From Ignavibacteriales bacterium (GTDB taxonomy: Bacteria > Bacteroidota > Ignavibacteria > Ignavibacteriales > Ignavibacteriaceae): DNA of 64,000 bases. The notes beneath the pieces are model-generated. The model ran no database searches. It had not been told where the DNA came from and was given only the letters and a program-made list of their open reading frames with translations. Where the stretch lies: positions 1 through 64,000 of the forward strand of contig JAGUYG010000078.1 of NCBI GenBank assembly GCA_020061465.1, read 5' to 3'. The first letter of the stretch is position 1. Each line of letters begins with the position of its first letter. This document shows positions 1 to 64,000 of the stretch, piece after piece. Both the position numbers and the translations under genes were made by a program.

Positions 1-143
1 AAAGTTAGCACTGATAATAAGTCTCTCTCTTTTTAAGAGAGAGATTATCCCAAAGGGATGCCTTTGGCAGAGAGAGTTTAAGTACCGGGAAAATTATCAG
101 ATTGATCCTTTGGAAAAGTAACAAATCAGACCGATCCTTCGGA
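1..143. repeat. Intergenic repeat block with two GATCC/GGAAAAG direct repeats
   Basis: No convincing gene lies here; the small minus-strand open frame crossing it is repeat-derived. Two 22-nt direct repeats, at 98-119 and 127-148, match at 19 of 22 positions (core GATCCTTTGGAAAAG versus GATCCTTCGGAAAAG). A weaker copy is near 57-72. A CT-rich hairpin sits near 21-46. The core recurs at 43372-43389 and, inverted, at 55989-56006, so this is a dispersed intergenic family. Its function is unknown. Confidence 0.6.
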
Positions 144-173
144 AAAGTTTGCTTAAAAAACAAACTTTTTTTT
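143..173 (+). terminator. Candidate Rho-independent terminator
   Basis: A 9-bp stem (AAAAGTTTG at 143-151 with CAAACTTTT at 161-169) runs into an eight-T tract on the plus strand (166-173). The polarity fits a plus-strand transcript entering from outside the window. On the minus strand it lies just after sppA but has only four T residues after the stem. It overlaps the end of the second repeat copy, so it may be part of that repeat. Confidence 0.45.
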
Positions 174-236
174 CGTAGCAGCACAATGGACTTTTCAGTC
201 ACCCTCGTTACAATGTTGAGGTAATTACCTTTCCAA

Positions 237-2645
237 TCACAGCATTTCCATATCTTCAAGCGGGAGGATCGGCATAATTCTTCCATTATTCTGTAATCTG
301 AATTTAAGATGCTCTATCAACTCATCCTTCTGATATTCAATGCCAAAAAGTTTTGGCATAAACATATTAAAATCAATAAGCGACGGAGTTGGATACTCAA
401 CTATGTTATATTCCTTTCCTTTTAAGCCTGCTTTCTCTACGGCTATGTTGATTGCATCCGATAAGCCGCCTAATTTATCTACCAAACCGTTTTCGAATCC
501 GTCATAACCCGACCAAACTCTTCCCTGGGCAATCGGTTCAATTGCATCGTAGGAAACATTGCGACCGTAAGCGACTTTATTAACAAATTCATTATAAAGA
601 GATTTGATTGAATGTTCCATCTTTTTATGTTCATCAGTAGTTAAATCTCTATCGGGGAGCGAAACACCGATAAATGGAAAAGTAAAGCCAAAGCCAAGAT
701 CGGCATGATCTCCTCTCTTCACAAAATCTGTCGTTATGCCGAACTTCTCTTTTAATTCTTTATTGTAATACCAGCCGCCGATAACTCCTATCGAACCTGT
801 GATTGTATTAGGAGCGGCAACAATCGTATCGGCATACATCGAAAGCCAATAACCGCCGGATGCTGCCACATAGCCTTGCGAGACTATTACAGGTTTTATT
901 CCTTTTGCTTTCTTAAGCGCTTCCGCAATTAAATCACTAGCTAATCCATCGCCTCCCGGAGAATCTACCCTGAGCACAATTGCTTTTATATTTTTGTTTT
1001 TAACTGCAGCTTCAACATCCTTTACTAATTTACGGGCGGTAATTCCTTCATCCATTGCGCATGCACCGAGAGCATAGATAACAGCAACTTCAGGTTTTTT
1101 TCCCCAATGACTGTCTTCAGGCAATTTAACTTTTGCCAGGGAAGCAGCTTTCACAAAAGATTTTTCTTCACCTTCAAATTCTTTAACTAAATCTTTCACT
1201 ATGTCCCATCTTCCTAATGTATCTACCAATTTATACTTGACGGCATCCTCCGGGAGGAAGATAGCAACTTCATCTATCAGCTTATCAAATTCTTCCGGCT
1301 TGATATTTCTTCCGCTACATATATCGGTTTTGGCAAGACGGTAATAATCATCCACTAATTTTTGTCTCTGTTCGCGGTCGGCTTCGGTCATCTTTGTTTG
1401 TGAGAATGTTTCCATTGCAGATTTGTATTTGAAATATCTCCACTCCGAAAAACCAACGCCCAGCTTTTCAAGCGTTCCGGTAAAGTAAGTTCTGCCTAAT
1501 AAAAATCCTTCAAGTATAATCATTCCCTGAGGATCCATCACAATCTTATCTGCGATTGATGCTAAATGATAACCGTCAATGTTTGGTCGATCGATATAAA
1601 TAACAATTTTTTTACCTGCACTTTTAAATTCTGACAATTTTTCTCGCAGCTCCCATAACATTTCTTTGTTGATTGCCATTCCAGAAGTATTAATTGCTAT
1701 ACCGGCTACAGTTTTATCCTGCTTAGCGGCATCAATTTGTTTTAATAAATTGCTTAGAGTACTGGAGTTATCAAAAAATCTAAATTTTTGATACTTCAAC
1801 TGACCAAGCAGATTTATATCTACATATTTCTTACGTGAAGATAATCCATAAAATATATTTCTATCAAAAGCGCCTGCACGTATGCCGTAAATATTAAATG
1901 AATGTTTATTCTTATCGTCAAAACGTGATTGAGTAGCAAGTCCAAAGCTGCCGAAGCTGATTTGAATCCCGGCATTAAAATATTTCGTATCAAAATATCT
2001 TCCGGTTAGTCTTATTCCGTCTAACAATTCAACAGCCGCACCGGCACTCCATTTCGCATCTCCGGAATTACGATTTTTGCGGTAGACATAATCACCAAAT
2101 AATGTTATAAGTTCATTTCCGAATGGTCTGATACCAAGTTCAACCGCACCTTCGCTGTCTCCTAAAGTTGGAAAGTTTCCTACAAATCCTAAAGAAAAAT
2201 ATTTTAGCGGTCTATAAATTACTCCGGCAGTAAACAGATCGCTTCTATCAAAATAATTTATATCGCCGGTTGACCAGCCGTATCCGATTCCGAAACTAAA
2301 TTCGGGATTTCCGAATGCGGCTGTTAATTTGTAATCGGTAATTGCTTTTCCTGCGGTTCTATAGTTAACCAATCCGAAGCCAAAATTCGGAACGGCTGCA
2401 AACAAGCCCCAATGATTTATTTCGTGCCATTTACCGAATTGATCGGACCAGGTAAAAAGCACATCCGGATTTTCCACGAAGGATAAAACTGCCGGATTAT
2501 CGTAACCGTAAAGCCCGTACTTCATTGCTCCCGGCGAAGTAAATCCAAATTTGTTTTGAGAATAGTAGGAATAAAAATCAGACTGTGAAAACCCTTCTGT
2601 TAAAAGGATAAAAGAAATTGATAGTAGATAAATTAAATTTTTCAT
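237..2645 (-). CDS. sppA: Signal peptide peptidase SppA-type protease with N-terminal barrel-like domain
   Basis: This is an S49 serine protease of 802 residues. SppA enzymes cleave remnant signal peptides and other membrane-associated peptides with a Ser/Lys dyad. Residues 1-20 form a signal peptide. Residues about 21-270 are alternating aromatic and glycine-rich strands like an outer-membrane beta-barrel. Residues about 290-790 are two tandem S49 domains of the long SppA type. The likely general base is Lys408 in FKYKSAMETF and the nucleophile Ser596 in VAASGGYW; GSIGVIGG follows. The start has a strong Shine-Dalgarno sequence (GGAGGA) 5 nt upstream. The barrel-like extension is absent from the classical E. 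coli enzyme and suggests a periplasmic or outer-membrane location rather than inner-membrane anchoring. The protease call is firm; the barrel is inferred from composition. Confidence 0.9.
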   Translation of the reverse strand: MKNLIYLLSISFILLTEGFSQSDFYSYYSQNKFGFTSPGAMKYGLYGYDNPAVLSFVENPDVLFTWSDQFGKWHEINHWGLFAAVPNFGFGLVNYRTAGKAITDYKLTAAFGNPEFSFGIGYGWSTGDINYFDRSDLFTAGVIYRPLKYFSLGFVGNFPTLGDSEGAVELGIRPFGNELITLFGDYVYRKNRNSGDAKWSAGAAVELLDGIRLTGRYFDTKYFNAGIQISFGSFGLATQSRFDDKNKHSFNIYGIRAGAFDRNIFYGLSSRKKYVDINLLGQLKYQKFRFFDNSSTLSNLLKQIDAAKQDKTVAGIAINTSGMAINKEMLWELREKLSEFKSAGKKIVIYIDRPNIDGYHLASIADKIVMDPQGMIILEGFLLGRTYFTGTLEKLGVGFSEWRYFKYKSAMETFSQTKMTEADREQRQKLVDDYYRLAKTDICSGRNIKPEEFDKLIDEVAIFLPEDAVKYKLVDTLGRWDIVKDLVKEFEGEEKSFVKAASLAKVKLPEDSHWGKKPEVAVIYALGACAMDEGITARKLVKDVEAAVKNKNIKAIVLRVDSPGGDGLASDLIAEALKKAKGIKPVIVSQGYVAASGGYWLSMYADTIVAAPNTITGSIGVIGGWYYNKELKEKFGITTDFVKRGDHADLGFGFTFPFIGVSLPDRDLTTDEHKKMEHSIKSLYNEFVNKVAYGRNVSYDAIEPIAQGRVWSGYDGFENGLVDKLGGLSDAINIAVEKAGLKGKEYNIVEYPTPSLIDFNMFMPKLFGIEYQKDELIEHLKFRLQNNGRIMPILPLEDMEML

Positions 2646-2818
2646 CTTTCCTCCGGGTTGATAATTTCTGCAAAATGAATACTTAAGAATTTACCGTTGT
2701 GAATTAGTGTCGATATTATAATAACGTGAAAAATATTCTCATCTAAAATATGACAGGAATAAATAATTTAAAACCATTTATCACTATTTTTGAAATAACA
2801 AAATATTATTTATAAGTC

Positions 2819-3550
2819 ATGATTGAAATAAGAAATCTGTATAAGAGTTTTGGAACTAAGAAAGTTCTCAACGGAATAAACTTGAATATCGAAAAAGGAG
2901 AAACTCTTGTAATCATAGGGAAAAGCGGAGAGGGGAAAAGTGTCTTAATCAAACATGTAGTAGGACTTCTTCAGCCCGATGAAGGATATGTAAAAGTTGA
3001 AGGAGTAGAGGTTGCCAATCTGAAAGAAAAAGAATTGTACGAGATGCGGAAAAAATTTGGTTTTCTTTTTCAAGGTTCGGCACTCTTCGATTCGATGACG
3101 GTTGAAGAAAATGTGGCGCTTCCATTGGTTGAGTCGGCTAACGGTTATTCAACAAAGGAATTGGATAAAGCAGTAGCTGAAAAGTTGGCGCTTGTTGGTT
3201 TGAAAGATGCCCACAAACTTAAACCATCTGAATTGTCAGGCGGAATGAAGAAGAGGGTGGCATTAGCCAGAGCGCTAATTACTAATCCCGAATACATATT
3301 TTATGATGAACCAACCACCGGTTTGGATCCCATTATGTCTGACTCAATCGATAAGTTGATTAAAGAATTAAGCGATCAATTAATCGTTACTTCGGTAGTT
3401 GTTACGCACGATATGTACAGCGTGAAAAATGTTGCTAATAAAGTGGCGATGATGCACAACGGTATTATCTATTTTGAAGGTTCCATGGAAGATCTTCTTA
3501 AATCGAATGATAAGGTGATTGTGGATTTTATTAAGAGGACGGGATTTTAA
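2819..3550 (+). CDS. mlaF: ABC transporter ATP-binding protein, MlaF type
   Basis: The product is a 243-residue cytoplasmic ABC ATPase that would power a lipid-trafficking (MCE/Mla-type) permease. It has Walker A GKSGEGKS at 34-41, a Q-loop with FQGSALFDSMTVEENV, signature LSGGMKKRVALARAL, Walker B YIFYDEPTTGLDP and a switch histidine in VVVTHDM. The SALFDSMTV segment and the GMKKR signature are typical of MlaF rather than of generic importers. No MlaE permease or MlaD/MCE protein lies on either side: sppA diverges upstream and a DUF2721 gene follows 69 nt downstream. The partner must be encoded elsewhere. There is no strong Shine-Dalgarno before the ATG. Confidence 0.85.
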   Translation: MIEIRNLYKSFGTKKVLNGINLNIEKGETLVIIGKSGEGKSVLIKHVVGLLQPDEGYVKVEGVEVANLKEKELYEMRKKFGFLFQGSALFDSMTVEENVALPLVESANGYSTKELDKAVAEKLALVGLKDAHKLKPSELSGGMKKRVALARALITNPEYIFYDEPTTGLDPIMSDSIDKLIKELSDQLIVTSVVVTHDMYSVKNVANKVAMMHNGIIYFEGSMEDLLKSNDKVIVDFIKRTGF

Positions 3551-3619
3551 TTTTTCTCTGTTCCGCCGTAACTATCCGAATAAAATAAATTTGCCATACA
3601 AATAATTAGGGCTTTAAGT

Positions 3620-4096
3620 ATGACTGTTACAATTTCCATCGTCGAAGTAATTCAATTGATGTTAGCCCCCGGTTTGATGATTTCTGCATGCGGACTGCTG
3701 CTGCTGGGCATGAATAATAAATATTCTTTAGTTGTTAATAGAATAAGATTGTTAAATGAAGAGAAGAGAAAATTTTTTTCTGCTGCGGGAGTAAAAGATT
3801 TTAATTATGAAGAAAGTGTCAGGTTAGAAAGTATTGCCCGGCAGTTAAACGCATTGGTTTTCAGAGTAAAATTAGTCCGAAATGCGGTGCTTTCTTATAC
3901 AATCGCAGTAGCATTATTTGTAATTACTTCACTACTAATTGGATTAGATTATTTCTTCGAATCCACCAGACTAAGCTATGTTGTTACAACTCTGTTTCTA
4001 TTAGGGATGATATCCGTATTGGCAGGTATAATCTTTGCCGCTTATGAAACAATAAAAGGTTACGATATTATTCAGCTTGAGGTGAAGATAGATTAA
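3620..4096 (+). CDS. DUF2721 family membrane protein
   Basis: This 158-residue inner-membrane protein has an N-terminal hydrophobic segment (about 8-29) with the family-typical ISACGLLLLGMNNKYS stretch. A charged helix follows (about 36-75, NRIRLLNEEKRKF), then two C-terminal transmembrane segments (about 85-108 and 118-142). The arrangement matches DUF2721, whose function is unknown. It lies 69 nt after the mlaF-like gene on the same strand, so co-transcription is possible. A hairpin at 4137-4186 follows. The family call rests on the N-terminal motif and topology; no function can be given. Confidence 0.75.
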   Translation: MTVTISIVEVIQLMLAPGLMISACGLLLLGMNNKYSLVVNRIRLLNEEKRKFFSAAGVKDFNYEESVRLESIARQLNALVFRVKLVRNAVLSYTIAVALFVITSLLIGLDYFFESTRLSYVVTTLFLLGMISVLAGIIFAAYETIKGYDIIQLEVKID

Positions 4097-4136
4097 AATA
4101 AAAATCCTCTTAGGTTCACAAGGTATAAAGTTTAAA

Positions 4137-4186
4137 AAACCTCCGAGGTTGCATTGCGTAAAAGGCAGCGAAAACCTCGGAGGTTT
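4137..4186. repeat. Perfect 14-bp intergenic hairpin (AACCTC family)
   Basis: The arms AAACCTCCGAGGTT (4137-4150) and AACCTCGGAGGTTT (4173-4186) are fully complementary around a 22-nt loop. It sits between convergent genes (DUF2721 and argF), where a bidirectional terminator could act, but no T tract follows. Related hairpins with different yet still perfectly paired stems are at 7137-7171 and 10945-10979. Confidence 0.75.
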
Positions 4187-4208
4187 AGACAGTGAGAAGG
4201 AGATTAAA

Positions 4209-5141
4209 CTACATCACAAGCGCCATTATTGCTTTTTGAACATGCAGCCTATTTTCGGCTTCGTCAAATATTATTGAATGCGGCGAGTCTATCACTTCTT
4301 CAAGCACTTCTTCTCCGCGGTGTGCAGGCAAGCAGTGCATAAATAGATAATCCTCTTTTGCATTTTTAACCAAAGAAGAGTTAACCTGAAACTTCAGAAA
4401 TTTTTTCTTTCTTTCTGCGGCTTCGGCTTCCTGTCCCATACTTGCCCACACATCGGTATAAATAATATCGGCATCCTTAACTGCAGCGGCGGGATCGTTT
4501 GTAACATCTACTTTGCTTCCCATGTATGCCGCATTTCTTAAAGCATTATTTACAATTTCTTTTTGGGGCTCATAATCCGCAGGTGTAGCAATAGCAACAT
4601 CCATCCCCACTTTAGAGCAGCCGTGAAGCAGACTGTGCGCCATATTGTTGCCGTCTCCTACATACGCAAGCTTTAAGCCGCGCAGCTCTCTTCTTTTTTC
4701 AAGAATTGTAAAAAGATCGGCAAGAACTTGACATGGATGCAGTAAATCGGTTAAGCCATTAATCACCGGTATCGAACCAAAGTGTGCAAGGTCAACAACA
4801 TCCTGATGGTTGAATGTTCTTATCATTATTCCGTTTAAGTAACGTGATAAAACTTTAGCCGTGTCCGAAATAGTTTCACCCCGTTTTAGCTGCAAATCAT
4901 TCGGACCAAAATACATTCCGATACCGCCTAACTGATATATTCCCGTTTCAAAAGAAATTCTCGTTCTTGTGGAGGGCTTTGCGAAAATCATTCCCAAAGT
5001 TTTTCCTTCAAGGATACGATGCGGCTGATTGGTTAGTTGTTTTTCCTTTAACGTTTTGCTCAGTTCAAATATTTGATAAATCTCTTCAAGTGTAAGATCA
5101 TTAATCGAAATAAGGCTTTTGCCTTTCATGTTAACTGCCAT
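4209..5141 (-). CDS. argF: Ornithine carbamoyltransferase
   Basis: This 310-residue cytosolic enzyme transfers the carbamoyl group of carbamoyl phosphate to ornithine, giving citrulline; the reverse phosphorolysis occurs in arginine fermentation. The carbamoyl phosphate site is seen as STRTR (57-61) and HPCQ (135-138). The ornithine side shows the SMG loop (234-236, DVWASMGQE) and the catalytic HCLP motif (269-272), which distinguish it from aspartate and N-acetylornithine transcarbamylases. It lies 19 nt downstream of carbamate kinase on the same strand, so the two probably share a transcript. That pairing leans toward a catabolic (ArcB-like) role, but no arginine deiminase is visible and sequence alone cannot settle the direction. 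Confidence 0.93.
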   Translation of the reverse strand: MAVNMKGKSLISINDLTLEEIYQIFELSKTLKEKQLTNQPHRILEGKTLGMIFAKPSTRTRISFETGIYQLGGIGMYFGPNDLQLKRGETISDTAKVLSRYLNGIMIRTFNHQDVVDLAHFGSIPVINGLTDLLHPCQVLADLFTILEKRRELRGLKLAYVGDGNNMAHSLLHGCSKVGMDVAIATPADYEPQKEIVNNALRNAAYMGSKVDVTNDPAAAVKDADIIYTDVWASMGQEAEAAERKKKFLKFQVNSSLVKNAKEDYLFMHCLPAHRGEEVLEEVIDSPHSIIFDEAENRLHVQKAIMALVM

Positions 5142-5160
5142 CTTTTACTCGCCTTTTTAT

Positions 5161-6111
5161 TTAATGAATTGATTTTACGATTCTTGTTCCGCAGCTATGG
5201 TTGTTCAATTGAGTAGCTTCGGTAATTACTGATTCTCTTCCTCCGTTTTCTATAAACTTAACTGCCGCAAGAATTTTTGGTCCCATGCTGCCCTCGCCGA
5301 ATTCACCAACTTCGTAATATTTTCTTGCCTCGTCCACTGTTAATACATCAAGTGCTTTTTGATCCGGCTTGTGAAAATTTATATATACTTTCGGAACATC
5401 TGTGAGGCAATAGAAGGCATCTGCACCAATCTCGGTTGCAAGCAATGAAGAAGCAAAATCTTTATCAATCACGGCTTCAACGCCCTGGAGTTTTTTATAT
5501 TTATCACGATAAACAGGAATCCCGCCGCCGCCGGCAGCAATAACAATATGTCCTTTGCGCGTTAAGTCTTTTATAATTTTTTTATTTATAATCTCTTTTG
5601 GCTCGGGCGATGCCACTACGCGTCTCCAGCCCCTCTTGCGAGCATCAAGCTGAAATTTCCAATTATTGTTTTTGGATAGCAGATCGGCTTCTTCTTTAAG
5701 ATAAAAAACTCCGATCGGCTTAGTGGGTTCATTGAAAGCCGGATCTTTAATATCCACGCGCACTTGTGTTATGATCGATACTACATTCTTTCTTATTTTA
5801 TATTCGGTAAGAATATTTTTCATTTGCCGCTCAATCATATATCCTATACCGCCCTGCGAATCTGCAACACAAATATCAAGCGGCATTTTTGGAATTTTAT
5901 ATTGGTTATAACCTGCTTCGTTTCGAAGAAGAATGTTGCCCACTTGCGGTCCATTTCCGTGTGTGATAACAATGTTATAATCGTTCTTAATTAATTTGAT
6001 TAAATTAATGCACGTATCGTAAGTATTTTTTTCTTGCTGCTGTATTGTGCCGGTTTCGCTGCCGCGCAGCAAAGCATTTCCGCCAAAGGCAACTACAGCT
6101 ATTTTTTTCAT
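5161..6111 (-). CDS. arcC: Carbamate kinase
   Basis: The enzyme makes ATP from carbamoyl phosphate and ADP, releasing carbamate; it normally ends arginine or purine fermentation. The 316-residue product begins MKKIAVVAFGGNALL, with the GGN motif at 10-12. It continues with HGNGPQVGN, ADSQGGIGY, AAGGGGIPV, the segment around VIDKD and a C-terminal GSMGPK, all characteristic. The open frame extends 52 codons further upstream, but that part is unlike the family. The ATG at 6111 has AGGTG upstream and gives the normal length of about 310 residues, so it was chosen. It precedes argF by 19 nt as a two-gene unit. Confidence 0.92.
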   Translation of the reverse strand: MKKIAVVAFGGNALLRGSETGTIQQQEKNTYDTCINLIKLIKNDYNIVITHGNGPQVGNILLRNEAGYNQYKIPKMPLDICVADSQGGIGYMIERQMKNILTEYKIRKNVVSIITQVRVDIKDPAFNEPTKPIGVFYLKEEADLLSKNNNWKFQLDARKRGWRRVVASPEPKEIINKKIIKDLTRKGHIVIAAGGGGIPVYRDKYKKLQGVEAVIDKDFASSLLATEIGADAFYCLTDVPKVYINFHKPDQKALDVLTVDEARKYYEVGEFGEGSMGPKILAAVKFIENGGRESVITEATQLNNHSCGTRIVKSIH

Positions 6112-6365
6112 AAAGCACCTAACTAATCCGGATGAAAATTGATGAACAAAAATAGGTATTTCAGCCGATAATTCCTTTTGTGAAAAACGTAATAGGATTT
6201 GCCTAATTGTAAATATGACACGAATTTCACGAATTATAACGAATAATTTATAAGCGTTTAGTGTCATAATAGTAAAAGAATTAGAATTATTAGGCGTAAA
6301 TTTATTCAGCTACAAAGCGCAATATGAATGAAAAATTATTATTTTAGATTATACATCTGAAGATT

Positions 6366-6971
6366 ATGTATACGAAAAAGACATTTGACAAAAAAGATCT
6401 GCTAAAACCGGAAATGATGATTCGCCTTTATGCTAACGGCGCTTTTCCGATGGCAGATGAACAAACAGGCGAGATAAATTGGTTTATGCCTGAGATAAGA
6501 ACTATTATTCCGCTTGATAATTACAATGTTCCGCGGTCGCTAAAAAAAATTTTTTCTCAAAATCGTTTTGAATTTGAATATGATAAAGATTTTCTTTCGG
6601 TAGTAAAAAATTGTGCTGCCCGAAAACCCACGTGGATTTCTGATGAACTGATTGAAGCATATCTTAGACTGTGGGCTAAGGGTAACATTCATACTGTTGA
6701 AACTTATCTGGGTGGAAAACTTGCAGGCGGATTGTATGGAGTTACTTACAGAGGTGCATTTTTTGGCGAATCGATGTTCTCATTTGTTCCACAGGCATCA
6801 AAAGCAGCATTAATTAAATTGATCGAACGCTTGGATGAGAAAGGATTTATTTTGCTTGATGTGCAGTATATGACACAGCATCTAAAAATGTTTGGTGCAA
6901 TTGAAATTTCATTTGAGGAATATGCCTCACTTCTGCAGAGTTCATATAAGAAAGATTGTAAATTTGTATGA
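6366..6971 (+). CDS. aat: Leucyl/phenylalanyl-tRNA-protein transferase
   Basis: Aat adds Leu or Phe from aminoacyl-tRNA to proteins with N-terminal Arg or Lys, marking them for ClpS/ClpAP-type N-degron proteolysis. The 201-residue protein shows the family signature in order: YANGAFPMAD, WFMPEIRTIIPLD, PRSLKK, then GGLYGV, FFGESMFS, ASKAAL and a closing LLDVQYMTQHLKMFGA segment. Its length fits the compact form. It is transcribed alone, divergent from arcC and followed by a repeat-rich spacer. A ClpC-type ATPase is encoded at the other end of this window; no clpS is visible here. Confidence 0.93.
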   Translation: MYTKKTFDKKDLLKPEMMIRLYANGAFPMADEQTGEINWFMPEIRTIIPLDNYNVPRSLKKIFSQNRFEFEYDKDFLSVVKNCAARKPTWISDELIEAYLRLWAKGNIHTVETYLGGKLAGGLYGVTYRGAFFGESMFSFVPQASKAALIKLIERLDEKGFILLDVQYMTQHLKMFGAIEISFEEYASLLQSSYKKDCKFV

Positions 6972-7000
6972 ATGACATGCTTAGTTAGATTTTTACCCAT

Positions 7001-7131
7001 TAACTCATGTTACGCAAGTAAACCTTTCCCGAACGCATTTCCTAAGGAACCTTCGGTCGGGATCATTTTGACGAGGTCGCTGATTTTGTTCCGAGTGTGT
7101 CGGAATACTCAGCAGCGCATCCTTGAGTATG
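7001..7131. repeat. Mosaic intergenic repeat: lone MITE-type end plus broken hairpin copies
   Basis: The stretch opens with TAACTCATGTTACGC (7001-7015), identical to the terminal repeat at 56254-56268. A broken AACCTC-family copy follows: AACCTTCG near 7040 is separated from GAGGTCGCTGATTTT, pieces that are contiguous at 10945-10964. A further hairpin, ATACTCA/TGAGTAT, lies near 7105-7131. No matching right-hand terminal repeat was found, so this looks like a decayed or composite insertion. No credible gene lies between 6972 and 7239. Confidence 0.5.
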
Positions 7132-7136
7132 TTATA

Positions 7137-7171
7137 AACCTCCAACGTCACTGCCTTGGACGTTGGAGGTT
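7137..7171. repeat. Perfect 13-bp hairpin (AACCTC family)
   Basis: The arms AACCTCCAACGTC (7137-7149) and GACGTTGGAGGTT (7159-7171) pair perfectly around a 9-nt loop, ACTGCCTTG. The copy at 10945-10979 has the same 13-9-13 layout with three stem positions changed on both arms. No T tract follows, so simple terminator function is not evident. Confidence 0.8.
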
Positions 7172-7239
7172 ACTGCATGGGATATATTAGTAAAAAGTAA
7201 GTGTGTAATAATTAATGCCCGAAATGGTTTAGTATAAAA

Positions 7240-9693
7240 TTGAAAAAGTATACCCATATAAAAGAATTATACAGTCTCATTACAGTTTTATTTACTGCGA
7301 TAGTTCTAATCGTATTTAATTCTATTAGGCTTGCGATTGACGATACAGCAGTTAAAATTTTTGACAGAATAAAAAGTGAAACCCAACCGGATAGTAACAT
7401 CGTTCTCATCCACATTACAGATCATGATATTCAACAGATTGGCGGCTGGCCAATCAAACGAAGTTATTATGCACTGCTTATAAAAAATCTTTCCGAACTT
7501 GGTGTGAAGAAAATTGGCTTGGAAATTTTTTTAAGTGCGAAATTTGTGACTCAGACTGTTTACGATAATTTGCTCAAACGGGAAATTGAAAAAGCAGGCA
7601 GCGTAGTACTTAGTTCCTACGCAGCAAAAATAAGCTATGAAAATGGAAATTATTACAGCGATTCATTGAGCTTTCCAAGTCCTAAACTTCTTAACGATAA
7701 AATTATAACCGGACACCTTAATTATATCGAAAATGGCATACTCAAAGTGCCATTAATTGTGCATTCAAACGGAATTGAAGAACCGGCTTTTGCGGCTGCC
7801 CTTGCGGATATCAAATCCTCAAATTATCCTGCTGCAATGGAGCTTAACTTTATATCTTCCTGGAATAAATTTAGAAATTACAGCTTACTCGATTTTTTTG
7901 ATTTGCTGAATAAGCAGGATGAATCTCTTACGCTGCTTAAAAATAAACTAGTAGTGATTGGTTTGAGCAGCGAACAATATTCGGTAAAAATTAAATCATC
8001 TTATGATAACTTTATTCCAGGTATCGCACTTCATGCATTCGCTGTAGATAATCTGATAAACGGGAGATTTTTCAATTCCAATTTTTATAATTCATCGGCT
8101 GTAATTTTCATTATATTGATTTTATTATCTCCAATGCTGAAGAAGTTGAATTTAAATCTTACACCGATCTCAACTTCCGTTTTACTGCTGATTGTTTTTA
8201 TGATTATCTCTTTTTCTGCTTACAGTTATCTGCATTTAAGATTAGCTAATTCCTTTTTTATCCTGCCGTTATTTTTTCGGTTAATAACTGATGCCGGATT
8301 AAACTTTGCAAGACACAAAGCCCGTTTAAAGGACGTTGAAAACGAGAGCGAAGTATTAAAGAAACTGCTTCATTGGAAAGAGATGGAACTGGAAAATCTT
8401 CAGAAAGAATTAGATGTAACAGGTGATAGTGAAACTTCAGTTTTAGTTTCAAAAATCCGATCGCTTAAAGAAGATATTGAAAAGTTAAAATCAAACGAAG
8501 ACGACAAAATAAGTATTGAACCGGCAGCTCCGGATTATGTGCAGAACTTTCATGGAATAGTTTATAAATCCAAAGCTATGAAACAGATAACCGAGATTAT
8601 TGAAAAAACTGCGCCGGAAGATGCATCTATTTTAATACTTGGCGAAAGCGGTACCGGAAAAGAATTAGCCGCAAAGGCAATCCATACATTGAGCAGGAGG
8701 AGTTCAGAAAATTTTGTTGCGGTAAATTGCGGTGCACTGCCCGAAAATCTTTTGGAGAGTGAATTGTTCGGTCATGTTAAAGGATCTTTTACAGGCGCCG
8801 TAAGCGATAAAGAAGGACGATTTGAAGCGGCAAATAATGGAACAATTTTTTTAGATGAAATTGCCGAAACTTCCGAAAATTTTCAGGTTAAACTTTTACG
8901 AGTGGTGCAGAGCGGAGAATTCGAAAGAGTAGGTTCTTCAAAGACAATTCACGTTGATGTAAGAATTATTGCAGCAACTAATAAAGATCTTGTTGCAACT
9001 GTAAAGGAAAGAAAATTCAGGGAAGATTTGTACTACCGCTTAAACGTAATTCAAATGGTACTGCCTCCGCTGCGCGAACGAAAAGAAGATATCCCCGCTT
9101 TGGCTTCACATTTTCTGCAAAAAGAAAATTCGACATTTAAGATGTCAAAAGCGTTTCTGGATGCTTTATCAACTTATAATTGGAAGGGGAATGTGAGAGA
9201 GCTTGAATCGGTAATAAAACGTGCAGCTATCTTTGCCAAAACTTCCGGCAGGAGTGTACTTCAAACAATCGACCTGCCCGATGAAATCAGAAAAAAGGTT
9301 AAATATAATTTTGAAGATTTAGTTCTTGATTCACTGCGAAACAAAAAGTTTTCGCACGCATCAATCAATGAAACGGCAAAAGAGCTTGGTAACGTAAGCC
9401 GTACATTAGTTTCAGAAAATTTTAGAGGATTGGCGCTTAAGGAATACATCGAAAGAAACCGGGATATAAATAAAGCCGCCGAAGCATTAGCAGGAACAAG
9501 CCAAACGGAAGTTATTGAACGAACACGCAGCAAACTGCAAAAATTAATTGCTAATATTGAAGCCGATATTAAAAGTTCGGGTGTAGATAATTTGGAAGCT
9601 TTAAAGCTCAAACACGCCTCGAAATACAAAAACCTCCCGCAAAAATTTCATTATTATCTTGATGAAGTGATTCGGGATTTTATTCATCGATAG
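7240..9693 (+). CDS. Membrane-bound sigma-54 activator with CHASE2 sensor domain
   Basis: This 817-residue protein should sense an extracytoplasmic signal and activate sigma-54 RNA polymerase. In order: transmembrane segment about 14-33; CHASE2 domain about 35-280; further transmembrane segments about 285-300, 308-330 and 336-350; coiled coil about 355-420; AAA+ sigma-54 interaction domain about 440-665. Walker A is GESGTGKE (468-475). The sigma-54 loop is GSFTGA (515-520) instead of the usual GAFTGA, and Walker B is GTIFLDEIAE. A helix-turn-helix-like segment at about 706-735 is followed by an unusual extra tail of about 80 residues. There is no receiver domain. The start is TTG; no in-frame ATG is available upstream. 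Its target is unknown, though the outer-membrane protein gene just downstream has a weak sigma-54-like site. Confidence 0.85.
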   Translation: MKKYTHIKELYSLITVLFTAIVLIVFNSIRLAIDDTAVKIFDRIKSETQPDSNIVLIHITDHDIQQIGGWPIKRSYYALLIKNLSELGVKKIGLEIFLSAKFVTQTVYDNLLKREIEKAGSVVLSSYAAKISYENGNYYSDSLSFPSPKLLNDKIITGHLNYIENGILKVPLIVHSNGIEEPAFAAALADIKSSNYPAAMELNFISSWNKFRNYSLLDFFDLLNKQDESLTLLKNKLVVIGLSSEQYSVKIKSSYDNFIPGIALHAFAVDNLINGRFFNSNFYNSSAVIFIILILLSPMLKKLNLNLTPISTSVLLLIVFMIISFSAYSYLHLRLANSFFILPLFFRLITDAGLNFARHKARLKDVENESEVLKKLLHWKEMELENLQKELDVTGDSETSVLVSKIRSLKEDIEKLKSNEDDKISIEPAAPDYVQNFHGIVYKSKAMKQITEIIEKTAPEDASILILGESGTGKELAAKAIHTLSRRSSENFVAVNCGALPENLLESELFGHVKGSFTGAVSDKEGRFEAANNGTIFLDEIAETSENFQVKLLRVVQSGEFERVGSSKTIHVDVRIIAATNKDLVATVKERKFREDLYYRLNVIQMVLPPLRERKEDIPALASHFLQKENSTFKMSKAFLDALSTYNWKGNVRELESVIKRAAIFAKTSGRSVLQTIDLPDEIRKKVKYNFEDLVLDSLRNKKFSHASINETAKELGNVSRTLVSENFRGLALKEYIERNRDINKAAEALAGTSQTEVIERTRSKLQKLIANIEADIKSSGVDNLEALKLKHASKYKNLPQKFHYYLDEVIRDFIHR

Positions 9694-9943
9694 ATTCAAA
9701 GAGTAGGATAACCGCTAATCATCAATTTCTTCTTTACAAAATACCCCGACTGATTTTGTTAATTGTCTTACCGAAATTTCGAGCGGCAATTTTTATTGTA
9801 ACCCCAAGGTTCGGCTTTTAGTCTTATACAAATTGAGTAAAATAATCTTTCATAGGTGTATTAACTGAACATAAAGTTGTCTAATATATTCTTCATTATT
9901 AAAAAACAGCTTTGAGTAATTTGAAAATCTTTGACAATTGCAG
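9694..9943. other. Intergenic stretch without a visible gene
   Basis: The 314-nt gap from 9694 to 10007 separates the sigma-54 activator from a putative outer-membrane protein gene. I see no open frame with coding character, no strong hairpin with a T tract and no repeat-family member in this part. The only notable signal is the promoter-like site at 9944-9959. Confidence 0.5.
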
Positions 9944-9959
9944 TGGCATAAAGATTGAG
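9944..9959 (+). promoter_or_regulatory. Weak candidate sigma-54 (-24/-12) promoter
   Basis: The sequence TGGCATAAAGATTGAG matches the -24/-12 layout (TGGCAC, five bases, TTGCW) with the invariant GG. It has GA instead of GC at the -12 element and T instead of C after TGGCA. It lies about 50 nt before the start at 10008, and the gene upstream encodes a sigma-54 activator. The -12 mismatch makes this tentative. Confidence 0.25.
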
Positions 9960-10007
9960 ACAGCCCGACAGGTTTTAAATTATTTTTAACAAAAAAGGAG
10001 AGCATCC

Positions 10008-10928
10008 ATGATTAAAAACATTCATTTTAGTTCATTATTAATTTTCTTCTTAGTCCTCTCATTCAACTCAATCGTTTTTGCTCAAGATACTACAGATACG
10101 GATTGGGATTGGGATGACTGGAAAGATACAACCAGTTGGGGCGATTGGAATGATTGGGATTTTGATATCCACTTTGGCTTGGATTTTATGCAACCTTCCA
10201 TCTCTCTTAACTATGGCTTCTCGAAAGTTCAACGGAATGACATGTCCGAAAAATTTGCTAAACCAAATCTTGTTGAAGTTAAGCTTGGATATACCTACCA
10301 GGACAGCTATAAAAAAGCATCTAACATAATTAAATACCGTTACAGATATTTTCATCTAAGCAATATTTCAACCGAGTTTACCGAGAAGGGAAAAAGCAGC
10401 CTTGATCTAAAAACAAATACATGGCGATTCGGATTTGGACGTTCGAACGGATACGGATACAGCCTTGGTCCGGCTGCAATCATTCCTTATACTTCATCAA
10501 CATTCGATTGGAGCAGAATTGAATTCAACCGCGCACCGAATAAGCTCGAAGAAAAAAATATTACAGATTTATACCATGAAGCTTTCCGCTTCGGAACAAG
10601 TTATGAAGGCGGTGTAAGAGTTCAAGTAATTCCTCAGTTAATGCTTGAAGGCGGTTATGAAAGATCAATTGTGTTTGAACGTCACTTATTTTGGAAATGG
10701 TTAGGCAGCTTCGCAATTGAAACCGGTGCCCACTGGCTGTTGGATGAGTTCATAGAAAAAATATTGCAGTCATCTCCGTACGCAGGTCCCGTAATAAATG
10801 CCGTATTGAAGAGTGCATTAGCTTACGGTATTTATGAGCTGCGGCAGGAAAAAATGAACTGGCCTTTTGAATCATCCGCCCCCATTGCATTCGATCAAGT
10901 TAAATTTGGTTTGACATTTGTATTTTAA
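10008..10928 (+). CDS. Putative outer-membrane protein with Trp/Asp-rich N-terminus
   Basis: I do not recognise a named family. The 306-residue product has a signal peptide of about 25 residues ending VFAQ. The mature N-terminus (about 27-55) is built almost entirely of Asp, Trp, Thr, Gly, Asn and Lys, for example DTDWDWDDWKDTT and WGDWNDWDFD. Alternating aromatic strands follow (YTYQDSY, IKYRYRYF, WRFGFGRSNGYGYSLG, MLEGGYERS) and the chain ends in a terminal Phe (KFGLTFVF), as beta-barrels do. An outer-membrane barrel is therefore inferred. The start is well supported by an AAGGAG Shine-Dalgarno 7 nt upstream. The gene stands alone between the sigma-54 activator and a hairpin at a convergent junction. 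Confidence 0.6.
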   Translation: MIKNIHFSSLLIFFLVLSFNSIVFAQDTTDTDWDWDDWKDTTSWGDWNDWDFDIHFGLDFMQPSISLNYGFSKVQRNDMSEKFAKPNLVEVKLGYTYQDSYKKASNIIKYRYRYFHLSNISTEFTEKGKSSLDLKTNTWRFGFGRSNGYGYSLGPAAIIPYTSSTFDWSRIEFNRAPNKLEEKNITDLYHEAFRFGTSYEGGVRVQVIPQLMLEGGYERSIVFERHLFWKWLGSFAIETGAHWLLDEFIEKILQSSPYAGPVINAVLKSALAYGIYELRQEKMNWPFESSAPIAFDQVKFGLTFVF

Positions 10929-10944
10929 TAAATTTAAACAAACA

Positions 10945-10979
10945 AACCTTCGAGGTCGCTGACTTTGACCTCGAAGGTT
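10945..10979. repeat. Perfect 13-bp hairpin (AACCTC family) at convergent junction
   Basis: The arms AACCTTCGAGGTC (10945-10957) and GACCTCGAAGGTT (10967-10979) pair perfectly around GCTGACTTT, a 9-nt loop like that at 7150-7158. It lies between two convergent genes, so it could terminate both, but no T tract follows on either strand. Confidence 0.8.
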
Positions 10980-11018
10980 ACACAATTACCGGGTGTGAAT
11001 AAATAATCACACTCTTTT

Positions 11019-12164
11019 TTATTCAACGAATTTAATTTTAATATTCACAATTTCTGATGAGCTGCCGGTTCGTACCGGAGGTCCCCACGTACCAACACCG
11101 GCTGTAACATAATATTGTGTATTACCTTTTCTTAAATAACCGCGGCTTACTTCGTAAATTAAGCTTGTAATTAAATTAGCCGGGAACAATTGCCCGTGAT
11201 GTGTATGACCGGATAACTGTAAACCGATATTATTCTGTTCTGCTTCTTCTAAATTTAATGGTGTATGGTCAAGCAGAATTGACGGATAATTTTTATCAAC
11301 AGCAGCCATTATTTCCTTAAGCGATTTCCTCTCTTTGCCTGTAAATTGAAATTTAACTCTGTCGTCTCTTCCTATTATGTAGAAACTATCGTCAATTAAA
11401 ATGCTTGAATCACTTAAAACATGTATTCCAACTTTTTCTATATAGCTGACTGCTTCTTCAACACCGGTAATAAATTCATGGTTTCCGGTTGAGGCGTAAA
11501 CACCATACTTGGTTTTGATATTCAAAAATTGATTACCAATAGATTTTCGTTTTAGGATTGAAACCTTATCATCCACAATATCGCCGGGCATAAGTACAAT
11601 ATCGGGATTAAGTTCATTTATTTTTCCTACTATTTTTGAAAGCAGCTTGCCATCGTTCACCGGGGTTAGATGAAAATCGGCGGTAAGAACAACGTTCAAC
11701 TCATTTAACTTACCTTTTCCCTTCGGGAGCTCGAGATTTATAGTTTTGATGTCGATAGTTCTTGTATTAATGTAGCCGGCAAAGATAATTATCGATACTA
11801 CAACCAGGATTATCACACTTGTAATAAATTTAGCTTTATCATAATCGGTGTAAATAAATTCAGGCTTGAAATTGAATATAGAGACTATCAATCGAAAAAA
11901 ATCGAGACAAATAATCGTCAAGAAAAAATAAAGCATAAAAGCAAACCAGAATGAACCGCACCATAATAAAATATCATATATAATTGATGGTAAAGAAGCA
12001 CTAAAAATCCGTGCAATGATATACGACAGCGCAAAGAATATGAATATAAAAGAATAATAAATTCGCAAATGAGGATAAAGAGCCAGGGCTTGCCATCCTC
12101 TGATGAATATATAATAATTAACCGCTGAATAAACGGTAAAGAAAATCGAAAAAAATATTAACAT
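11019..12164 (-). CDS. Membrane-anchored metallophosphoesterase (YkuE/YaeI-like)
   Basis: This 381-residue protein has an N-terminal membrane region with about four hydrophobic segments (1-15, 36-52, 66-95 and 113-131). A calcineurin-like phosphoesterase domain follows. The metal-binding motifs are DFH (163-165), GD (194-195), GNHE (227-230) and GHTHHGQ (319-325). The order and the C-terminal GVGTWGPPVR segment match the YkuE/YaeI group, some of which hydrolyse UDP-diacylglucosamine or related phosphoesters. The substrate cannot be read from the sequence. The gene stands alone, convergent with the outer-membrane protein gene and divergent from the EEP hydrolase. Confidence 0.85.
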   Translation of the reverse strand: MLIFFSIFFTVYSAVNYYIFIRGWQALALYPHLRIYYSFIFIFFALSYIIARIFSASLPSIIYDILLWCGSFWFAFMLYFFLTIICLDFFRLIVSIFNFKPEFIYTDYDKAKFITSVIILVVVSIIIFAGYINTRTIDIKTINLELPKGKGKLNELNVVLTADFHLTPVNDGKLLSKIVGKINELNPDIVLMPGDIVDDKVSILKRKSIGNQFLNIKTKYGVYASTGNHEFITGVEEAVSYIEKVGIHVLSDSSILIDDSFYIIGRDDRVKFQFTGKERKSLKEIMAAVDKNYPSILLDHTPLNLEEAEQNNIGLQLSGHTHHGQLFPANLITSLIYEVSRGYLRKGNTQYYVTAGVGTWGPPVRTGSSSEIVNIKIKFVE

Positions 12165-12418
12165 GCTTTATCTTCTTATTTGTTGGTTGATAGATTAAAT
12201 TTAATACAAACAATTTCCAAAATCGGCAACGAACGAGAAAACTCATTGAGACTAATGAGATATCTAAATGCCGATTATTTATTTGATTAGTTTTACCTTG
12301 TAATCCGATGATACTTCAATGCAACAGAATGTGAATTTATTTCCGATGGATATTCATCGAACGTCTCTAAGATAAATATTTGCTAATAATATTTCTAATT
12401 TTTTAAGCAGGATATGCC

Positions 12419-13246
12419 ATGAATTACAGAATCAAAATACTACTTACACTTTTTATATGTATCATTGATGTTAGATTATTTGCCCAGCAGGATGTAGATG
12501 AATTTCCTACACTGAAAGCGATGACATATAACATCCATCACGGAGAAGGAATTGACGGTAAAATTGATATCGACCGAATAGCCGAATTAATCTTGCAGAA
12601 TAATATTGATGTTGCCGCACTTCAAGAGGTTGATAAAGGAGTGGAACGGACTAATAAAATTGACATAATGCATCTTCTTTCCGAAAAAACCGGAATGAAT
12701 TTTTACTTTGATAAAAATATAGACTATCAAGACGGTGAGTACGGCAATGGAATTTTATCAAGGTATCCGATCATTCAATCCCGGAATTTTCACTATACAA
12801 TGATACGCGAAGGCGAACAGCGAGGATTACTGCAATGTGTTATCAATTTTCACGAAATTGAAATAGCTATTCTTAATACTCATATTGATTACAGAGAGGA
12901 CGATACCGAGCGTCTTAAAAATGTGGAAGAAATTAAGCAAGTAATAGCAAACTATTCTGAGTTACCCATAATTCTTTGCGGCGATTTTAATGATCTACCC
13001 GGCAGCCGCACGCATAATTCGCTTAAAGAAACTTTCATTGATGTTTGGGAGGAGTGCGGTGATAGTGAGGGCTTCACTTATCATGCTGAAAAACCTTCGA
13101 AAAGAATAGATTATATTTTTTTATTGAATATCAATGATAATGAAACAAAAAATATTGAACTCAAACCGATAAATGTTGAAATAATTAATTCGATTTCTTC
13201 CGATCATCTGCCGTTAATTACTGAATTCGAATTAATCTCTAAATAA
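12419..13246 (+). CDS. Secreted endonuclease/exonuclease/phosphatase family hydrolase
   Basis: This 275-residue hydrolase carries a signal peptide ending LFAQ (about 22). The EEP fold signature is complete: TYNIHHGEG (Asn38), LQEVDKG (catalytic Glu70), NTHID (His155), GDFNDLPG (188-195), RIDYIF, and SDHLPL with His263. Family members cleave phosphodiester or phosphomonoester bonds in nucleic acids, sphingolipids or inositol phosphates. The compact GDFND and RIDYIF context resembles small secreted EEP phosphodiesterases of unknown substrate. It is followed 114 nt later by the dipeptidase gene on the same strand. The superfamily call is firm; the substrate is open. Confidence 0.85.
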   Translation: MNYRIKILLTLFICIIDVRLFAQQDVDEFPTLKAMTYNIHHGEGIDGKIDIDRIAELILQNNIDVAALQEVDKGVERTNKIDIMHLLSEKTGMNFYFDKNIDYQDGEYGNGILSRYPIIQSRNFHYTMIREGEQRGLLQCVINFHEIEIAILNTHIDYREDDTERLKNVEEIKQVIANYSELPIILCGDFNDLPGSRTHNSLKETFIDVWEECGDSEGFTYHAEKPSKRIDYIFLLNINDNETKNIELKPINVEIINSISSDHLPLITEFELISK

Positions 13247-13360
13247 GTGTATAAATGAATCAAATTTCTATTTGAGATTTTTTAGGAATAGTTTTAAGTT
13301 GAAGTGGCAAATAAATAGTTAGAGGGGGAAAGCAAAAATTTTTAAGAACACGGAGGTCAA

Positions 13361-14578
13361 TTGGCAAAATCATATTTTTTAATGCTTTCCTTTTTTGTTG
13401 CTATAACTTCATGCGAAATAAAAAACCAACAGGTCTCAGATTCAGAATTATATTTAAAGGCAAAAGAGCTTGCAGATAAATTTATAATTGTTGACACTCA
13501 TATCGACGTTCCATACAGAATGCGTGTGCGATGGGAAGATATTTCCCAAAGAACTGAAAGAGGCAATTTTGATTTTCCCCGTGCAATTGAGGGCGGATTA
13601 AATGTTCCATTTATGTCTATTTATATTCCGCCAGATTACGAAACAAAGGGCGGGGCAAAAGAGCTTGCCGATACACTAATCGATATGGTAGAAAATTTTA
13701 CAATTGATTGGCACGATAAATTTTCTATAGTTACATCAGTTACCGATGTGCTTAATCAATCTTCATCCGGGAAAATTTTACTTGCTATGGGAATGGAAAA
13801 CGGTTCACCTATCGAAGGTAAACTCGAGAATGTACAATACTTTTATAAGAGAGGGATCCGTTACATAACTTTAGCGCACGGAAAAAATAATCATATAAGC
13901 GATTCTTCCTACGATGAGGAAAGAAAGTGGAATGGACTTAGTCCGTTCGGAAAAGAAGTAGTTGCAGAGATGAATCGGGTAGGAATAATGGTTGATGTTT
14001 CGCATATATCTGATAGTGCTTTCTATCAAGTAATTGAAATTTCCAAAGCCCCGGTGATTGCTTCTCATTCGTCCTGCCGGCACTTCACACCGGGATTTGA
14101 ACGTAATATGAGCGATGATATGATTAAAAAACTTGCGGAGAATGGGGGAGTCATTCAAATTAACTTCGGCTCAACTTTTCTAAAAAAAGAAATTTATGAA
14201 AAAGATGTAAAGAACCAGAAAGAGCTGCTCGAGCTGCGCGAAAAAAGTAAAATGAATCCGAACGATACACTGACAAGAAAATCTCTTGAGAATTTCAGAA
14301 AGGAAAAACACCCCGGTTACGCGGATGTAAAAGATGCTGCTGTTCATATTGATCATGTTGTTAAATTGGTGGGAATTGATCACGTTGGTTTAGGCTCCGA
14401 TTTTGATGGGTTAGGAGATTCGCTGCCTGTCGGTTTGAAGGATGTTTCGCAGTATCCTAACTTAATTTATGAATTATTGAAGAACGGTTATTCCGAGGAG
14501 GACATCGAAAAAATTTGTTCCGGGAATATTCTAAGAGTTTGGTTTGAAGTAGAACGCATTGCATCGGAAAGTCAATAA
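13361..14578 (+). CDS. Membrane dipeptidase (peptidase M19), lipoprotein
   Basis: This 405-residue zinc dipeptidase of the renal dipeptidase family hydrolyses dipeptides, probably in the periplasm. The N-terminus is a lipoprotein signal with lipobox ITSC (Cys18). The active-site motifs are VDTHIDVPYR (His47, Asp49), GMENGSPI, LAHGKNN, DVSHISD, IASHSSCR and HVGLGSDFDG, in the family order. The start is TTG at 13361, supported by GGAGGT 5 nt upstream; no better in-frame ATG would keep the signal peptide. The gene lies 50 nt before the DUF4287 gene. Substrate range is not predictable. Confidence 0.9.
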   Translation: MAKSYFLMLSFFVAITSCEIKNQQVSDSELYLKAKELADKFIIVDTHIDVPYRMRVRWEDISQRTERGNFDFPRAIEGGLNVPFMSIYIPPDYETKGGAKELADTLIDMVENFTIDWHDKFSIVTSVTDVLNQSSSGKILLAMGMENGSPIEGKLENVQYFYKRGIRYITLAHGKNNHISDSSYDEERKWNGLSPFGKEVVAEMNRVGIMVDVSHISDSAFYQVIEISKAPVIASHSSCRHFTPGFERNMSDDMIKKLAENGGVIQINFGSTFLKKEIYEKDVKNQKELLELREKSKMNPNDTLTRKSLENFRKEKHPGYADVKDAAVHIDHVVKLVGIDHVGLGSDFDGLGDSLPVGLKDVSQYPNLIYELLKNGYSEEDIEKICSGNILRVWFEVERIASESQ

Positions 14579-14628
14579 TCCGGAAAAAATTTCTAAAAAA
14601 ATAATTAATTAATACTTAAGATGGGCAA

Positions 14629-15192
14629 ATGAAAACTGAACGAAAACATTTAACCGCAGGAGGAATAGGTGCAGAAGCGGTAAAGGCTAAAACCGGCAGG
14701 GGATGGAACGAGTGGTTTGCAATCTTAGATAAAGCCGGTGCGAAAAAATTGAACCACAAAGAAATTGTCGGCATTATTAATCTAAAATATGATGTAAGTC
14801 CATGGTGGAAGCAAATGATTACCGTAGCCTACGAGCAGGAGAGAGGATTAAGAGAGAAACATCAAAAAATCGACGGCTTTCAAATAAGCAAAAGTAAAAC
14901 TGTCGATAAACCTCTTCCCGTTCTATATAAAACTTGCTTTGATGAAAAGTTGCGAAAACTTTGGCTGCCGCAAAGTAAAATTACAATTAGGAAGTCATCA
15001 GAAAATAAATCTATACGAATGACTTGGATTGACGGCAAGACTATCGTTGAATTTCAATTTTATGATAAAGATACCGGTAAAAGTCAGATTACAGTGCAGC
15101 ACAGTAAACTGTCAAATAAAACCGAAGCAGCCCGCTCAAAAAAATTTTGGAGCGAAAGTCTTGAACGATTAAAATCCATGCTCAAAGCTTGA
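14629..15192 (+). CDS. DUF4287 protein with SRPBCC-like C-terminus
   Basis: The 187-residue product has two parts. Residues about 5-75 match the DUF4287 pattern: a TGRGWNEWFAILDKAG segment, then NHKEIVGIINLKYDVSPWW and a QERGLREKH end. Residues about 90-185 look like a reduced SRPBCC/AHSA1-type fold, with ITIRKSSENKSIRMTW and a closing long helix FWSESLERLKSML. Proteins of this build occur widely as small soluble cytoplasmic proteins without a known role. No signal peptide or membrane segment is seen. It may be read through from the dipeptidase gene 50 nt upstream. Confidence 0.7.
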   Translation: MKTERKHLTAGGIGAEAVKAKTGRGWNEWFAILDKAGAKKLNHKEIVGIINLKYDVSPWWKQMITVAYEQERGLREKHQKIDGFQISKSKTVDKPLPVLYKTCFDEKLRKLWLPQSKITIRKSSENKSIRMTWIDGKTIVEFQFYDKDTGKSQITVQHSKLSNKTEAARSKKFWSESLERLKSMLKA

Positions 15193-15327
15193 ATAGATAT
15201 TTGAAATTATCTTATCAGCATTTCCATGTAATCATATTTAATTTTGGTAATAACCATTGTGGAAAAAACATAATATTCAAACCTTTCATTTCATTTTCTA
15301 ACATCCTTAGGGAACAGATAAGTATCA

Positions 15328-16272
15328 ATGGATAATTTAATTTTAACAGCCAACATTGTAACTCCCGTTTTTATTATCGTGGCAGTCGGTTATGTCCTTA
15401 AAAAATTTGGTTTGATAAACGATAATTTCATTAATCTTTCTTCCAAGATTGTTTTTTCGGTTTCTCTTCCCGTGTTAATTTTTATGGAAGTTTCCTCAAT
15501 CAACTTTACAAGTGTGAGAGGCTTTGAGATAATTTTGTTTGTGTATGCTGTAACTATTGTTTCATTTGGTTTGAGCTGGCTTGTCGCAAGTCCATTAATC
15601 AAAGAAGGAAAAGATAAAGGGGTTTTTATTCAAGGAAGTTTTAGAGGAAATTTTGCAATAATCGGTTTGGCGATATTAATAAACTTATACGGTACGGAAA
15701 TTTTAGGCAAAGCCTCGCTTGTGTTAGCATTCACCATTCCGATTTATAATATTTTGGCAATCGTAGCATTAACGGTTCCGGTTAGAAAAGAAAAACAGCT
15801 TGATTTAACGCGAACCGTCTTTGAAATATTGAAGAATCCGCTTTTCTTAGCTGTGATATTTGCACTTCCGTTTTCATACTTTAAAATTGAAATTCCATTC
15901 ATTTTAAGAAAAACGGGGGAGTATCTTTCAGCATTAACTCTGCCGCTGGCGCTAATAGGAATAGGAGGATTTTTAAGCTTTACAGAAGCAAAAAAAGGTT
16001 CTGGCATAGCTCTTATCTCTTCTTTTTTAAAACTTGTTTTGCTGCCCGGCTTAGGAACCTACGCCGCCTATCTATTGGGTTTTAGAGATGAAGAACTCGG
16101 CGTGCTTTTTATACTATTTGCTTCACCTACGGCAATTGCCAGTTTTATTATGGCTGAAGCGATGGGCATGAACAGCAAACTTGCAGGCAGTATACTTCTT
16201 ATTACTACATTGGGTTCTGTTTTTACGATATCGACAGGCTTATTTATATTAAAAGAAATGAGATTGATATGA
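15328..16272 (+). CDS. AEC family transporter (auxin efflux carrier-like)
   Basis: This 314-residue integral membrane protein has about ten hydrophobic segments in two halves separated near residue 150, typical of the AEC family. The N-terminus IVTPVFIIVAVGYVLKKFGLI and the LPVLIFMEVSSI segment are family-like, as is FASPTAIASFIMAEAMG near the C-terminus. Bacterial members export or exchange small carboxylates such as malate; the substrate here is unknown. The gene is monocistronic and convergent with carB across a 130-nt spacer that contains only short AT-rich repeats. Confidence 0.88.
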   Translation: MDNLILTANIVTPVFIIVAVGYVLKKFGLINDNFINLSSKIVFSVSLPVLIFMEVSSINFTSVRGFEIILFVYAVTIVSFGLSWLVASPLIKEGKDKGVFIQGSFRGNFAIIGLAILINLYGTEILGKASLVLAFTIPIYNILAIVALTVPVRKEKQLDLTRTVFEILKNPLFLAVIFALPFSYFKIEIPFILRKTGEYLSALTLPLALIGIGGFLSFTEAKKGSGIALISSFLKLVLLPGLGTYAAYLLGFRDEELGVLFILFASPTAIASFIMAEAMGMNSKLAGSILLITTLGSVFTISTGLFILKEMRLI

Positions 16273-16402
16273 TGTTGGTTTGTTTCAATATTAGCTGTGT
16301 ATACAAAACGTCTAAAATTTAACACTTAACAATGAACACTTAATATTTAACAACAAACCTGCAATCCCGAATTCCCACAACAAACAACAAACTATTAACC
16401 AC

Positions 16403-19400
16403 TTACAAATACTCATCCCAGCTTTTAATCTGAAGATCAGTCTCGCCGTAGCGGCGCAAAGCCTTAACAAATCTTTTTGCAACCTGAATGTTTGTTATCA
16501 GATTAATATTTAAATCAACCGCCTTTCTTCTGATTATATAGTCATTATCCAATTCAAACTTCTCTTCGTTCTTTGGAATGTTTATAACAAGATCTATTTT
16601 ACCGTTGCTTATGTAAGTTAAGATATTTGGCTCTTCCTTTTCTAACGGCCAATTTAGTATTTCAGCTTCCATTCCGTTTTGTGCTAAGAAATTTGCGGTA
16701 CCTCGTGTTGCATAAAATTTTAATCCTAGGTTGTATAAATGTTTCGTCTCTTCTAAAAACTCTGCCTTTTCCTTCGGCGTTCCTGTTGAGAGCAGCACAC
16801 CTTTTTTAGGAATTCTAAATCCGGTTGAAATCATGCTCTTTAAAAAAGCCTCATTAAAATCATCGCCGAGGCATGCCACTTCACCGGTAGAAGTCATCTC
16901 TACACCAAGCACCGGATCAGAACCTTTTAACCGTGTGAATGAAAATTGAGATGCCTTAACGCCCACATAGTCTAAGTCGAAGGAAGATTTATCTATTTTA
17001 GCAACTTTTTCTCCGATCATAATTCTTGTTGCTAATTCAATAAAATTAATTTTAAGGGTTTTAGATACAAACGGAAAACTGCGTGATGCGCGCAAGTTGC
17101 ATTCGATTACTTTTACTTCATTATCCTTTGCAATGAACTGAATATTAAAAGGTCCGGTTATCTTAAGCTCTTCTGCAATTCTTTTAGTAATCATCTTTAC
17201 ACGCCGCATCGTTTCGAGATAAGTTCTTTGCGGAGGCAGAACGATTGTAGCATCTCCCGAATGAACTCCTGCATTTTCAACGTGTTCAGAGATGGCATAA
17301 CAAAACAAGTTTCCGTTATCGGCAACTGCATCTACTTCAATTTCGCGGGCATCGGTAATAAACTTGCTTATTACAACCGGATGTTCCTGGCTTATCTCCG
17401 ATGCTTTTTTCAGAAATGCTTCGAGTTCATCTTCGGTTAATACGATACTCATTGCAGCACCGCTTAAAACGTAGCTTGGTCTGATCAACACGGGGTATCC
17501 TACTTTCAAAGCAAACTTCTTTGCTTCTTCTAAGCTTGATAATTCTTCCCACTCGGGCTGATCCACATTTATTCTATCAAGTATTGCGGAAAATTTATGT
17601 CTGTTCTCGGCATTATCAATTTGTTCGGGTGAAGTGCCGATAATTTTTATACCGGCATTGTAAAGCTTAACCGCAAGGTTGTTAGGAATCTGCCCGCCCA
17701 TCGAAACAATAACACCTTCGGGATTTTCTTTATCGCAAATATCCAGTACTCGCTCAAATGTCAACTGCTCGAAGTATAGTTTGTCACAAATATCATAATC
17801 TGTACTGACGGTTTCGGGATTGCAATTGATCATTATTGTATTGAATCCGCTTTTGTTCAGAGCCATAACAGCATTTACACAGCACCAATCAAACTCTACC
17901 GATGAACCGATACGGTATGCCCCGCTGCCTAAAACCACAATTTGATTTGGTTCGCCTAATAGGATATCATCATCAATTCCATGATAAGTTAGATATAAAT
18001 AATTAGTTTGTGCAGGATACTCTGCGGCAAGTGTATCTATCTGTTTTACAACAGGTGTAACACCTAAACGTTTTCGATATTCTCTTACAGCAAGCTCACC
18101 GGAATTTGTTAGCTCAGCAATCTGAAAATCTGAAAAACCATTTTGTTTTGCTTCGCGCATTAAATCTTCATCCATAGAACTTAAAGGCAAAGCGGATATT
18201 TTCGATTCAATTTCAATGATATTTTTCATCTTATATAAAAACCAGCGATCGATTTTTGTAAGCTCATAAATGCGGTCGATTGTATAACCGCTTTTAAGAG
18301 CGTTTGCTATTGCAAAGATTCTTTTGTCTGTCGGCTCTGATAATTCTTTATCCAGGTTTTCAAACAGAAGACCGTTCCTTGTAAATCCTTTTATTCCGAT
18401 GTCAAGCATTCTAATGGCTTTCTGAAGAACTTCTTCAAAGCTTCTTCCGAGAGACATCACTTCACCGACGGATTTCATTTCGGAGCCAAGCTGTGTACTA
18501 ACCTGTCTGAATTTTTGTAAATCCCATCTCGGAAATTTGAGCGCAACATAATCCAAAGCCGGTTCGAAGCATGCCGATGTCTCTTGAGTAATGATATTAA
18601 CTACTTCATTTAGTGCGTAACCTAATGCAAGTTTTGTAGCAATGAAAGCAAGCGGATAACCTGTAGCTTTTGAAGCGAGAGCCGAACTGCGGCTTAATCT
18701 TGCATTTACTTCAATTATACGATAGTCTTCAGAATTTGGGTCTAAAGCATATTGAATGTTACACTCTCCGATAATTCCGAGATGTCGTATCAACTTAATA
18801 CCGACGGAGCGAAGCTTAAAATTTTCTTTGGCAGAAAGAGTTTGAACGGGGGCAACTACCACACTATCGCCGGTATGAATGCCCATAGGATCTACGTTTT
18901 CCATCGAACAGATAGTTATGCAATTGTCGTATTTATCTCTTACAATTTCGTATTCAACTTCCTTCCAGCCGTAAAGCGATTCCTCAATCAATATTTGATT
19001 TGTGAAAGCGAAAGCACGTGAGGCTTTGTCAATAAGCTCATCGCGGTTTTGAACTATACCTGATCCCAATCCGCCTAATGCGTAAGCGATTCTAACCATA
19101 ACCGGAAATCCAATTTGATTCGCAGCTTCCAGAGCTTCCTCAACAGACCGGGCGGTTTTGCTTATCGCAACTTTTAATCCGGCTTCGGTTACTTTATTGG
19201 TAAATAAAAGTCTGTCTTCGGTGTCTCTGATTGATTCGACAGGAGTTCCCAGCACCCTAATATTGTATTTGCTTAGAATCCCTTTCTCGAAAAGATCGAC
19301 TCCGACATTAAGCGCAGTCTGCCCTCCGAATTGGAGCAGAATGCTATCGGGTTGTTCTTTCTGAATAATCTTCTCAACAAATTCAGTTTTGATTGGGAGA

Positions 19401-19597
19401 AAATAAACTATATCTGCAAAATTTTCGGAGGTTTGAATCGTCGCAATGTTTGGATTGATTAATACCGATGTAATGCCATCTTCTTTAAGTGCTTTAATTG
19501 CCTGGCTTCCCGAGTAGTCGAATTCACCGGCTTGCCCGATTTGCAGAGCACCCGAACCGAGGATTAAAACTTTTTTTGGTTTGCCTTTCTTTATCAT
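16403..19597 (-). CDS. carB: Carbamoyl phosphate synthase large subunit
   Basis: CarB makes carbamoyl phosphate from bicarbonate, two ATP and ammonia delivered by CarA, feeding pyrimidine and arginine synthesis. The 1064-residue length is standard. The first half begins KVLILGSGALQIGQAGEFDYSG and holds the carboxyphosphate ATP-grasp domain (to about 400). The oligomerisation domain is at about 400-550. The second ATP-grasp half opens with VVLGSGAYRIGSSVEFDW (from about 555). A methylglyoxal-synthase-like allosteric domain occupies about 930-1064. The start overlaps the carA stop by 4 nt (ATGA), so translation is coupled. No internal break is seen. Confidence 0.97.
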   Translation of the reverse strand: MIKKGKPKKVLILGSGALQIGQAGEFDYSGSQAIKALKEDGITSVLINPNIATIQTSENFADIVYFLPIKTEFVEKIIQKEQPDSILLQFGGQTALNVGVDLFEKGILSKYNIRVLGTPVESIRDTEDRLLFTNKVTEAGLKVAISKTARSVEEALEAANQIGFPVMVRIAYALGGLGSGIVQNRDELIDKASRAFAFTNQILIEESLYGWKEVEYEIVRDKYDNCITICSMENVDPMGIHTGDSVVVAPVQTLSAKENFKLRSVGIKLIRHLGIIGECNIQYALDPNSEDYRIIEVNARLSRSSALASKATGYPLAFIATKLALGYALNEVVNIITQETSACFEPALDYVALKFPRWDLQKFRQVSTQLGSEMKSVGEVMSLGRSFEEVLQKAIRMLDIGIKGFTRNGLLFENLDKELSEPTDKRIFAIANALKSGYTIDRIYELTKIDRWFLYKMKNIIEIESKISALPLSSMDEDLMREAKQNGFSDFQIAELTNSGELAVREYRKRLGVTPVVKQIDTLAAEYPAQTNYLYLTYHGIDDDILLGEPNQIVVLGSGAYRIGSSVEFDWCCVNAVMALNKSGFNTIMINCNPETVSTDYDICDKLYFEQLTFERVLDICDKENPEGVIVSMGGQIPNNLAVKLYNAGIKIIGTSPEQIDNAENRHKFSAILDRINVDQPEWEELSSLEEAKKFALKVGYPVLIRPSYVLSGAAMSIVLTEDELEAFLKKASEISQEHPVVISKFITDAREIEVDAVADNGNLFCYAISEHVENAGVHSGDATIVLPPQRTYLETMRRVKMITKRIAEELKITGPFNIQFIAKDNEVKVIECNLRASRSFPFVSKTLKINFIELATRIMIGEKVAKIDKSSFDLDYVGVKASQFSFTRLKGSDPVLGVEMTSTGEVACLGDDFNEAFLKSMISTGFRIPKKGVLLSTGTPKEKAEFLEETKHLYNLGLKFYATRGTANFLAQNGMEAEILNWPLEKEEPNILTYISNGKIDLVINIPKNEEKFELDNDYIIRRKAVDLNINLITNIQVAKRFVKALRRYGETDLQIKSWDEYL

Positions 19598-20670
19598 TTT
19601 AACGCCCTCACAAACATATCAAAAATAAATTCGCTGTCATCCGGTCCCGGAGATGCCTCCGGATGAAACTGTGCTGCAAACAAAGGTTTAGAAATATGAA
19701 TTAATCCTTCATTCGTTCCATCGTTATCGTTCGCAAACCATTCGCGCCAGTCTTCGGGAAGAGTTTCGGCATCTACTGCATATCCGTGATTCTGTGAAGT
19801 TATATAGCACCTCTTTGTCCCGCGTTCGTTACACGGCTGGTTATGGCTTCGATGTCCATATTTTAATTTGTAAGTATCTGCGCCGGCGGCTAATGCAAGT
19901 ATCTGACAGCCTAAACAAATACCGAGAATAGGGATGTTATTGTTCATCGCCTTCTTTGTATTTTCGATTGTTGTTTTACACATTTTTGGATCACCGGGTC
20001 CGTTTGAAATTACAATTCCGGATACATCGAGACTGCTGAAATCGTAATCGTAAGGCACACGAAGAACTCCTATGTTTCTTCCTATGAATGCTTTAATAAT
20101 ATTGTTTTTTGTTCCGCAGTCAACAAGTGCTATTTTCTTTCCGCTTCGTTTGTATTCAATTGGTTCTTTTACGCTCACCTCTTTTACTAAGTCTTTAGAA
20201 TTCGGATCATCAAATTCGATATCTGCATTGGGATCGATAATGATTTTACCAAGCATTGTACCTTTTTCACGAAGCTTACGCGTTAGCATTCGTGTATCGA
20301 TTCCTTGTATACCTGGTATCTCATTTTCAATCATCCAGTCGGCAAGTGATGTTTTAGTATTCCAATGTGAGTACTCATTAGAGTAGTTTGAAACGATAAG
20401 TGCACGGCAATGTATTGAATCTGATTCAAAATTTTTTAATAAACCATCTTCTCTTTCATCGCCGGGTACGCCGTAGTTACCAATTAGGGGATAAGTAAAC
20501 ACTAGAATTTGTCCGCGGTAAGAAGGGTCGGTCATTGTTTCGGGATAACCAACCATACCGGTATTAAAAACAACCTCACCGTTTGTATTTTTTTTGCAGC
20601 CGAATGAATATCCCGTAAACTCGGAACCGTCTTCTAATAGCAGCACTGCTTTTTTATTTGTGTAGTTCAT
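19594..20670 (-). CDS. carA: Carbamoyl phosphate synthase small subunit
   Basis: CarA is the glutamine amidotransferase subunit, passing ammonia to CarB. The 358-residue protein has the CarA-specific N-terminal domain (about 1-150, including FNTGMVGYPETMTDPS). A class I amidotransferase domain follows, with nucleophile Cys252 in GICLGCQ and the rest of the triad, His336 and Glu338, in QFHPEASPG. It is the first gene of a carAB operon with a 4-nt overlap. A hairpin followed by a T tract lies in its leader (20708-20735), which suggests transcription attenuation. The nearby argF-arcC pair also uses carbamoyl phosphate but is about 10 kb away and separate. Confidence 0.97.
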   Translation of the reverse strand: MNYTNKKAVLLLEDGSEFTGYSFGCKKNTNGEVVFNTGMVGYPETMTDPSYRGQILVFTYPLIGNYGVPGDEREDGLLKNFESDSIHCRALIVSNYSNEYSHWNTKTSLADWMIENEIPGIQGIDTRMLTRKLREKGTMLGKIIIDPNADIEFDDPNSKDLVKEVSVKEPIEYKRSGKKIALVDCGTKNNIIKAFIGRNIGVLRVPYDYDFSSLDVSGIVISNGPGDPKMCKTTIENTKKAMNNNIPILGICLGCQILALAAGADTYKLKYGHRSHNQPCNERGTKRCYITSQNHGYAVDAETLPEDWREWFANDNDGTNEGLIHISKPLFAAQFHPEASPGPDDSEFIFDMFVRALK

Positions 20671-20707
20671 ATTCTTAAAATTATTTCACTATTTATGCAT
20701 GGATGAT

Positions 20708-20735
20708 AAAAAAATAGCCACTCGCTGAGTGGCTA
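20708..20735 (-). promoter_or_regulatory. Terminator hairpin in the carAB leader (candidate attenuator)
   Basis: Read on the minus strand, a 9-bp stem with a 3-nt loop (plus-strand arms TAGCCACTC at 20715-20723 and GAGTGGCTA at 20727-20735) is followed at once by seven T residues. The polarity points toward carA, whose start is about 38 nt further on. No minus-strand gene lies upstream, because phoH diverges, so this terminator sits inside the carAB leader. Six T residues also precede the stem. No leader peptide with a plausible ribosome site was found. The rest of the 20671-21061 spacer holds no credible gene. Confidence 0.6.
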
Positions 20736-21061
20736 AAAAACTATCGGGTTGAAAAAAGGATATGGTTTTGTTCTTATAAAAATAATTTTTTTGGACCAAC
20801 TGCTCTTTCCTGAATTTGCTGTGCAAAGATATATTAAACAGAGCACAGATTCAATTTTCCATTTATCAAAATTGTTATTAGTTTTGATCAGAAAAATTCA
20901 TTTCACTTCCGCAAGAATAAATTTGATTATTAAACATCCGTTAAACCGAAAAATTTGTTCTTCTCAGAAAACAGTTTTTCAATTCGCTTCTCATTATTCT
21001 TTTTCTCTTGATGCTCCTTTAGCAGTCGAACGATTATTCATTCACAAATTGCAAGGATAAT

Positions 21062-22423
21062 ATGAGAAACACTCCAACAAAAACCACCGGTAAAAATTCG
21101 AGTCCTAAAACTTTTATTCTTGATACTAATGTCATCCTTCACGATGCATCCTGTATTCATCAATTTAAGGAGAATGATATTGTAATACCGCTAACGGTGA
21201 TAGAAGAATTAGACCAATTCAAGCGCGGCAGCCAGGTAATAAATCTTAACGCGCGCGAGTTTGCCCGAACATTGGATTCTATGACAGGCAGTGCATTGTT
21301 TAACGGCGGAGTGAAGATGGGCAAAGGACGCGGTAAAGTAAGAATCTCTATATCGCGCGGAATAAATGAGGATATAAAAGATATATTTAGGGAAGACACC
21401 CCCGACCATCGTATTCTGTCTGTTGCTCACGATTGGAATAAAAAAAGTAAATACACCGTCGTATTGATTTCTAAAGATGTAAACCTGCGGATGAAAGCTA
21501 AAGCTCTTGGAATTAAGGCAGAGGATTATACTACCGACCGGATTAAAAGCGTGGAAGAACTTTACAGCGGAAAAGAAGTAGTAGAAGATTTTGACGACGA
21601 TATCATAATAAAATTATTCCAGACTCCTTTTGAAATACATGCAAAAGGTGTACTGTCAAAGCTTCCAGGCGAATCGCTTCCCAATAAATTTTTTATTTTA
21701 AGAAACACAAGCCGCTCGGTTTTAGCATATCTCGATCAGGAAAAGGAAACAATCAGAAAGGTTGATAAAAACACAATCTACGGTATAAAACCTAGAAACG
21801 CTGAGCAAACTTTTGCAGTTGATGCATTGATAAATAACAATATTCCGTTGGTATCAATGACAGGCAAAGCAGGCACAGGCAAAACATTGCTTGCCTTAGC
21901 GGCGGCGCTTCATGTTCGAAAATATTACCGCCAAATATTTATTGCCAGACCGATTGTTCCGCTTAGCAACAAAGATATTGGGTTTCTTCCCGGCGATGTT
22001 CAAAGCAAGTTAGAGCCTTATATGCAGCCGCTGTGGGATAATCTAAAAGTAATTCAAGATCAATTTTCAGAAAATGATAAGCAGCATCAGGCAATAAATG
22101 GAATGGTAAAAGACGGCAAGCTCGTAATCGAGCCGCTGTCATACATAAGAGGAAGGAGTTTGCAAAGAATTTTCTTCATTGTAGATGAAGCACAAAACTT
22201 AACTCCTCATGAAATAAAGACAATCATAACACGTGCTGGCGAAGGTGCAAAGCTGGTATTTACAGGAGATATTTATCAGATTGATCATCCATATTTAGAT
22301 TCACAACCGAACGGATTAACGTATTTGATAGATCATTTTAAAGGACAGAAGCTTTATGCACATGTAAATTTGGAGAAGGGTGAGCGTTCGGTGTTAGCTG
22401 AATTGGCAAGTAATCTGTTGTAA
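21062..22423 (+). CDS. PIN domain plus PhoH-type ATPase
   Basis: This 453-residue protein joins a PIN-fold RNase domain to a PhoH ATPase, the architecture called PhoH2 or YlaK-like, linked to RNA unwinding and cleavage. The PIN part (about 16-160) keeps acidic residues in FILDTNVILHD (Asp21), VIEELDQF (Glu48/49), TPDHRIL (Asp115) and LISKDVN (Asp139). The ATPase part (about 240-450) has Walker A GKAGTGKT (268-275), FLPGDVQSKLEPYMQPLWD, Walker B FIVDEAQNLTP (around 372-382) and FTGDIYQID. It diverges from carA. A small open frame just upstream (20749-21060) lacks coding character. An imperfect inverted repeat follows the gene. Confidence 0.92.
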   Translation: MRNTPTKTTGKNSSPKTFILDTNVILHDASCIHQFKENDIVIPLTVIEELDQFKRGSQVINLNAREFARTLDSMTGSALFNGGVKMGKGRGKVRISISRGINEDIKDIFREDTPDHRILSVAHDWNKKSKYTVVLISKDVNLRMKAKALGIKAEDYTTDRIKSVEELYSGKEVVEDFDDDIIIKLFQTPFEIHAKGVLSKLPGESLPNKFFILRNTSRSVLAYLDQEKETIRKVDKNTIYGIKPRNAEQTFAVDALINNNIPLVSMTGKAGTGKTLLALAAALHVRKYYRQIFIARPIVPLSNKDIGFLPGDVQSKLEPYMQPLWDNLKVIQDQFSENDKQHQAINGMVKDGKLVIEPLSYIRGRSLQRIFFIVDEAQNLTPHEIKTIITRAGEGAKLVFTGDIYQIDHPYLDSQPNGLTYLIDHFKGQKLYAHVNLEKGERSVLAELASNLL

Positions 22424-22449
22424 TTCGTGCCCGGATATGTAAGAAATTT

Positions 22450-22527
22450 AGCCACGAATAAACACTAATTTTCACGAATGGTGGAAATCCAGAATGAATT
22501 AGTGAAGATTCGTGTTAATTAGTGGCT
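22450..22527. repeat. Imperfect 30-bp inverted repeat after phoH-type gene
   Basis: The left arm (22450-22479, beginning AGCCACGAATAAACACTAAT) and the right arm (22498-22527, ending TTAATTAGTGGCT) are complementary with scattered mismatches around an 18-nt loop. Related CACGAAT-rich text occurs near 6222-6250. A CT-rich tail follows on the plus strand, so it might help end the upstream transcript. Confidence 0.55.
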
Positions 22528-22686
22528 TTCTCTCTCTTATTTCGTATTTACAGCTTGAATAAATAAAAAAATAAAACAATTTATAGTAGAACTTTTTCGC
22601 AAATATTTCATCTTCTTTTATCGTAAAAAAATGTGAAGTCTAAAACGTGTATAAGATTTATAATTAAATCAAACATGAGGGATAAA

Positions 22687-23505
22687 ATGAAAACATTATT
22701 AAGAATTTCGTTTTTGCTTTTAGCATTGGCGCTTTACGGCTGTATAGATTTCAGCATGAGGATAACCGTCAATAAAGACGGCTCCGGTACACTCGAGGAA
22801 TCGATTCTGATGAATAAAGAAATAATCGATATGATAAGCGGGATGGCTATGGCATTTGATGAAGATACTGTTGCATCGGAAAAATTCAGCTTGTATGACG
22901 TAGAAAAAATAAAGCAGGAAGCTGCCGAACGCGGCAGTGGAGTTGAATATGTTTCAAGTGAACAAATTATTCTTCCCGACAAAGAAGGTTATAACGTGGT
23001 CTATAAATTTTCGGATGTTAATCAGTTATCAATAAAACAAAATCCGATGGAATTAACTTCTATGAATACTTTAAGCGGTCAGATGCCGATGGAACAATCT
23101 TTGGGTGAGAATCTTAAGTTTAATTTCGCACCGGGTTCAACTGCCGAACTTGAAATAATTTTTCCCGAACAGGGCATTGAAGATGAAGAATTATCCGAAG
23201 AAGAAGACACTATGGATACCAATGAATCTTCTTTTGAGGAGATGAAAGCATTTATGAAAGGATTTAGAATATCACTGGGAGTAGAAGTAAACGGTAATAT
23301 AGTTGAGACGAATGCTGCTTATGTCGACGATTCCAAGATTACTTTGTTCGATATTGATTTTGACCAGCTATTGAGCAATGAAGAAAAATATAACGAGCTA
23401 AAAAATCTGAAACCCGGAGATTTTTCTACCATCAAAGATGTAATGAAGAATATTCCCGGTTTCAAGATTGAAACTAATACACCTGTAATAATAAAATTCA
23501 AATAA
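22687..23505 (+). CDS. Putative lipoprotein, possibly LppM-like
   Basis: This 272-residue lipoprotein begins MKTLLRISFLLLALALYGC, with lipobox Cys19. The frame extends 18 codons upstream, but GAGGG sits before the ATG at 22687 and the signal peptide begins there, so this start was chosen. The mature part opens with MRITVNKDGSGTLEES, a pattern common in LppM/DUF3153-type lipoproteins, and has an acidic stretch near 175-190 (EDEELSEEEDTM). No catalytic motif is visible. The DUF4920 gene follows 18 nt later, suggesting an operon of envelope proteins. Function is unknown. Confidence 0.65.
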   Translation: MKTLLRISFLLLALALYGCIDFSMRITVNKDGSGTLEESILMNKEIIDMISGMAMAFDEDTVASEKFSLYDVEKIKQEAAERGSGVEYVSSEQIILPDKEGYNVVYKFSDVNQLSIKQNPMELTSMNTLSGQMPMEQSLGENLKFNFAPGSTAELEIIFPEQGIEDEELSEEEDTMDTNESSFEEMKAFMKGFRISLGVEVNGNIVETNAAYVDDSKITLFDIDFDQLLSNEEKYNELKNLKPGDFSTIKDVMKNIPGFKIETNTPVIIKFK

Positions 23506-23523
23506 TGTAATCAAGGTGAAAAG

Positions 23524-23994
23524 ATGAAAGTGAGTTTGTTTTATCCAATAGTTATAGCGGCAATACATTTCTGTGCAGCCAATGCTCAAATTGTTAAATT
23601 AGGTGAACCGCTCGGCACAAAGGAAACCATTAAAGTATCGGATATATTAAACAATCCAAGAGACTTCGTTGGTAAGAGAGTGCAGGTAAAAGGCATTGTT
23701 AACGATGTCTGTATTGAGGATGGCTGCTGGATTAATCTTAAGGATGAAGCCTCAGGTCAAATGATAAAAGTAAAAGTTGACGCAAAAGAATTTACATTTC
23801 CGCTCGAAGTGAAGGATATGTTAGCAGTGGTTGAAGGTAAAGTTCATGCCGTTGAATTGAATGTAGAGAAAGCGAAAGATGAACAAGAAGAATCAGATTC
23901 TGCAAAAATGAAAGATATAGGAACCGTCTATGAGATTTATGCTTCCGGTGCAATCATTAGACCACAGTTGAAAAATATTCCTAAGATAGATTAA
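23524..23994 (+). CDS. DUF4920 family secreted protein
   Basis: This 156-residue protein has a signal peptide ending CAANAQ (about 22). It then carries the DUF4920 pattern: GKRVQVKGIVNDVCIEDGCW, where the two cysteines around the DGCW turn are characteristic, followed by IKVKVDAKEFTFP. The fold is OB-like and members are periplasmic; the role is not established. A charged insert, EKAKDEQEESDSAKMKD, lies near 118-135. The start has AAGGTG 8 nt upstream. The gene is probably co-transcribed with the lipoprotein gene 18 nt upstream and ends at a good terminator (24022-24060). Confidence 0.8.
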   Translation: MKVSLFYPIVIAAIHFCAANAQIVKLGEPLGTKETIKVSDILNNPRDFVGKRVQVKGIVNDVCIEDGCWINLKDEASGQMIKVKVDAKEFTFPLEVKDMLAVVEGKVHAVELNVEKAKDEQEESDSAKMKDIGTVYEIYASGAIIRPQLKNIPKID

Positions 23995-24021
23995 AATTTA
24001 TTTGTTATACCAATTTAATTT

Positions 24022-24060
24022 AATGCTTATTCTTCATCAAAAAAGAATAAGCATTTTTTA
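24022..24060 (+). terminator. Rho-independent terminator
   Basis: A 13-bp stem (AATGCTTATTCTT with AAGAATAAGCATT) closes an AT-rich loop and runs into a T-rich tail on the plus strand. It lies 28 nt after the DUF4920 stop codon and probably ends the lipoprotein-DUF4920 transcript. Confidence 0.8.
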
Positions 24061-24103
24061 TGAGATCAGTTAGTTCAACATTACCGAGTTTACTAAAGCT
24101 ATA

Positions 24104-24598
24104 ATGAAAACCTACACATATCCCTTCATGTATTTTTTGCTTTACCGTTTTGGATTTTTTTTATTAAGTCTTCTGCTGTTGTTAAATCTATTATCGGCTT
24201 TGATTTATCTTTCAGAAAGTATTTGGTGGATGTTTCCGGCTTTAATCTCAGCTTTGTTAGTTTATCTTCTAAACAAATATTCTTTGATGCTTCACCGGAT
24301 TTTGCCCTACAAGATAACCGCCGACAGCGAGAAAATAATCTGCAGTAAATTTTTTCTTTCATCCAAGCAGATCATTATTTATTACAGAAATATTTCGAAA
24401 CTTAGCGGAGGAATTTTCGAGGGTAAACTTCGCGGCGTAATGAAAATTCATGATGGGCGGAATAATACGACCGTAGGATTTTTTCACACCATCAAAAATC
24501 ACAATGAATTTGGAACAACTATATTAAGCCGCATACCTAAACAGGTTTACGACGATATGCTTTTAAATGTTAGTAAGCAGGTTAAGAAAAATAAGTGA
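24104..24598 (+). CDS. Small membrane protein, function unknown (PH-like cytoplasmic part)
   Basis: I do not recognise a named family. The 164-residue product has two hydrophobic segments (about 8-34 and 40-58) with a very short link. A C-terminal domain of about 100 residues follows, with beta-strand pattern and motifs such as ITADSEKIICSKFFLS and YRNISKLSGGIFEGKL. This layout resembles bacterial PH-domain membrane proteins, but the match is weak. A clean terminator lies just upstream, so it has its own promoter. The downstream spacer to mnmA holds a palindromic repeat. Confidence 0.55.
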   Translation: MKTYTYPFMYFLLYRFGFFLLSLLLLLNLLSALIYLSESIWWMFPALISALLVYLLNKYSLMLHRILPYKITADSEKIICSKFFLSSKQIIIYYRNISKLSGGIFEGKLRGVMKIHDGRNNTTVGFFHTIKNHNEFGTTILSRIPKQVYDDMLLNVSKQVKKNK

Positions 24599-24657
24599 CA
24601 ATAAGTTTCAACCAAGGATATATATCTAAAGGATTTCTACCGATTAATTTTATAATG

Positions 24658-24846
24658 TACTAAATACCAAAAAACAAATCCCAAAATTCAAACCCGCCTG
24701 CCAAAGAACTTGTTCGGCGGGCAGGTAAGTTCCAATATCCAAATCCAATGTCTCAAACCATTATTTTTAACTCCGGCATATTTGAAAAATTGATGATTAG
24801 TGATTGATATTTATTTGTTTTTTGAGTATTTGTATTTGAAGTTTAA
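24658..24846. repeat. Palindromic intergenic element before mnmA
   Basis: The left end (24661-24680, TAAATACCAAAAAACAAATC) is an inverted match, with mismatches, to the right end near 24811-24835. A GC-rich hairpin built on CCTGCC/GGCAGG and GAAC/GTTC lies at 24697-24725. Similar AAATACCAAAAAACAAAT-type elements are scattered in many bacterial genomes as non-coding repeats. The 366-nt gap 24599-24964 holds no credible gene. Confidence 0.55.
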
Positions 24847-24964
24847 TGTACGCCAGATTTTCCCTGAGATCAACGGCATGAAGATTCTATCGCCACAAGA
24901 TGGACTGAATATTTACCACATCTTTACTTAACTTTGTCTCGTTAAATTTAAGACATAAATTCTC

Positions 24965-26014
24965 ATGAAAATTGCCGTATTACTTTCCGGCGGAGTTGAC
25001 AGCTCGGTTGCTCTTCGTTTGTTAAAAGACGAAGGACATGATCTCACAGCCTTTTATCTGAAAATTTGGCTGCAGGATGAATTCTCTTTTTTAGGCGAAT
25101 GTCCATGGGAGGAAGACTTAGAATTTGTTCGAGCAGTTTGCAATCAAGCCAATATTCCGCTCGAGATTTTATCACTTCAAAACGAATATTGGGATACAGT
25201 TGTTAGTTATACAATTTCTGAAATAAAAGAAGGACGTACTCCAAATCCGGATATTTTTTGCAACAGTCTTGTTAAATTCGGTCAGTTCTACGAAAAGATT
25301 GATGACAGCTATGAGAAGGTTGCCAGCGGGCATTATGCTTGGGCAGAAAAGAGAAATGATTTATACATATTAAAAAGATCTCCTGATGCCGTAAAGGATC
25401 AAACGTATTTCCTGGCGTATCTCAACCAGAAACAATTATCACGTGCGCTTTTTCCGATTGGAAGATACACCAAAACACAGATAAGACAATTAGCAGAAGA
25501 TTTCAATCTGCCAAATAAATTAAGAAAGGATAGTCAGGGCATTTGTTTCCTGGGACAAGTAAAGTTCACCGAATTTATAAAGCATCATTTAGGCGAGCTG
25601 AGAGGCGATATAATAAACATTGACTCAAATGAAAAATTAGGTGAACACGAAGGATATTATTATTTTACAATCGGACAAAGATCCGGCTTGAAACTTTCGG
25701 GTGGACCGTGGTATGTAGTTAAAAAGGATGTAAGGAAGAATATCATTTATATATCGAAAGAAAATACTGCTGAACGACAGCGAGACGAATTTTGTGCCGG
25801 TAAATTAAATTGGATTTCAGGAACAGAACCGGATGAAAAAAATCTTTTAGTGAAAATTAGGCACGGAGCAAAATTCTATAACTGCAATATCGAATTTATT
25901 GGTGAGGATAAAGTTAAAGTTAAACTCGACAGTTCAGATCAAGGTATCGCTCCAGGTCAATTTGCAGTTTTCTATTCGGGAGAAGTATGTCTCGGCGGCG
26001 GAGTTATTCTATAA
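24965..26014 (+). CDS. mnmA: tRNA 2-thiouridylase MnmA
   Basis: MnmA adds sulfur to uridine 34 of tRNA for Lys, Glu and Gln, using ATP and a persulfide relay. The 349-residue protein has the PP-loop SGGVDSS near the N-terminus (8-14). Its catalytic cysteines are Cys99 in TPNPDIFCN and Cys194 in DSQGICF, and it continues with YYYFTIGQRSGLKLSGGPWYV and the C-terminal APGQFAVFY segment. It is slightly shorter than the E. coli enzyme. The LGECPWEEDL segment near 43-52 gives a family-like but less common N-terminal loop. A lipoprotein gene follows 29 nt downstream. Confidence 0.93.
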   Translation: MKIAVLLSGGVDSSVALRLLKDEGHDLTAFYLKIWLQDEFSFLGECPWEEDLEFVRAVCNQANIPLEILSLQNEYWDTVVSYTISEIKEGRTPNPDIFCNSLVKFGQFYEKIDDSYEKVASGHYAWAEKRNDLYILKRSPDAVKDQTYFLAYLNQKQLSRALFPIGRYTKTQIRQLAEDFNLPNKLRKDSQGICFLGQVKFTEFIKHHLGELRGDIINIDSNEKLGEHEGYYYFTIGQRSGLKLSGGPWYVVKKDVRKNIIYISKENTAERQRDEFCAGKLNWISGTEPDEKNLLVKIRHGAKFYNCNIEFIGEDKVKVKLDSSDQGIAPGQFAVFYSGEVCLGGGVIL

Positions 26015-26043
26015 TGTTACTTTCAAAATTCAATAGGTAATAA

Positions 26044-26691
26044 ATGAAAAGAAATTACTTATTCATAATTTTTTCGTTTTCGGTTATGGTTTCATGTTCA
26101 ACAACCGAAAGTTTTTTATTCAGCTCTGAAAGCAAATCGGAAAATGAAAAAACATATTTAGAAGGTTACGGTGAAGGTTATGCGTTCACCATGTCTTACG
26201 ATTCTGAAGAGATAAAGAAAATAATTTCCAAGGCAAATTTTGACGTTTATAACAGATTAATTTATAGAAATCCTGAAGAATGGCTGGGAAAGATTATTTC
26301 CATTTACGGTTTAATTTCAGGTCGACCGGAACTGCCTTTAGACTCAAACTTATTTCAAATCAGCGGAAGAATTGGCGGAGAAGCAGGAGATTATTTCAAT
26401 TTTATTGTTGAAATAGATCATCCGCTTCCTAAAGATCAGCGGATTGATATTAAAATACGCTCTGTAAATCCGGGAAATGTTTATCGCGTCTTCGGTAAAG
26501 TTAAGGGATTAAAGCAATTTATAAACGATTATGGGTCAACGGTAACGCTTCCCTTGATCGAATGTCTATTGATTTATCATCCGGATGATTTTGGATTCAA
26601 ATATCCTCTTTGGATATCAAACACATTAGAGGTTCTTCCTAAAGGCGAAATTAAAGTTGATTCGCTGAAATATAAATTTGAAAAAGAATAA
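26044..26691 (+). CDS. Putative lipoprotein, function unknown
   Basis: This 215-residue product starts with a lipoprotein signal (MKRNYLFIIFSFSVMVSC, Cys18). A Ser/Glu-rich linker and a GYGEGYAFTMSYD stretch follow. The central part (about 75-160) looks like an OB-type beta domain: WLGKIISIYGLISGRP, VYRVFGKVKGL. This echoes the nearby DUF4920 protein in concept but not in sequence. No enzyme motif is seen. The 29-nt gap after mnmA suggests readthrough from that gene. No family could be assigned. Confidence 0.6.
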   Translation: MKRNYLFIIFSFSVMVSCSTTESFLFSSESKSENEKTYLEGYGEGYAFTMSYDSEEIKKIISKANFDVYNRLIYRNPEEWLGKIISIYGLISGRPELPLDSNLFQISGRIGGEAGDYFNFIVEIDHPLPKDQRIDIKIRSVNPGNVYRVFGKVKGLKQFINDYGSTVTLPLIECLLIYHPDDFGFKYPLWISNTLEVLPKGEIKVDSLKYKFEKE

Positions 26692-26939
26692 TTCTATCCA
26701 ACTGATTTTGCACGATTATGCCGTCACTCTCTTCTTCAAAACCATGCAATTAGAATCCATTGGAACGTTTCATCTTTATTATAAAAAATGCTTTGGGTTA
26801 TATGTTGAACGCTGTAATGTTTTTCGTATGTACACAATTCTAATCCAGAGTTAATTAATTTTATCTTTAAAACATTCCGCATTATTTCTAACTTTGAATA
26901 GTTTTTAATATCTGCTATTAATTAAATATCGGAGTTTTA

Positions 26940-28682
26940 ATGTTCGTTCGTCTTGCGTTTTATATTCTTTTTATTTCTGCATTATGCTTTGCTCAACCCA
27001 AAGAAGAAGTAAGAGCCGTTTGGATAACTACCGTCTTTAATCTTGATTGGCCATATACGTCCGGTATGAATAATCAAACGAATGAAATGAGAAACTTGCT
27101 GGATGTTTTAAGAGATGCAAACTTCAACACTATTATGCTGCAGGTGCGGGCTAGAGGAGATTTGCTTTATCCCTCAGCAATTGAACCGTGGTCAAAAGCT
27201 CTCACCGGCAGTTTGAGCGGCAATCCGGGTTATGATCCTCTTCAATTCGTAATTGATGAAGCACATAAACGCGGTATAGAAGTACATGCCTGGTGGAATG
27301 TTTATAAGGTATATGGAACGGGAACGCCCCCTTCAACTAATCCTCCGCATGTAGTATTAGCCAAATCGAAACTGTGTAAAACTTATTTAGGCGAGTGGTG
27401 GATGGACCCCGGAATACCGGAAACGAAAAACTATTTACTTAATCTTGCAATGGAGATGATAAGGAAATACGATATTGATGCAATTCACTTTGATTTTATT
27501 CGTTACCCTAACCCAAATTTCGATGACGAACAAACTTATCAATTATACGGACAGGGGATTAATAAAAATGATTGGAGGCGGAATAATATCACTCAATTTG
27601 TTTATGCTCTTTATGATTCGGTTCAGGCGGTAAAACCGCTGCTTAAAGTTGGAAGTGCCCCAATAGGTATTTATAAAAAGTTATCCGACTGCTTAACCGG
27701 CTTCTTAGGATTTGATCAAGTATTTCAGGATTCACGAAGATGGATATTAGCACGTAAACACGATTATCTTTCTCCACAAATTTATTGGGATATAAACACA
27801 TGCCCTAGATATGACTCGCTTGCCATCGACTGGATTCAAAACCGAAACGGTAGACATATTTATCCGGCGGTAGCTGTTTATAGAATGAGTTCCAGCGAAG
27901 GGGATTGGCCCGTATCCGAAATTCTTGCCCAAGTTGATTCAACCAGAAAATTCGGTGGGCAGGGACAAACTTTTTATCGAACTCAAAGCATTTACAGCAA
28001 TCAGAAAGATGTTAGAAATTTGTTAAAGAATAATCACTATAAATATCCGGCTAACATTCCTCCGATGCCATGGAAGGATGACATAAAACCAAACGCACCG
28101 GTTAATTTAACATTAACCGCATTGGATTCTACTTCAATATTATTAAAGTGGGAAAAACCTTTGCCTGCTGCTGACGGCGATACGGCAATTTATTATAATA
28201 TTTACTTGGACGTAAACTCACCGGCAGATATAAGCGATGTTAAAAAGATGATTAAGTTCAGATTAGTCGATGATACTTCATTTGTTCTCACGTTTCAAAA
28301 TCAACTTTCAAACAATTATTACTTTGCAGTGACGGCTTACGATAAAGGCTATAATGAAAGTTTACCGGCAGAAGCGGCGTACATTATAAGCAGCATTAGC
28401 GAAAAACCAATTATAGCCGAAAAATTTTTCTTATATCAAAATTATCCGAATCCTTTTAACCCGTCGACTAAAATAAAATATTATTTATCCGAAGAAGGGT
28501 ATACTAAATTATCTATTCACGATATCCTTGGAAATGAAATTGCTGTTTTAGTGGAAGGCACGCAACGTAAAGGAAGTTATGAAGTAAATTTTGAAAATCC
28601 GAATTTGGCTTCCGGTTTGTACTTTTACACTTTGCGTAATGGAACTAATAGTGCTTCAAGAAAGATGATCTACTTACGATGA
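26940..28682 (+). CDS. Secreted glycosyl hydrolase-like protein (GHL10/DUF187) with T9SS sorting domain
   Basis: This 580-residue secreted protein has a signal peptide ending LCFAQ (about 19). A glycosyl hydrolase-like 10 (DUF187) TIM-barrel domain spans about 22-370 (EEVRAVWITTVFNLDW, LQVRARGDLLYPS, DAIHFDFIRYP). A fibronectin III-like domain covers about 383-478. The C-terminal type IX sorting domain covers about 487-580, with YPNPFNPSTKI, LSIHDILGNEIAVL and GLYFYTL. Cargo of this kind is exported through T9SS and attached to the cell surface or released. Relatives act on peptidoglycan or polysaccharide-like substrates, but the target here is unknown. The gene stands alone and is followed by the tandem hairpin/micro-ORF element. 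Confidence 0.88.
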   Translation: MFVRLAFYILFISALCFAQPKEEVRAVWITTVFNLDWPYTSGMNNQTNEMRNLLDVLRDANFNTIMLQVRARGDLLYPSAIEPWSKALTGSLSGNPGYDPLQFVIDEAHKRGIEVHAWWNVYKVYGTGTPPSTNPPHVVLAKSKLCKTYLGEWWMDPGIPETKNYLLNLAMEMIRKYDIDAIHFDFIRYPNPNFDDEQTYQLYGQGINKNDWRRNNITQFVYALYDSVQAVKPLLKVGSAPIGIYKKLSDCLTGFLGFDQVFQDSRRWILARKHDYLSPQIYWDINTCPRYDSLAIDWIQNRNGRHIYPAVAVYRMSSSEGDWPVSEILAQVDSTRKFGGQGQTFYRTQSIYSNQKDVRNLLKNNHYKYPANIPPMPWKDDIKPNAPVNLTLTALDSTSILLKWEKPLPAADGDTAIYYNIYLDVNSPADISDVKKMIKFRLVDDTSFVLTFQNQLSNNYYFAVTAYDKGYNESLPAEAAYIISSISEKPIIAEKFFLYQNYPNPFNPSTKIKYYLSEEGYTKLSIHDILGNEIAVLVEGTQRKGSYEVNFENPNLASGLYFYTLRNGTNSASRKMIYLR

Positions 28683-28693
28683 TTTAAAAGGAG

Positions 28694-28730
28694 AGGCTGT
28701 CGGATTGTGAGGGACGAAACCCGACAGCTT
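28694..28730 (+). ncRNA. Structured hairpin, copy A
   Basis: The stem GCTGTCGG (28696-28703) pairs with CCGACAGC (28721-28728), extended by an A-T and a G-T pair, around a 17-nt loop containing TGAGGG. Copy B (28980-29017) has the same plan, with its first and eighth pairs changed from G-C to A-T on both arms. Each copy is followed about 30 nt later by a micro-ORF with an identical start. Strand is taken from the micro-ORF. Whether it is an independent RNA, a leader or a repeat is open. Confidence 0.5.
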
Positions 28731-28758
28731 AAAAGGTGTTAATTTGAGGAAAAATATT

Positions 28759-28821
28759 ATGCTTAATAACTATTTTCTCAATGGTTATTTTGCAATATAT
28801 GTACCAGAAGAATTATTGTGA
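28759..28821 (+). CDS. Micro-ORF A, 20 residues, starts MLNNYFL
   Basis: A 20-codon frame reads MLNNYFLNGYFAIYVPEELL. GAGGA lies about 10 nt before the ATG. Its first 20 nt, ATGCTTAATAACTATTTTCT, are repeated exactly at 29044-29063. Both frames lie after matching hairpins. Downstream of the shared start the two copies diverge, so either the start region is what matters or they are remnants of longer genes. Translation is unproven. Confidence 0.35.
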   Translation: MLNNYFLNGYFAIYVPEELL

Positions 28822-28979
28822 TTTTGAACTTCGGTAAAAGTTCCGGAAGTCTCTTTTTAAGAATATGAATTAATTGGTTTCTTATTGATACATTTAACCA
28901 AGTGTTTTTTTAGGCATAGTCAATCAGGCTAATAATAATAAACTATATTGAGTGAAATATTCATTGGGTTTAAAAGAGG

Positions 28980-29017
28980 AACTGTCGAGCTCTTGAGGGC
29001 GTCAGAACTCGACAGTT
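28980..29017 (+). ncRNA. Structured hairpin, copy B
   Basis: ACTGTCGAG (28981-28989) pairs perfectly with CTCGACAGT (29008-29016), with a flanking A-T pair, around an 18-nt loop that again contains TGAGGG. Upstream flanks are also alike (TTTAAAAG then purines in both copies). The compensated differences from copy A suggest that the structure itself has been kept. Confidence 0.5.
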
Positions 29018-29043
29018 ATGAGAGTCATTATTGGAGGGGTGCT

Positions 29044-29088
29044 ATGCTTAATAACTATTTTCTATCTCGTTTATTGTTTCCCAACTAA
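29044..29088 (+). CDS. Micro-ORF B, 14 residues, starts MLNNYFL
   Basis: A 14-codon frame reads MLNNYFLSRLLFPN, with GGAGGGG about 6 nt before the ATG, a strong ribosome site. It shares its first 20 nt exactly with micro-ORF A. The remaining spacer to nadA (29089-29240) is AT-rich with long T runs and a hairpin-like CGGTAATTATTACCG (29156-29170). Confidence 0.35.
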   Translation: MLNNYFLSRLLFPN

Positions 29089-29240
29089 TATGCCATTTAG
29101 TGGAAGTGGTTTTTTGCAGTTTTTTATAATTTTTTTTAACTTATAAAAAAATCATCGGTAATTATTACCGAAGACTCCGGACGAAATTACTGAATGACTG
29201 AATAAATACTATTTGAAATAATTATGACGGAGGATTAGCA

Positions 29241-30185
29241 ATGATATTAACGGATTATAAGACAGAGATCAACTTTAGCGAAGAGATTTTAAAACTTAAG
29301 AGAGAATTGAATGCTGTTATCTTAGCTCATTATTACCAAGAATCTGAAATTCAAGATATTGCCGACTTTGTGGGAGACAGCCTCGAACTTGCCCGTAAAG
29401 CTAAAGAAACGGATGCAGAAACAATCGTGTTTGCAGGAGTACATTTTATGGCTGAAACGGCTAAAATCCTTAATCCTAATAAGCCTGTGATTATTCCCGA
29501 TTTGGAAGCGGGCTGTTCGTTAGCAGATAGTTGTCCGGCTCCGCTCTTCAAAGCATTCAGAGAAAAGCATCCCGAGCACATTGCAGTTACCTATATCAAT
29601 TGTACGGCGGCGGTAAAAGCCTTAAGCGATATCATTTGTACCTCAAGCAACGCAGAAAAAATTATAGTACAAATACCCGAAGATAAACCAATCCTTTTTT
29701 CACCCGATAGAAATTTAGGCAAATACTTGATGAAGAAAACCGGGCGGAATATGACGCTATGGGATGGAACATGCGTTGTGCACGAAACTTTTAGCGAACG
29801 AAAAATAATTGAATTGAAGTTAGAATATCCCGAGGCTAAAGTAATTGCCCATCCCGAATGTGAAGATCCGGTGCTTAAGAGAGCAGATTTTATCGGGTCG
29901 ACAAGTAAGCTGCTAAAATTTATCCAGGAAGATTCAGCAACTGCTTACATAGTTGCTACTGAGTCGGGTATAATTCATCAGATGAAGAAGGCAAGACCTG
30001 AAAAGAATTTTATCCCTGCGCCGCCGGATAAAAATTGCAGTTGTAATGAATGTCCATATATGAAACTAAATACGATGGAAAAGCTTTATTTGTGTATGAA
30101 GAACAAAGAACCTCAAATACATTTAGATGCCGAAATGATACGTAAAGCCTTAATTCCGATTGAGCGAATGTTGGAGCTGAGCTAA
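29241..30185 (+). CDS. nadA: Quinolinate synthase
   Basis: NadA condenses iminoaspartate with dihydroxyacetone phosphate to quinolinate, an early step of NAD synthesis, using a [4Fe-4S] cluster. The 314-residue protein has [15 protein letters not shown] and MAETAKIL. Its probable cluster ligands are Cys92 (EAGCSLAD), Cys178 (DGTCVVHE) and one of Cys266, Cys268 or Cys271 in the [10 protein letters not shown] segment. HPEC (204-207) and STSKLL complete the signature. GGAGG lies about 8 nt before the start. Its stop overlaps the convergent histidine kinase stop by 4 nt. No nadB or nadC is next to it. Confidence 0.95.
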
Positions 30186-31390
30186 ATTTTCTTTAAGGTA
30201 ATTTTAAAAACTGTCCCTTCACCCGGAATGGAACTTTTTACGGATATTTTACCTCTGTGGTAAACCTCTATAATTCTCTTTGAAAGACTCAACCCTAATC
30301 CCCAGCCTCTGCGTTTTGTGCTGTAGCCCGGTCTGAATATATCTTTTCTTCTTTTAATGTCGATCCCTTTACCGTTATCGAAAACCTCGATTTCAACTTT
30401 CTTGCGGAAATCTTTAATCGATATCGAAATTTTTCCGTTATCTTGATCAATGGCATCAAGAGCATTTTTGATGAGATTTTCGATTACCCACTCGAATAAT
30501 TCAGAGTTCAATTTTGCTTTAGCTTCCCGATCACCATTTACCGTCAGCTCAACATTTTTTCCTGTTTGAGGAAGACGTCTCTGGAAATACTCTGTTACGT
30601 TTATAATTTCATCGTAAACTATTTTCTCTTTAATTTCAGGCGCCGAACCAATTTTTGAGAATCGGTATGTAATCTTATTTAGCTTTTCAACATCACTGCT
30701 AATCTCCTCGGAAATATCTAACACTTTGTCTGCTTCATTGTAGTTTAGTTTTAGCATTTCGAGCCAGCCCATCAAGCTGGAAATCGGTGTTCCGAATTGA
30801 TGTGCGGTCTCCTTAGCCATTCCCACCCAAATGTTGCTTTGTTCGCTTCTCTTTATATTGCTGAAACCGATATAGCTTATTAACACAAATAAAACCGCAA
30901 TGATAATTTGCAGATAAGGATAATATTTCAATTGATTAATTAAATCCGAATCACCGTAATGAATTTTTTCGAGTATAATTGAATCTTGATAAGTTACAAC
31001 AATAGGGTCGTGCACAGCATCCATTTCATCGATTTTATCGATAAAAAATCTCTCCAATTCATGACGGGAAAGAGAAGAATCAAATCTTACGTTCCGAATA
31101 GAAGTTATATCGTTAAGATTGACTTTATCTTCCGCATCGGTAAGTATTAACGGAAAATCAATCGGTTTAATGATGTTTTCAAAAAGGAAGGTTATATCCG
31201 TATCTTCTGCTGAAGAATTAGCAATATATTCAATACCCTTTGCATAAAGTTGAACTATCTGCCTTTCCTTTTCCTGCAGCTTCTTTACTAATTGTTGTGT
31301 ATAATAGAGAGTTCCCCCTGCAATCGTGACAGCAATAAAAATAAGGAATATCTTAAAATTGATTGATGCCGGTCCGCCAGACATCTTCAT
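30182..31390 (-). CDS. Membrane sensor histidine kinase
   Basis: This 402-residue kinase has transmembrane segments at about 12-31 and 159-176, enclosing a periplasmic sensor region of about 125 residues without a recognisable fold. The dimerisation helix carries the phospho-acceptor His197 in [15 protein letters not shown]. The ATPase domain shows the N box [11 protein letters not shown] (Asn309), DNGKG (338-342) and [13 protein letters not shown]. The HQFGTP context is a known variant of the usual HEIRTP-type H box. No response regulator gene lies nearby, so the kinase is an orphan here. It is 63 nt downstream of purA and may be read from the same transcript. Confidence 0.9.
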
Positions 31391-31453
31391 AATTTATATG
31401 CTCTCGATTAATTACGAATTTAGTTCAGCGTAAATTTCAATTATCTAACTTGA

Positions 31454-32749
<1,296 letters not shown>

Positions 32750-32768
32750 TTAAATTTAAGCAAAATAA

Positions 32769-32797
32769 AAACTCCGAATTAGGTCAATCCGGAGTTT
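32769..32797 (-). terminator. Terminator after the STAS gene
   Basis: Read on the minus strand, an AAACTCCG/CGGAGTTT stem runs into a T-rich tract (TTTTATTTT). It lies 29 nt past the STAS stop codon and before purA, so it should end the STAS transcript and isolate it from purA. Confidence 0.65.
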
Positions 32798-32825
32798 CTT
32801 TTAGTTACAAAATTAGGAGATAGAG

Positions 32826-33161
32826 TTAGAAACTCTTAACAGCTTCTTCAACAGTATCGAAGGATTCAAAAATAGTAATGAGCTTCGTAATGATGAGCAG
32901 GCTTTCAATCTTCTCGGTTACTCGCGCTAATTTTAGCTGACCGTCTGCTTTTTTCACTGTTGTTAACCCACCTATCAGCATTCCGAGACCGGAGCTGTTC
33001 ATAAATTTAACGTCAGCAAGATCAATCACAATATTTTTTTTCCCCTCATCCAGAAGTTTATGGAGCTGCTCGTTAAATACTTTTGTATCGTCACCACCCA
33101 TCACATTTCCCTTTAACTCGATGACAACTGCTCCGTATCTTTCGCTCGTTTTAATCTTCAT
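32826..33161 (-). CDS. STAS-domain anti-anti-sigma factor
   Basis: The 111-residue product is a single STAS domain of the SpoIIAA/RsbV type, which releases a partner from an anti-sigma kinase when it is unphosphorylated. The conserved phosphorylatable serine is in FMNSSGLGMLIG (Ser56/Ser57), preceded by NIVIDLADV. It is monocistronic and diverges from the ECF sigma gene across 173 nt. A second STAS protein, an RsbW-like kinase and three PP2C phosphatases lie within 10 kb, so this is likely one node of that partner-switching network. Confidence 0.9.
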   Translation of the reverse strand: MKIKTSERYGAVVIELKGNVMGGDDTKVFNEQLHKLLDEGKKNIVIDLADVKFMNSSGLGMLIGGLTTVKKADGQLKLARVTEKIESLLIITKLITIFESFDTVEEAVKSF

Positions 33162-33303
33162 TAATAACTCCTAAAATTTTGTGAGCAATTTAATTAGATG
33201 GGCTTATTTATGCAAGTTGTGTTACATTTGAATAATTAAATTTTAGGGCTAATAAATCTATAAAGTAATATGCCCCTGAATTATTTTATTTAAGGATTAA
33301 AGC

Positions 33304-33330
33304 GGAACAATTAAAAACAACGGGCGTCTA
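33304..33330 (+). promoter_or_regulatory. Candidate ECF-type promoter before the sigma gene
   Basis: GGAAC (33304-33308), a 16-nt spacer and CGTCTA (33325-33330) match the general form of ECF sigma promoters, which are often autoregulatory. The annotated ATG is only 4 nt past the -10 element, so a transcript from here would be leaderless or would use a later start. A TTG at 33362 is an in-frame alternative. The match is to a generic pattern only. Confidence 0.4.
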
Positions 33331-33334
33331 AAAA

Positions 33335-33928
33335 ATGAGTTTCACAAATAACGAAGAAAACTTGGAGAACCCTCAAATTATTAACATCAATGACGATTTC
33401 TCTTTGATCCAGCGGTTTATTGAGGGAGATGAATCGACATTTAAAATTCTCGTTTACCGGCACAAAGAAAAGGTAAGGAATTTAATTTATATAACCCTTA
33501 ACAGCTCGGAAGTTGTAGATGACATTGCTCAGGAAGTATTTTTAACGGTTTACAAGAATTTGAAACGCTTCAGGTTTGAGGCGCAATTTACTACATGGTT
33601 GTATAGAATTACCGTTAACAAGTGTAAAGATCATTTAAGAAAAACCAAAATCAGAAGCATATTTGTATCGCTCAAAGATGAAAACGATCCGGGTTATCAT
33701 TCTTTTAACGAACAAAAGGATGTATCGGAAATAGTAAGAAATGCAATCTACAAATTGCCCGAAAAACTGAGAACGCCGCTGCTCCTAAAGGATATAGAAG
33801 GATTAAGCTATCAGGAAATTGCCGAATGCACCAATTGTGAACTCGGAACTGTTAAGTCGAGGATTTTTAGAGCAAGGGAAGGATTAAAGAATATTCTCAA
33901 GCCGCTTGAGAAGGAGCTATTAGCATGA
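33335..33928 (+). CDS. ECF-family RNA polymerase sigma factor
   Basis: This 197-residue sigma factor has region 2 (about 22-95: LIQRFIEGDESTFKILVYRH, VDDIAQEVFLTVYKNL, RFEAQFTTWLYRI) and region 4 (about 135-190: LPEKLRTPLLLKDIEGLSYQEIAE, TVKSRIFRAREGLK). It would direct transcription of an envelope or stress regulon. Its stop overlaps the start of the anti-sigma gene by 4 nt (ATGA), showing co-translation. The N-terminal 20 residues are extra, so the start is slightly uncertain. It is divergent from a STAS gene. Confidence 0.93.
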   Translation: MSFTNNEENLENPQIININDDFSLIQRFIEGDESTFKILVYRHKEKVRNLIYITLNSSEVVDDIAQEVFLTVYKNLKRFRFEAQFTTWLYRITVNKCKDHLRKTKIRSIFVSLKDENDPGYHSFNEQKDVSEIVRNAIYKLPEKLRTPLLLKDIEGLSYQEIAECTNCELGTVKSRIFRAREGLKNILKPLEKELLA

Positions 33929-35502
33929 AAAAAATCGATAAGGATTTTGAAAAACTATCCGCGTATATAGACGGCGAATTGAACGTTGCCGAAAAAAATG
34001 AACTCGAAGAAAAATTGGCTTTGTCAAAAGATTTACAAGCCAAATTAAATGAATTAAGAAAACTAAAAGAGCTTACAGTTTCTTCCGTTAAACCTGTAAA
34101 AGAATCGCCTTATTTTGTAACACGCTTGATGGCTGGTCTATCGACCGAAAACCGGTGGACTAAAAAGTTAAAAACATTTGCCCCTGCAGCAGGACTTATT
34201 GTGCTTACCGCTGCCGTAATGGTGCTGCTTAAATTTAATCCTAAGGTTATAGACGATATCGTAGAACAGCAAAAAGAAAACATTGCCGGATTCTATACGG
34301 AAAATTTAAAGCCTCTTCTTTTTGCCGGCGATTTATCCAACGAAGACATTTTCAACTTTGCTTTCTATAAACAATTGCCTATCGATCCATCGAATACGCA
34401 AACGCTTCATCTCGGGTACGATGAGAGCGGAAAAGAATTTTTTGAGATTAAAACCGCACCCGCTATCGATAAGAAAGATAACTTCGAAAAATTTGTAAGC
34501 GCACTCGAATTAAATGAAGCACAAAAGAAACAGGTTGATTCCATCCTTAATTTTTATAAAGAAGAGCTTCAGACTCAAATTCTTGTTAATGATAAAAACA
34601 CAGTTGCCATAAATCCGAATCTGTGGAATTACAATACAGTAATAGCCGCCGATCTTATAGCTTTTGCCGAATCTGTAAACAAGGAACAATTCGAAATAAT
34701 GATTCCGCAGGCTTATACTTTTAAAGACAAAGATGCTTTTAAGAAAATTCTTCAAGATGTAAAAACGAGATCGAGAGACGAATATATATTTCTTACTCCC
34801 GATACCATTTTTACCGAACCTTTTAAATTCGATAAAGAAAAATTTAAAGCAGAAAACGAGCGGCTTAAAGAAGAGATGAAACGCGTCGGTAAGGAACTTG
34901 AGAGAGTAACTGTTACCTTAAGGCTCGATAGTAATTTAATTAGGCTTAAACAACATCCTAAGAAAAGAACTGGATTTCAAGTATATATCGACAGCAACAT
35001 TTGCCGGGTGGAACTTGATAGGACCGAATTTCCCAGGATAGTATTCCCCGATTTTGACAGCATTGCGGCAAATATTGAGGAAGCTGCTAAACATTTTAAG
35101 AATTTTTCTATCACAATACCAAAACCTCCGAAAGTTAGAAGTAAAGTGGGCTTTAATTTCAAAATTGAGTCTGACGATTCTGCAAAAATATTTGATTTCA
35201 ATTTTAAGATACCGGACCCCGATTCAATTATGAAATTCGAATCTTTCATGCGCGACTCAGTCTTCAAATTATACGGAAAGAATTTCTATTTCAATTCGGA
35301 TTCTTTAATACGCATGATGAATCGATTTTACAAAGATAGTTCTGAATACTTCCGCGGTGATGAATTCCGTAAGGAGATGAAAGAATTTCAGAAAAATTTT
35401 CAAGAGGAGATGAAAAAACTTCAGGAAGAATTGAGAAAGTTGCGGATAGAAATCAAAAAAGATTCAGCTAACGTAGAAGTGATTGATATTATCGAGATAT
35501 AA
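33925..35502 (+). CDS. Transmembrane anti-sigma factor with very large periplasmic domain
   Basis: The 525-residue product is the inferred partner of the ECF sigma factor, with a 4-nt coupled start. Residues about 1-75 form a cytoplasmic anti-sigma domain (KLSAYIDGELNVAEKNELEE) without the zinc-binding His-Cys-Cys set. A single transmembrane helix lies at about 85-103. The periplasmic part of about 420 residues is far longer than usual. It includes a LELNEAQKKQVDSIL stretch resembling the LTxxQ helices of CpxP/Spy-type proteins (about 194-210), beta-rich Phe/Asp/Pro segments at 330-450 (FPRIVFPDFDS) and a charged coiled coil at about 480-515. Signal and protease are unknown. Confidence 0.8.
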   Translation: MKKIDKDFEKLSAYIDGELNVAEKNELEEKLALSKDLQAKLNELRKLKELTVSSVKPVKESPYFVTRLMAGLSTENRWTKKLKTFAPAAGLIVLTAAVMVLLKFNPKVIDDIVEQQKENIAGFYTENLKPLLFAGDLSNEDIFNFAFYKQLPIDPSNTQTLHLGYDESGKEFFEIKTAPAIDKKDNFEKFVSALELNEAQKKQVDSILNFYKEELQTQILVNDKNTVAINPNLWNYNTVIAADLIAFAESVNKEQFEIMIPQAYTFKDKDAFKKILQDVKTRSRDEYIFLTPDTIFTEPFKFDKEKFKAENERLKEEMKRVGKELERVTVTLRLDSNLIRLKQHPKKRTGFQVYIDSNICRVELDRTEFPRIVFPDFDSIAANIEEAAKHFKNFSITIPKPPKVRSKVGFNFKIESDDSAKIFDFNFKIPDPDSIMKFESFMRDSVFKLYGKNFYFNSDSLIRMMNRFYKDSSEYFRGDEFRKEMKEFQKNFQEEMKKLQEELRKLRIEIKKDSANVEVIDIIEI

Positions 35503-35668
35503 TGATCATGAAAATGATTGAAATAGGGCTTAAAAGCATAGGAATTTTGTGAAGCTTCTATTTGTCACTAAAGTGTTATAGACACTGCCATCCTATATAA
35601 AATCCGTTTATAAATCTTTTCTTTACTAACATCCGAAATTGGCTTAATTTTTAGCAGTCTAAATTGCA

Positions 35669-35683
35669 ATAATGCAGCATTAT
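35669..35683. promoter_or_regulatory. 15-bp palindrome upstream of the phosphatase operon
   Basis: ATAATGCAGCATTAT is a perfect palindrome around a central A, about 60 nt before the start at 35743. Its size and position fit an operator, but no regulator is assigned and AT-rich spacers yield such sites by chance. Nothing else stands out in the spacer 35503-35742. Confidence 0.3.
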
Positions 35684-35742
35684 GTTACATTTTTTGTTTA
35701 TTTTTAACGGGTAAACTGTAATAGCCAAATTTCTTATAAAAT

Positions 35743-37860
35743 ATGAAATATAGATTTCTGGAAATACAGCAAAATCTTAAGTTTCGCGTATTCTTAACGC
35801 TCGGTTTAGTACTGTTTTTCTTTAAGCTTTTTGCTTCGGGTACTGCATCAGCATTGATGACCGGCTTTAATGAGCTGCTTGTAATACTTACAGCAACTGT
35901 TTTTATTTTTTATTTGAAGGATTTTGTTCACAACCGGCAAATTAATCCTCTCACTCTTGTAATGAGCATTGGTATTCTTAATGCGTTAATATTTTTCTTA
36001 CTCGAATTTTCGGACCTAATTCTCGGTAGTTTCTTCGGTAATATCGAGCAGCAAATTGCACATCCGGGGCTTATCTTCAATCTCGTTTATACTTTTTATG
36101 TTTTCATAATCTTAAGTTCAATCGCTTATGTTTTCTTGTCGTTAAGAGAATTCTACTTCTATAGAGAGAAGCGAAACAAGACCACCTATTTTAATACGAT
36201 GATTATATTCTTTATTCTGGCTTCGTTAGCTGCACTGCTTAAAGGTATGCCTGAGTTCGCTTATATTTGGAATACTTTTTTAATCATATCGATAATACTC
36301 ATCATAATAAATTCAATAAAAATTTCATGGATTGCATTTATAGTAAAAAAGGATAAGGTAACTTTATTAATTCTTTCAACTGTCATTACGGTATTGTTCA
36401 TAGTTAATCTTGTTAATTATACCGAAGACAACATTAACCGTAAGCTATTAACTTCTTTCTCCCCATCAATAGCACAGTTTACCGCGATAATCATGATTTA
36501 CGGTGTAATCTACTTCAGCATACTGTTTTTTACCACTCTCTTTCATCTTCCCACTGCGGAAGCATTTGATCGGAAGGCACAAGAGGTCTCTTCTTTACAA
36601 TATTTCAGCAAATTGATTACTGAAGTTCTTGATTTCAAAGAACTAACTGAAACTATAACTGATCTGGCTGTAAAAATCTGCGGGGCAGATGCTTCATGGA
36701 TTGTGTGGAAGAGCGACAATGAATATAAAATTCTTGCTAATAATAACATTGGTTATGTCGACGCTAATGCTGTTACCGAGCTTGTTATCGGCAAAAGCAG
36801 AAAAGGTATAATTGATAGTACTACTATTCTTGATCTAAAAAAAATAAAAACTGCAAATTTACTGTCTGTTAATTATAACGCCGCATTATTTTCTTCCTTA
36901 AGAACACACAACGATATAAAAGGATATTTATGTGTAGCAAGAAAAGGGGATATATCGTTTGACGAAGAGGATATCAGTGCAATTAATACTTTTTCCGACT
37001 ATGCCTCTGTTGCAATCGAAAATGCACGGCTTGTTGAAGAATCTATTGAAAAGGAAAGATTAGAGAAAGAGCTTGATGTAGCAAGAGAAGTTCAAAGAAA
37101 AATACTGCCGGCTAAAAATCCCGAGTTTGAGAACCTGGATATCTCTTCAGTCTTCATTCCCGCATTTGAAGTGGGTGGAGATTATTATGACTTTTTCGAA
37201 ATCTCACAAGATAAGCTCGGATTTGTTATAGCCGATGTTGCCGGCAAGGGAATTTCTGCAGCATTTATTATGGCTGAAGTAAAAGGAATTTTTGAATCGC
37301 TGTCAAAATTTAGTTCAAGTCCGAAGGAATTATTAGTTAGAGCAAATCAAATTTTGCAGAGAACTTTAGAAAGGAAATCTTTTGTAAGTGCCGCTTATGG
37401 TGTAATCGATATTCAAAAAGAAGTTTTATCTATAGCACGGGCAGGTCATTGTCCCGTACTTTGTATTCGCGGTAATGAAGTTCAAAACCTTACTCCGTCA
37501 GGCATGGGCTTGGGTCTAGACTTTAGTGAATACTTCGAAAATACTTTGGAAGAAAAAGTGATAAAACTTAAAACAGATGATGTTATCGTATTATATACCG
37601 ATGGTATTACCGAAGCAAAAAATTCAAAGCTGGAAGATTTCGGGACCAAACACTTTGAGCAAATTTTATTAGAAAACAGAAAGCTTAATGCAGATGAAAT
37701 TTCAAACAAAGTAATTCAGGCTGTAACTTTATTTTCACAAAGTAATTCGCAGCATGACGATATAACTTTAGTAATTTTAAAATGGAAACAAAAAGTAAAA
37801 ATTAATGGAGAAGAAGAATGGCAGAATTTAGCACCACAATTAAAGAACATGACGATGTAA
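35743..37860 (+). CDS. Membrane-bound PP2C/SpoIIE phosphatase with GAF domain (RsbU-like)
   Basis: This 705-residue phosphatase should dephosphorylate a STAS protein in response to a membrane or ligand signal. Residues about 15-270 hold about eight transmembrane helices. A GAF domain follows (about 285-430), then a signalling helix (EKERLEKELDVAREVQRKILP) and a SpoIIE-type PP2C domain (about 445-682). Metal-binding acids appear in VGGDYYD (Asp480), IADVAGKG (Asp498), YTDGITEA (Asp620) and QHDDIT (Asp672/673). The C-terminus overlaps the downstream STAS gene by 43 nt, so the two are tightly coupled; that STAS protein is the obvious substrate. Confidence 0.9.
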   Translation: MKYRFLEIQQNLKFRVFLTLGLVLFFFKLFASGTASALMTGFNELLVILTATVFIFYLKDFVHNRQINPLTLVMSIGILNALIFFLLEFSDLILGSFFGNIEQQIAHPGLIFNLVYTFYVFIILSSIAYVFLSLREFYFYREKRNKTTYFNTMIIFFILASLAALLKGMPEFAYIWNTFLIISIILIIINSIKISWIAFIVKKDKVTLLILSTVITVLFIVNLVNYTEDNINRKLLTSFSPSIAQFTAIIMIYGVIYFSILFFTTLFHLPTAEAFDRKAQEVSSLQYFSKLITEVLDFKELTETITDLAVKICGADASWIVWKSDNEYKILANNNIGYVDANAVTELVIGKSRKGIIDSTTILDLKKIKTANLLSVNYNAALFSSLRTHNDIKGYLCVARKGDISFDEEDISAINTFSDYASVAIENARLVEESIEKERLEKELDVAREVQRKILPAKNPEFENLDISSVFIPAFEVGGDYYDFFEISQDKLGFVIADVAGKGISAAFIMAEVKGIFESLSKFSSSPKELLVRANQILQRTLERKSFVSAAYGVIDIQKEVLSIARAGHCPVLCIRGNEVQNLTPSGMGLGLDFSEYFENTLEEKVIKLKTDDVIVLYTDGITEAKNSKLEDFGTKHFEQILLENRKLNADEISNKVIQAVTLFSQSNSQHDDITLVILKWKQKVKINGEEEWQNLAPQLKNMTM

Positions 37861-38183
37861 GCATTATTTATTTGAAGGGGTATTTGGATGCACACACAAC
37901 TCCTGTACTGGAAAATACATTTGCTAATCTGATTGAGAAAGAAAAGTATAAGATTGCGGTAAACTTCAAAGACCTTGCTTATATCAGCAGCGCCGGTTTG
38001 GGTGTTTTTATGGCATTCATAGAAAAAATTAGAGATAACAAAGGCGATATAAAGTTTACAAGCATGAGCGATAAGGTGTATAACATTTTCGATTTGTTAG
38101 GCTTTCCTTTGCTGTATGAAATTTTTAAATCGGAGGAAGAAGCCGTAAATAAATTTAAAGAGAATAAAAAAGTTGAAGACTAA
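37818..38183 (+). CDS. STAS-domain anti-anti-sigma factor
   Basis: This 121-residue single STAS domain is RsbV-like. The target serine is in YISSAGLGVFMAF (Ser57/Ser58), preceded by KIAVNFKDL. GGAGAAGAAG lies directly before the ATG, supporting the start inside the preceding phosphatase gene (43-nt overlap). The next gene, an RsbW-like kinase, starts 11 nt before this one ends. The order phosphatase, STAS, kinase is a complete partner-switching cassette. Confidence 0.92.
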   Translation: MAEFSTTIKEHDDVSIIYLKGYLDAHTTPVLENTFANLIEKEKYKIAVNFKDLAYISSAGLGVFMAFIEKIRDNKGDIKFTSMSDKVYNIFDLLGFPLLYEIFKSEEEAVNKFKENKKVED

Positions 38184-38613
38184 AAAACAAAACTTTAAGG
38201 AACGAAAACTGAAAGTAAAAAGCAGAACTGAAAATCTTTCCGCTATCCGGGATTTTGTATTCAATGCCGCTACTGAGGTCGGTTTTAATTCGGATGATAT
38301 AGGTAATATGATACTTGCCGTTGATGAAGCTTGTACTAACATTATTAAGCATGCATATAAATCGTATCCCGACGGTGAAATAATTATTAATCTTAAATAT
38401 TCAGAGGAGAAGTTCACAATCGAAATAATTGATTACGGTAATTCATTCCATCCGGAATCCGTTCCCGATCTGGATTTACAAAAGTATTATAAACAGAGAA
38501 GAGTAGGTGGACTTGGTATGTTTCTGATGAAAACTTTAATGGATGAAGTGAAATATGTTTCTGTTCCCGGAAAATATAATCAGGTTCTTCTTTCAAAGAA
38601 TTTTAATTCTTAA
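38173..38613 (+). CDS. RsbW-like anti-sigma kinase (HATPase_c)
   Basis: The 146-residue product is a small GHKL ATPase of the RsbW/SpoIIAB type. It would phosphorylate its STAS antagonist and bind an output protein. The N box is DEACTNIIKHAYK (Glu52, Asn56), the G1 box DYGNSFHP (Asp87) and the G2-like box GGLGMFLMK. The only suitable start is TTG at 38173, overlapping the STAS gene by 11 nt; the first internal ATG would remove part of the domain. No sigma-B-type factor is in the window, so the output partner is unknown. The next phosphatase gene starts 8 nt after it ends. Confidence 0.88.
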   Translation: MKTKKQNFKERKLKVKSRTENLSAIRDFVFNAATEVGFNSDDIGNMILAVDEACTNIIKHAYKSYPDGEIIINLKYSEEKFTIEIIDYGNSFHPESVPDLDLQKYYKQRRVGGLGMFLMKTLMDEVKYVSVPGKYNQVLLSKNFNS

Positions 38614-38621
38614 TCTTTTAC

Positions 38622-40301
38622 ATGGACGAATCGGACAATATCAAAATAAAAAGAAATTTAAACGCTCTTGTTGAATTTAGCCGAATAATAAACTCCAGTC
38701 TCGATCTTAATTTCATTCTCAATAACATTCTTTTTACCTGCATGGGTAAATTCTTCGCCACAAAAGCTCTGCTTGCATTAAAAATAGATGACCGGTTAAA
38801 AGTAAAAGTTTATAAAGGATTTGAAGAAAACGTTGTAAATAAATTCCCGAATGTAAAGGTAGGAAAAGATTTGTTCGAAAATCCTGAGTTCAAAAGTTTT
38901 TTAAGCTATGCAAAAATAGCCGGCATTGAAAGATTATTTTCCTCTGATGAATGCATTGGGATTATTTGTCTTGGGGAAAAACTAAATAGAACAGCTTATA
39001 CAAAAGATGACATCGAATTTCTTCGGACTATATTAAACATTTCAGCAGCAGCCATTCAAAATTCGATAATGGTTAATGAGCTGAAGAAAGTTAACCGCGA
39101 GCTTGATTCTCGAATCAGCCGGCTTAATTCTTTGTTTGAACTCAGCAAAGAATTTGGCTTATTAGCCGAGTCATCTCGTGTGGCAAAAATTTTAGTCTAT
39201 TCGGTAATCGGACAATTTCTTGTTTCAAAATTTGCAGTAGTTACTTTCTTCGAAAATAAAATAGAAATTTTAGAATCTAAATTCCCGGAACATGAACTTA
39301 TTGCTGCGGTTGAAAAATATAATCTCGATAAAATTGAATCTTATATCGATAAAAGTGAGATTAAGAAAAGATTTACAATGCTTGATGAATTAAGGATAGA
39401 ATTAGTTGTTCCGATGGAGCTTCAGGGGAAAACAAGAGGATTGATTTTGCTTGCCGGAAGAATTAATGATGAAGAATATTCCGAGGCGGATAAAGAATTC
39501 ATTTACTCTGTCGGCTGTCTGGCGATCATTTCTTTAGAAAACCGAAGGCTTTTTCGTGAGGCATTGGAAAAACAAAAGATGGAAGAGGAGCTTGAAATTG
39601 CACGGGAGATTCAAAAAAATCTTTTACCCCGTTCTATTCCTAATTTTAATGGTGTTGAAATTGAGGCAATTAACTATTCATCCAAGCAGGTAGGGGGCGA
39701 TTATTACGATATCATTACTTTGGATAATCAAAGTTTTTGTACTGCCATTGCCGATGTTTCAGGTAAAGGTGTTCCGGCGGCGCTGCTAATGGCAAATCTG
39801 CAGGCGTTCTTGCGAATCATAACAAAGCAAGGCATGCGTTTAGACGAAGCTACTTCTATTATAAACGATTTAATTACCGAGAATACTTCCGACGGAAATT
39901 TTATAACCTTCTTTTGGTGTATCTTTAATTGTTCCGCTAAAACGCTCAATTACGTTAATGCCGGGCATAATCCGCCGATCTTTATTAGGGATGGTAATAT
40001 TCAAAAGCTTGATAAGGGCGGAATAATTCTAGGCGTAATGAAAACTTTTACGCCTTACACTTGTCAAACTATTCAACTTCAATCAGGTGATGTGTTAATA
40101 TTATTTACAGACGGCATAACAGAAGCAATGAATTTAAAAGGGGAAGAATTTTCGGATGAAAGATTGGAAATGTTAGCCTTAAAATATTCTCAACATTCTG
40201 CTGCCGACGTTGTAACAAGTATCAGGAAGGAAATTCAAGATTTTTCGCGCGGAACAGTTCAATCGGATGATATCACTTTAGTTGTAATAAAAGTTAAATA
40301 A
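38622..40301 (+). CDS. Cytoplasmic PP2C/SpoIIE phosphatase with two GAF domains
   Basis: This 559-residue soluble phosphatase lacks membrane segments. Two GAF-like domains (about 12-150 and 165-308) precede a linking helix (KQKMEEELEIAREIQKNLLP) and a SpoIIE PP2C domain (about 335-557). Metal ligands are in VGGDYYD (Asp360), IADVSGKG (Asp378), FTDGITEA (Asp497) and QSDDIT (Asp549/550). It begins 8 nt after the RsbW-like kinase, so the operon holds two phosphatases acting on presumably the same STAS protein, one sensing at the membrane and one in the cytoplasm. Confidence 0.9.
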   Translation: MDESDNIKIKRNLNALVEFSRIINSSLDLNFILNNILFTCMGKFFATKALLALKIDDRLKVKVYKGFEENVVNKFPNVKVGKDLFENPEFKSFLSYAKIAGIERLFSSDECIGIICLGEKLNRTAYTKDDIEFLRTILNISAAAIQNSIMVNELKKVNRELDSRISRLNSLFELSKEFGLLAESSRVAKILVYSVIGQFLVSKFAVVTFFENKIEILESKFPEHELIAAVEKYNLDKIESYIDKSEIKKRFTMLDELRIELVVPMELQGKTRGLILLAGRINDEEYSEADKEFIYSVGCLAIISLENRRLFREALEKQKMEEELEIAREIQKNLLPRSIPNFNGVEIEAINYSSKQVGGDYYDIITLDNQSFCTAIADVSGKGVPAALLMANLQAFLRIITKQGMRLDEATSIINDLITENTSDGNFITFFWCIFNCSAKTLNYVNAGHNPPIFIRDGNIQKLDKGGIILGVMKTFTPYTCQTIQLQSGDVLILFTDGITEAMNLKGEEFSDERLEMLALKYSQHSAADVVTSIRKEIQDFSRGTVQSDDITLVVIKVK

Positions 40302-40513
40302 TTTATAGTGCAGATGTAAACCATTAACAACAGGCTTTTGAAAGAAAAATTATTTCATAGTTGATACGCCTTGGTATTTAACTAATTTTGAGGAGAGTAT
40401 TTTTTAAGTTTTAAGTGTTTATCAAAAAATATGATGTTACTATTCTTCTAAATTAATCAGTTCGAAATTTTAAAATATTCTGATATAAACCGACGTAGAT
40501 TTTTAGCTTATTG

Positions 40514-43063
40514 ATGAAAAAAATCAAAGAAATATTACTTCGAAATCAGCCTAAAATTATCACCGGCATTACATTAGTATTAGTTCTAATTGCCCTCCTG
40601 AATATTTACAACGTACTTGAAGTAAGAGTCACTTCCAATGATGAATGCCTTTGGCAGCCGAAAAAAGTTACCCGCGATAGTGTGATTATTGTGTTTGATC
40701 TCGTAAAAGTTGAAGGTGTAACATGGAATGCCGGTATTCGCGATGGCGATATACTTTTAGAAATTGATAATAAATACGTAGCTAATCCGTATGAAGCCCA
40801 AGCAATTCTCAACAAATTTAATTACGGAGAATATGCCGATTATACCGTGCTTAAAAACGGTGAAGTCTTTAAGACAAAAGTCTTTGTTAAAAAGCTCATC
40901 CAATTCGGCGATCTCGCTTTCTGTTTACTTGGATTAATCTGGGTTATTATCGGATTTATTGTATTAAGAGCAAAACCTGATGGTATAATTCAAAAATTAT
41001 TTTATGGTATCGGCGCGGCTTTCATTCTTGTGAAGACTAATGTACTTCTTCCTGCTAATCTTGTAGAAATGATTATTAATCCGAAAATCAGATTTTTGGT
41101 TATAGGGTATATATGGACTCTAAGCGCTTCATTCATTCCTTTTATTTTTTTACACTTCTTTTGGAGGTTTCCAAAACCATTTCATTTCCTTGAGAAGAAA
41201 TGGATCCAACGCATGTTTATTTTTGCCCCGATAATTTTGTTTTTTATTGTTTTAGGTGCTTCCGTTTTAGTGTTCTTGTTTGAAAAAATTTCTCTTCAAG
41301 ATTTTCAACAAATAACCAGGGCTATTGATAATTTAATGTCTCTTGCTTTTCTTATCAGCTATGTTTCACTTATTATAAATTATCGAAGGCTTAGTACTAA
41401 AGGTGAAAAGAAACCGATCTTTATCATTCTTGTTGCTTATACTCTGGCAATTTTAGCTGCTATTTATACATCTAGAATAGCTCCTGCCATCACCGATTCG
41501 GTTTTTAATTCTCCGGAATTTTATATGCCGATTATACTCATAGTGATTTTTCCTTTAGCTTTTGCATATTCTATTTTTAAATACCAGTTAATGGATGTAA
41601 GCATTGTTATAAAAAATACTGTAATCTACGGTGCTGCTACAATATCGATTGCGGCAATTTATTTTCTTGTAATTTATGTGCTGGGACAAACAATAAGCTC
41701 CGCAATCGGTACACAATATCAGGGAATTATCGCAGGAGTTGTATTCGTTATTTTTGCGCTCGTCTTTCAGTCTACTAAAGATAAATTCCAGGACTTTCTT
41801 ACCGCAAAGTTTTATCCTGAACAGTTCGCTTATCAAAAAATGCTCATTAAATTTAGTCACGAGATTCCTATGGTGGTAGGTTTAGATAATATCTTAGATA
41901 CCATGACCAAAACATTTGTTAATGCGCTTAAAGTAAAAAAATTCGGAATTATGATCGGAAATGAAAAAGGGGGAGTACTTTCACTAACGCGCAGTATAGG
42001 ATTATCGGAAGACGATTTTACAATCCATCGTTCGAACATTAAAAAATTTGTTGAAGAAAAAAATTTATTAGGGCAGGAAGCAATAGTTGAGCAATCGCAA
42101 TTTTATAATGTTTTTCCGGAATACTCGTCGCAATTGATTAATGAGGAGATATATACTATAGTTCCGCTGAGTATAAAATCGGGGATAAACGGAATTTTAT
42201 TATTTGGTTTGAAATATTCGGGTTCGCAATTTGCCGGAAAAGATCTTGAACTGCTAATGGCTTCGGCAAATCAAGCTGCCATCGCAATTGAAAATGCAAG
42301 ATTGTATGAAGCCGAAGCAGAAAAAATCCGGCTTGAAAAAGACCTTGAATTAGCGCGCTCCATTCAACAAGGGCTATTACCGCGATGCATTCCATTCATT
42401 AGGGGACTTCAAATTTGCGGTGAGATGCTTCCGGCAATGCAAGTGGGAGGAGATTACTTCGACTTAATTCCCGTTTCCGATTCAGAATTATATGTAATTG
42501 TGGGCGATGTTTCAGGTAAAGGATTATCCGCATCTTTGTATATGACCAAGCTGCAAACTATGGTGCAAATAGCTTGTACCGAGGGCAGATCCCCTAAGGA
42601 AATTTTAATTGAGATTAACCGGAGAATGTACGAAGCTATTGAAAGAAACTGGTTTGTAACCATGACAATAGCTTTGTTTAACACTGCAACAAATAAAGTA
42701 AGATTTTGCAGAGCAGGGCACATGCCTATAATTACCGCCGCAAACGGTACTGTTAATACTTACCGTACTCAAGGAATCGGTGTTGGCTTGGAAAGAGGCA
42801 TCATTTTCGAAAAAACACTTATTGAAGAGCAAATAGATTTTAAATCGGGTCAGTTGTACGCATTTTATTCCGATGGCATAACCGAGGCAATGAATGATAA
42901 AAACGATTTCTTCGGTGAAGAAAAATTAATTGAACTTCTGCGAAACAATTCCCACCGGGACGTGACCGACTTAGTAAACGATATTTGGCATAATGTAAAA
43001 CACTTCCGCGGCAGCGCCGAACCAAACGATGACATGACTTTGGTGCTGGTAAGGGTGGTGTGA
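40514..43063 (+). CDS. PDZ-transmembrane-GAF-SpoIIE phosphatase
   Basis: This 849-residue protein is the third PP2C phosphatase of the island. It has a transmembrane helix (about 15-33) and then a periplasmic PDZ-like domain (about 40-125, VTWNAGIRDGDILLEIDNKYV). About eight more membrane helices (130-420), a GAF domain (about 440-600), a linker helix ending RSIQQGLLP and a PP2C domain (about 620-848) follow. Metal ligands are in VGGDYFD, VGDVSGKG, YSDGITEA and NDDMT. The ATG at 40514 is preferred to the TTG one codon earlier. It is 212 nt beyond the previous gene and may have its own promoter. A PDZ domain suggests sensing of exposed protein C-termini, as in sigma-E-type proteolysis, but this is inference. 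Confidence 0.88.
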   Translation: MKKIKEILLRNQPKIITGITLVLVLIALLNIYNVLEVRVTSNDECLWQPKKVTRDSVIIVFDLVKVEGVTWNAGIRDGDILLEIDNKYVANPYEAQAILNKFNYGEYADYTVLKNGEVFKTKVFVKKLIQFGDLAFCLLGLIWVIIGFIVLRAKPDGIIQKLFYGIGAAFILVKTNVLLPANLVEMIINPKIRFLVIGYIWTLSASFIPFIFLHFFWRFPKPFHFLEKKWIQRMFIFAPIILFFIVLGASVLVFLFEKISLQDFQQITRAIDNLMSLAFLISYVSLIINYRRLSTKGEKKPIFIILVAYTLAILAAIYTSRIAPAITDSVFNSPEFYMPIILIVIFPLAFAYSIFKYQLMDVSIVIKNTVIYGAATISIAAIYFLVIYVLGQTISSAIGTQYQGIIAGVVFVIFALVFQSTKDKFQDFLTAKFYPEQFAYQKMLIKFSHEIPMVVGLDNILDTMTKTFVNALKVKKFGIMIGNEKGGVLSLTRSIGLSEDDFTIHRSNIKKFVEEKNLLGQEAIVEQSQFYNVFPEYSSQLINEEIYTIVPLSIKSGINGILLFGLKYSGSQFAGKDLELLMASANQAAIAIENARLYEAEAEKIRLEKDLELARSIQQGLLPRCIPFIRGLQICGEMLPAMQVGGDYFDLIPVSDSELYVIVGDVSGKGLSASLYMTKLQTMVQIACTEGRSPKEILIEINRRMYEAIERNWFVTMTIALFNTATNKVRFCRAGHMPIITAANGTVNTYRTQGIGVGLERGIIFEKTLIEEQIDFKSGQLYAFYSDGITEAMNDKNDFFGEEKLIELLRNNSHRDVTDLVNDIWHNVKHFRGSAEPNDDMTLVLVRVV

Positions 43064-43371
43064 AATTATTTTCTTTAATAGTATCATGACCCTATTAATA
43101 TGCCCACATCTCCGTTATGTGAACCTAATTAGTCTCAAATTTTGGGTCTATGTCGATTTTAGTGGGTAGTTGAACTAAAACCTATATTCGATAGAGGAAA
43201 CTGTATTAATAAATTATGCAAAACAGAGCAGTAAGATCTTTTCATTTAAAGCAGCTCGTTAAAGAAATAAATATTAAAGATAATCGCTACGCCGAAAAAT
43301 TACTGTCTGCTTAATTAATAATATATTATCTTTCCCTTACTAAGCACTTCCTTTAAAGGGGCTATCTAAAA
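43064..43371. other. Intergenic stretch with one possible small ORF
   Basis: The 592-nt gap from 43064 to 43655 lies between convergent transcription units. Its first part has no terminator with a clear T tract. It holds one 32-codon frame (43216-43314), listed separately. From 43372 a member of the dispersed repeat family begins. The remainder (43446-43655) is AT-rich, with nothing I can name. Confidence 0.4.
43216..43314 (+). CDS. Possible 32-residue ORF of unknown origin
   Basis: The frame runs from ATG 43216 to TAA 43314. It encodes a charged peptide starting MQNRAVRSFHLKQLV and ending NRYAEKLLSA, with codon use like the neighbouring genes. No Shine-Dalgarno sequence is seen (only AT-rich text upstream). 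It could be a small protein, a gene remnant or chance. Confidence 0.2.
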   Translation: MQNRAVRSFHLKQLVKEINIKDNRYAEKLLSA

Positions 43372-43445
43372 GATCCCTTTGGAAAAGCCCCCAATAAGTG
43401 TTTTAAGCTTCAATTCCGTCGGTTAAAACCGACGGTAAGTGATGA
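43372..43445. repeat. Dispersed repeat: GATCC/GGAAAAG core plus CCGTCGG hairpin
   Basis: GATCCCTTTGGAAAAGCC (43372-43389) is followed after 36 nt by CCGTCGGTTAAAACCGACGG (43426-43445), an 8-bp stem with a TTAA-type centre. The same two parts, in the same relative order but inverted, lie at 55945-56006 (16 of 18 matches in the first part). The core also occurs twice at 98-148. Confidence 0.65.
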
Positions 43446-43655
43446 TTGAAAAGAAGATATAATGTCTTTCTTCTCATAGAAATTACCAAATCATTAATTA
43501 CCCACTATAAAAAACATAGAACCGTTTTTTTTATCTTCCATGAGACTTCTTTTATTTGTTGGCTGGTTTGATTTAAGAAATTTATCTTCCAAAATAAATT
43601 TGTTAACAATTTTAAATCGCATCACTTAACGAGTTCTAATTTAAGTTTTGCAAGT

Positions 43656-44537
43656 TCATCTATTATTTATAATCTCCCTCATCATTCTTATATGTTCCGG
43701 TCCTGTGCCACAGCATCCGCCGATAATATTTGCCCCTAATTCTAAAAGTTTAACTACTTTCTCCCCTATCATCTCCGGTGTTTCATGGTAAACCGATATA
43801 CCGTGCACCCATTCGGGAATGCCGGCGTTTGATTGCGCAAGTATCGGTTTGTTTGTCAGAAGCCGCATCTCTGCAATAATTTGTATCATCTCGTCAAATC
43901 CCTTTCCACAGTTAGAGCCGATAATATCTGCACCAGCCTCAGTAATTTTTTGTACTGCTTGAGGGACATCAACACCCCACATTGTTCTTAAACCTGCTTT
44001 GCCTAATTCGAATGTCATCGAAGCGCTAACCGGCAGGTTAGTATTTTCTTTTGAAGCTTTGATGGCAATTTCAATTTCCTCTGCAGCCATCATTGTCTCA
44101 ATGAAAAGAACATCCGCACCAGCCGCAGCTAAAGCTTTAGCCTGTTCGGAAAAAATATCATAAGCATCTGTTAATTTCAATTCACCTAATGGTTCAAGAA
44201 TTTCACCTATTGGTCCAATTGAACCGGCAATGTAAATCCTGCTGCTTCCGCATCTTTTAATATTATTTACCGCCGCCGTGCAAAACTCCTCAACTCTATT
44301 TTCGAAACCGTGTAATTTTAATCTGGCTCTATTTGCACCGAAAGTATTGGATTGAATTATATCGGAGCCGGCATCAATGTAACTTTGGTGAATTTCAGCC
44401 ACGATTTCAGAGTGTGAAACATTAAACTCTTCCGGACAAGCGCCGGACGGCAGGCCTCTTCGCTGAAGTTCGGTTCCCATCGCACCGTCGGAAAGAAGAA
44501 TCTTTCCAGTTTTAAGTTCTTCAAGCATTGGTTTCAT
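43656..44537 (-). CDS. Homocysteine S-methyltransferase family protein (MetH N-terminal type)
   Basis: This 293-residue enzyme should transfer a methyl group to homocysteine, or a similar thiol, from a methyl-corrinoid. It has LLSDGAMGTELQRRGL, IIQSNTFGANR and the zinc ligands Cys210 (GSNCGKG) and Cys275/Cys276 (GGCCGTGPEH), as in the homocysteine domain of MetH. It lacks the folate, B12 and activation domains of full MetH. It is the third gene of an operon, 7 nt after a corrinoid protein and behind a UroD-family methyltransferase, so the methyl group probably comes from that corrinoid protein. The original methyl donor is unknown. Confidence 0.88.
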   Translation of the reverse strand: MKPMLEELKTGKILLSDGAMGTELQRRGLPSGACPEEFNVSHSEIVAEIHQSYIDAGSDIIQSNTFGANRARLKLHGFENRVEEFCTAAVNNIKRCGSSRIYIAGSIGPIGEILEPLGELKLTDAYDIFSEQAKALAAAGADVLFIETMMAAEEIEIAIKASKENTNLPVSASMTFELGKAGLRTMWGVDVPQAVQKITEAGADIIGSNCGKGFDEMIQIIAEMRLLTNKPILAQSNAGIPEWVHGISVYHETPEMIGEKVVKLLELGANIIGGCCGTGPEHIRMMREIINNR

Positions 44538-44544
44538 TTTCCCC

Positions 44545-45186
44545 TCAAGCTTTTATTGAGATTAAATCCTTTGCGAGCTTAACCGCATCGGAGGCGTTTT
44601 TTGCATATCCATCGGCACCGATCTGATCCGCAAAAGATTTCGAAATTGGTGCCCCGCCAACCATCGTTTTTACGTCAAACCCTTCATCTTTTAATTTGTC
44701 TATTACTACTTTCATATAACCCATAGTTGTAGTAAGCAACGCAGACATCCCTACAATATCGGCATTTTCTTTTTTAACTGTTTCCATAAATTTTTCAACC
44801 TTCGTATCTATTCCTAGGTCTATCACAGTAAATCCGCTGCTGCGTAACATCATCGCTACTATGTTTTTTCCGATGTCATGCACATCGCCTTTTACTGTTC
44901 CGATTACTATTGTGCCAACGCCTTTTGCATCAGATTTTGATAACAGCGGTTCCAAAATTGCAAGTGACGTTTTCATTGCCCTCGCCGATATTAGTACTTG
45001 CGGTACAAAAATAATATTATCTCTGAATCTTACTCCTACCACCTCCATTCCGGGCAGTAGTCCCTTATCTAAAATATCTTTTGCAGGCAGTCCTGCTTCA
45101 AAAAGTTTATTTGTAAGAGAAATGGATTCATTCTGTTTACCGTCAATTACTGCCAGGGATAATTCTTTTAATAAAGTTTCGATCAT
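44545..45186 (-). CDS. Corrinoid (B12-binding) methyl-carrier protein
   Basis: This 213-residue protein is of the MtaC/MtbC/MetH-B12 type. A helical cap domain (about 1-85) precedes a Rossmann-like B12 domain (about 90-212). The lower-ligand signature is DVHDIG (101-106, His103), followed by MSALLTTTM and GGAPIS, all as expected for base-off/His-on corrinoid carriers. It would shuttle a methyl group between the UroD-family protein encoded just upstream (1-nt TAATG overlap) and the homocysteine methyltransferase encoded 7 nt downstream. No reductive activase gene lies next to it. Confidence 0.93.
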   Translation of the reverse strand: MIETLLKELSLAVIDGKQNESISLTNKLFEAGLPAKDILDKGLLPGMEVVGVRFRDNIIFVPQVLISARAMKTSLAILEPLLSKSDAKGVGTIVIGTVKGDVHDIGKNIVAMMLRSSGFTVIDLGIDTKVEKFMETVKKENADIVGMSALLTTTMGYMKVVIDKLKDEGFDVKTMVGGAPISKSFADQIGADGYAKNASDAVKLAKDLISIKA

Positions 45187-46361
45187 TAGTATCCGCCGTA
45201 TTGTTCAACCAGATGAGAAAGCAATTCTATATTTTCCTGGGGAGTGTAAGGCGCAACTGAACAAGCCGAGCTTAAAATATAACCGCCATTTGGTTTACCC
45301 ACTTCAATTCTCCATAAAACATCCTTGCTGATAATATCCTTTGTGCCGTTTAAGAGTGTATTGACTGGATCAATATTTCCTTTTATGAATACTTTTCCTT
45401 GTAGTTGTTTTTTTGCCTCTTCTAAGTCAACGGTTCCAAGCGGCGGCGGATCGAGCGTATCTATACCATTGGCACCGGTTTCCATCATCAGGTCGAGTCT
45501 GTCTCCAATACTACCGCAAGTGTGAGTGTAAACGGGAATGTTAAATTCCTTTTGAACCTCTTGAACAATCATTTTTTCGTAAGGAAGTACAAATTCTTTA
45601 TAATGATCTCTAGAAATTAATCCAGCGCCTGCAAAAGCCGATGAAATCAAAACCGCATCTACTCCTAAAGCAGCTTGTTTTTTTGCAAGATCAATTGCCC
45701 CTTCCGTCAGCCTTTCCAGGCATGCTTTTGCCTTCACCGGATCATCTAATATAGCCATCAAAGCAAATTCGTAATTCAACAATTCAAGGAATTGTGACCA
45801 CGGCGAAAATACTTCCGAATGGATTGAAAATTTATTTCCGGCTGCTTCAATAACCTTTTTTATTGTGTCGAAATGATAGTCGGGGAAAAAGTCATCGGAA
45901 GGGCGCGGTTCCTTTTCGAATCCCCACGAATAAGGATATTTTATATCGGTAATATCCCACGGTTCAACGTAAAATAATTTGTCAGGGTCAATCTCATCGA
46001 AAGAAGGAAAATATCGCGAACCATCTTCCTGATAGTAGTGAGGGTTATCATCCTTCGGGAAAACAGTGTATCCTCCGCCTTTCCAGCTAATGACAGCTTC
46101 ATCATCCTTCTTATCAATGTTCTTTATAAGTTTCTGATAATTTGGTTCTCTTCCCGGCAAATTAATTAGGATGCCGTCAAAAGAATATCTATCTCTCATA
46201 CGCAGTAAGGCTTCGGCAAAGTCATCGGAACTATACCAAATATCCAATGGATTTACATTTGAAAAAAGGAAATAATGACCTAAAGAAAGCTGACACATCA
46301 GCGGCACTCTATCAGCAGTATTCAATGCCATCGCTTCTTTAACACGTTCTTTCGATGTCAT
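45186..46361 (-). CDS. UroD-family corrinoid methyltransferase (MtaA/MtbA-like)
   Basis: This 391-residue member of the uroporphyrinogen decarboxylase superfamily groups with methyltransferases rather than HemE: the likely zinc ligands are His280 and Cys282 (YTHTCGS) and Cys367 (SSACSVAP). The frame extends 13 codons upstream to a TTG, but the ATG at 46361 gives the family-typical MTSKERVKEAM start with GAG before it. It heads a compact operon with a corrinoid protein and a homocysteine methyltransferase. It could load a methyl group from an unknown donor onto the corrinoid or move it onward to a thiol. A unit of these three parts without a substrate-specific MtaB or MttB gene is unusual. Confidence 0.85.
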   Translation of the reverse strand: MTSKERVKEAMALNTADRVPLMCQLSLGHYFLFSNVNPLDIWYSSDDFAEALLRMRDRYSFDGILINLPGREPNYQKLIKNIDKKDDEAVISWKGGGYTVFPKDDNPHYYQEDGSRYFPSFDEIDPDKLFYVEPWDITDIKYPYSWGFEKEPRPSDDFFPDYHFDTIKKVIEAAGNKFSIHSEVFSPWSQFLELLNYEFALMAILDDPVKAKACLERLTEGAIDLAKKQAALGVDAVLISSAFAGAGLISRDHYKEFVLPYEKMIVQEVQKEFNIPVYTHTCGSIGDRLDLMMETGANGIDTLDPPPLGTVDLEEAKKQLQGKVFIKGNIDPVNTLLNGTKDIISKDVLWRIEVGKPNGGYILSSACSVAPYTPQENIELLSHLVEQYGGY

Positions 46362-46610
46362 AATTTGCTCTAAGTAATGGTTAACATATCTTTGAGTCAA
46401 AATTATAGCTTTAAGGGTGAATCTGCAAATAAGCTAAAGCACTGTCACAGGATGGAATTAGGAGAGGTTAATGTTATTATTCGAAATAAAAATTAATTGG
46501 AATGAAGTTCAAGAAAAAGTTTGATACAATACGGGTTATTTTTTTATTTGTAACCGTTTAAATTTTGAATAAATTTTCAAACAGCAATAAATTACTCTTT
46601 GGAGCTCTCA

Positions 46611-49049
46611 ATGAAAAATTTACTTCTTCCTTTTCTCGCTATAATTATGAACTTAAATGCCCATGCCGATTTTGATTTTGCCGGCGAAGTAACCTCTTAT
46701 AAATTATTCGAGTATCATATCGAATTCTATTTGACCAACGCGAAGTTCAATGTATATGTATTGAAAGACAATCTAATAAGATTTCGATTTACACAGCAGA
46801 ATGAATTTTTCCGGGCACCGTCTTATGCGGTAATTGATCATGGTTTGGCAGCAAAATTCAGGTTTGAAGAGAAGATGGATTTTTTTGAAATTGTTACAAA
46901 AGAACTAATTGTGAGAATATCAAAGCGTCCCTGCCGCGTAAGCATCTTTGATTCTAAAATGAATCTTATCAACGAAGACGAAAAAAGCTTTGGAGTAAGT
47001 TTCGATTACGATGAAGTTCGCTGCCATAAAACTCTTTTGGATGGTGAGCAGTTTTACGGATTGGGTGAAAAAACAGGCAGCCTTGCTAAAAGAGGGGGAC
47101 AATACACGATGTGGAACTCCGACCGTCCCGACTATACTACTAAAGAAGATCCACTCTATAAATCTATCCCGTTCTTTATCGGAGTAAGAGAAAAGAAAGC
47201 TTACGGAATTTTCTTTGATAATACCTATAAATCATACTTCAATATGGGCGCGAGCAATAACCGGTTTTATTGGTTTGGTGCTGAAAAAGGGGAGATGGAT
47301 TATTATTTCATCTATGGTCCCGAAATAAAAAAAATAATTTCGGATTACACTCTTTTAACCGGAAGAATGGAACTGCCGCCGATGTGGGCGTTGGGTTATC
47401 AGCAAAGCAAATGGAGTTATTATCCGGAATCCACCGTGAGAAATCTTGCTAAAACCTTTAGGGATAAACAAATCCCGTGTGATGTTATATACCTTGATAT
47501 TCATTATATGGACGATTACCGTGTTTTCACCTGGAATAAAGAAAGATTTCCTAATCCGGAAAAAATGTTAAGCGATTTGTCAAAGGATGGATTCAAAATA
47601 ATCACGATTGTCGATCCGGGTGTAAAAGCCGATACAACGAATTATTTAATTGCTAAAGAAGGATTAGAGCAGAATTTGTTTGCAAAGTACCCGGATGGTT
47701 CAGTCTATCAAGGAGAAGTTTGGCCTTCATGGGCTTATTTTCCTGACTTCACTAAAGAGGAAACCCGCAAGTGGTGGGGTGATAAAAATGCAATGCTGAT
47801 TAAACAAGGATTAGCCGGAATTTGGAACGATATGAACGAACCTGCTGTTTGGGGACAGGCATTCCCCGATATTGTGCAGTTTGACGATAACGGATTTAAA
47901 GCGAATCATAAAAAAATTCATAATGTTTACGGTTTGGAAATGGCACGTGCAACATTTGAAGGGCTGCTAAGAAATTTTCCCGATAAGCGTCCATTCATTC
48001 TTACCCGCGCTGCTTTTGCCGGCATTCAGCGTTATGCTGCTGTGTGGACCGGTGATAATTCAGCAACCGAAGAGCATCTAAAGCTTGCTTGTACCATGCC
48101 GCTTGGCTTAGGTTTGAGCGGTGTTCCATTTGCCGGAAGTGATGTTGGTGGTTTTTTTAGAACTCCTTCGCAAAGATTATATACAAGATGGATGCAGCTT
48201 GGTGCTTTCACTCCGTTTTTTAGGGGGCACACCATCATAAATACGAACGACCAGGAACCGTGGGCTTTTGGTGAAGACGTGGAGCGATGGGTTAAAGATG
48301 TTATGGATTCACGATATCGTCTTTTACCTTACATCTATAACGAATTTTATAATTCAACTATTTCCGGACTTCCTCCCGCAAGAGCAATGTTTCTTAACTA
48401 TCAAGAGGAAGAAGAATGCTATTCCGAAGCTGCACAGTTTCAATTCGTGTTTGGTGAAAATTTATTAGTTGCTCCTGTCCTTTCAGAAAAAGATAATTTC
48501 AAAAAAGTTTATCTTCCCGAAGGCAGATGGATGAATTGGCAGAAGAACGAAATCTATGATGGAAAAAGGTGGGTTATTGTTGAAGCACCAATTTGGGAAA
48601 TTCCTCTTTTCTTGAGAGAGGGGGGCATTATTCCTATGCAGCAAAGGCAGGACTTTGTAGGTGAAAGGAAAATAGAAGAGACAGAATTAATAATCTTTCC
48701 CGGAAAATCATCGGAATATATTTTATATGAAGACGACGGTATTTCAACCGAGTATCAAAACGGAAAATATTCATTAACGAAATTCAATCTGGAGAAAACA
48801 AGCAGCACAACTGTTTTGGAAATAGAACGTGAAAAAAATGATTTTGTTTCTAATCGCAAGTATTATTTATTAAATGTTTACGATGTAGATTCGATTTCAA
48901 AAATTACGATTAACGAGACCGTTTTAATACAATATGAAAATAGCGATCAATTAAATAATAGTAATGGGGGATACTTCTATAACTCAAAAACAAAAATTCT
49001 AAAAATTAAAGTGAGTGATTTACCAAATTTGAAAATAGAATTGAAATAA
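46611..49049 (+). CDS. Secreted glycoside hydrolase family 31 alpha-glucosidase
   Basis: This 812-residue GH31 enzyme hydrolyses terminal alpha-glucosidic or related bonds. The signal peptide is MKNLLLPFLAIIMNLNAHA. An N-terminal beta-sandwich domain follows (about 25-240, including YGLGEKTGSL), then the catalytic barrel (about 250-590) with nucleophile Asp407 in GIWNDMNEPAVWG and acid/base Asp482 in WTGDNSA. C-terminal beta domains complete it (VAPVLSE, LPEGRWMNW, YEDDGIS). A TTG four codons earlier is possible, but GGAG lies about 7 nt before the ATG at 46611. Start, signal and domains are complete. It diverges from the corrinoid operon. Exact linkage specificity is unknown. Confidence 0.93.
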   Translation: MKNLLLPFLAIIMNLNAHADFDFAGEVTSYKLFEYHIEFYLTNAKFNVYVLKDNLIRFRFTQQNEFFRAPSYAVIDHGLAAKFRFEEKMDFFEIVTKELIVRISKRPCRVSIFDSKMNLINEDEKSFGVSFDYDEVRCHKTLLDGEQFYGLGEKTGSLAKRGGQYTMWNSDRPDYTTKEDPLYKSIPFFIGVREKKAYGIFFDNTYKSYFNMGASNNRFYWFGAEKGEMDYYFIYGPEIKKIISDYTLLTGRMELPPMWALGYQQSKWSYYPESTVRNLAKTFRDKQIPCDVIYLDIHYMDDYRVFTWNKERFPNPEKMLSDLSKDGFKIITIVDPGVKADTTNYLIAKEGLEQNLFAKYPDGSVYQGEVWPSWAYFPDFTKEETRKWWGDKNAMLIKQGLAGIWNDMNEPAVWGQAFPDIVQFDDNGFKANHKKIHNVYGLEMARATFEGLLRNFPDKRPFILTRAAFAGIQRYAAVWTGDNSATEEHLKLACTMPLGLGLSGVPFAGSDVGGFFRTPSQRLYTRWMQLGAFTPFFRGHTIINTNDQEPWAFGEDVERWVKDVMDSRYRLLPYIYNEFYNSTISGLPPARAMFLNYQEEEECYSEAAQFQFVFGENLLVAPVLSEKDNFKKVYLPEGRWMNWQKNEIYDGKRWVIVEAPIWEIPLFLREGGIIPMQQRQDFVGERKIEETELIIFPGKSSEYILYEDDGISTEYQNGKYSLTKFNLEKTSSTTVLEIEREKNDFVSNRKYYLLNVYDVDSISKITINETVLIQYENSDQLNNSNGGYFYNSKTKILKIKVSDLPNLKIELK

Positions 49050-49212
49050 TCATTTCAATCTGAAATAAATTTGTTAGAAATTATAACAATGAGACTTTGA
49101 ACGGATAGAAGATATTATCTTATAAATATTTTATTACTAACGGGACGAAAAAAACGGTATTAAATGTATTATTTATAGTTTTTTTAGAATTGCTTTCTCT
49201 TTAACAAGAAAT

Positions 49213-49242
49213 AAAAAAACCGGCAGTTTTAAGCCGCCGGTT
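49213..49242 (-). terminator. Rho-independent terminator after secF
   Basis: On the minus strand an AACCGGC/GCCGGTT stem (49218-49242 on the plus strand) is followed by TTTTTTTATTT. It lies about 30 nt past the secF stop codon and fits the end of the secDF transcript. On the plus strand, after the GH31 gene, no T tract follows. Confidence 0.75.
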
Positions 49243-49270
49243 CGTTATCAAATTTAATTTGGGAGTGAAA

Positions 49271-50410
49271 CTAAAACTGTACTTTCTTTTTGGACCTGTT
49301 TGCGTATTCAAGTACAAGAGCGCTTGCAACGAAAATAGAGGAGTAAGTGCCTATAACAATTCCAAAAAATAAGGTAAATGCAAATGCTCTTAAAACTTCG
49401 CCTCCGAGGAGCAGCAGAACAAAAATTGTAAGAAGTGTAGTTCCGCCGGTTAGTATCGTACGGCTCATGGTCTTATTAATACTCTTATTTATCACATCCA
49501 TTATTGGCATGGTTTTGTGTATTTTTAAGTTTTCTCTTACACGGTCAAAAACAATTACCGTATCGTTAATTGAGTAACCGACCAGAGTTAAGAATGCGGC
49601 AACAACGGTGAGATCAATTTCTAAATTGAGTCCGGGTATAACATCATAAAGCACTGAATATAAGCCTAAAGTAATTAACACATCGTGGAAAAGAGCAACT
49701 ACGGCGCCTAAAGCAAATATAAATTTAAAACGGAAACCAAGGTAAATTAACATTGCAATTAAAGAAAAGAGTACAGCTATTACCGCATCTTGTTTAAGTT
49801 CTTTACCTATTTTAGGTCCGATGTGTTCTTCACGCAAAACCTGGAATGGATTATCTGCCATTTTTTCTTTTAGATTTATTTTAATCCAATCTGCAATTCC
49901 AACCCTCACAACCATTTCAGTATTATCAAGCTCTTCCGATACTTTGCCGGTTTGAAAGCCTGCTTCGTAAAGGAGATCAACAATTCTATTAGTTGTATCG
50001 GGATTAGGGAATGCAAAGGTAACCGATTTGGAAGTCGAATCAACAATTTGCTTTGGAATGCCCGGGAACAGTTTATCGATTTCTTGTTCCATATTACTTA
50101 CGATTTTCGGATATAATTCAGCGGGAATTTCCTGTACTTCTGTTCTGACTAATATGCCTCTTTCGCCGCCGAAAGTTTTAAGTTCAACATTTCCCAGCCC
50201 GATATTATCAACGTAGCTTCGCATCTCACCGACACTGACAGGCTTTTCAAATTCAAGAACTATTTCTGAACCGCCCTTAAAGTCGATGCCGAACTGCAGC
50301 CCGCGGAAAAGTATATTAATAAAACCAATAAAGAATAAGACAGCAGAAACAATGTAAAAAATTTTTCTTTTGCCTAAGAAATCAAAATTTAAATTTTCAA
50401 ATATTCGCAT
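49271..50410 (-). CDS. secF: Protein translocase subunit SecF
   Basis: SecF works with SecD in the inner membrane, using the proton gradient to aid protein export through SecYEG. The 379-residue protein has a first transmembrane helix (about 15-35), LQFGIDFKGGSEIVLEF and a periplasmic P domain. Five further helices at about 205-370 contain GFRFKFIFALGAVVALFHDVLITLG and GYSINDTVIVFDRVRENL, the SecF signatures. The P domain (about 60-200) is longer than in E. coli SecF. It follows secD by 30 nt and ends at a terminator. Separate secD and secF genes are usual; some relatives have fused forms. Confidence 0.96.
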   Translation of the reverse strand: MRIFENLNFDFLGKRKIFYIVSAVLFFIGFINILFRGLQFGIDFKGGSEIVLEFEKPVSVGEMRSYVDNIGLGNVELKTFGGERGILVRTEVQEIPAELYPKIVSNMEQEIDKLFPGIPKQIVDSTSKSVTFAFPNPDTTNRIVDLLYEAGFQTGKVSEELDNTEMVVRVGIADWIKINLKEKMADNPFQVLREEHIGPKIGKELKQDAVIAVLFSLIAMLIYLGFRFKFIFALGAVVALFHDVLITLGLYSVLYDVIPGLNLEIDLTVVAAFLTLVGYSINDTVIVFDRVRENLKIHKTMPIMDVINKSINKTMSRTILTGGTTLLTIFVLLLLGGEVLRAFAFTLFFGIVIGTYSSIFVASALVLEYANRSKKKVQF

Positions 50411-50440
50411 TTATATATTAGCTCCTTAAAGCTTGTTAAA

Positions 50441-52390
50441 TTAACCAATAGTAAGTTTTGCACCTTTTGCAACCATATAGTCAAAAACTAAACGGGCAAT
50501 AACAAGCGCACTGAATAAGCTTGAAACGATACCGATCATCAGAGTTAAGGCAAATCCCTGGATAGGACCGGTTCCAAATTGATAGAGAACAATTCCGGTA
50601 AAGAAGGTCGTGATATTCGAATCGAATATAGCCGAATAAGCTTTCGAATAGCCGCTTTCGATGGATGCTTTTACCGTTTTACCTGTTGCCAATTCTTCTC
50701 TTATACGTTCGTAAATCAGCACGTTGGCATCCACCGCCATACCAATTGTAAGTATGATTCCAGCAATGCCCGGTAAAGTTAGGGTTGCACCAAATCCTGC
50801 TAAAACTCCAAGGACAAACATTACCGTAAAAACTAATGAAGCTGCCGCTACATTTCCGGCTTTTTGGTAGTAGAACATCATGAAAATACCGACAATAATG
50901 TAACCAATGAGAGCCGATGTAAATCCACCTCTTATAGAATCCTGTCCGAGCGAAGGTCCAACGGTTCTTTCTTCAATAATATCTACCGGAGCCGGTAAGG
51001 CACCTGCTTTAAGAACTATTTCCAAAAGCTTAGCTTCTTCAAGGTTTGCCATTCCTTCAATTTGCGATCTTCCGCCGGTTATTTTTTGATTTACCACCGG
51101 TGCTGAAAAAATTACGCCATCCAAAATAATTGCAATCCTCTTCTGAACGTTCGCTCCTGTAATGCGCGCCCATTCTGTGGCTCCTTCGGAGTTCATTTCC
51201 ATTGAAACAATCGGTGCTGAAGTCATCGGATCTATATTCGCTCTCGCAGTAGTGATCACACCGCCAGTTAGTTCGGGTGTTTTGTTAACGAGGGTAAGTC
51301 TGTAAATAGCCTCGCCTCTATCAAAAGCCATTGGTTTAGCAGAGAATAAAAACTCGACATTGTTTGGTATAACCGCTTGCACATCTGGGCGGTTCAATAT
51401 TGATTGTAATTTTGTACGTTGACCTTCTCTTACTGCTGCGTCTGCAATTCCTCCCTGCGGATCAATCAGCATTGCAATAGCAAAGAAAGGATGCTCTTTG
51501 GCAAATTCCGCTTCGGTTAATTCTTGATCAGCCGCCGTATCAACAGCGGATGAAGTATCTTCTGCTATTAATGTTGTATCTTGAACTTCTGCTGATGTAG
51601 TCGTATCTGTTTCGGTTGTATCTTCTATGGCTTTACCGGCAAGCACGTTATCGATTTTCTGCATAACTGAAAATGCAAGGTCAGGTTCTTTGACCAGCCT
51701 GAATTCAAGCAAAGCTGTTCCCTGCAGAAGTTGCTTTGCCTCCTCTTCGCGAGCCACGCCGGGCAGCTCTACAATTATTCTTCGGCTTCCCTGCCGCTGA
51801 ATTGACGGTTCAGATACTCCGTACTGATCTACTCTGTTTCTTATAATTTCCATAGCGCGGGCAACAGCATCTTCAGCATCGGATTTTAATCCGTCTAAGA
51901 TTTGATCGTCATCTTCCCTGATTGTACCAAAATAACGGCTAAGCCTTATTCCTCTTTCCTTAAATTTTCTACCAACAATGTCAACCACGGATTCATCCGA
52001 AGCTGCTACTTCACGTTCGGATTCGTTAAGTATGGATTTATAAATGTCGTCCGGATTCTTGGCAAGTTTTTCAAGCAGCTTTACAGTGTTAACTTCCAAT
52101 ACTACGCGCATTCCGCCTTGCAAGTCTAATCCTAACTTAATTCTGTCCTGTCTTGCTTCCGCAATTGAAGGATCAGCTTGTTTGATGCTGTCTTCGATTA
52201 CCCTAAGCCTTCGTTCAACCTCGTCTTTAGTAAGATCGGGATATAAAGATTTTTTTTCCTGCCTTTTCTCTTCGAGAATATTGGAGATTTTTTGTGAGTT
52301 CCGATAATCTGCGTAGGTGGGATATAAAAGGTAAATGCTGAGACCTATAGCTGCAATAATTAGAATAATTCTGAATCTGAATTCTTTCAT
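50441..52390 (-). CDS. secD: Protein translocase subunit SecD
   Basis: SecD is the partner of SecF in export. The 649-residue protein has an N-terminal helix (about 7-23), LGLDLQGGMRVVLEV, and the periplasmic P1 region with RNRVDQYGVSEPSIQRQG and RIIVELPGV. A long Asp/Thr-rich insert lies at about 250-285 (TTETDTTTSAEVQDTT). C-terminal membrane helices include TIGMAVDANVLIYERIREEL. The acidic, Thr-rich insert between the P1 subdomains is not in the E. coli protein and may be a flexible linker, as in some Bacteroidota-like sequences. secF follows 30 nt later. Confidence 0.96.
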   Translation of the reverse strand: MKEFRFRIILIIAAIGLSIYLLYPTYADYRNSQKISNILEEKRQEKKSLYPDLTKDEVERRLRVIEDSIKQADPSIAEARQDRIKLGLDLQGGMRVVLEVNTVKLLEKLAKNPDDIYKSILNESEREVAASDESVVDIVGRKFKERGIRLSRYFGTIREDDDQILDGLKSDAEDAVARAMEIIRNRVDQYGVSEPSIQRQGSRRIIVELPGVAREEEAKQLLQGTALLEFRLVKEPDLAFSVMQKIDNVLAGKAIEDTTETDTTTSAEVQDTTLIAEDTSSAVDTAADQELTEAEFAKEHPFFAIAMLIDPQGGIADAAVREGQRTKLQSILNRPDVQAVIPNNVEFLFSAKPMAFDRGEAIYRLTLVNKTPELTGGVITTARANIDPMTSAPIVSMEMNSEGATEWARITGANVQKRIAIILDGVIFSAPVVNQKITGGRSQIEGMANLEEAKLLEIVLKAGALPAPVDIIEERTVGPSLGQDSIRGGFTSALIGYIIVGIFMMFYYQKAGNVAAASLVFTVMFVLGVLAGFGATLTLPGIAGIILTIGMAVDANVLIYERIREELATGKTVKASIESGYSKAYSAIFDSNITTFFTGIVLYQFGTGPIQGFALTLMIGIVSSLFSALVIARLVFDYMVAKGAKLTIG

Positions 52391-52581
52391 ATATTTCTTT
52401 TAATTCTGAGTGAGAATTGAATTTAATTGACTGCCAAAATTACCTGTTAAGGCTTTGAAAGTCAATGAAATAGGGGGTTTATTAATTCCGGAAAATTCCT
52501 TTTTCTCTGTATTTCAACTGAATTTAGTATTGATGCTATTTTGCTGCTTTAAGCGACCCGCGTTGATTAAAGAACAACCGA

Positions 52582-53406
52582 TTAAATCAATTCAATTGTT
52601 CTTTTAATTAACCTTTCGAATTTATCCTTAACTCTGTTTGCAGTTTCGGTTACTTCTGCATGCGATAGTTTTTGATCTGAAATGCCTGCGGCATAATTCG
52701 TAATACATGAAACAGCGGCAGTCTTTAAGCCAAGGTAGCCGGAGTAGACGGCTTCGTGTACGGTAGACATACCCACGGCATCGCCTCCGAATTTCGCCAT
52801 CATTCTAATTTCAGAAGGTGTTTCATAACTTGGTCCTTTGGTATACCAATATACACCTTCGTGAAGAGGAATATTTTGATCAGAAGCAGCCTGCTTAATT
52901 ATTTTATTTAATTTGAACGATGGACAATCATAAAAATGTTTTTTACCTTTCTCCGAGGCAATCCCTATTAAACCGGTCAATTCTTTTTTAAGGCTGATAC
53001 CATTAAACGAGGAGACGAGCATAAGGCTGCCTGGGGTAAGATTGGGATTTATTCCGCCTGCGGCATTGGTAATTAGAACTACTTTTGCATTCAGCTTGTG
53101 CGATAGAAAGACGGGCAGTATGCAATCCGATAAAGGATAACCTTCATAGAGATGAATTCGTCCCTGAAAGATGATTAACTTTTTCCGCGCGTACTTTCCG
53201 AAATGAATTTTTCCAGCATGACCGGTTATCGTTGAGGGCGGGTATCCGGGTAATTCTGAGGTGTTAAATGATTTAACCGCATCAATGCTGTTGACAAAAT
53301 CACCCAAACCGCTGCCAAGGATTAAAGCTATTTGCGGTTTAAATGGGATTTCATTTTTAAGGTAAGTAAAAAGCTCGTTGTATTTGAAATCTAAATCAAC
53401 CATCAT
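52582..53406 (-). CDS. punA: Purine nucleoside phosphorylase
   Basis: This 274-residue trimeric-type enzyme splits guanosine, inosine and their deoxy forms to base and (deoxy)ribose-1-phosphate. It shows LILGSGLGDF, the GHAGKIHFG phosphate site, NAAGGINP, KGPSYETPSEIRM and GMSTVHEA. The base-site Asn is in CITNYAAGI, as in the guanosine/inosine-specific class. It starts 1 nt after the nupC stop codon and is the last gene of the cdd-tdk-nupC-punA operon. ATG codons 1 and 2 are adjacent, so the exact start may be one codon later. Confidence 0.95.
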   Translation of the reverse strand: MMVDLDFKYNELFTYLKNEIPFKPQIALILGSGLGDFVNSIDAVKSFNTSELPGYPPSTITGHAGKIHFGKYARKKLIIFQGRIHLYEGYPLSDCILPVFLSHKLNAKVVLITNAAGGINPNLTPGSLMLVSSFNGISLKKELTGLIGIASEKGKKHFYDCPSFKLNKIIKQAASDQNIPLHEGVYWYTKGPSYETPSEIRMMAKFGGDAVGMSTVHEAVYSGYLGLKTAAVSCITNYAAGISDQKLSHAEVTETANRVKDKFERLIKRTIELI

Positions 53407-53407
53407 A

Positions 53408-54760
53408 TTAAAATAAAATACCTGCCAGAGTTGCCGTAGCTAATGTTGCAAGGGAACCGCCTATCACTGCTCTTAATCCGAATTTTGCTATATCGGATTT
53501 CCGATTTGGAGCCAATGGTCCTATACCGCCAATCTGAATAGCAATTGAACTGAAATTCGCGAAACCGCAAAGCGCATAAGTTGCCATAAGAATTGCTTTT
53601 TCATTTACCAATTCCTTTGCTTCGATCAGCTTGCCTAATTCCAAATAAGCGACAAATTCATTTAATACAATCTTGGTACCGATTAAGCTTCCGAAGTTGA
53701 GCGAATCATGCCAGGGTACTCCAACTCCGAATGCAAGAAATTGGAAGACTAATCCTATAAGCAATTGAAAATTGAGCGGTTGACCATAGGCTGCCATCAA
53801 TGTGGAATTAAGTCCGGTAATTTCTCCCAAACCTTGCAGCAAATAATTTATCAATGCGATAAGAGCGATGAAAGCTATTAACATAGCCCCTACGTTTAAG
53901 GCAAGCATCAAGCCATCACTTGCACCTGCTGCGGCTGCCTCGATAACGTTAGATGAAGTTTTTTCGATTTTAACTTTAACCGTTCCCTTAGTTTCGGGAT
54001 CAGAAATTTCCGGTGATAATATTTTAGAAATAACCAACGCAGCCGGTGCCGCCATAACGCTGGCTCCAAGCAAATGTGTTGCGAACATTTTTTGAGCTTC
54101 TATTAGTGGTATACCAAGAGTTTCGGCATAAGAGTGACCTAATATCTGAATATAAGCTGCCATTACACCGCCGGCAATAGTTGCCATCCCTCCCACCATG
54201 ATTGTGAGGAGTTCACTTTGAGTCAAACCTTTTAGAAAGGGTCTTATCATTAATGGCGCTTCGGTTTGTCCAACAAAAATGTTTGCACTAACCGATAAAG
54301 ATTCCGCACCGCTGGTTCCCATTACTTTTGCCATAACCCAAGCCATTGCCTGCACAACGCGCTGCATAACTCCAAGATAGTAAAGAATTGACATTAAACT
54401 TGCGAAGAAAATAATAGTAGGTAAAACCTGAAAAGCGAAGAACATACCCAAGCTTCCATCGTTACCCGGGCTTAAGGCTAATTGCCCGAAGACAAACTTT
54501 GCACCTTCGCTTGTAAAATTTAATATGAGAACAAAAAAACCGCTCACCCAGTTAAAAAAATCTTTAGCCCAGCCCAATGGAAAAAATATTGATCTTAATG
54601 CTTCACCTTTTATGATTAGAAGAGCAAAGATTAATTGCAGACCTAATCCGCTTCCAACTAACCGCCAATTTATTTTTCTCTTATTATTAGAAAGCAGGAA
54701 AGCAATACCTACAATTAGTGCAATCCCCAAAATACCTCTGATAACAGCAATGAAATCCAT
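53408..54760 (-). CDS. nupC: Concentrative nucleoside transporter (NupC/CNT)
   Basis: This 450-residue membrane protein of the CNT family imports nucleosides with a proton or sodium gradient. The family motifs are SANIFVGQTEAPLMI, GGMATIAGGVMAAYI and, near the C-terminus, ATYALCGFANFSSIAIQIGGIG. About ten hydrophobic segments fit the fold. A Lys/Thr-rich loop (PETKGTVKVKIEKTSSN, about 255-272) is at a variable position. The gene is embedded between tdk (9 nt) and punA (1 nt), which supports a nucleoside uptake and salvage role. Confidence 0.94.
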   Translation of the reverse strand: MDFIAVIRGILGIALIVGIAFLLSNNKRKINWRLVGSGLGLQLIFALLIIKGEALRSIFFPLGWAKDFFNWVSGFFVLILNFTSEGAKFVFGQLALSPGNDGSLGMFFAFQVLPTIIFFASLMSILYYLGVMQRVVQAMAWVMAKVMGTSGAESLSVSANIFVGQTEAPLMIRPFLKGLTQSELLTIMVGGMATIAGGVMAAYIQILGHSYAETLGIPLIEAQKMFATHLLGASVMAAPAALVISKILSPEISDPETKGTVKVKIEKTSSNVIEAAAAGASDGLMLALNVGAMLIAFIALIALINYLLQGLGEITGLNSTLMAAYGQPLNFQLLIGLVFQFLAFGVGVPWHDSLNFGSLIGTKIVLNEFVAYLELGKLIEAKELVNEKAILMATYALCGFANFSSIAIQIGGIGPLAPNRKSDIAKFGLRAVIGGSLATLATATLAGILF

Positions 54761-54769
54761 ATTTGTCCT

Positions 54770-55348
54770 CTAATTTTCTTTAGGAATGTAGTGGCATTTT
54801 CTGCAGCGGGCTTCATAAATATCTGCCGCACCTACAATAACGCGCTCTGATGAAGTTGTTTTGCGTTGGGTTTTATCGGCGGGATTTCCGCAGACAACAC
54901 AAATTGCCAATGTTTTAGTAATATATTCTGCGATAGCAAGAAGCTGAGGCATCGGTTCAAAGGGAATTCCCCTGTAATCCTGATCTAATCCTGCAACAAT
55001 AACTCTTTTGCCTTCGTTGGCAAGATTATTACATATTTCTACTATATCAGCATTAAAGAACTGTGCCTCGTCGATGCCGATTACGTGTGCGTCACCGGAA
55101 TACTTCAATACGTCTTTTATATCATCAATGATAACTGATGGAAGAGATTGTTCACTATGTGAAACTATGAATGATTCGGCATACCTTTTATCGATCTTTG
55201 GTTTGAAAATTTTCACGTTTTGTTTTGCTATTTGTGCTCGCCTAAGTCTGCGGATAAGCTCTTCGGTTTTACCGCTGAACATACAGCCGGCAATTACTTC
55301 AATCCAGCCTGTGTTTTTGGGCATCGAATGCGGAGCAAGTTCCATCAT
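54770..55348 (-). CDS. tdk: Thymidine kinase
   Basis: This 192-residue type II thymidine kinase phosphorylates thymidine to dTMP with ATP. The P-loop is [12 protein letters not shown] (about 20-31), Walker B with the catalytic Glu is [10 protein letters not shown], and the lasso loop and zinc site are CVVCG and CRKC near the C-terminus. A start one or eight codons later (MMELAPHSM) is possible because the Shine-Dalgarno is weak. It lies 41 nt after cdd and 9 nt before nupC. Confidence 0.94.
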
Positions 55349-55389
55349 AAAATTTTTTATATCCTTAAATGAAATTATTAAGCTTCTAA

Positions 55390-55782
55390 TTATTTAAGAT
55401 CCTCATCACCGAAAGCAAAAGGCAGCAGATCTGAAAGCTTAAATACTTTTATTTCCTGCTGCTGATTTACGAGCACAATGTCTATATCTCCGCATAAATC
55501 GCTTATCACCTGTCGGCACGCACCGCACGGATAGCAGAATCCGGGGCTATCGCCCGCTACGGCAATTGCAGTGAATTTCCTTTCACCCTCCGAAATTGCT
55601 TTGAAAATCGTCGTTCGTTCCGCGCATATTGTTAAGCTGTATGAACTTGATTCTATATTACCGCCCAAGTAAACTTTGCCTTCTTCGGTAAGCAATGCAG
55701 CGCCTACGTGGAAATTAGAATAGGTTGGCAGCGACCTTGATTTTGCTTCGATTGCTTTCTGTGCTAATTCTGAATAGTCCAT
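55390..55782 (-). CDS. cdd: Cytidine deaminase
   Basis: This 130-residue homotetrameric-type enzyme deaminates cytidine and deoxycytidine to uridine forms. The active-site motif is CAE (Cys53, Glu55), and PCGACR (85-90) supplies the other two zinc cysteines. FHVGAALL and GGNIES are family-typical. AAGGA about 7 nt before the ATG supports the start. It is the first gene of the nucleoside salvage operon. Confidence 0.95.
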
Positions 55783-55863
55783 CTAAATCCTTTTTGCTGC
55801 GCCTAAAATATATTTTTTGTTTTTGAAATCAAATGGTATCGCTTCGTTTTAATTTGAATTTAC

Positions 55864-56252
55864 TAATTCACCTTACGCAAATTCACATGTTCTGCTGCCA
55901 CAACCTTTAGGCTCTGTTACAAAACTCTGATAATAAAAAAATTGCCGTCGGTTTAAACCGACGGAATTTGAAAAGCCACAAGCATGTCGGCTTTTCCAGA
56001 GGAATCATACTGATAACTACAATCTCAACACATATGTGGGGCTAAAGCCCGGCTTTTACTTGACTACACTTATACCGTCAGCCTGCCTTCAGCAGGTAAA
56101 CTAAAGCAGACGGAAATTGACAGCTAAGTTTGGTATTATGTAGTAAAGTTTTTCTTACGCAACACACTCTTTAGATCTTGGTTTAGAAATGCTTAAAATT
56201 TCTTGCTTTATTCCCTCCTAAAAATATTGTAGTTTCTGCGTAAGGTGAGTTA
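55864..56252. mobile_element. MITE-like element 1 (15-bp terminal inverted repeats)
   Basis: The left end TAATTCACCTTACGC (55864-55878) is the inverted match (14 of 15) of the right end GCGTAAGGTGAGTTA (56238-56252). The 389-bp interior has no credible gene but several hairpins: CCGTCGGTTTAAACCGACGG (55945-55964), a GGGGCTAAAGCCC-type pair near 56038-56053 and CCGTC/GACGG near 56078-56113. The size and ends resemble a non-autonomous element, though no transposase or clear target duplication is seen. Confidence 0.55.
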
Positions 56253-56253
56253 C

Positions 56254-56472
56254 TAACTCATGTTACGCCAAAAATGAACTGCACGACCAATTGATGATTT
56301 TGTATTTGAACAGAGTTATCAGAACTCGTTAATTTTATTTATAGAATTTATTTGAAATCACGAGCGTAGAGACGGGGCATGCCCCGTCTCTACAACTGTA
56401 CAACATGACATCTCTCATAGTCAGGAAATAGACTTAAACTAATTTTTTCTAAATTCTGCGTAATGTGAGTTA
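56254..56472. mobile_element. MITE-like element 2, abutting element 1
   Basis: The ends TAACTCATGTTACGC (56254-56268) and GCGTAATGTGAGTTA (56458-56472) are inverted matches at 13 of 15 positions and are related to those of element 1. Only one base separates the two elements. The 219-bp interior holds a perfect palindrome at 56366-56393 (left arm GTAGAGACGGGGC). The glycosyltransferase gene begins its stop codon 8 nt beyond. The solo end at 7001-7015 is identical to the left end here. Confidence 0.55.
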
Positions 56473-56479
56473 CCAAGTT

Positions 56480-57562
56480 CTATCTCCAAACGTCTTTGTG
56501 GAACAGTGCATTTAAAAAATTTATTAAGAGCAAAAACTCATAAAAAATCTGTAGATACATCATCTCAAAAAGTTTGAATTTATATTCGAATTTATTTTGA
56601 ATTAAACTGCTGCTTAAAGTATCAAAGAAAAGTTTTATGAAAAAAGGAGTAACAAAAATTGGATTAATAACTGCTAATAAAGGAGAAAAAAGCATTATAA
56701 GATTTACTCCATGACATAATCCAAGCATTGCTTTTTGTTTAGGTAAATAATATAAAGAAGTTTTTATGTGACGGGAGCGCTGGTTTAAATAATCTTTTAG
56801 ATTGTCTTTGGTTTGAGAATAAACAAAAGAATCTTTCTCCGTTACTACTCCTATTCTCAAATTATTTTTTACGGCTTCGCGAAGTAATAAGTCGTCATCA
56901 CCGCTAAGAGTATCGAGTGTATTAGAATAACCGGATATTTTTTCAAACGCAGATTTTTTAAATCCAAAATTTCTTGCCGCAGACGAGTAGGCGAGTCCAA
57001 GATGTGCCGCCGTAGTAGTTAAAAGTGACGTGAGAAAATTCTCGAATCGTGAAATTTTGTTGATGAAATTTTTTGCTTCTTTGAATGGTGCAATGCCGAT
57101 TAGAAAGTCATAACCCATGTTAAACATTGAAGCGAATGCCGAAAGCCATCCTTCTTGCGGCATACAGTCCGCATCAGTAATCATAATATTCTCAAAAGAT
57201 GATCTTTCAATTCCAAAAGCTAATGCGCCCCGCTTGGCAGGAAATTTTTTATTAACTGCTGTGTAAATTTTGAAATTCTTTTTCCCTTCAATCAGCTTAG
57301 AGCACAGCTCAAAGCTGTTATCATTTGATTCATCATCAATAATAATTATCTCATAACAGTTTTCAGGATAATCAAGCTCTTCAAGTGAACTAATTAGCGT
57401 TTGCAAATTCGATGCTTCGTTTTTGGCTGCGATGATTACCGATATACCGGCTAAATCTTTACCAAGTATTTTTTGAGAAAAAAGTCTTCGATTTGCAATT
57501 AATATCAACACCTGGAATATTAAGTAAAGAGCAATGCAAAAGGATAAAAAAAATATCAGCAT
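56480..57562 (-). CDS. Membrane glycosyltransferase family 2
   Basis: This 360-residue GT-A fold glycosyltransferase has an N-terminal membrane helix (about 4-23) and C-terminal hydrophobic segments (about 280-345). The catalytic features are IIIDDESND (Asp76, Asp77), ITDADCMP (Asp130, Asp132), GDDDLLL (222-227) and an NQRSRH motif (260-265) standing for QxxRW. The substrate is unknown; family members build polysaccharides or glycolipids. It lies 13 nt after a UvrD-like helicase gene on the same strand, at the end of the floA operon, with a MITE-like element just after it. Confidence 0.85.
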   Translation of the reverse strand: MLIFFLSFCIALYLIFQVLILIANRRLFSQKILGKDLAGISVIIAAKNEASNLQTLISSLEELDYPENCYEIIIIDDESNDNSFELCSKLIEGKKNFKIYTAVNKKFPAKRGALAFGIERSSFENIMITDADCMPQEGWLSAFASMFNMGYDFLIGIAPFKEAKNFINKISRFENFLTSLLTTTAAHLGLAYSSAARNFGFKKSAFEKISGYSNTLDTLSGDDDLLLREAVKNNLRIGVVTEKDSFVYSQTKDNLKDYLNQRSRHIKTSLYYLPKQKAMLGLCHGVNLIMLFSPLLAVINPIFVTPFFIKLFFDTLSSSLIQNKFEYKFKLFEMMYLQIFYEFLLLINFLNALFHKDVWR

Positions 57563-57575
57563 ACAATTTTATTCT

Positions 57576-59573
57576 TTATTCCTCTAACAGCCAGCCTTCG
57601 GCTAATTCACTTTCTATATCCGAAATAAATCTGGACGGCTTCGATAAAGTAGTACCGGCTTCTCTATCAAATAGATTCATGGGGAAGCTTACAAAAAGAT
57701 TTTGTTTCGCTCTTGTAGATGCTACATACATCAGCCTTCGTTCTTCTTCTAATGATTCAAGCGATTCGGCTGAACGGCTGGAAGGAAAGAATCCGTCTAC
57801 TGCATGAATTATGAATACCGAGTGCCACTCTAATCCTTTTGCCGAATGGATTGTTGAAAGCGTTAAAAATTCTTCTTCCTTGTCTTCGGCTCCGATGTCA
57901 ATTACGCTGTCTATTATCGGCTCGATTGCCATATCTGCAAGCAGTGTATCTAACAACTTATAATTTTCGGTTATGTTTTGAAAAATTTCTAAATCCTTTT
58001 TGCGTTTATTGTAATCGTCATACTTGTCTTTAAAGAGAGGATAATAATATTCCAATACAAGCTGCAATTTTTCGGAAGGCAAATCTTTTTTTGTGTGCAG
58101 CGAGTAGAGCAGTTGAAACAAATTCACAATGCTTTGCTTATAAAGAAACGAGGCTTGATTTTCAGGATTAGCTTTTATTGAAAGCTTTGAAGCGGCAAGG
58201 TCATCTAAAATTTTTTGTGCCGTTCTTGGTCCCACACCTTCGTGCAGAAGCAAAACCCGGTACCAGCTAACAACGTCTCTCGGGTTGGCGGCAATCCGCA
58301 GAAAAGCAAGAACATCCTTGATATGAGCGGTTTCGATAAACTTCATTCCTCCAAATTTCTTAAAAGGAATGTTTGCTTTGCTTAGCTCGATTTCCAAGTC
58401 GAACGAAAAAAAAGATGAACGGAATAGAACGGCGATATCATTTAACCTGACTCCTTCTTCTCTCAATTCTAAAACTTTTTCAACAATAAACTTTGATTGA
58501 AGATTCTCGGTTGTAGCAGCCACAATGTAAGGAAGCTCACCGCCGGTCTTACGTGTAAAAAGATTTTTCGAGTATTTTTCAACTGCCTTTTCGTTTATAT
58601 GATTAGCAAATGAAAGGATAGACTGTGTGCTTCTGTAATTTTCTTCAAGCTTAATAATCTTTACACCGGGAAAGATTTTCGGGAACTCCATTATGTTTTT
58701 AAAGTTTGCTCCGCGAAAAGAATAAATCGATTGTGAATCATCACCGACGACCATTATGTTGTTATTTAATTTTGTTAATCCCTTAACAATTTCCGCCTGC
58801 AGCTTGTTTGTATCCTGGTATTCATCAACCATAACAAAGTTTATCGCTGAAAGAAATGAGCGTGCAGCAGGGCTGAATTCAAACAAAAAGTTTCTCAAAT
58901 AAATTAATAGGTCATCGTAATCAAGAAGATTATTTTTTCTTTTGTACTCAGTAAAGATTTTCTGTATATCCAAAATCTCTTCAAGCAGATCAACGAAGTG
59001 AGGATAATTTTCGCTGATTATTTCCTCAGCTTTTCTGCCTGTGTTTACGCTTAAGCTGAATACTTTGTAGAGCGTTTCTTTGTTTGGAAATCTTTTTTCC
59101 TTTTTAACAAATCCTGCTTGTGAGCGAATTAGATTGATTACATCCTGTGTGTCGCCCTGGTCGAGAATGGTAAAAGAAGAATCAAGTCCCGCCGGTTTGG
59201 CATATTTACGCAAGGTCAAATTAGCAAATGAATGAAAAGTTCCGCCGTTAATTTTTGAACATCTATTGTCAAGCAAAACAGCAGCACGGTTCATCATTTC
59301 GTTGGCAGCTTTACGGGTAAACGTTAGCAGTAAAATAGATTTAGGATCGTAACCAATCTCAACTAATCGCGCTACACGATATACGAGAGTTCTGGTTTTG
59401 CCTGTTCCGGCACCCGCAATAATTAAATATGCGCCTTCAACGGCTGAGGCAGCTTCATACTGTGCAGGATTTAATTCGTTTTGATAATTAATAACAAAAC
59501 GGGCTTCGTCAATTTTTTTGCTTATGAAGCCCGTTCCACTTAATCTCTTAAGCGTATATTTTTTTTGCTCCAT
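57576..59573 (-). CDS. UvrD/Rep-family DNA helicase
   Basis: This 665-residue superfamily 1 helicase has a Q motif (ELNPAQYEAA) and Walker A AGAGTGKT (53-60). It continues with TFTRKAANEM, MVDEYQDTN, VVGDDSQSIYSFRGA, LEENYRST, LSTIHSAKGLEW and LMYVASTRAK, in order. It is somewhat shorter than UvrD or PcrA (about 720) and lacks their long C-terminal tail. A Lys-rich N-terminal extension of about 30 residues precedes the Q motif. Roles in repair or replication are likely. Its start overlaps the preceding gene by 1 nt (TAATG). Confidence 0.92.
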   Translation of the reverse strand: MEQKKYTLKRLSGTGFISKKIDEARFVINYQNELNPAQYEAASAVEGAYLIIAGAGTGKTRTLVYRVARLVEIGYDPKSILLLTFTRKAANEMMNRAAVLLDNRCSKINGGTFHSFANLTLRKYAKPAGLDSSFTILDQGDTQDVINLIRSQAGFVKKEKRFPNKETLYKVFSLSVNTGRKAEEIISENYPHFVDLLEEILDIQKIFTEYKRKNNLLDYDDLLIYLRNFLFEFSPAARSFLSAINFVMVDEYQDTNKLQAEIVKGLTKLNNNIMVVGDDSQSIYSFRGANFKNIMEFPKIFPGVKIIKLEENYRSTQSILSFANHINEKAVEKYSKNLFTRKTGGELPYIVAATTENLQSKFIVEKVLELREEGVRLNDIAVLFRSSFFSFDLEIELSKANIPFKKFGGMKFIETAHIKDVLAFLRIAANPRDVVSWYRVLLLHEGVGPRTAQKILDDLAASKLSIKANPENQASFLYKQSIVNLFQLLYSLHTKKDLPSEKLQLVLEYYYPLFKDKYDDYNKRKKDLEIFQNITENYKLLDTLLADMAIEPIIDSVIDIGAEDKEEEFLTLSTIHSAKGLEWHSVFIIHAVDGFFPSSRSAESLESLEEERRLMYVASTRAKQNLFVSFPMNLFDREAGTTLSKPSRFISDIESELAEGWLLEE

Positions 59574-60154
59574 TAGCTGAACGCTTTGGGTTTTCCAAGT
59601 ATTTCGGATACGAGTATGTATTCCCGCAGTGAAGCAGAATTCATTATCCGTTCCTTTAATCTATTTATTCTTATGTTTTGAACTACTTCCCGGCTTTTTA
59701 ATAATTCTTCAAATTCCGATGCCTTCTTCTGATATTGCCTGTCAACTAGCTCTTTTTCTTTTTTGAGCTTTAAGCTTCTTTTCTGCCACTCGGTCTCAAA
59801 TTTAAGCTCTGAAGCTGTTCGTAAATGCTCTGAAGCAGTTGGTCTATCCCAGGTAATTTTTTTCTCAGCCTGAGGCGCAGGTTTTTGTTTCTCCCATGGA
59901 TCCGGCAGAGGACCTGTTTCTTTTTCAGTAGTTGAATCCATTTGGAACATCTTCTCTACTTCTTTTAAGATATCATAGTCGTCCGCTTCGTTTGCAGTTT
60001 GTTGATAAGTCAAGTTCTCTGTTTCACTTACGGATTGCGGTACTTGAGACTCCTTACCTGCCTGCGGGCTCTGTTTTTTTCTTTTCTTGAAAATAGAACT
60101 CAAGAAGAAGAAGATTATGAAAAGATAAATAAGTATTTGATATACATCATCCAT
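59573..60154 (-). CDS. Coiled-coil membrane-anchored protein, function unknown
   Basis: I do not recognise a family. The chosen start at 60154 gives 193 residues beginning [18 protein letters not shown]: one membrane helix, then KKRKK. The middle is disordered and rich in Gln, Glu, Pro and Ser (about 30-105). The end is a long charged helix (about 110-170, [18 protein letters not shown]). An earlier frame start 14 codons upstream is less likely because the ATG at 60154 has AAAAGG upstream. It overlaps the floA stop by 8 nt and the helicase start by 1 nt, so it is co-translated with both. It could act with the flotillin at the membrane, but that is inference. Confidence 0.6.
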
Positions 60155-61142
60155 TTTGATCTTTACCTTTTTTTGGCTCGGGCTTGGATATTGCATCCCT
60201 CATTTCGGTGTCAGCCTGAATATTTTTAAGCTTATAATAATCCATTACTCCAAGGTTTCCGCTTCTAAAAGCTTCTGCAATTGCTCTCGGTACCTCTGCT
60301 TCGGCTTCAATAACCTTTGCTCTTTGCTTGGCTACTTCGGCTATCATTTCCTGTTCAAGAGCAACGGCTGCGGCGCGTCTTTCTTCAGCTTTTGCTCTTG
60401 CTACTTTAAGATCGGCTTCTGCCTGATCGGTTTGTAAGATAGCTCCTATATTTTGCCCGATGTCTACATCTGCAATATCGATTGATAAAATTTCAAATGC
60501 CGTTCCGGAATCTAAACCCTTGGCGAGTACACTCTTGGAGATGGTATCGGGGTTTTCAAGCACTTTTTTGTGAGAATCGCTTGAACCGATTGTTGAGACA
60601 ATTCCTTCGCCGACGCGTGCTAAAATTGTAGCCTCTCCTGCGCCGCCCACTAATCTATCAATATTTGCCCGAACGGTTATTCTTGCAATTGCTTTTAATT
60701 GTATTCCGTCTTTAGCTACCGCTGCTACAACGGGAGTTTCAATTACTTTAGGAATTACCGACATTTTAACAGCTTCCAACACATCACGTCCGGCAAGGTC
60801 GATGGCTGTAGCTCTTTCAAATGTTAATCCGAGGTTTGCTTTGTCAGCCGATATGAGAGCATTTATAACTTTAATTACATTTCCGCCTGCAAGATAATGT
60901 GCTTCAAGCTTAGCCAGCTCTACCTTTATCCCTGCTTTAGTTGCAGTAATAATGCTTCGTACAATTATTACAGGAGGAACTTTTCTTAATCTCATCCCTA
61001 CCAGATCACTTAATATCTTTAATCTAACACCCGAAAAGAAGGCAGTAATAAAAAGACCAATCGGGACAAAATAAAGAAATACGAAAAGAAATATTACTAT
61101 CGCAAAAATTACCACTAACGATAAACCAGTTAATGCTTCCAT
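60147..61142 (-). CDS. floA: Flotillin-like protein FloA
   Basis: This 331-residue flotillin-like (UPF0365) scaffold organises membrane microdomains. An N-terminal hairpin membrane segment (about 8-35) is followed by the FloA-specific stretch [19 protein letters not shown], a PHB-type domain (to about 190) and an Ala/Glu-rich coiled coil (about 235-285, [20 protein letters not shown]). The ATG at 61142 has GGAG six nt upstream; a GTG four codons earlier is possible. It starts an operon with a coiled-coil protein, a UvrD-like helicase and a glycosyltransferase. The usual NfeD-type partner is not adjacent. Confidence 0.93.
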
Positions 61143-61259
61143 TTGATTCTCCACTTTAAATTTTAAGTTGTAATTAAGTTTAATACTTATTTAATTTTTA
61201 AGCAAGTTAAACCGAAATTAATCCAATACAAATAACCTCGTTTTTAATTATATTTAACC

Positions 61260-61640
61260 ATGAAGCTAGTAGATGCAATATTGGGTACAGTGCTTTTCCG
61301 CGGGTTTTTTATCATTATTCTCCTGAATACCGTGATTGTGAATGCCCAAGGAAGGCAGAAAACTGTCGAACATGAGTTCACACAAAAAATTTCAATAGAT
61401 AGTTTTCTGGATGAAGCTCTGAGCATTTATGAAATTAAACATCTTCTGCTGAAAACGAGTCCTATTATTAACCCGAATCCCGAGGCTGAAATCGATCAAA
61501 AAACGGTTTTTTTAGTTTTAGGCGCTGTATCATTTGCCGGATTTATAGTGTCCGTGTTGTTCTTTAATTCTGAAATATTTTCAACAATGCCGTTAATATT
61601 GTTGGGAGTTAGCGTTCTATGCGTGTTTTTGGGTGTTTAA
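61260..61640 (+). CDS. Small membrane protein of unknown function
   Basis: The 126-residue product has an N-terminal hydrophobic segment ending VIVNAQ (about 12-30), probably a signal peptide. A middle region of about 45 residues follows (KISIDSFLDEALSIYEIKHLLL), then two C-terminal membrane segments (about 81-102 and 108-125). No family is recognised. It diverges from floA and lies 107 nt before the clpC gene. Codon use is like its neighbours and the frame is complete, so I call it a gene with moderate confidence. Confidence 0.5.
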   Translation: MKLVDAILGTVLFRGFFIIILLNTVIVNAQGRQKTVEHEFTQKISIDSFLDEALSIYEIKHLLLKTSPIINPNPEAEIDQKTVFLVLGAVSFAGFIVSVLFFNSEIFSTMPLILLGVSVLCVFLGV

Positions 61641-61747
61641 GCTACATAAGTATATCTTGATTGAGGGAGAAGCAATTTATATATTTATCCCACAGTTTTA
61701 GAGCAAAGTATTATTTAAACGAAAAAAGTATAGAATCGAGGTAATGT

Positions 61748-64000
61748 ATGGATGGTAATTTTTCGGATAGACTGCAAGACGTAATCCGCTTAAGCCGCGA
61801 GGAAGCGCTTAGGCTGGGGCACGATTATATCGGTACCGAACATCTGCTTTTAGGAATTATCCGTGAAGGGCAGGGGGTTGCAGTGCGTATCCTTCGAAAT
61901 TTGGATTGTGATTTGATGAAGCTCAAAAAAGCAATTGAGGATACCGTTAGAACCAGCGGCGGCACATTAACAATTGGTAATATCCCCCTAACTAAACAAG
62001 CAGAAAAAGTTTTAAAGATTACTCAAATTGAATCAAAAATTTATAAAGCCGATGTAATCGGAACAGAACACCTATTACTCTCTTTGCTGAGGGATGAAGA
62101 TAACATTGCTACACAAATTCTGCATCAGTTCAGCGTAACTTATGATTCCGCACGGGCAGAACTGAATGCTATGCTTAGCAGCAGAAGTGCAAAAGAAGGG
62201 GGCGCAGCATTACTTACACCGGATAAGAAAATTGAAAGAACAAAAACTCCCGTGCTGGATAATTTTGGAAGAGACCTTACGAAGCTTGCAATAGAAGATA
62301 AACTCGATCCTGTTGTCGGAAGAGAAAAAGAAATTGAAAGAGTTGCACAAATACTTAGCCGGAGGAAGAAAAACAACCCGGTTTTAATCGGTGAACCCGG
62401 TGTAGGTAAAACTGCAATTGCCGAAGGCTTGGCTCTTAAAATTGTTCAAAAGAAAGTTCCGAGAATTTTGCAGGACAAAAGAGTAGTAACATTAGATTTA
62501 GCCGGATTAGTGGCGGGCACAAAATACCGCGGGCAGTTCGAAGAGCGGATGAAAGCCCTAATGAATGAACTTGAAAAAGCGAAAGATGTAATTCTTTTCA
62601 TTGATGAGCTTCATACAATAGTCGGTGCGGGCGGTGCTTCCGGTTCTTTAGATGCATCTAACATGTTTAAGCCTGCCCTTTCTCGCGGGGATTTACAATG
62701 TATCGGTGCAACCACACTTGATGAATACAGAAAGTACATAGAAACGGACGGCGCTTTGGACAGAAGATTTCAAAAAGTAATGGTTGAACCGCCGAGCTAT
62801 GAGGAAACTATTAAGATACTCGATAACATAAAATTTAAGTACGAAGAGCATCATCATGTAAAATATTCTAAAGAGGCGATTGACTCTGCGGTAAAATTAA
62901 GCAACCGGTATATATCCGATAGGCACCTACCCGATAAAGCAATTGATGTAATTGACGAAGCCGGTTCGCGCGTTCACATGGGAAACTTTGAAGTTCCGCA
63001 GGATATAATGGATCTCGAACAGCAAATAGAGAAAGTCCGACAGGATAAAGCTTCCGTAGTAAAGAAACAGGACTATGAAGAAGCCGCCAGACTGAGAGAT
63101 AGAGAAAGAAACTTGCAGTCGGATCTGGAAATTGCTAAAAGGGAATGGGAAGCAAAAACCAAAGATATTGTCCACGATGTAAATGAAGAGGACATTGCGA
63201 CTGTTGTTGCAATGATGACCGGAATCCCCGTCAATCGGGTTCAACAAACCGAATCGGAAAAATTATTGAAGATGGCTGAAGCGCTCAAACAAAAAATAGT
63301 TGGACAGGATGAAGCAGTTGAGAAGCTTTCAAAAGCTATAAGACGAACGAGAGCCGGTTTAAAAAGTGTTAATCGTCCAATAGGCAGTTTCATTTTCCTA
63401 GGTCCTACCGGAGTGGGAAAGACAGAGCTGTGTAAGGTGCTTGCCCGCTACTTGTTCGATTCTGAAGATGCACTTGTTCGGATAGATATGAGCGAATACA
63501 TGGAGAAGTTTTCTGTTTCCCGTTTAGTAGGTGCGCCTCCAGGATATGTCGGTTATGAAGAAGGCGGACAGTTGACTGAAAAAGTAAGGAGAAGACCATA
63601 CTCTGTTGTTCTCTTCGATGAGATTGAGAAGGCTCATCCGGATATATTCGGCATTCTGCTGCAAGTGCTGGATGACGGAATTCTTACAGATAGTTTTGGC
63701 AGAAGAGTAGATTTCCGTAATGCAATAATAATTATGACTTCAAACATCGGAACGAAGGATATTAAAAATATTGGTTCCTTCGGGTTTGGAGGGGAAAGCA
63801 CTGCGGATAGGTATAGCAATTTAAAATCCACTGTTGAAGAAGCTATGAGGAAACTTTTTAATCCTGAATTTTTAAATCGTATAGATGAAGCTATCGTCTT
63901 TAGAAATTTGGAAAGGGAAGACATCCTAAAAATTATCGATATCGAGATGAAAGAACTGCTGAAAAATCTGAAAGACAACAAGCTCAGCTTAACTCTTGAA
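61748..64000 (+). CDS. clpC: ClpC-type AAA+ protease ATPase (3' end beyond the window)
   Basis: The first 751 residues of a class I Clp/Hsp100 unfoldase are present; the frame is open to the edge. ClpC unfolds proteins for ClpP. The start at 61748 has GAGGT about 6 nt upstream. The Clp N domain (about 3-145) begins with [16 protein letters not shown]-1 has Walker A GEPGVGKT (215-222) and [12 protein letters not shown]-type middle segment (about 430-465, [16 protein letters not shown]) marks ClpC rather than ClpA. AAA-2 has GPTGVGKT (552-559), then [12 protein letters not shown] and [12 protein letters not shown] role together with Aat at 6366..6971 is possible, if N-degron adaptors exist elsewhere. 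Confidence 0.94.

Follow-up and report, generated by a model that had tools for sequence, protein, structure and literature searches.

The two tandem copies

The window analysed here is a 64,000-nt stretch of an Ignavibacteriales contig. Between a T9SS gene and nadA it holds two short hairpins, each followed by a tiny open reading frame (ORF), which raises the question of what these elements encode and on which strand. The initial annotation reported two hairpins with a shared 20-nt block, and we find both in place and laid out as it described. In copy 1, GCTGTCGG (28696-28703) pairs with CCGACAGC (28721-28728) around a 17 nt loop. The stem of copy 2 (28980-28989/29008-29017) encloses a loop of 18 nt. 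Within the core 8 bp, pairs 1 and 8 are G-C in one copy and A-T in the other. The identical block, ATGCTTAATAACTATTTTCT, occurs only at 28759 and 29044 (0.04 expected from shuffles), and the plus-strand frames from these positions run for 20 and 14 codons. A search of the same genome for CTGTCG...CGACAG hairpins found none elsewhere.

We consider it probable that the locus carries two tandem sigma-54 small RNA (sRNA) genes on the minus strand, whose RNA would pair with target mRNAs at their ribosome-binding sites and block translation initiation without Hfq. The features are as follows (window coordinates, strand, description):

28683..28780, minus: predicted sRNA copy 1, ~98 nt, ends approximate (covariance-model match, E 5e-7; geometry)
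28683..28695, minus: U/C-rich tract 3' of the copy 1 hairpin, minus-strand sequence CTCTCCTTTTAAA
28696..28728, minus: predicted terminator hairpin of copy 1, TCCCTC in the minus-strand loop (stem pairing, covariation)
28746..28754, minus: degenerate C-rich segment of copy 1, TTTTTCCTC
28759..28821, plus: apparent ORF of 20 codons without conservation, in part the complement of the 5' half of the sRNA
28792..28806, minus: putative sigma-54 promoter of copy 1, TGGTACATATATTGC (motif match)
28970..29069, minus: predicted sRNA copy 2, ~100 nt, ends approximate (covariance-model match, E 6e-15, this copy being in the training set; promoter-to-terminator geometry)
28969..28979, minus: U-tract 3' of the copy 2 hairpin, minus-strand sequence CCTCTTTTAAA (conserved A-rich block beside the stem in the plus-strand profile)
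28980..29017, minus: predicted terminator hairpin of copy 2, loop with GCCCTC (stem covariation)
29033..29039, minus: anti-Shine-Dalgarno segment of copy 2, rich in C (minus-strand CCCCTCC)
29044..29088, plus: apparent ORF of 14 codons without conservation, in part the complement of the 5' half of the sRNA
29081..29095, minus: putative sigma-54 promoter of copy 2, TGGCATATTAGTTGG (window motif matches, family motif count)
29157..29169, no strand assigned: palindrome GGTAATTATTACC, 5' of the copy 2 promoter, tentative candidate activator site
30182..31390, minus: orphan histidine kinase gene (HATPase_c 1e-20, weak HisKA)

Copy 1 appears to be the diverged copy, with its C-rich motif partly lost.

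Distribution of the element

The nadA-upstream regions of relatives follow the same plan with altered sequence: a stem with a GAGGGC loop, a GGAGGG block, then CAAnnnnnTGCCA. A first covariance model, built from 22 such regions, matched the two window copies at the E-values listed above; the better of them, copy 2, was in its training set. Of 109 good genomes of the order, 94 carry the element according to a second model, built from 60 copies; they represent 49 of 56 genera, and a genome usually has one copy or a tandem. Beyond the order, family f13, from the same class, is the only one in which the covariance search gave clear matches; three weak ones lie elsewhere in the phylum. The carriers to which a pattern search gave names are Ignavibacteria, among them Melioribacter and Stygiobacter electus, a cultured species; the same pattern also gave one match each in some unrelated genomes, probably by chance. 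None of 4227 Rfam models gave a relevant match to the window or to 11 relatives on either strand, and our literature search found no papers on Ignavibacteria sRNAs.

In the clade of the window the copies often come in tandem, and one of the two has frequently lost a loop motif, as copy 1 has in part, which suggests that the targets of the two have diverged. A third, diverged relative lies elsewhere in the same genome (G000:C119:87990-88074; L221 991-1075). Its second hairpin has 11 bp and a C8 run in the loop, it has a sigma-70-like promoter match (TTGATT-N17-TAATTT), and it adjoins a gene that resembles a universal stress protein by eye, without a family search. In loci L205-L213 (family f2, genus g50), two or three tandem copies lie near a dCMP deaminase gene. 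Several dispersed sRNA copies there have sigma-70 promoters and no upstream C-rich stretch.

Strand and promoter

Two copies are insufficient to prove covariation of the stem, but the whole family does prove it. The plus-strand alignment has 148 double-change cells in the stem vs 49 in shuffles. In the minus-strand alignment, 98.6% of the cells are paired, with 105 double changes vs 33 in shuffles. The earlier suggestion that selection acts on an RNA structure here is thus borne out across the family. Written in plus-strand letters, the non-Watson-Crick cells of the stem are 14 A-C/C-A vs 2 G-T. The former are G-U wobbles when read on the minus strand, and the RNA is therefore the minus-strand one.

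The promoter motif points in the same direction. Reverse-complemented, the CAAnnnnnTGCCA block reads TGGYAY-N5-TTG, and 50 of 60 copies have this motif on the minus strand, compared with 0.2% in shuffles and 0 on the plus strand. The strict motif is absent from the other 10, and it occurs on the far side of the hairpin in 4 of the 60. On both strands of the 64-kb window there are three matches, an unremarkable total, two of which fall exactly on the two copies. The -24/-12 spacing equals that of the Vibrio qrr1 promoter, TGGCA-N7-TGC (PMC10162802). RpoN is encoded in 40 of 41 genomes, including that of the window. At the dispersed paralogues of family f2, and at one of f1, TTGACA-N17-TAAGTT-like sigma-70 promoters stand in the same geometry, which is independent evidence for the direction. 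Together, the sigma-54 promoter and the terminator-like hairpin place the predicted transcript on the minus strand, opposite to the reading of the initial annotation.

Upstream of the copies, TTCTCAA words are enriched (16 copies vs 3 expected), with TTCTCA concentrated at positions 64-68 nt 5' of the -24 element. These words and the palindrome GGTAATTATTACC are tentative candidates for activator sites. The third promoter-motif match of the window (9944-9957, plus strand) is 3' of a gene whose product joins a CHASE2 sensor to a sigma-54 activator domain (7240-9693, plus strand) and 51 nt before an ORF at 10008.

Two other structural readings were rejected. A pseudoknot between the loop and the 3' block (GGC with GCC) is contradicted by the independent variation of loop and partner, and the 3' block is the promoter. 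A plus-strand promoter at TTTAAAA shows no -35 conservation, and its sequence is the U-tract.

The apparent peptides

The two copies also prompted the suggestion of a family of small peptides or leaders, which would be translated from the ATG on the plus strand, and in the window and its close relatives a strong Shine-Dalgarno-like motif does stand 5' of ATGCTTA..., with short hydrophobic products. Across the family, the ATG after the G-rich block is absent in 32 of 59 copies; thus the element is not a leader peptide. The conserved TTAAA(A)CTATTTTC block itself contains one-nucleotide indels, TTAAAACTATTTTC, TTAAACTATTTC and TTAATAACTATTTTC, that shift the frame between MLKTIF, MLKLF and MLNNYF, and ORF lengths range from 1 to >50 codons, so that no ORF is conserved among the copies. 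The covariance search of related Ignavibacteria did recover further copies that keep the pairing. A peptide-pattern search in relatives gave no hairpin among the matches listed, which were those on the plus strand. We regard a peptide family as extremely improbable. The apparent ribosome site and ATG are there on the plus strand because they mirror the anti-Shine-Dalgarno and anti-start stretch of the sRNA; the conserved parts make sense solely on the minus strand. A separate 11-codon ORF starting MLNNYF is found in the same genome (L025 1501-1533; G000:C93), ending near the start of the next gene. It has no such hairpin upstream and is probably unrelated.

Genomic context

The element adjoins both the T9SS gene and nadA in the window, as first noted, but these are mere neighbours. 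In families f1 and f3, and in some genomes of f13, the histidine kinase gene and the element are separated by nadA. In f2 genomes the element adjoins the kinase gene with no nadA between. The orphan histidine kinase adjoins the element, or the nadA beside it, in most loci across the order, and in minus-strand order the kinase gene is 5' and the sRNA gene 3'. A nadA remnant of 63 residues (41% identity, one internal TAA) lies between element and kinase at L072 1769-1957.

Control of nadA by a plus-strand cis-regulatory RNA, i.e., a riboswitch or leader, initially looked strong, for the element is 5' of nadA on the plus strand in ~25 genomes (f1, f3, some f13), sometimes in tandem, and the NAD+-I riboswitches, named for nadA, are also tandem (PMC7297122). 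Nearly all f2 genomes and several f1 genomes (L072, L075, L076, L118) nevertheless keep the element at that site with no nadA beside it, and the nadA genes that f2 genomes carry elsewhere (L054, L055) lack the element. Together these rule out a nadA-specific role. The promoter and the wobble pairs also indicate the opposite strand, and Rfam gave no match, which leaves such control very improbable. Also rejected was 6S RNA, for which the matches were weak, below cut-off and at other places.

The constant kinase neighbour bears on a further alternative, in which a minus-strand sRNA mainly titrates a protein or acts on the neighbouring kinase and does not pair with Shine-Dalgarno sequences. Among the unpaired motifs the terminator loop GCCCUC varies least, and the upstream C-rich stretch is missing in some paralogues, both of which would fit this alternative. 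A CsrA sponge was rejected, however, because CsrA is absent from the genome of the window and from several other carriers, and the minus-strand loops are C-rich, not GGA. C-rich loops are a documented signature of Shine-Dalgarno-binding sRNAs (PMC4132741), and we judge titration or action on the kinase unlikely.

The predicted RNA and its action

If it starts ~12 nt beyond the promoter and ends at the U-tract, the predicted RNA has a length of ~80-105 nt in most copies. Its minus-strand consensus is ...CATAnCAnCCCTCCTT..., then the terminator-like hairpin with GCCCTC in the loop. The C-rich consensus, CCCTCC...GCCCTC (minus-strand alignment A5), corresponds to CCCUCC(UU) in a single-stranded stretch and GCCCUC in the terminator loop. 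The motif is weaker in copy 1, which like several other tandem copies has partly lost a C-rich motif, and the upstream stretch is missing from the dispersed f2 paralogues. The terminator loop (~11-18 nt) is above the usual size, and the U-tracts are often interrupted. A hairpin around the GGAGGG/CCCUCC block, the upstream C-rich stretch, is clear in some clades and in the third copy of this genome (11 bp) but has weak support overall (swap control 49/2000).

With CCUCC the RNA carries the reverse complement of the Shine-Dalgarno core, and it therefore looks made for masking ribosome-binding sites; in the clade of the window, GCATCCCTCC would mask a start codon too. A Shine-Dalgarno-like motif precedes 14 of the 44 long ORFs in the window, against a background of 8%. 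Duplex energies for window genes are illustrative only. A pattern search of this assembly for the 16S 3' end gave no match. No Hfq scored above cut-off in the 25 genomes of relatives searched.

In the minus-strand sRNA model, RNA polymerase with sigma-54 and an enhancer-binding activator would start each transcript ~12 nt past TGGYAY-N5-TTG(C). The 5' half of the transcript would be variable and partly folded and would expose a C-rich stretch, ACCCUCCUU. At the 3' end an intrinsic terminator hairpin would carry the second C-rich motif, GCCCUC, in its loop. Both motifs complement Shine-Dalgarno sequences, and the stretch of the closest relatives complements the start codon as well. Base pairing with the ribosome-binding sites of target mRNAs would then block initiation independently of Hfq. 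A bolder and more doubtful version is that the order-wide, Hfq-independent family acts as a broad translation brake in a lineage with partial Shine-Dalgarno use, the two anti-Shine-Dalgarno motifs binding many ribosome-binding sites under the control of the adjacent histidine kinase.

If the model holds, the Ignavibacteria gain a near-universal family of small regulatory RNAs that Rfam lacks, whose sigma-54 promoter is recognisable and whose constant neighbour is a histidine kinase. Post-transcriptional regulation would become directly testable in an Hfq-poor, mostly uncultured group, e.g., in the cultured carrier Stygiobacter electus. The locus also illustrates that the wrong strand of an anti-Shine-Dalgarno RNA gene can pass for a ribosome site and a tiny gene.

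Comparison with known systems

The NAD+-I (nadA motif) riboswitch also has tandem units beside nadA (PMC7297122). The element differs from it in lying on the opposite strand, in its structure, in being kept without nadA and in having no Rfam match. The hairpin loops of the CcsR or cuckoo RNAs of Alphaproteobacteria are C-rich, as in the element. These too are tandem homologous sRNAs, but they have an RpoH promoter and are processed from a precursor shared with a DUF1127 gene, whereas here there is one putative promoter per copy (PMC10253847).

The LhrC sRNAs of Listeria are multicopy, ~100 nt long and controlled by a two-component system (PMC4132741). The element resembles them in copy number and length; two-component control is suggested here solely by the neighbouring kinase. 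It differs in its sigma-54 promoters and in its phylum. We detected no homology to LhrC in the search of Rfam, which may include no LhrC model, and the resemblance is one of design. The Qrr sRNAs of Vibrio differ in sequence; Hfq was not detected in the relatives searched, and quorum sensing is not implicated here. Like the element, they are short genes, often several per genome, with sigma-54 promoters of TGGCA-N7-TG(C) spacing (PMC10162802). The element is most likely a family of trans-acting sigma-54 sRNAs, with an LhrC-like action and a Qrr-type promoter.
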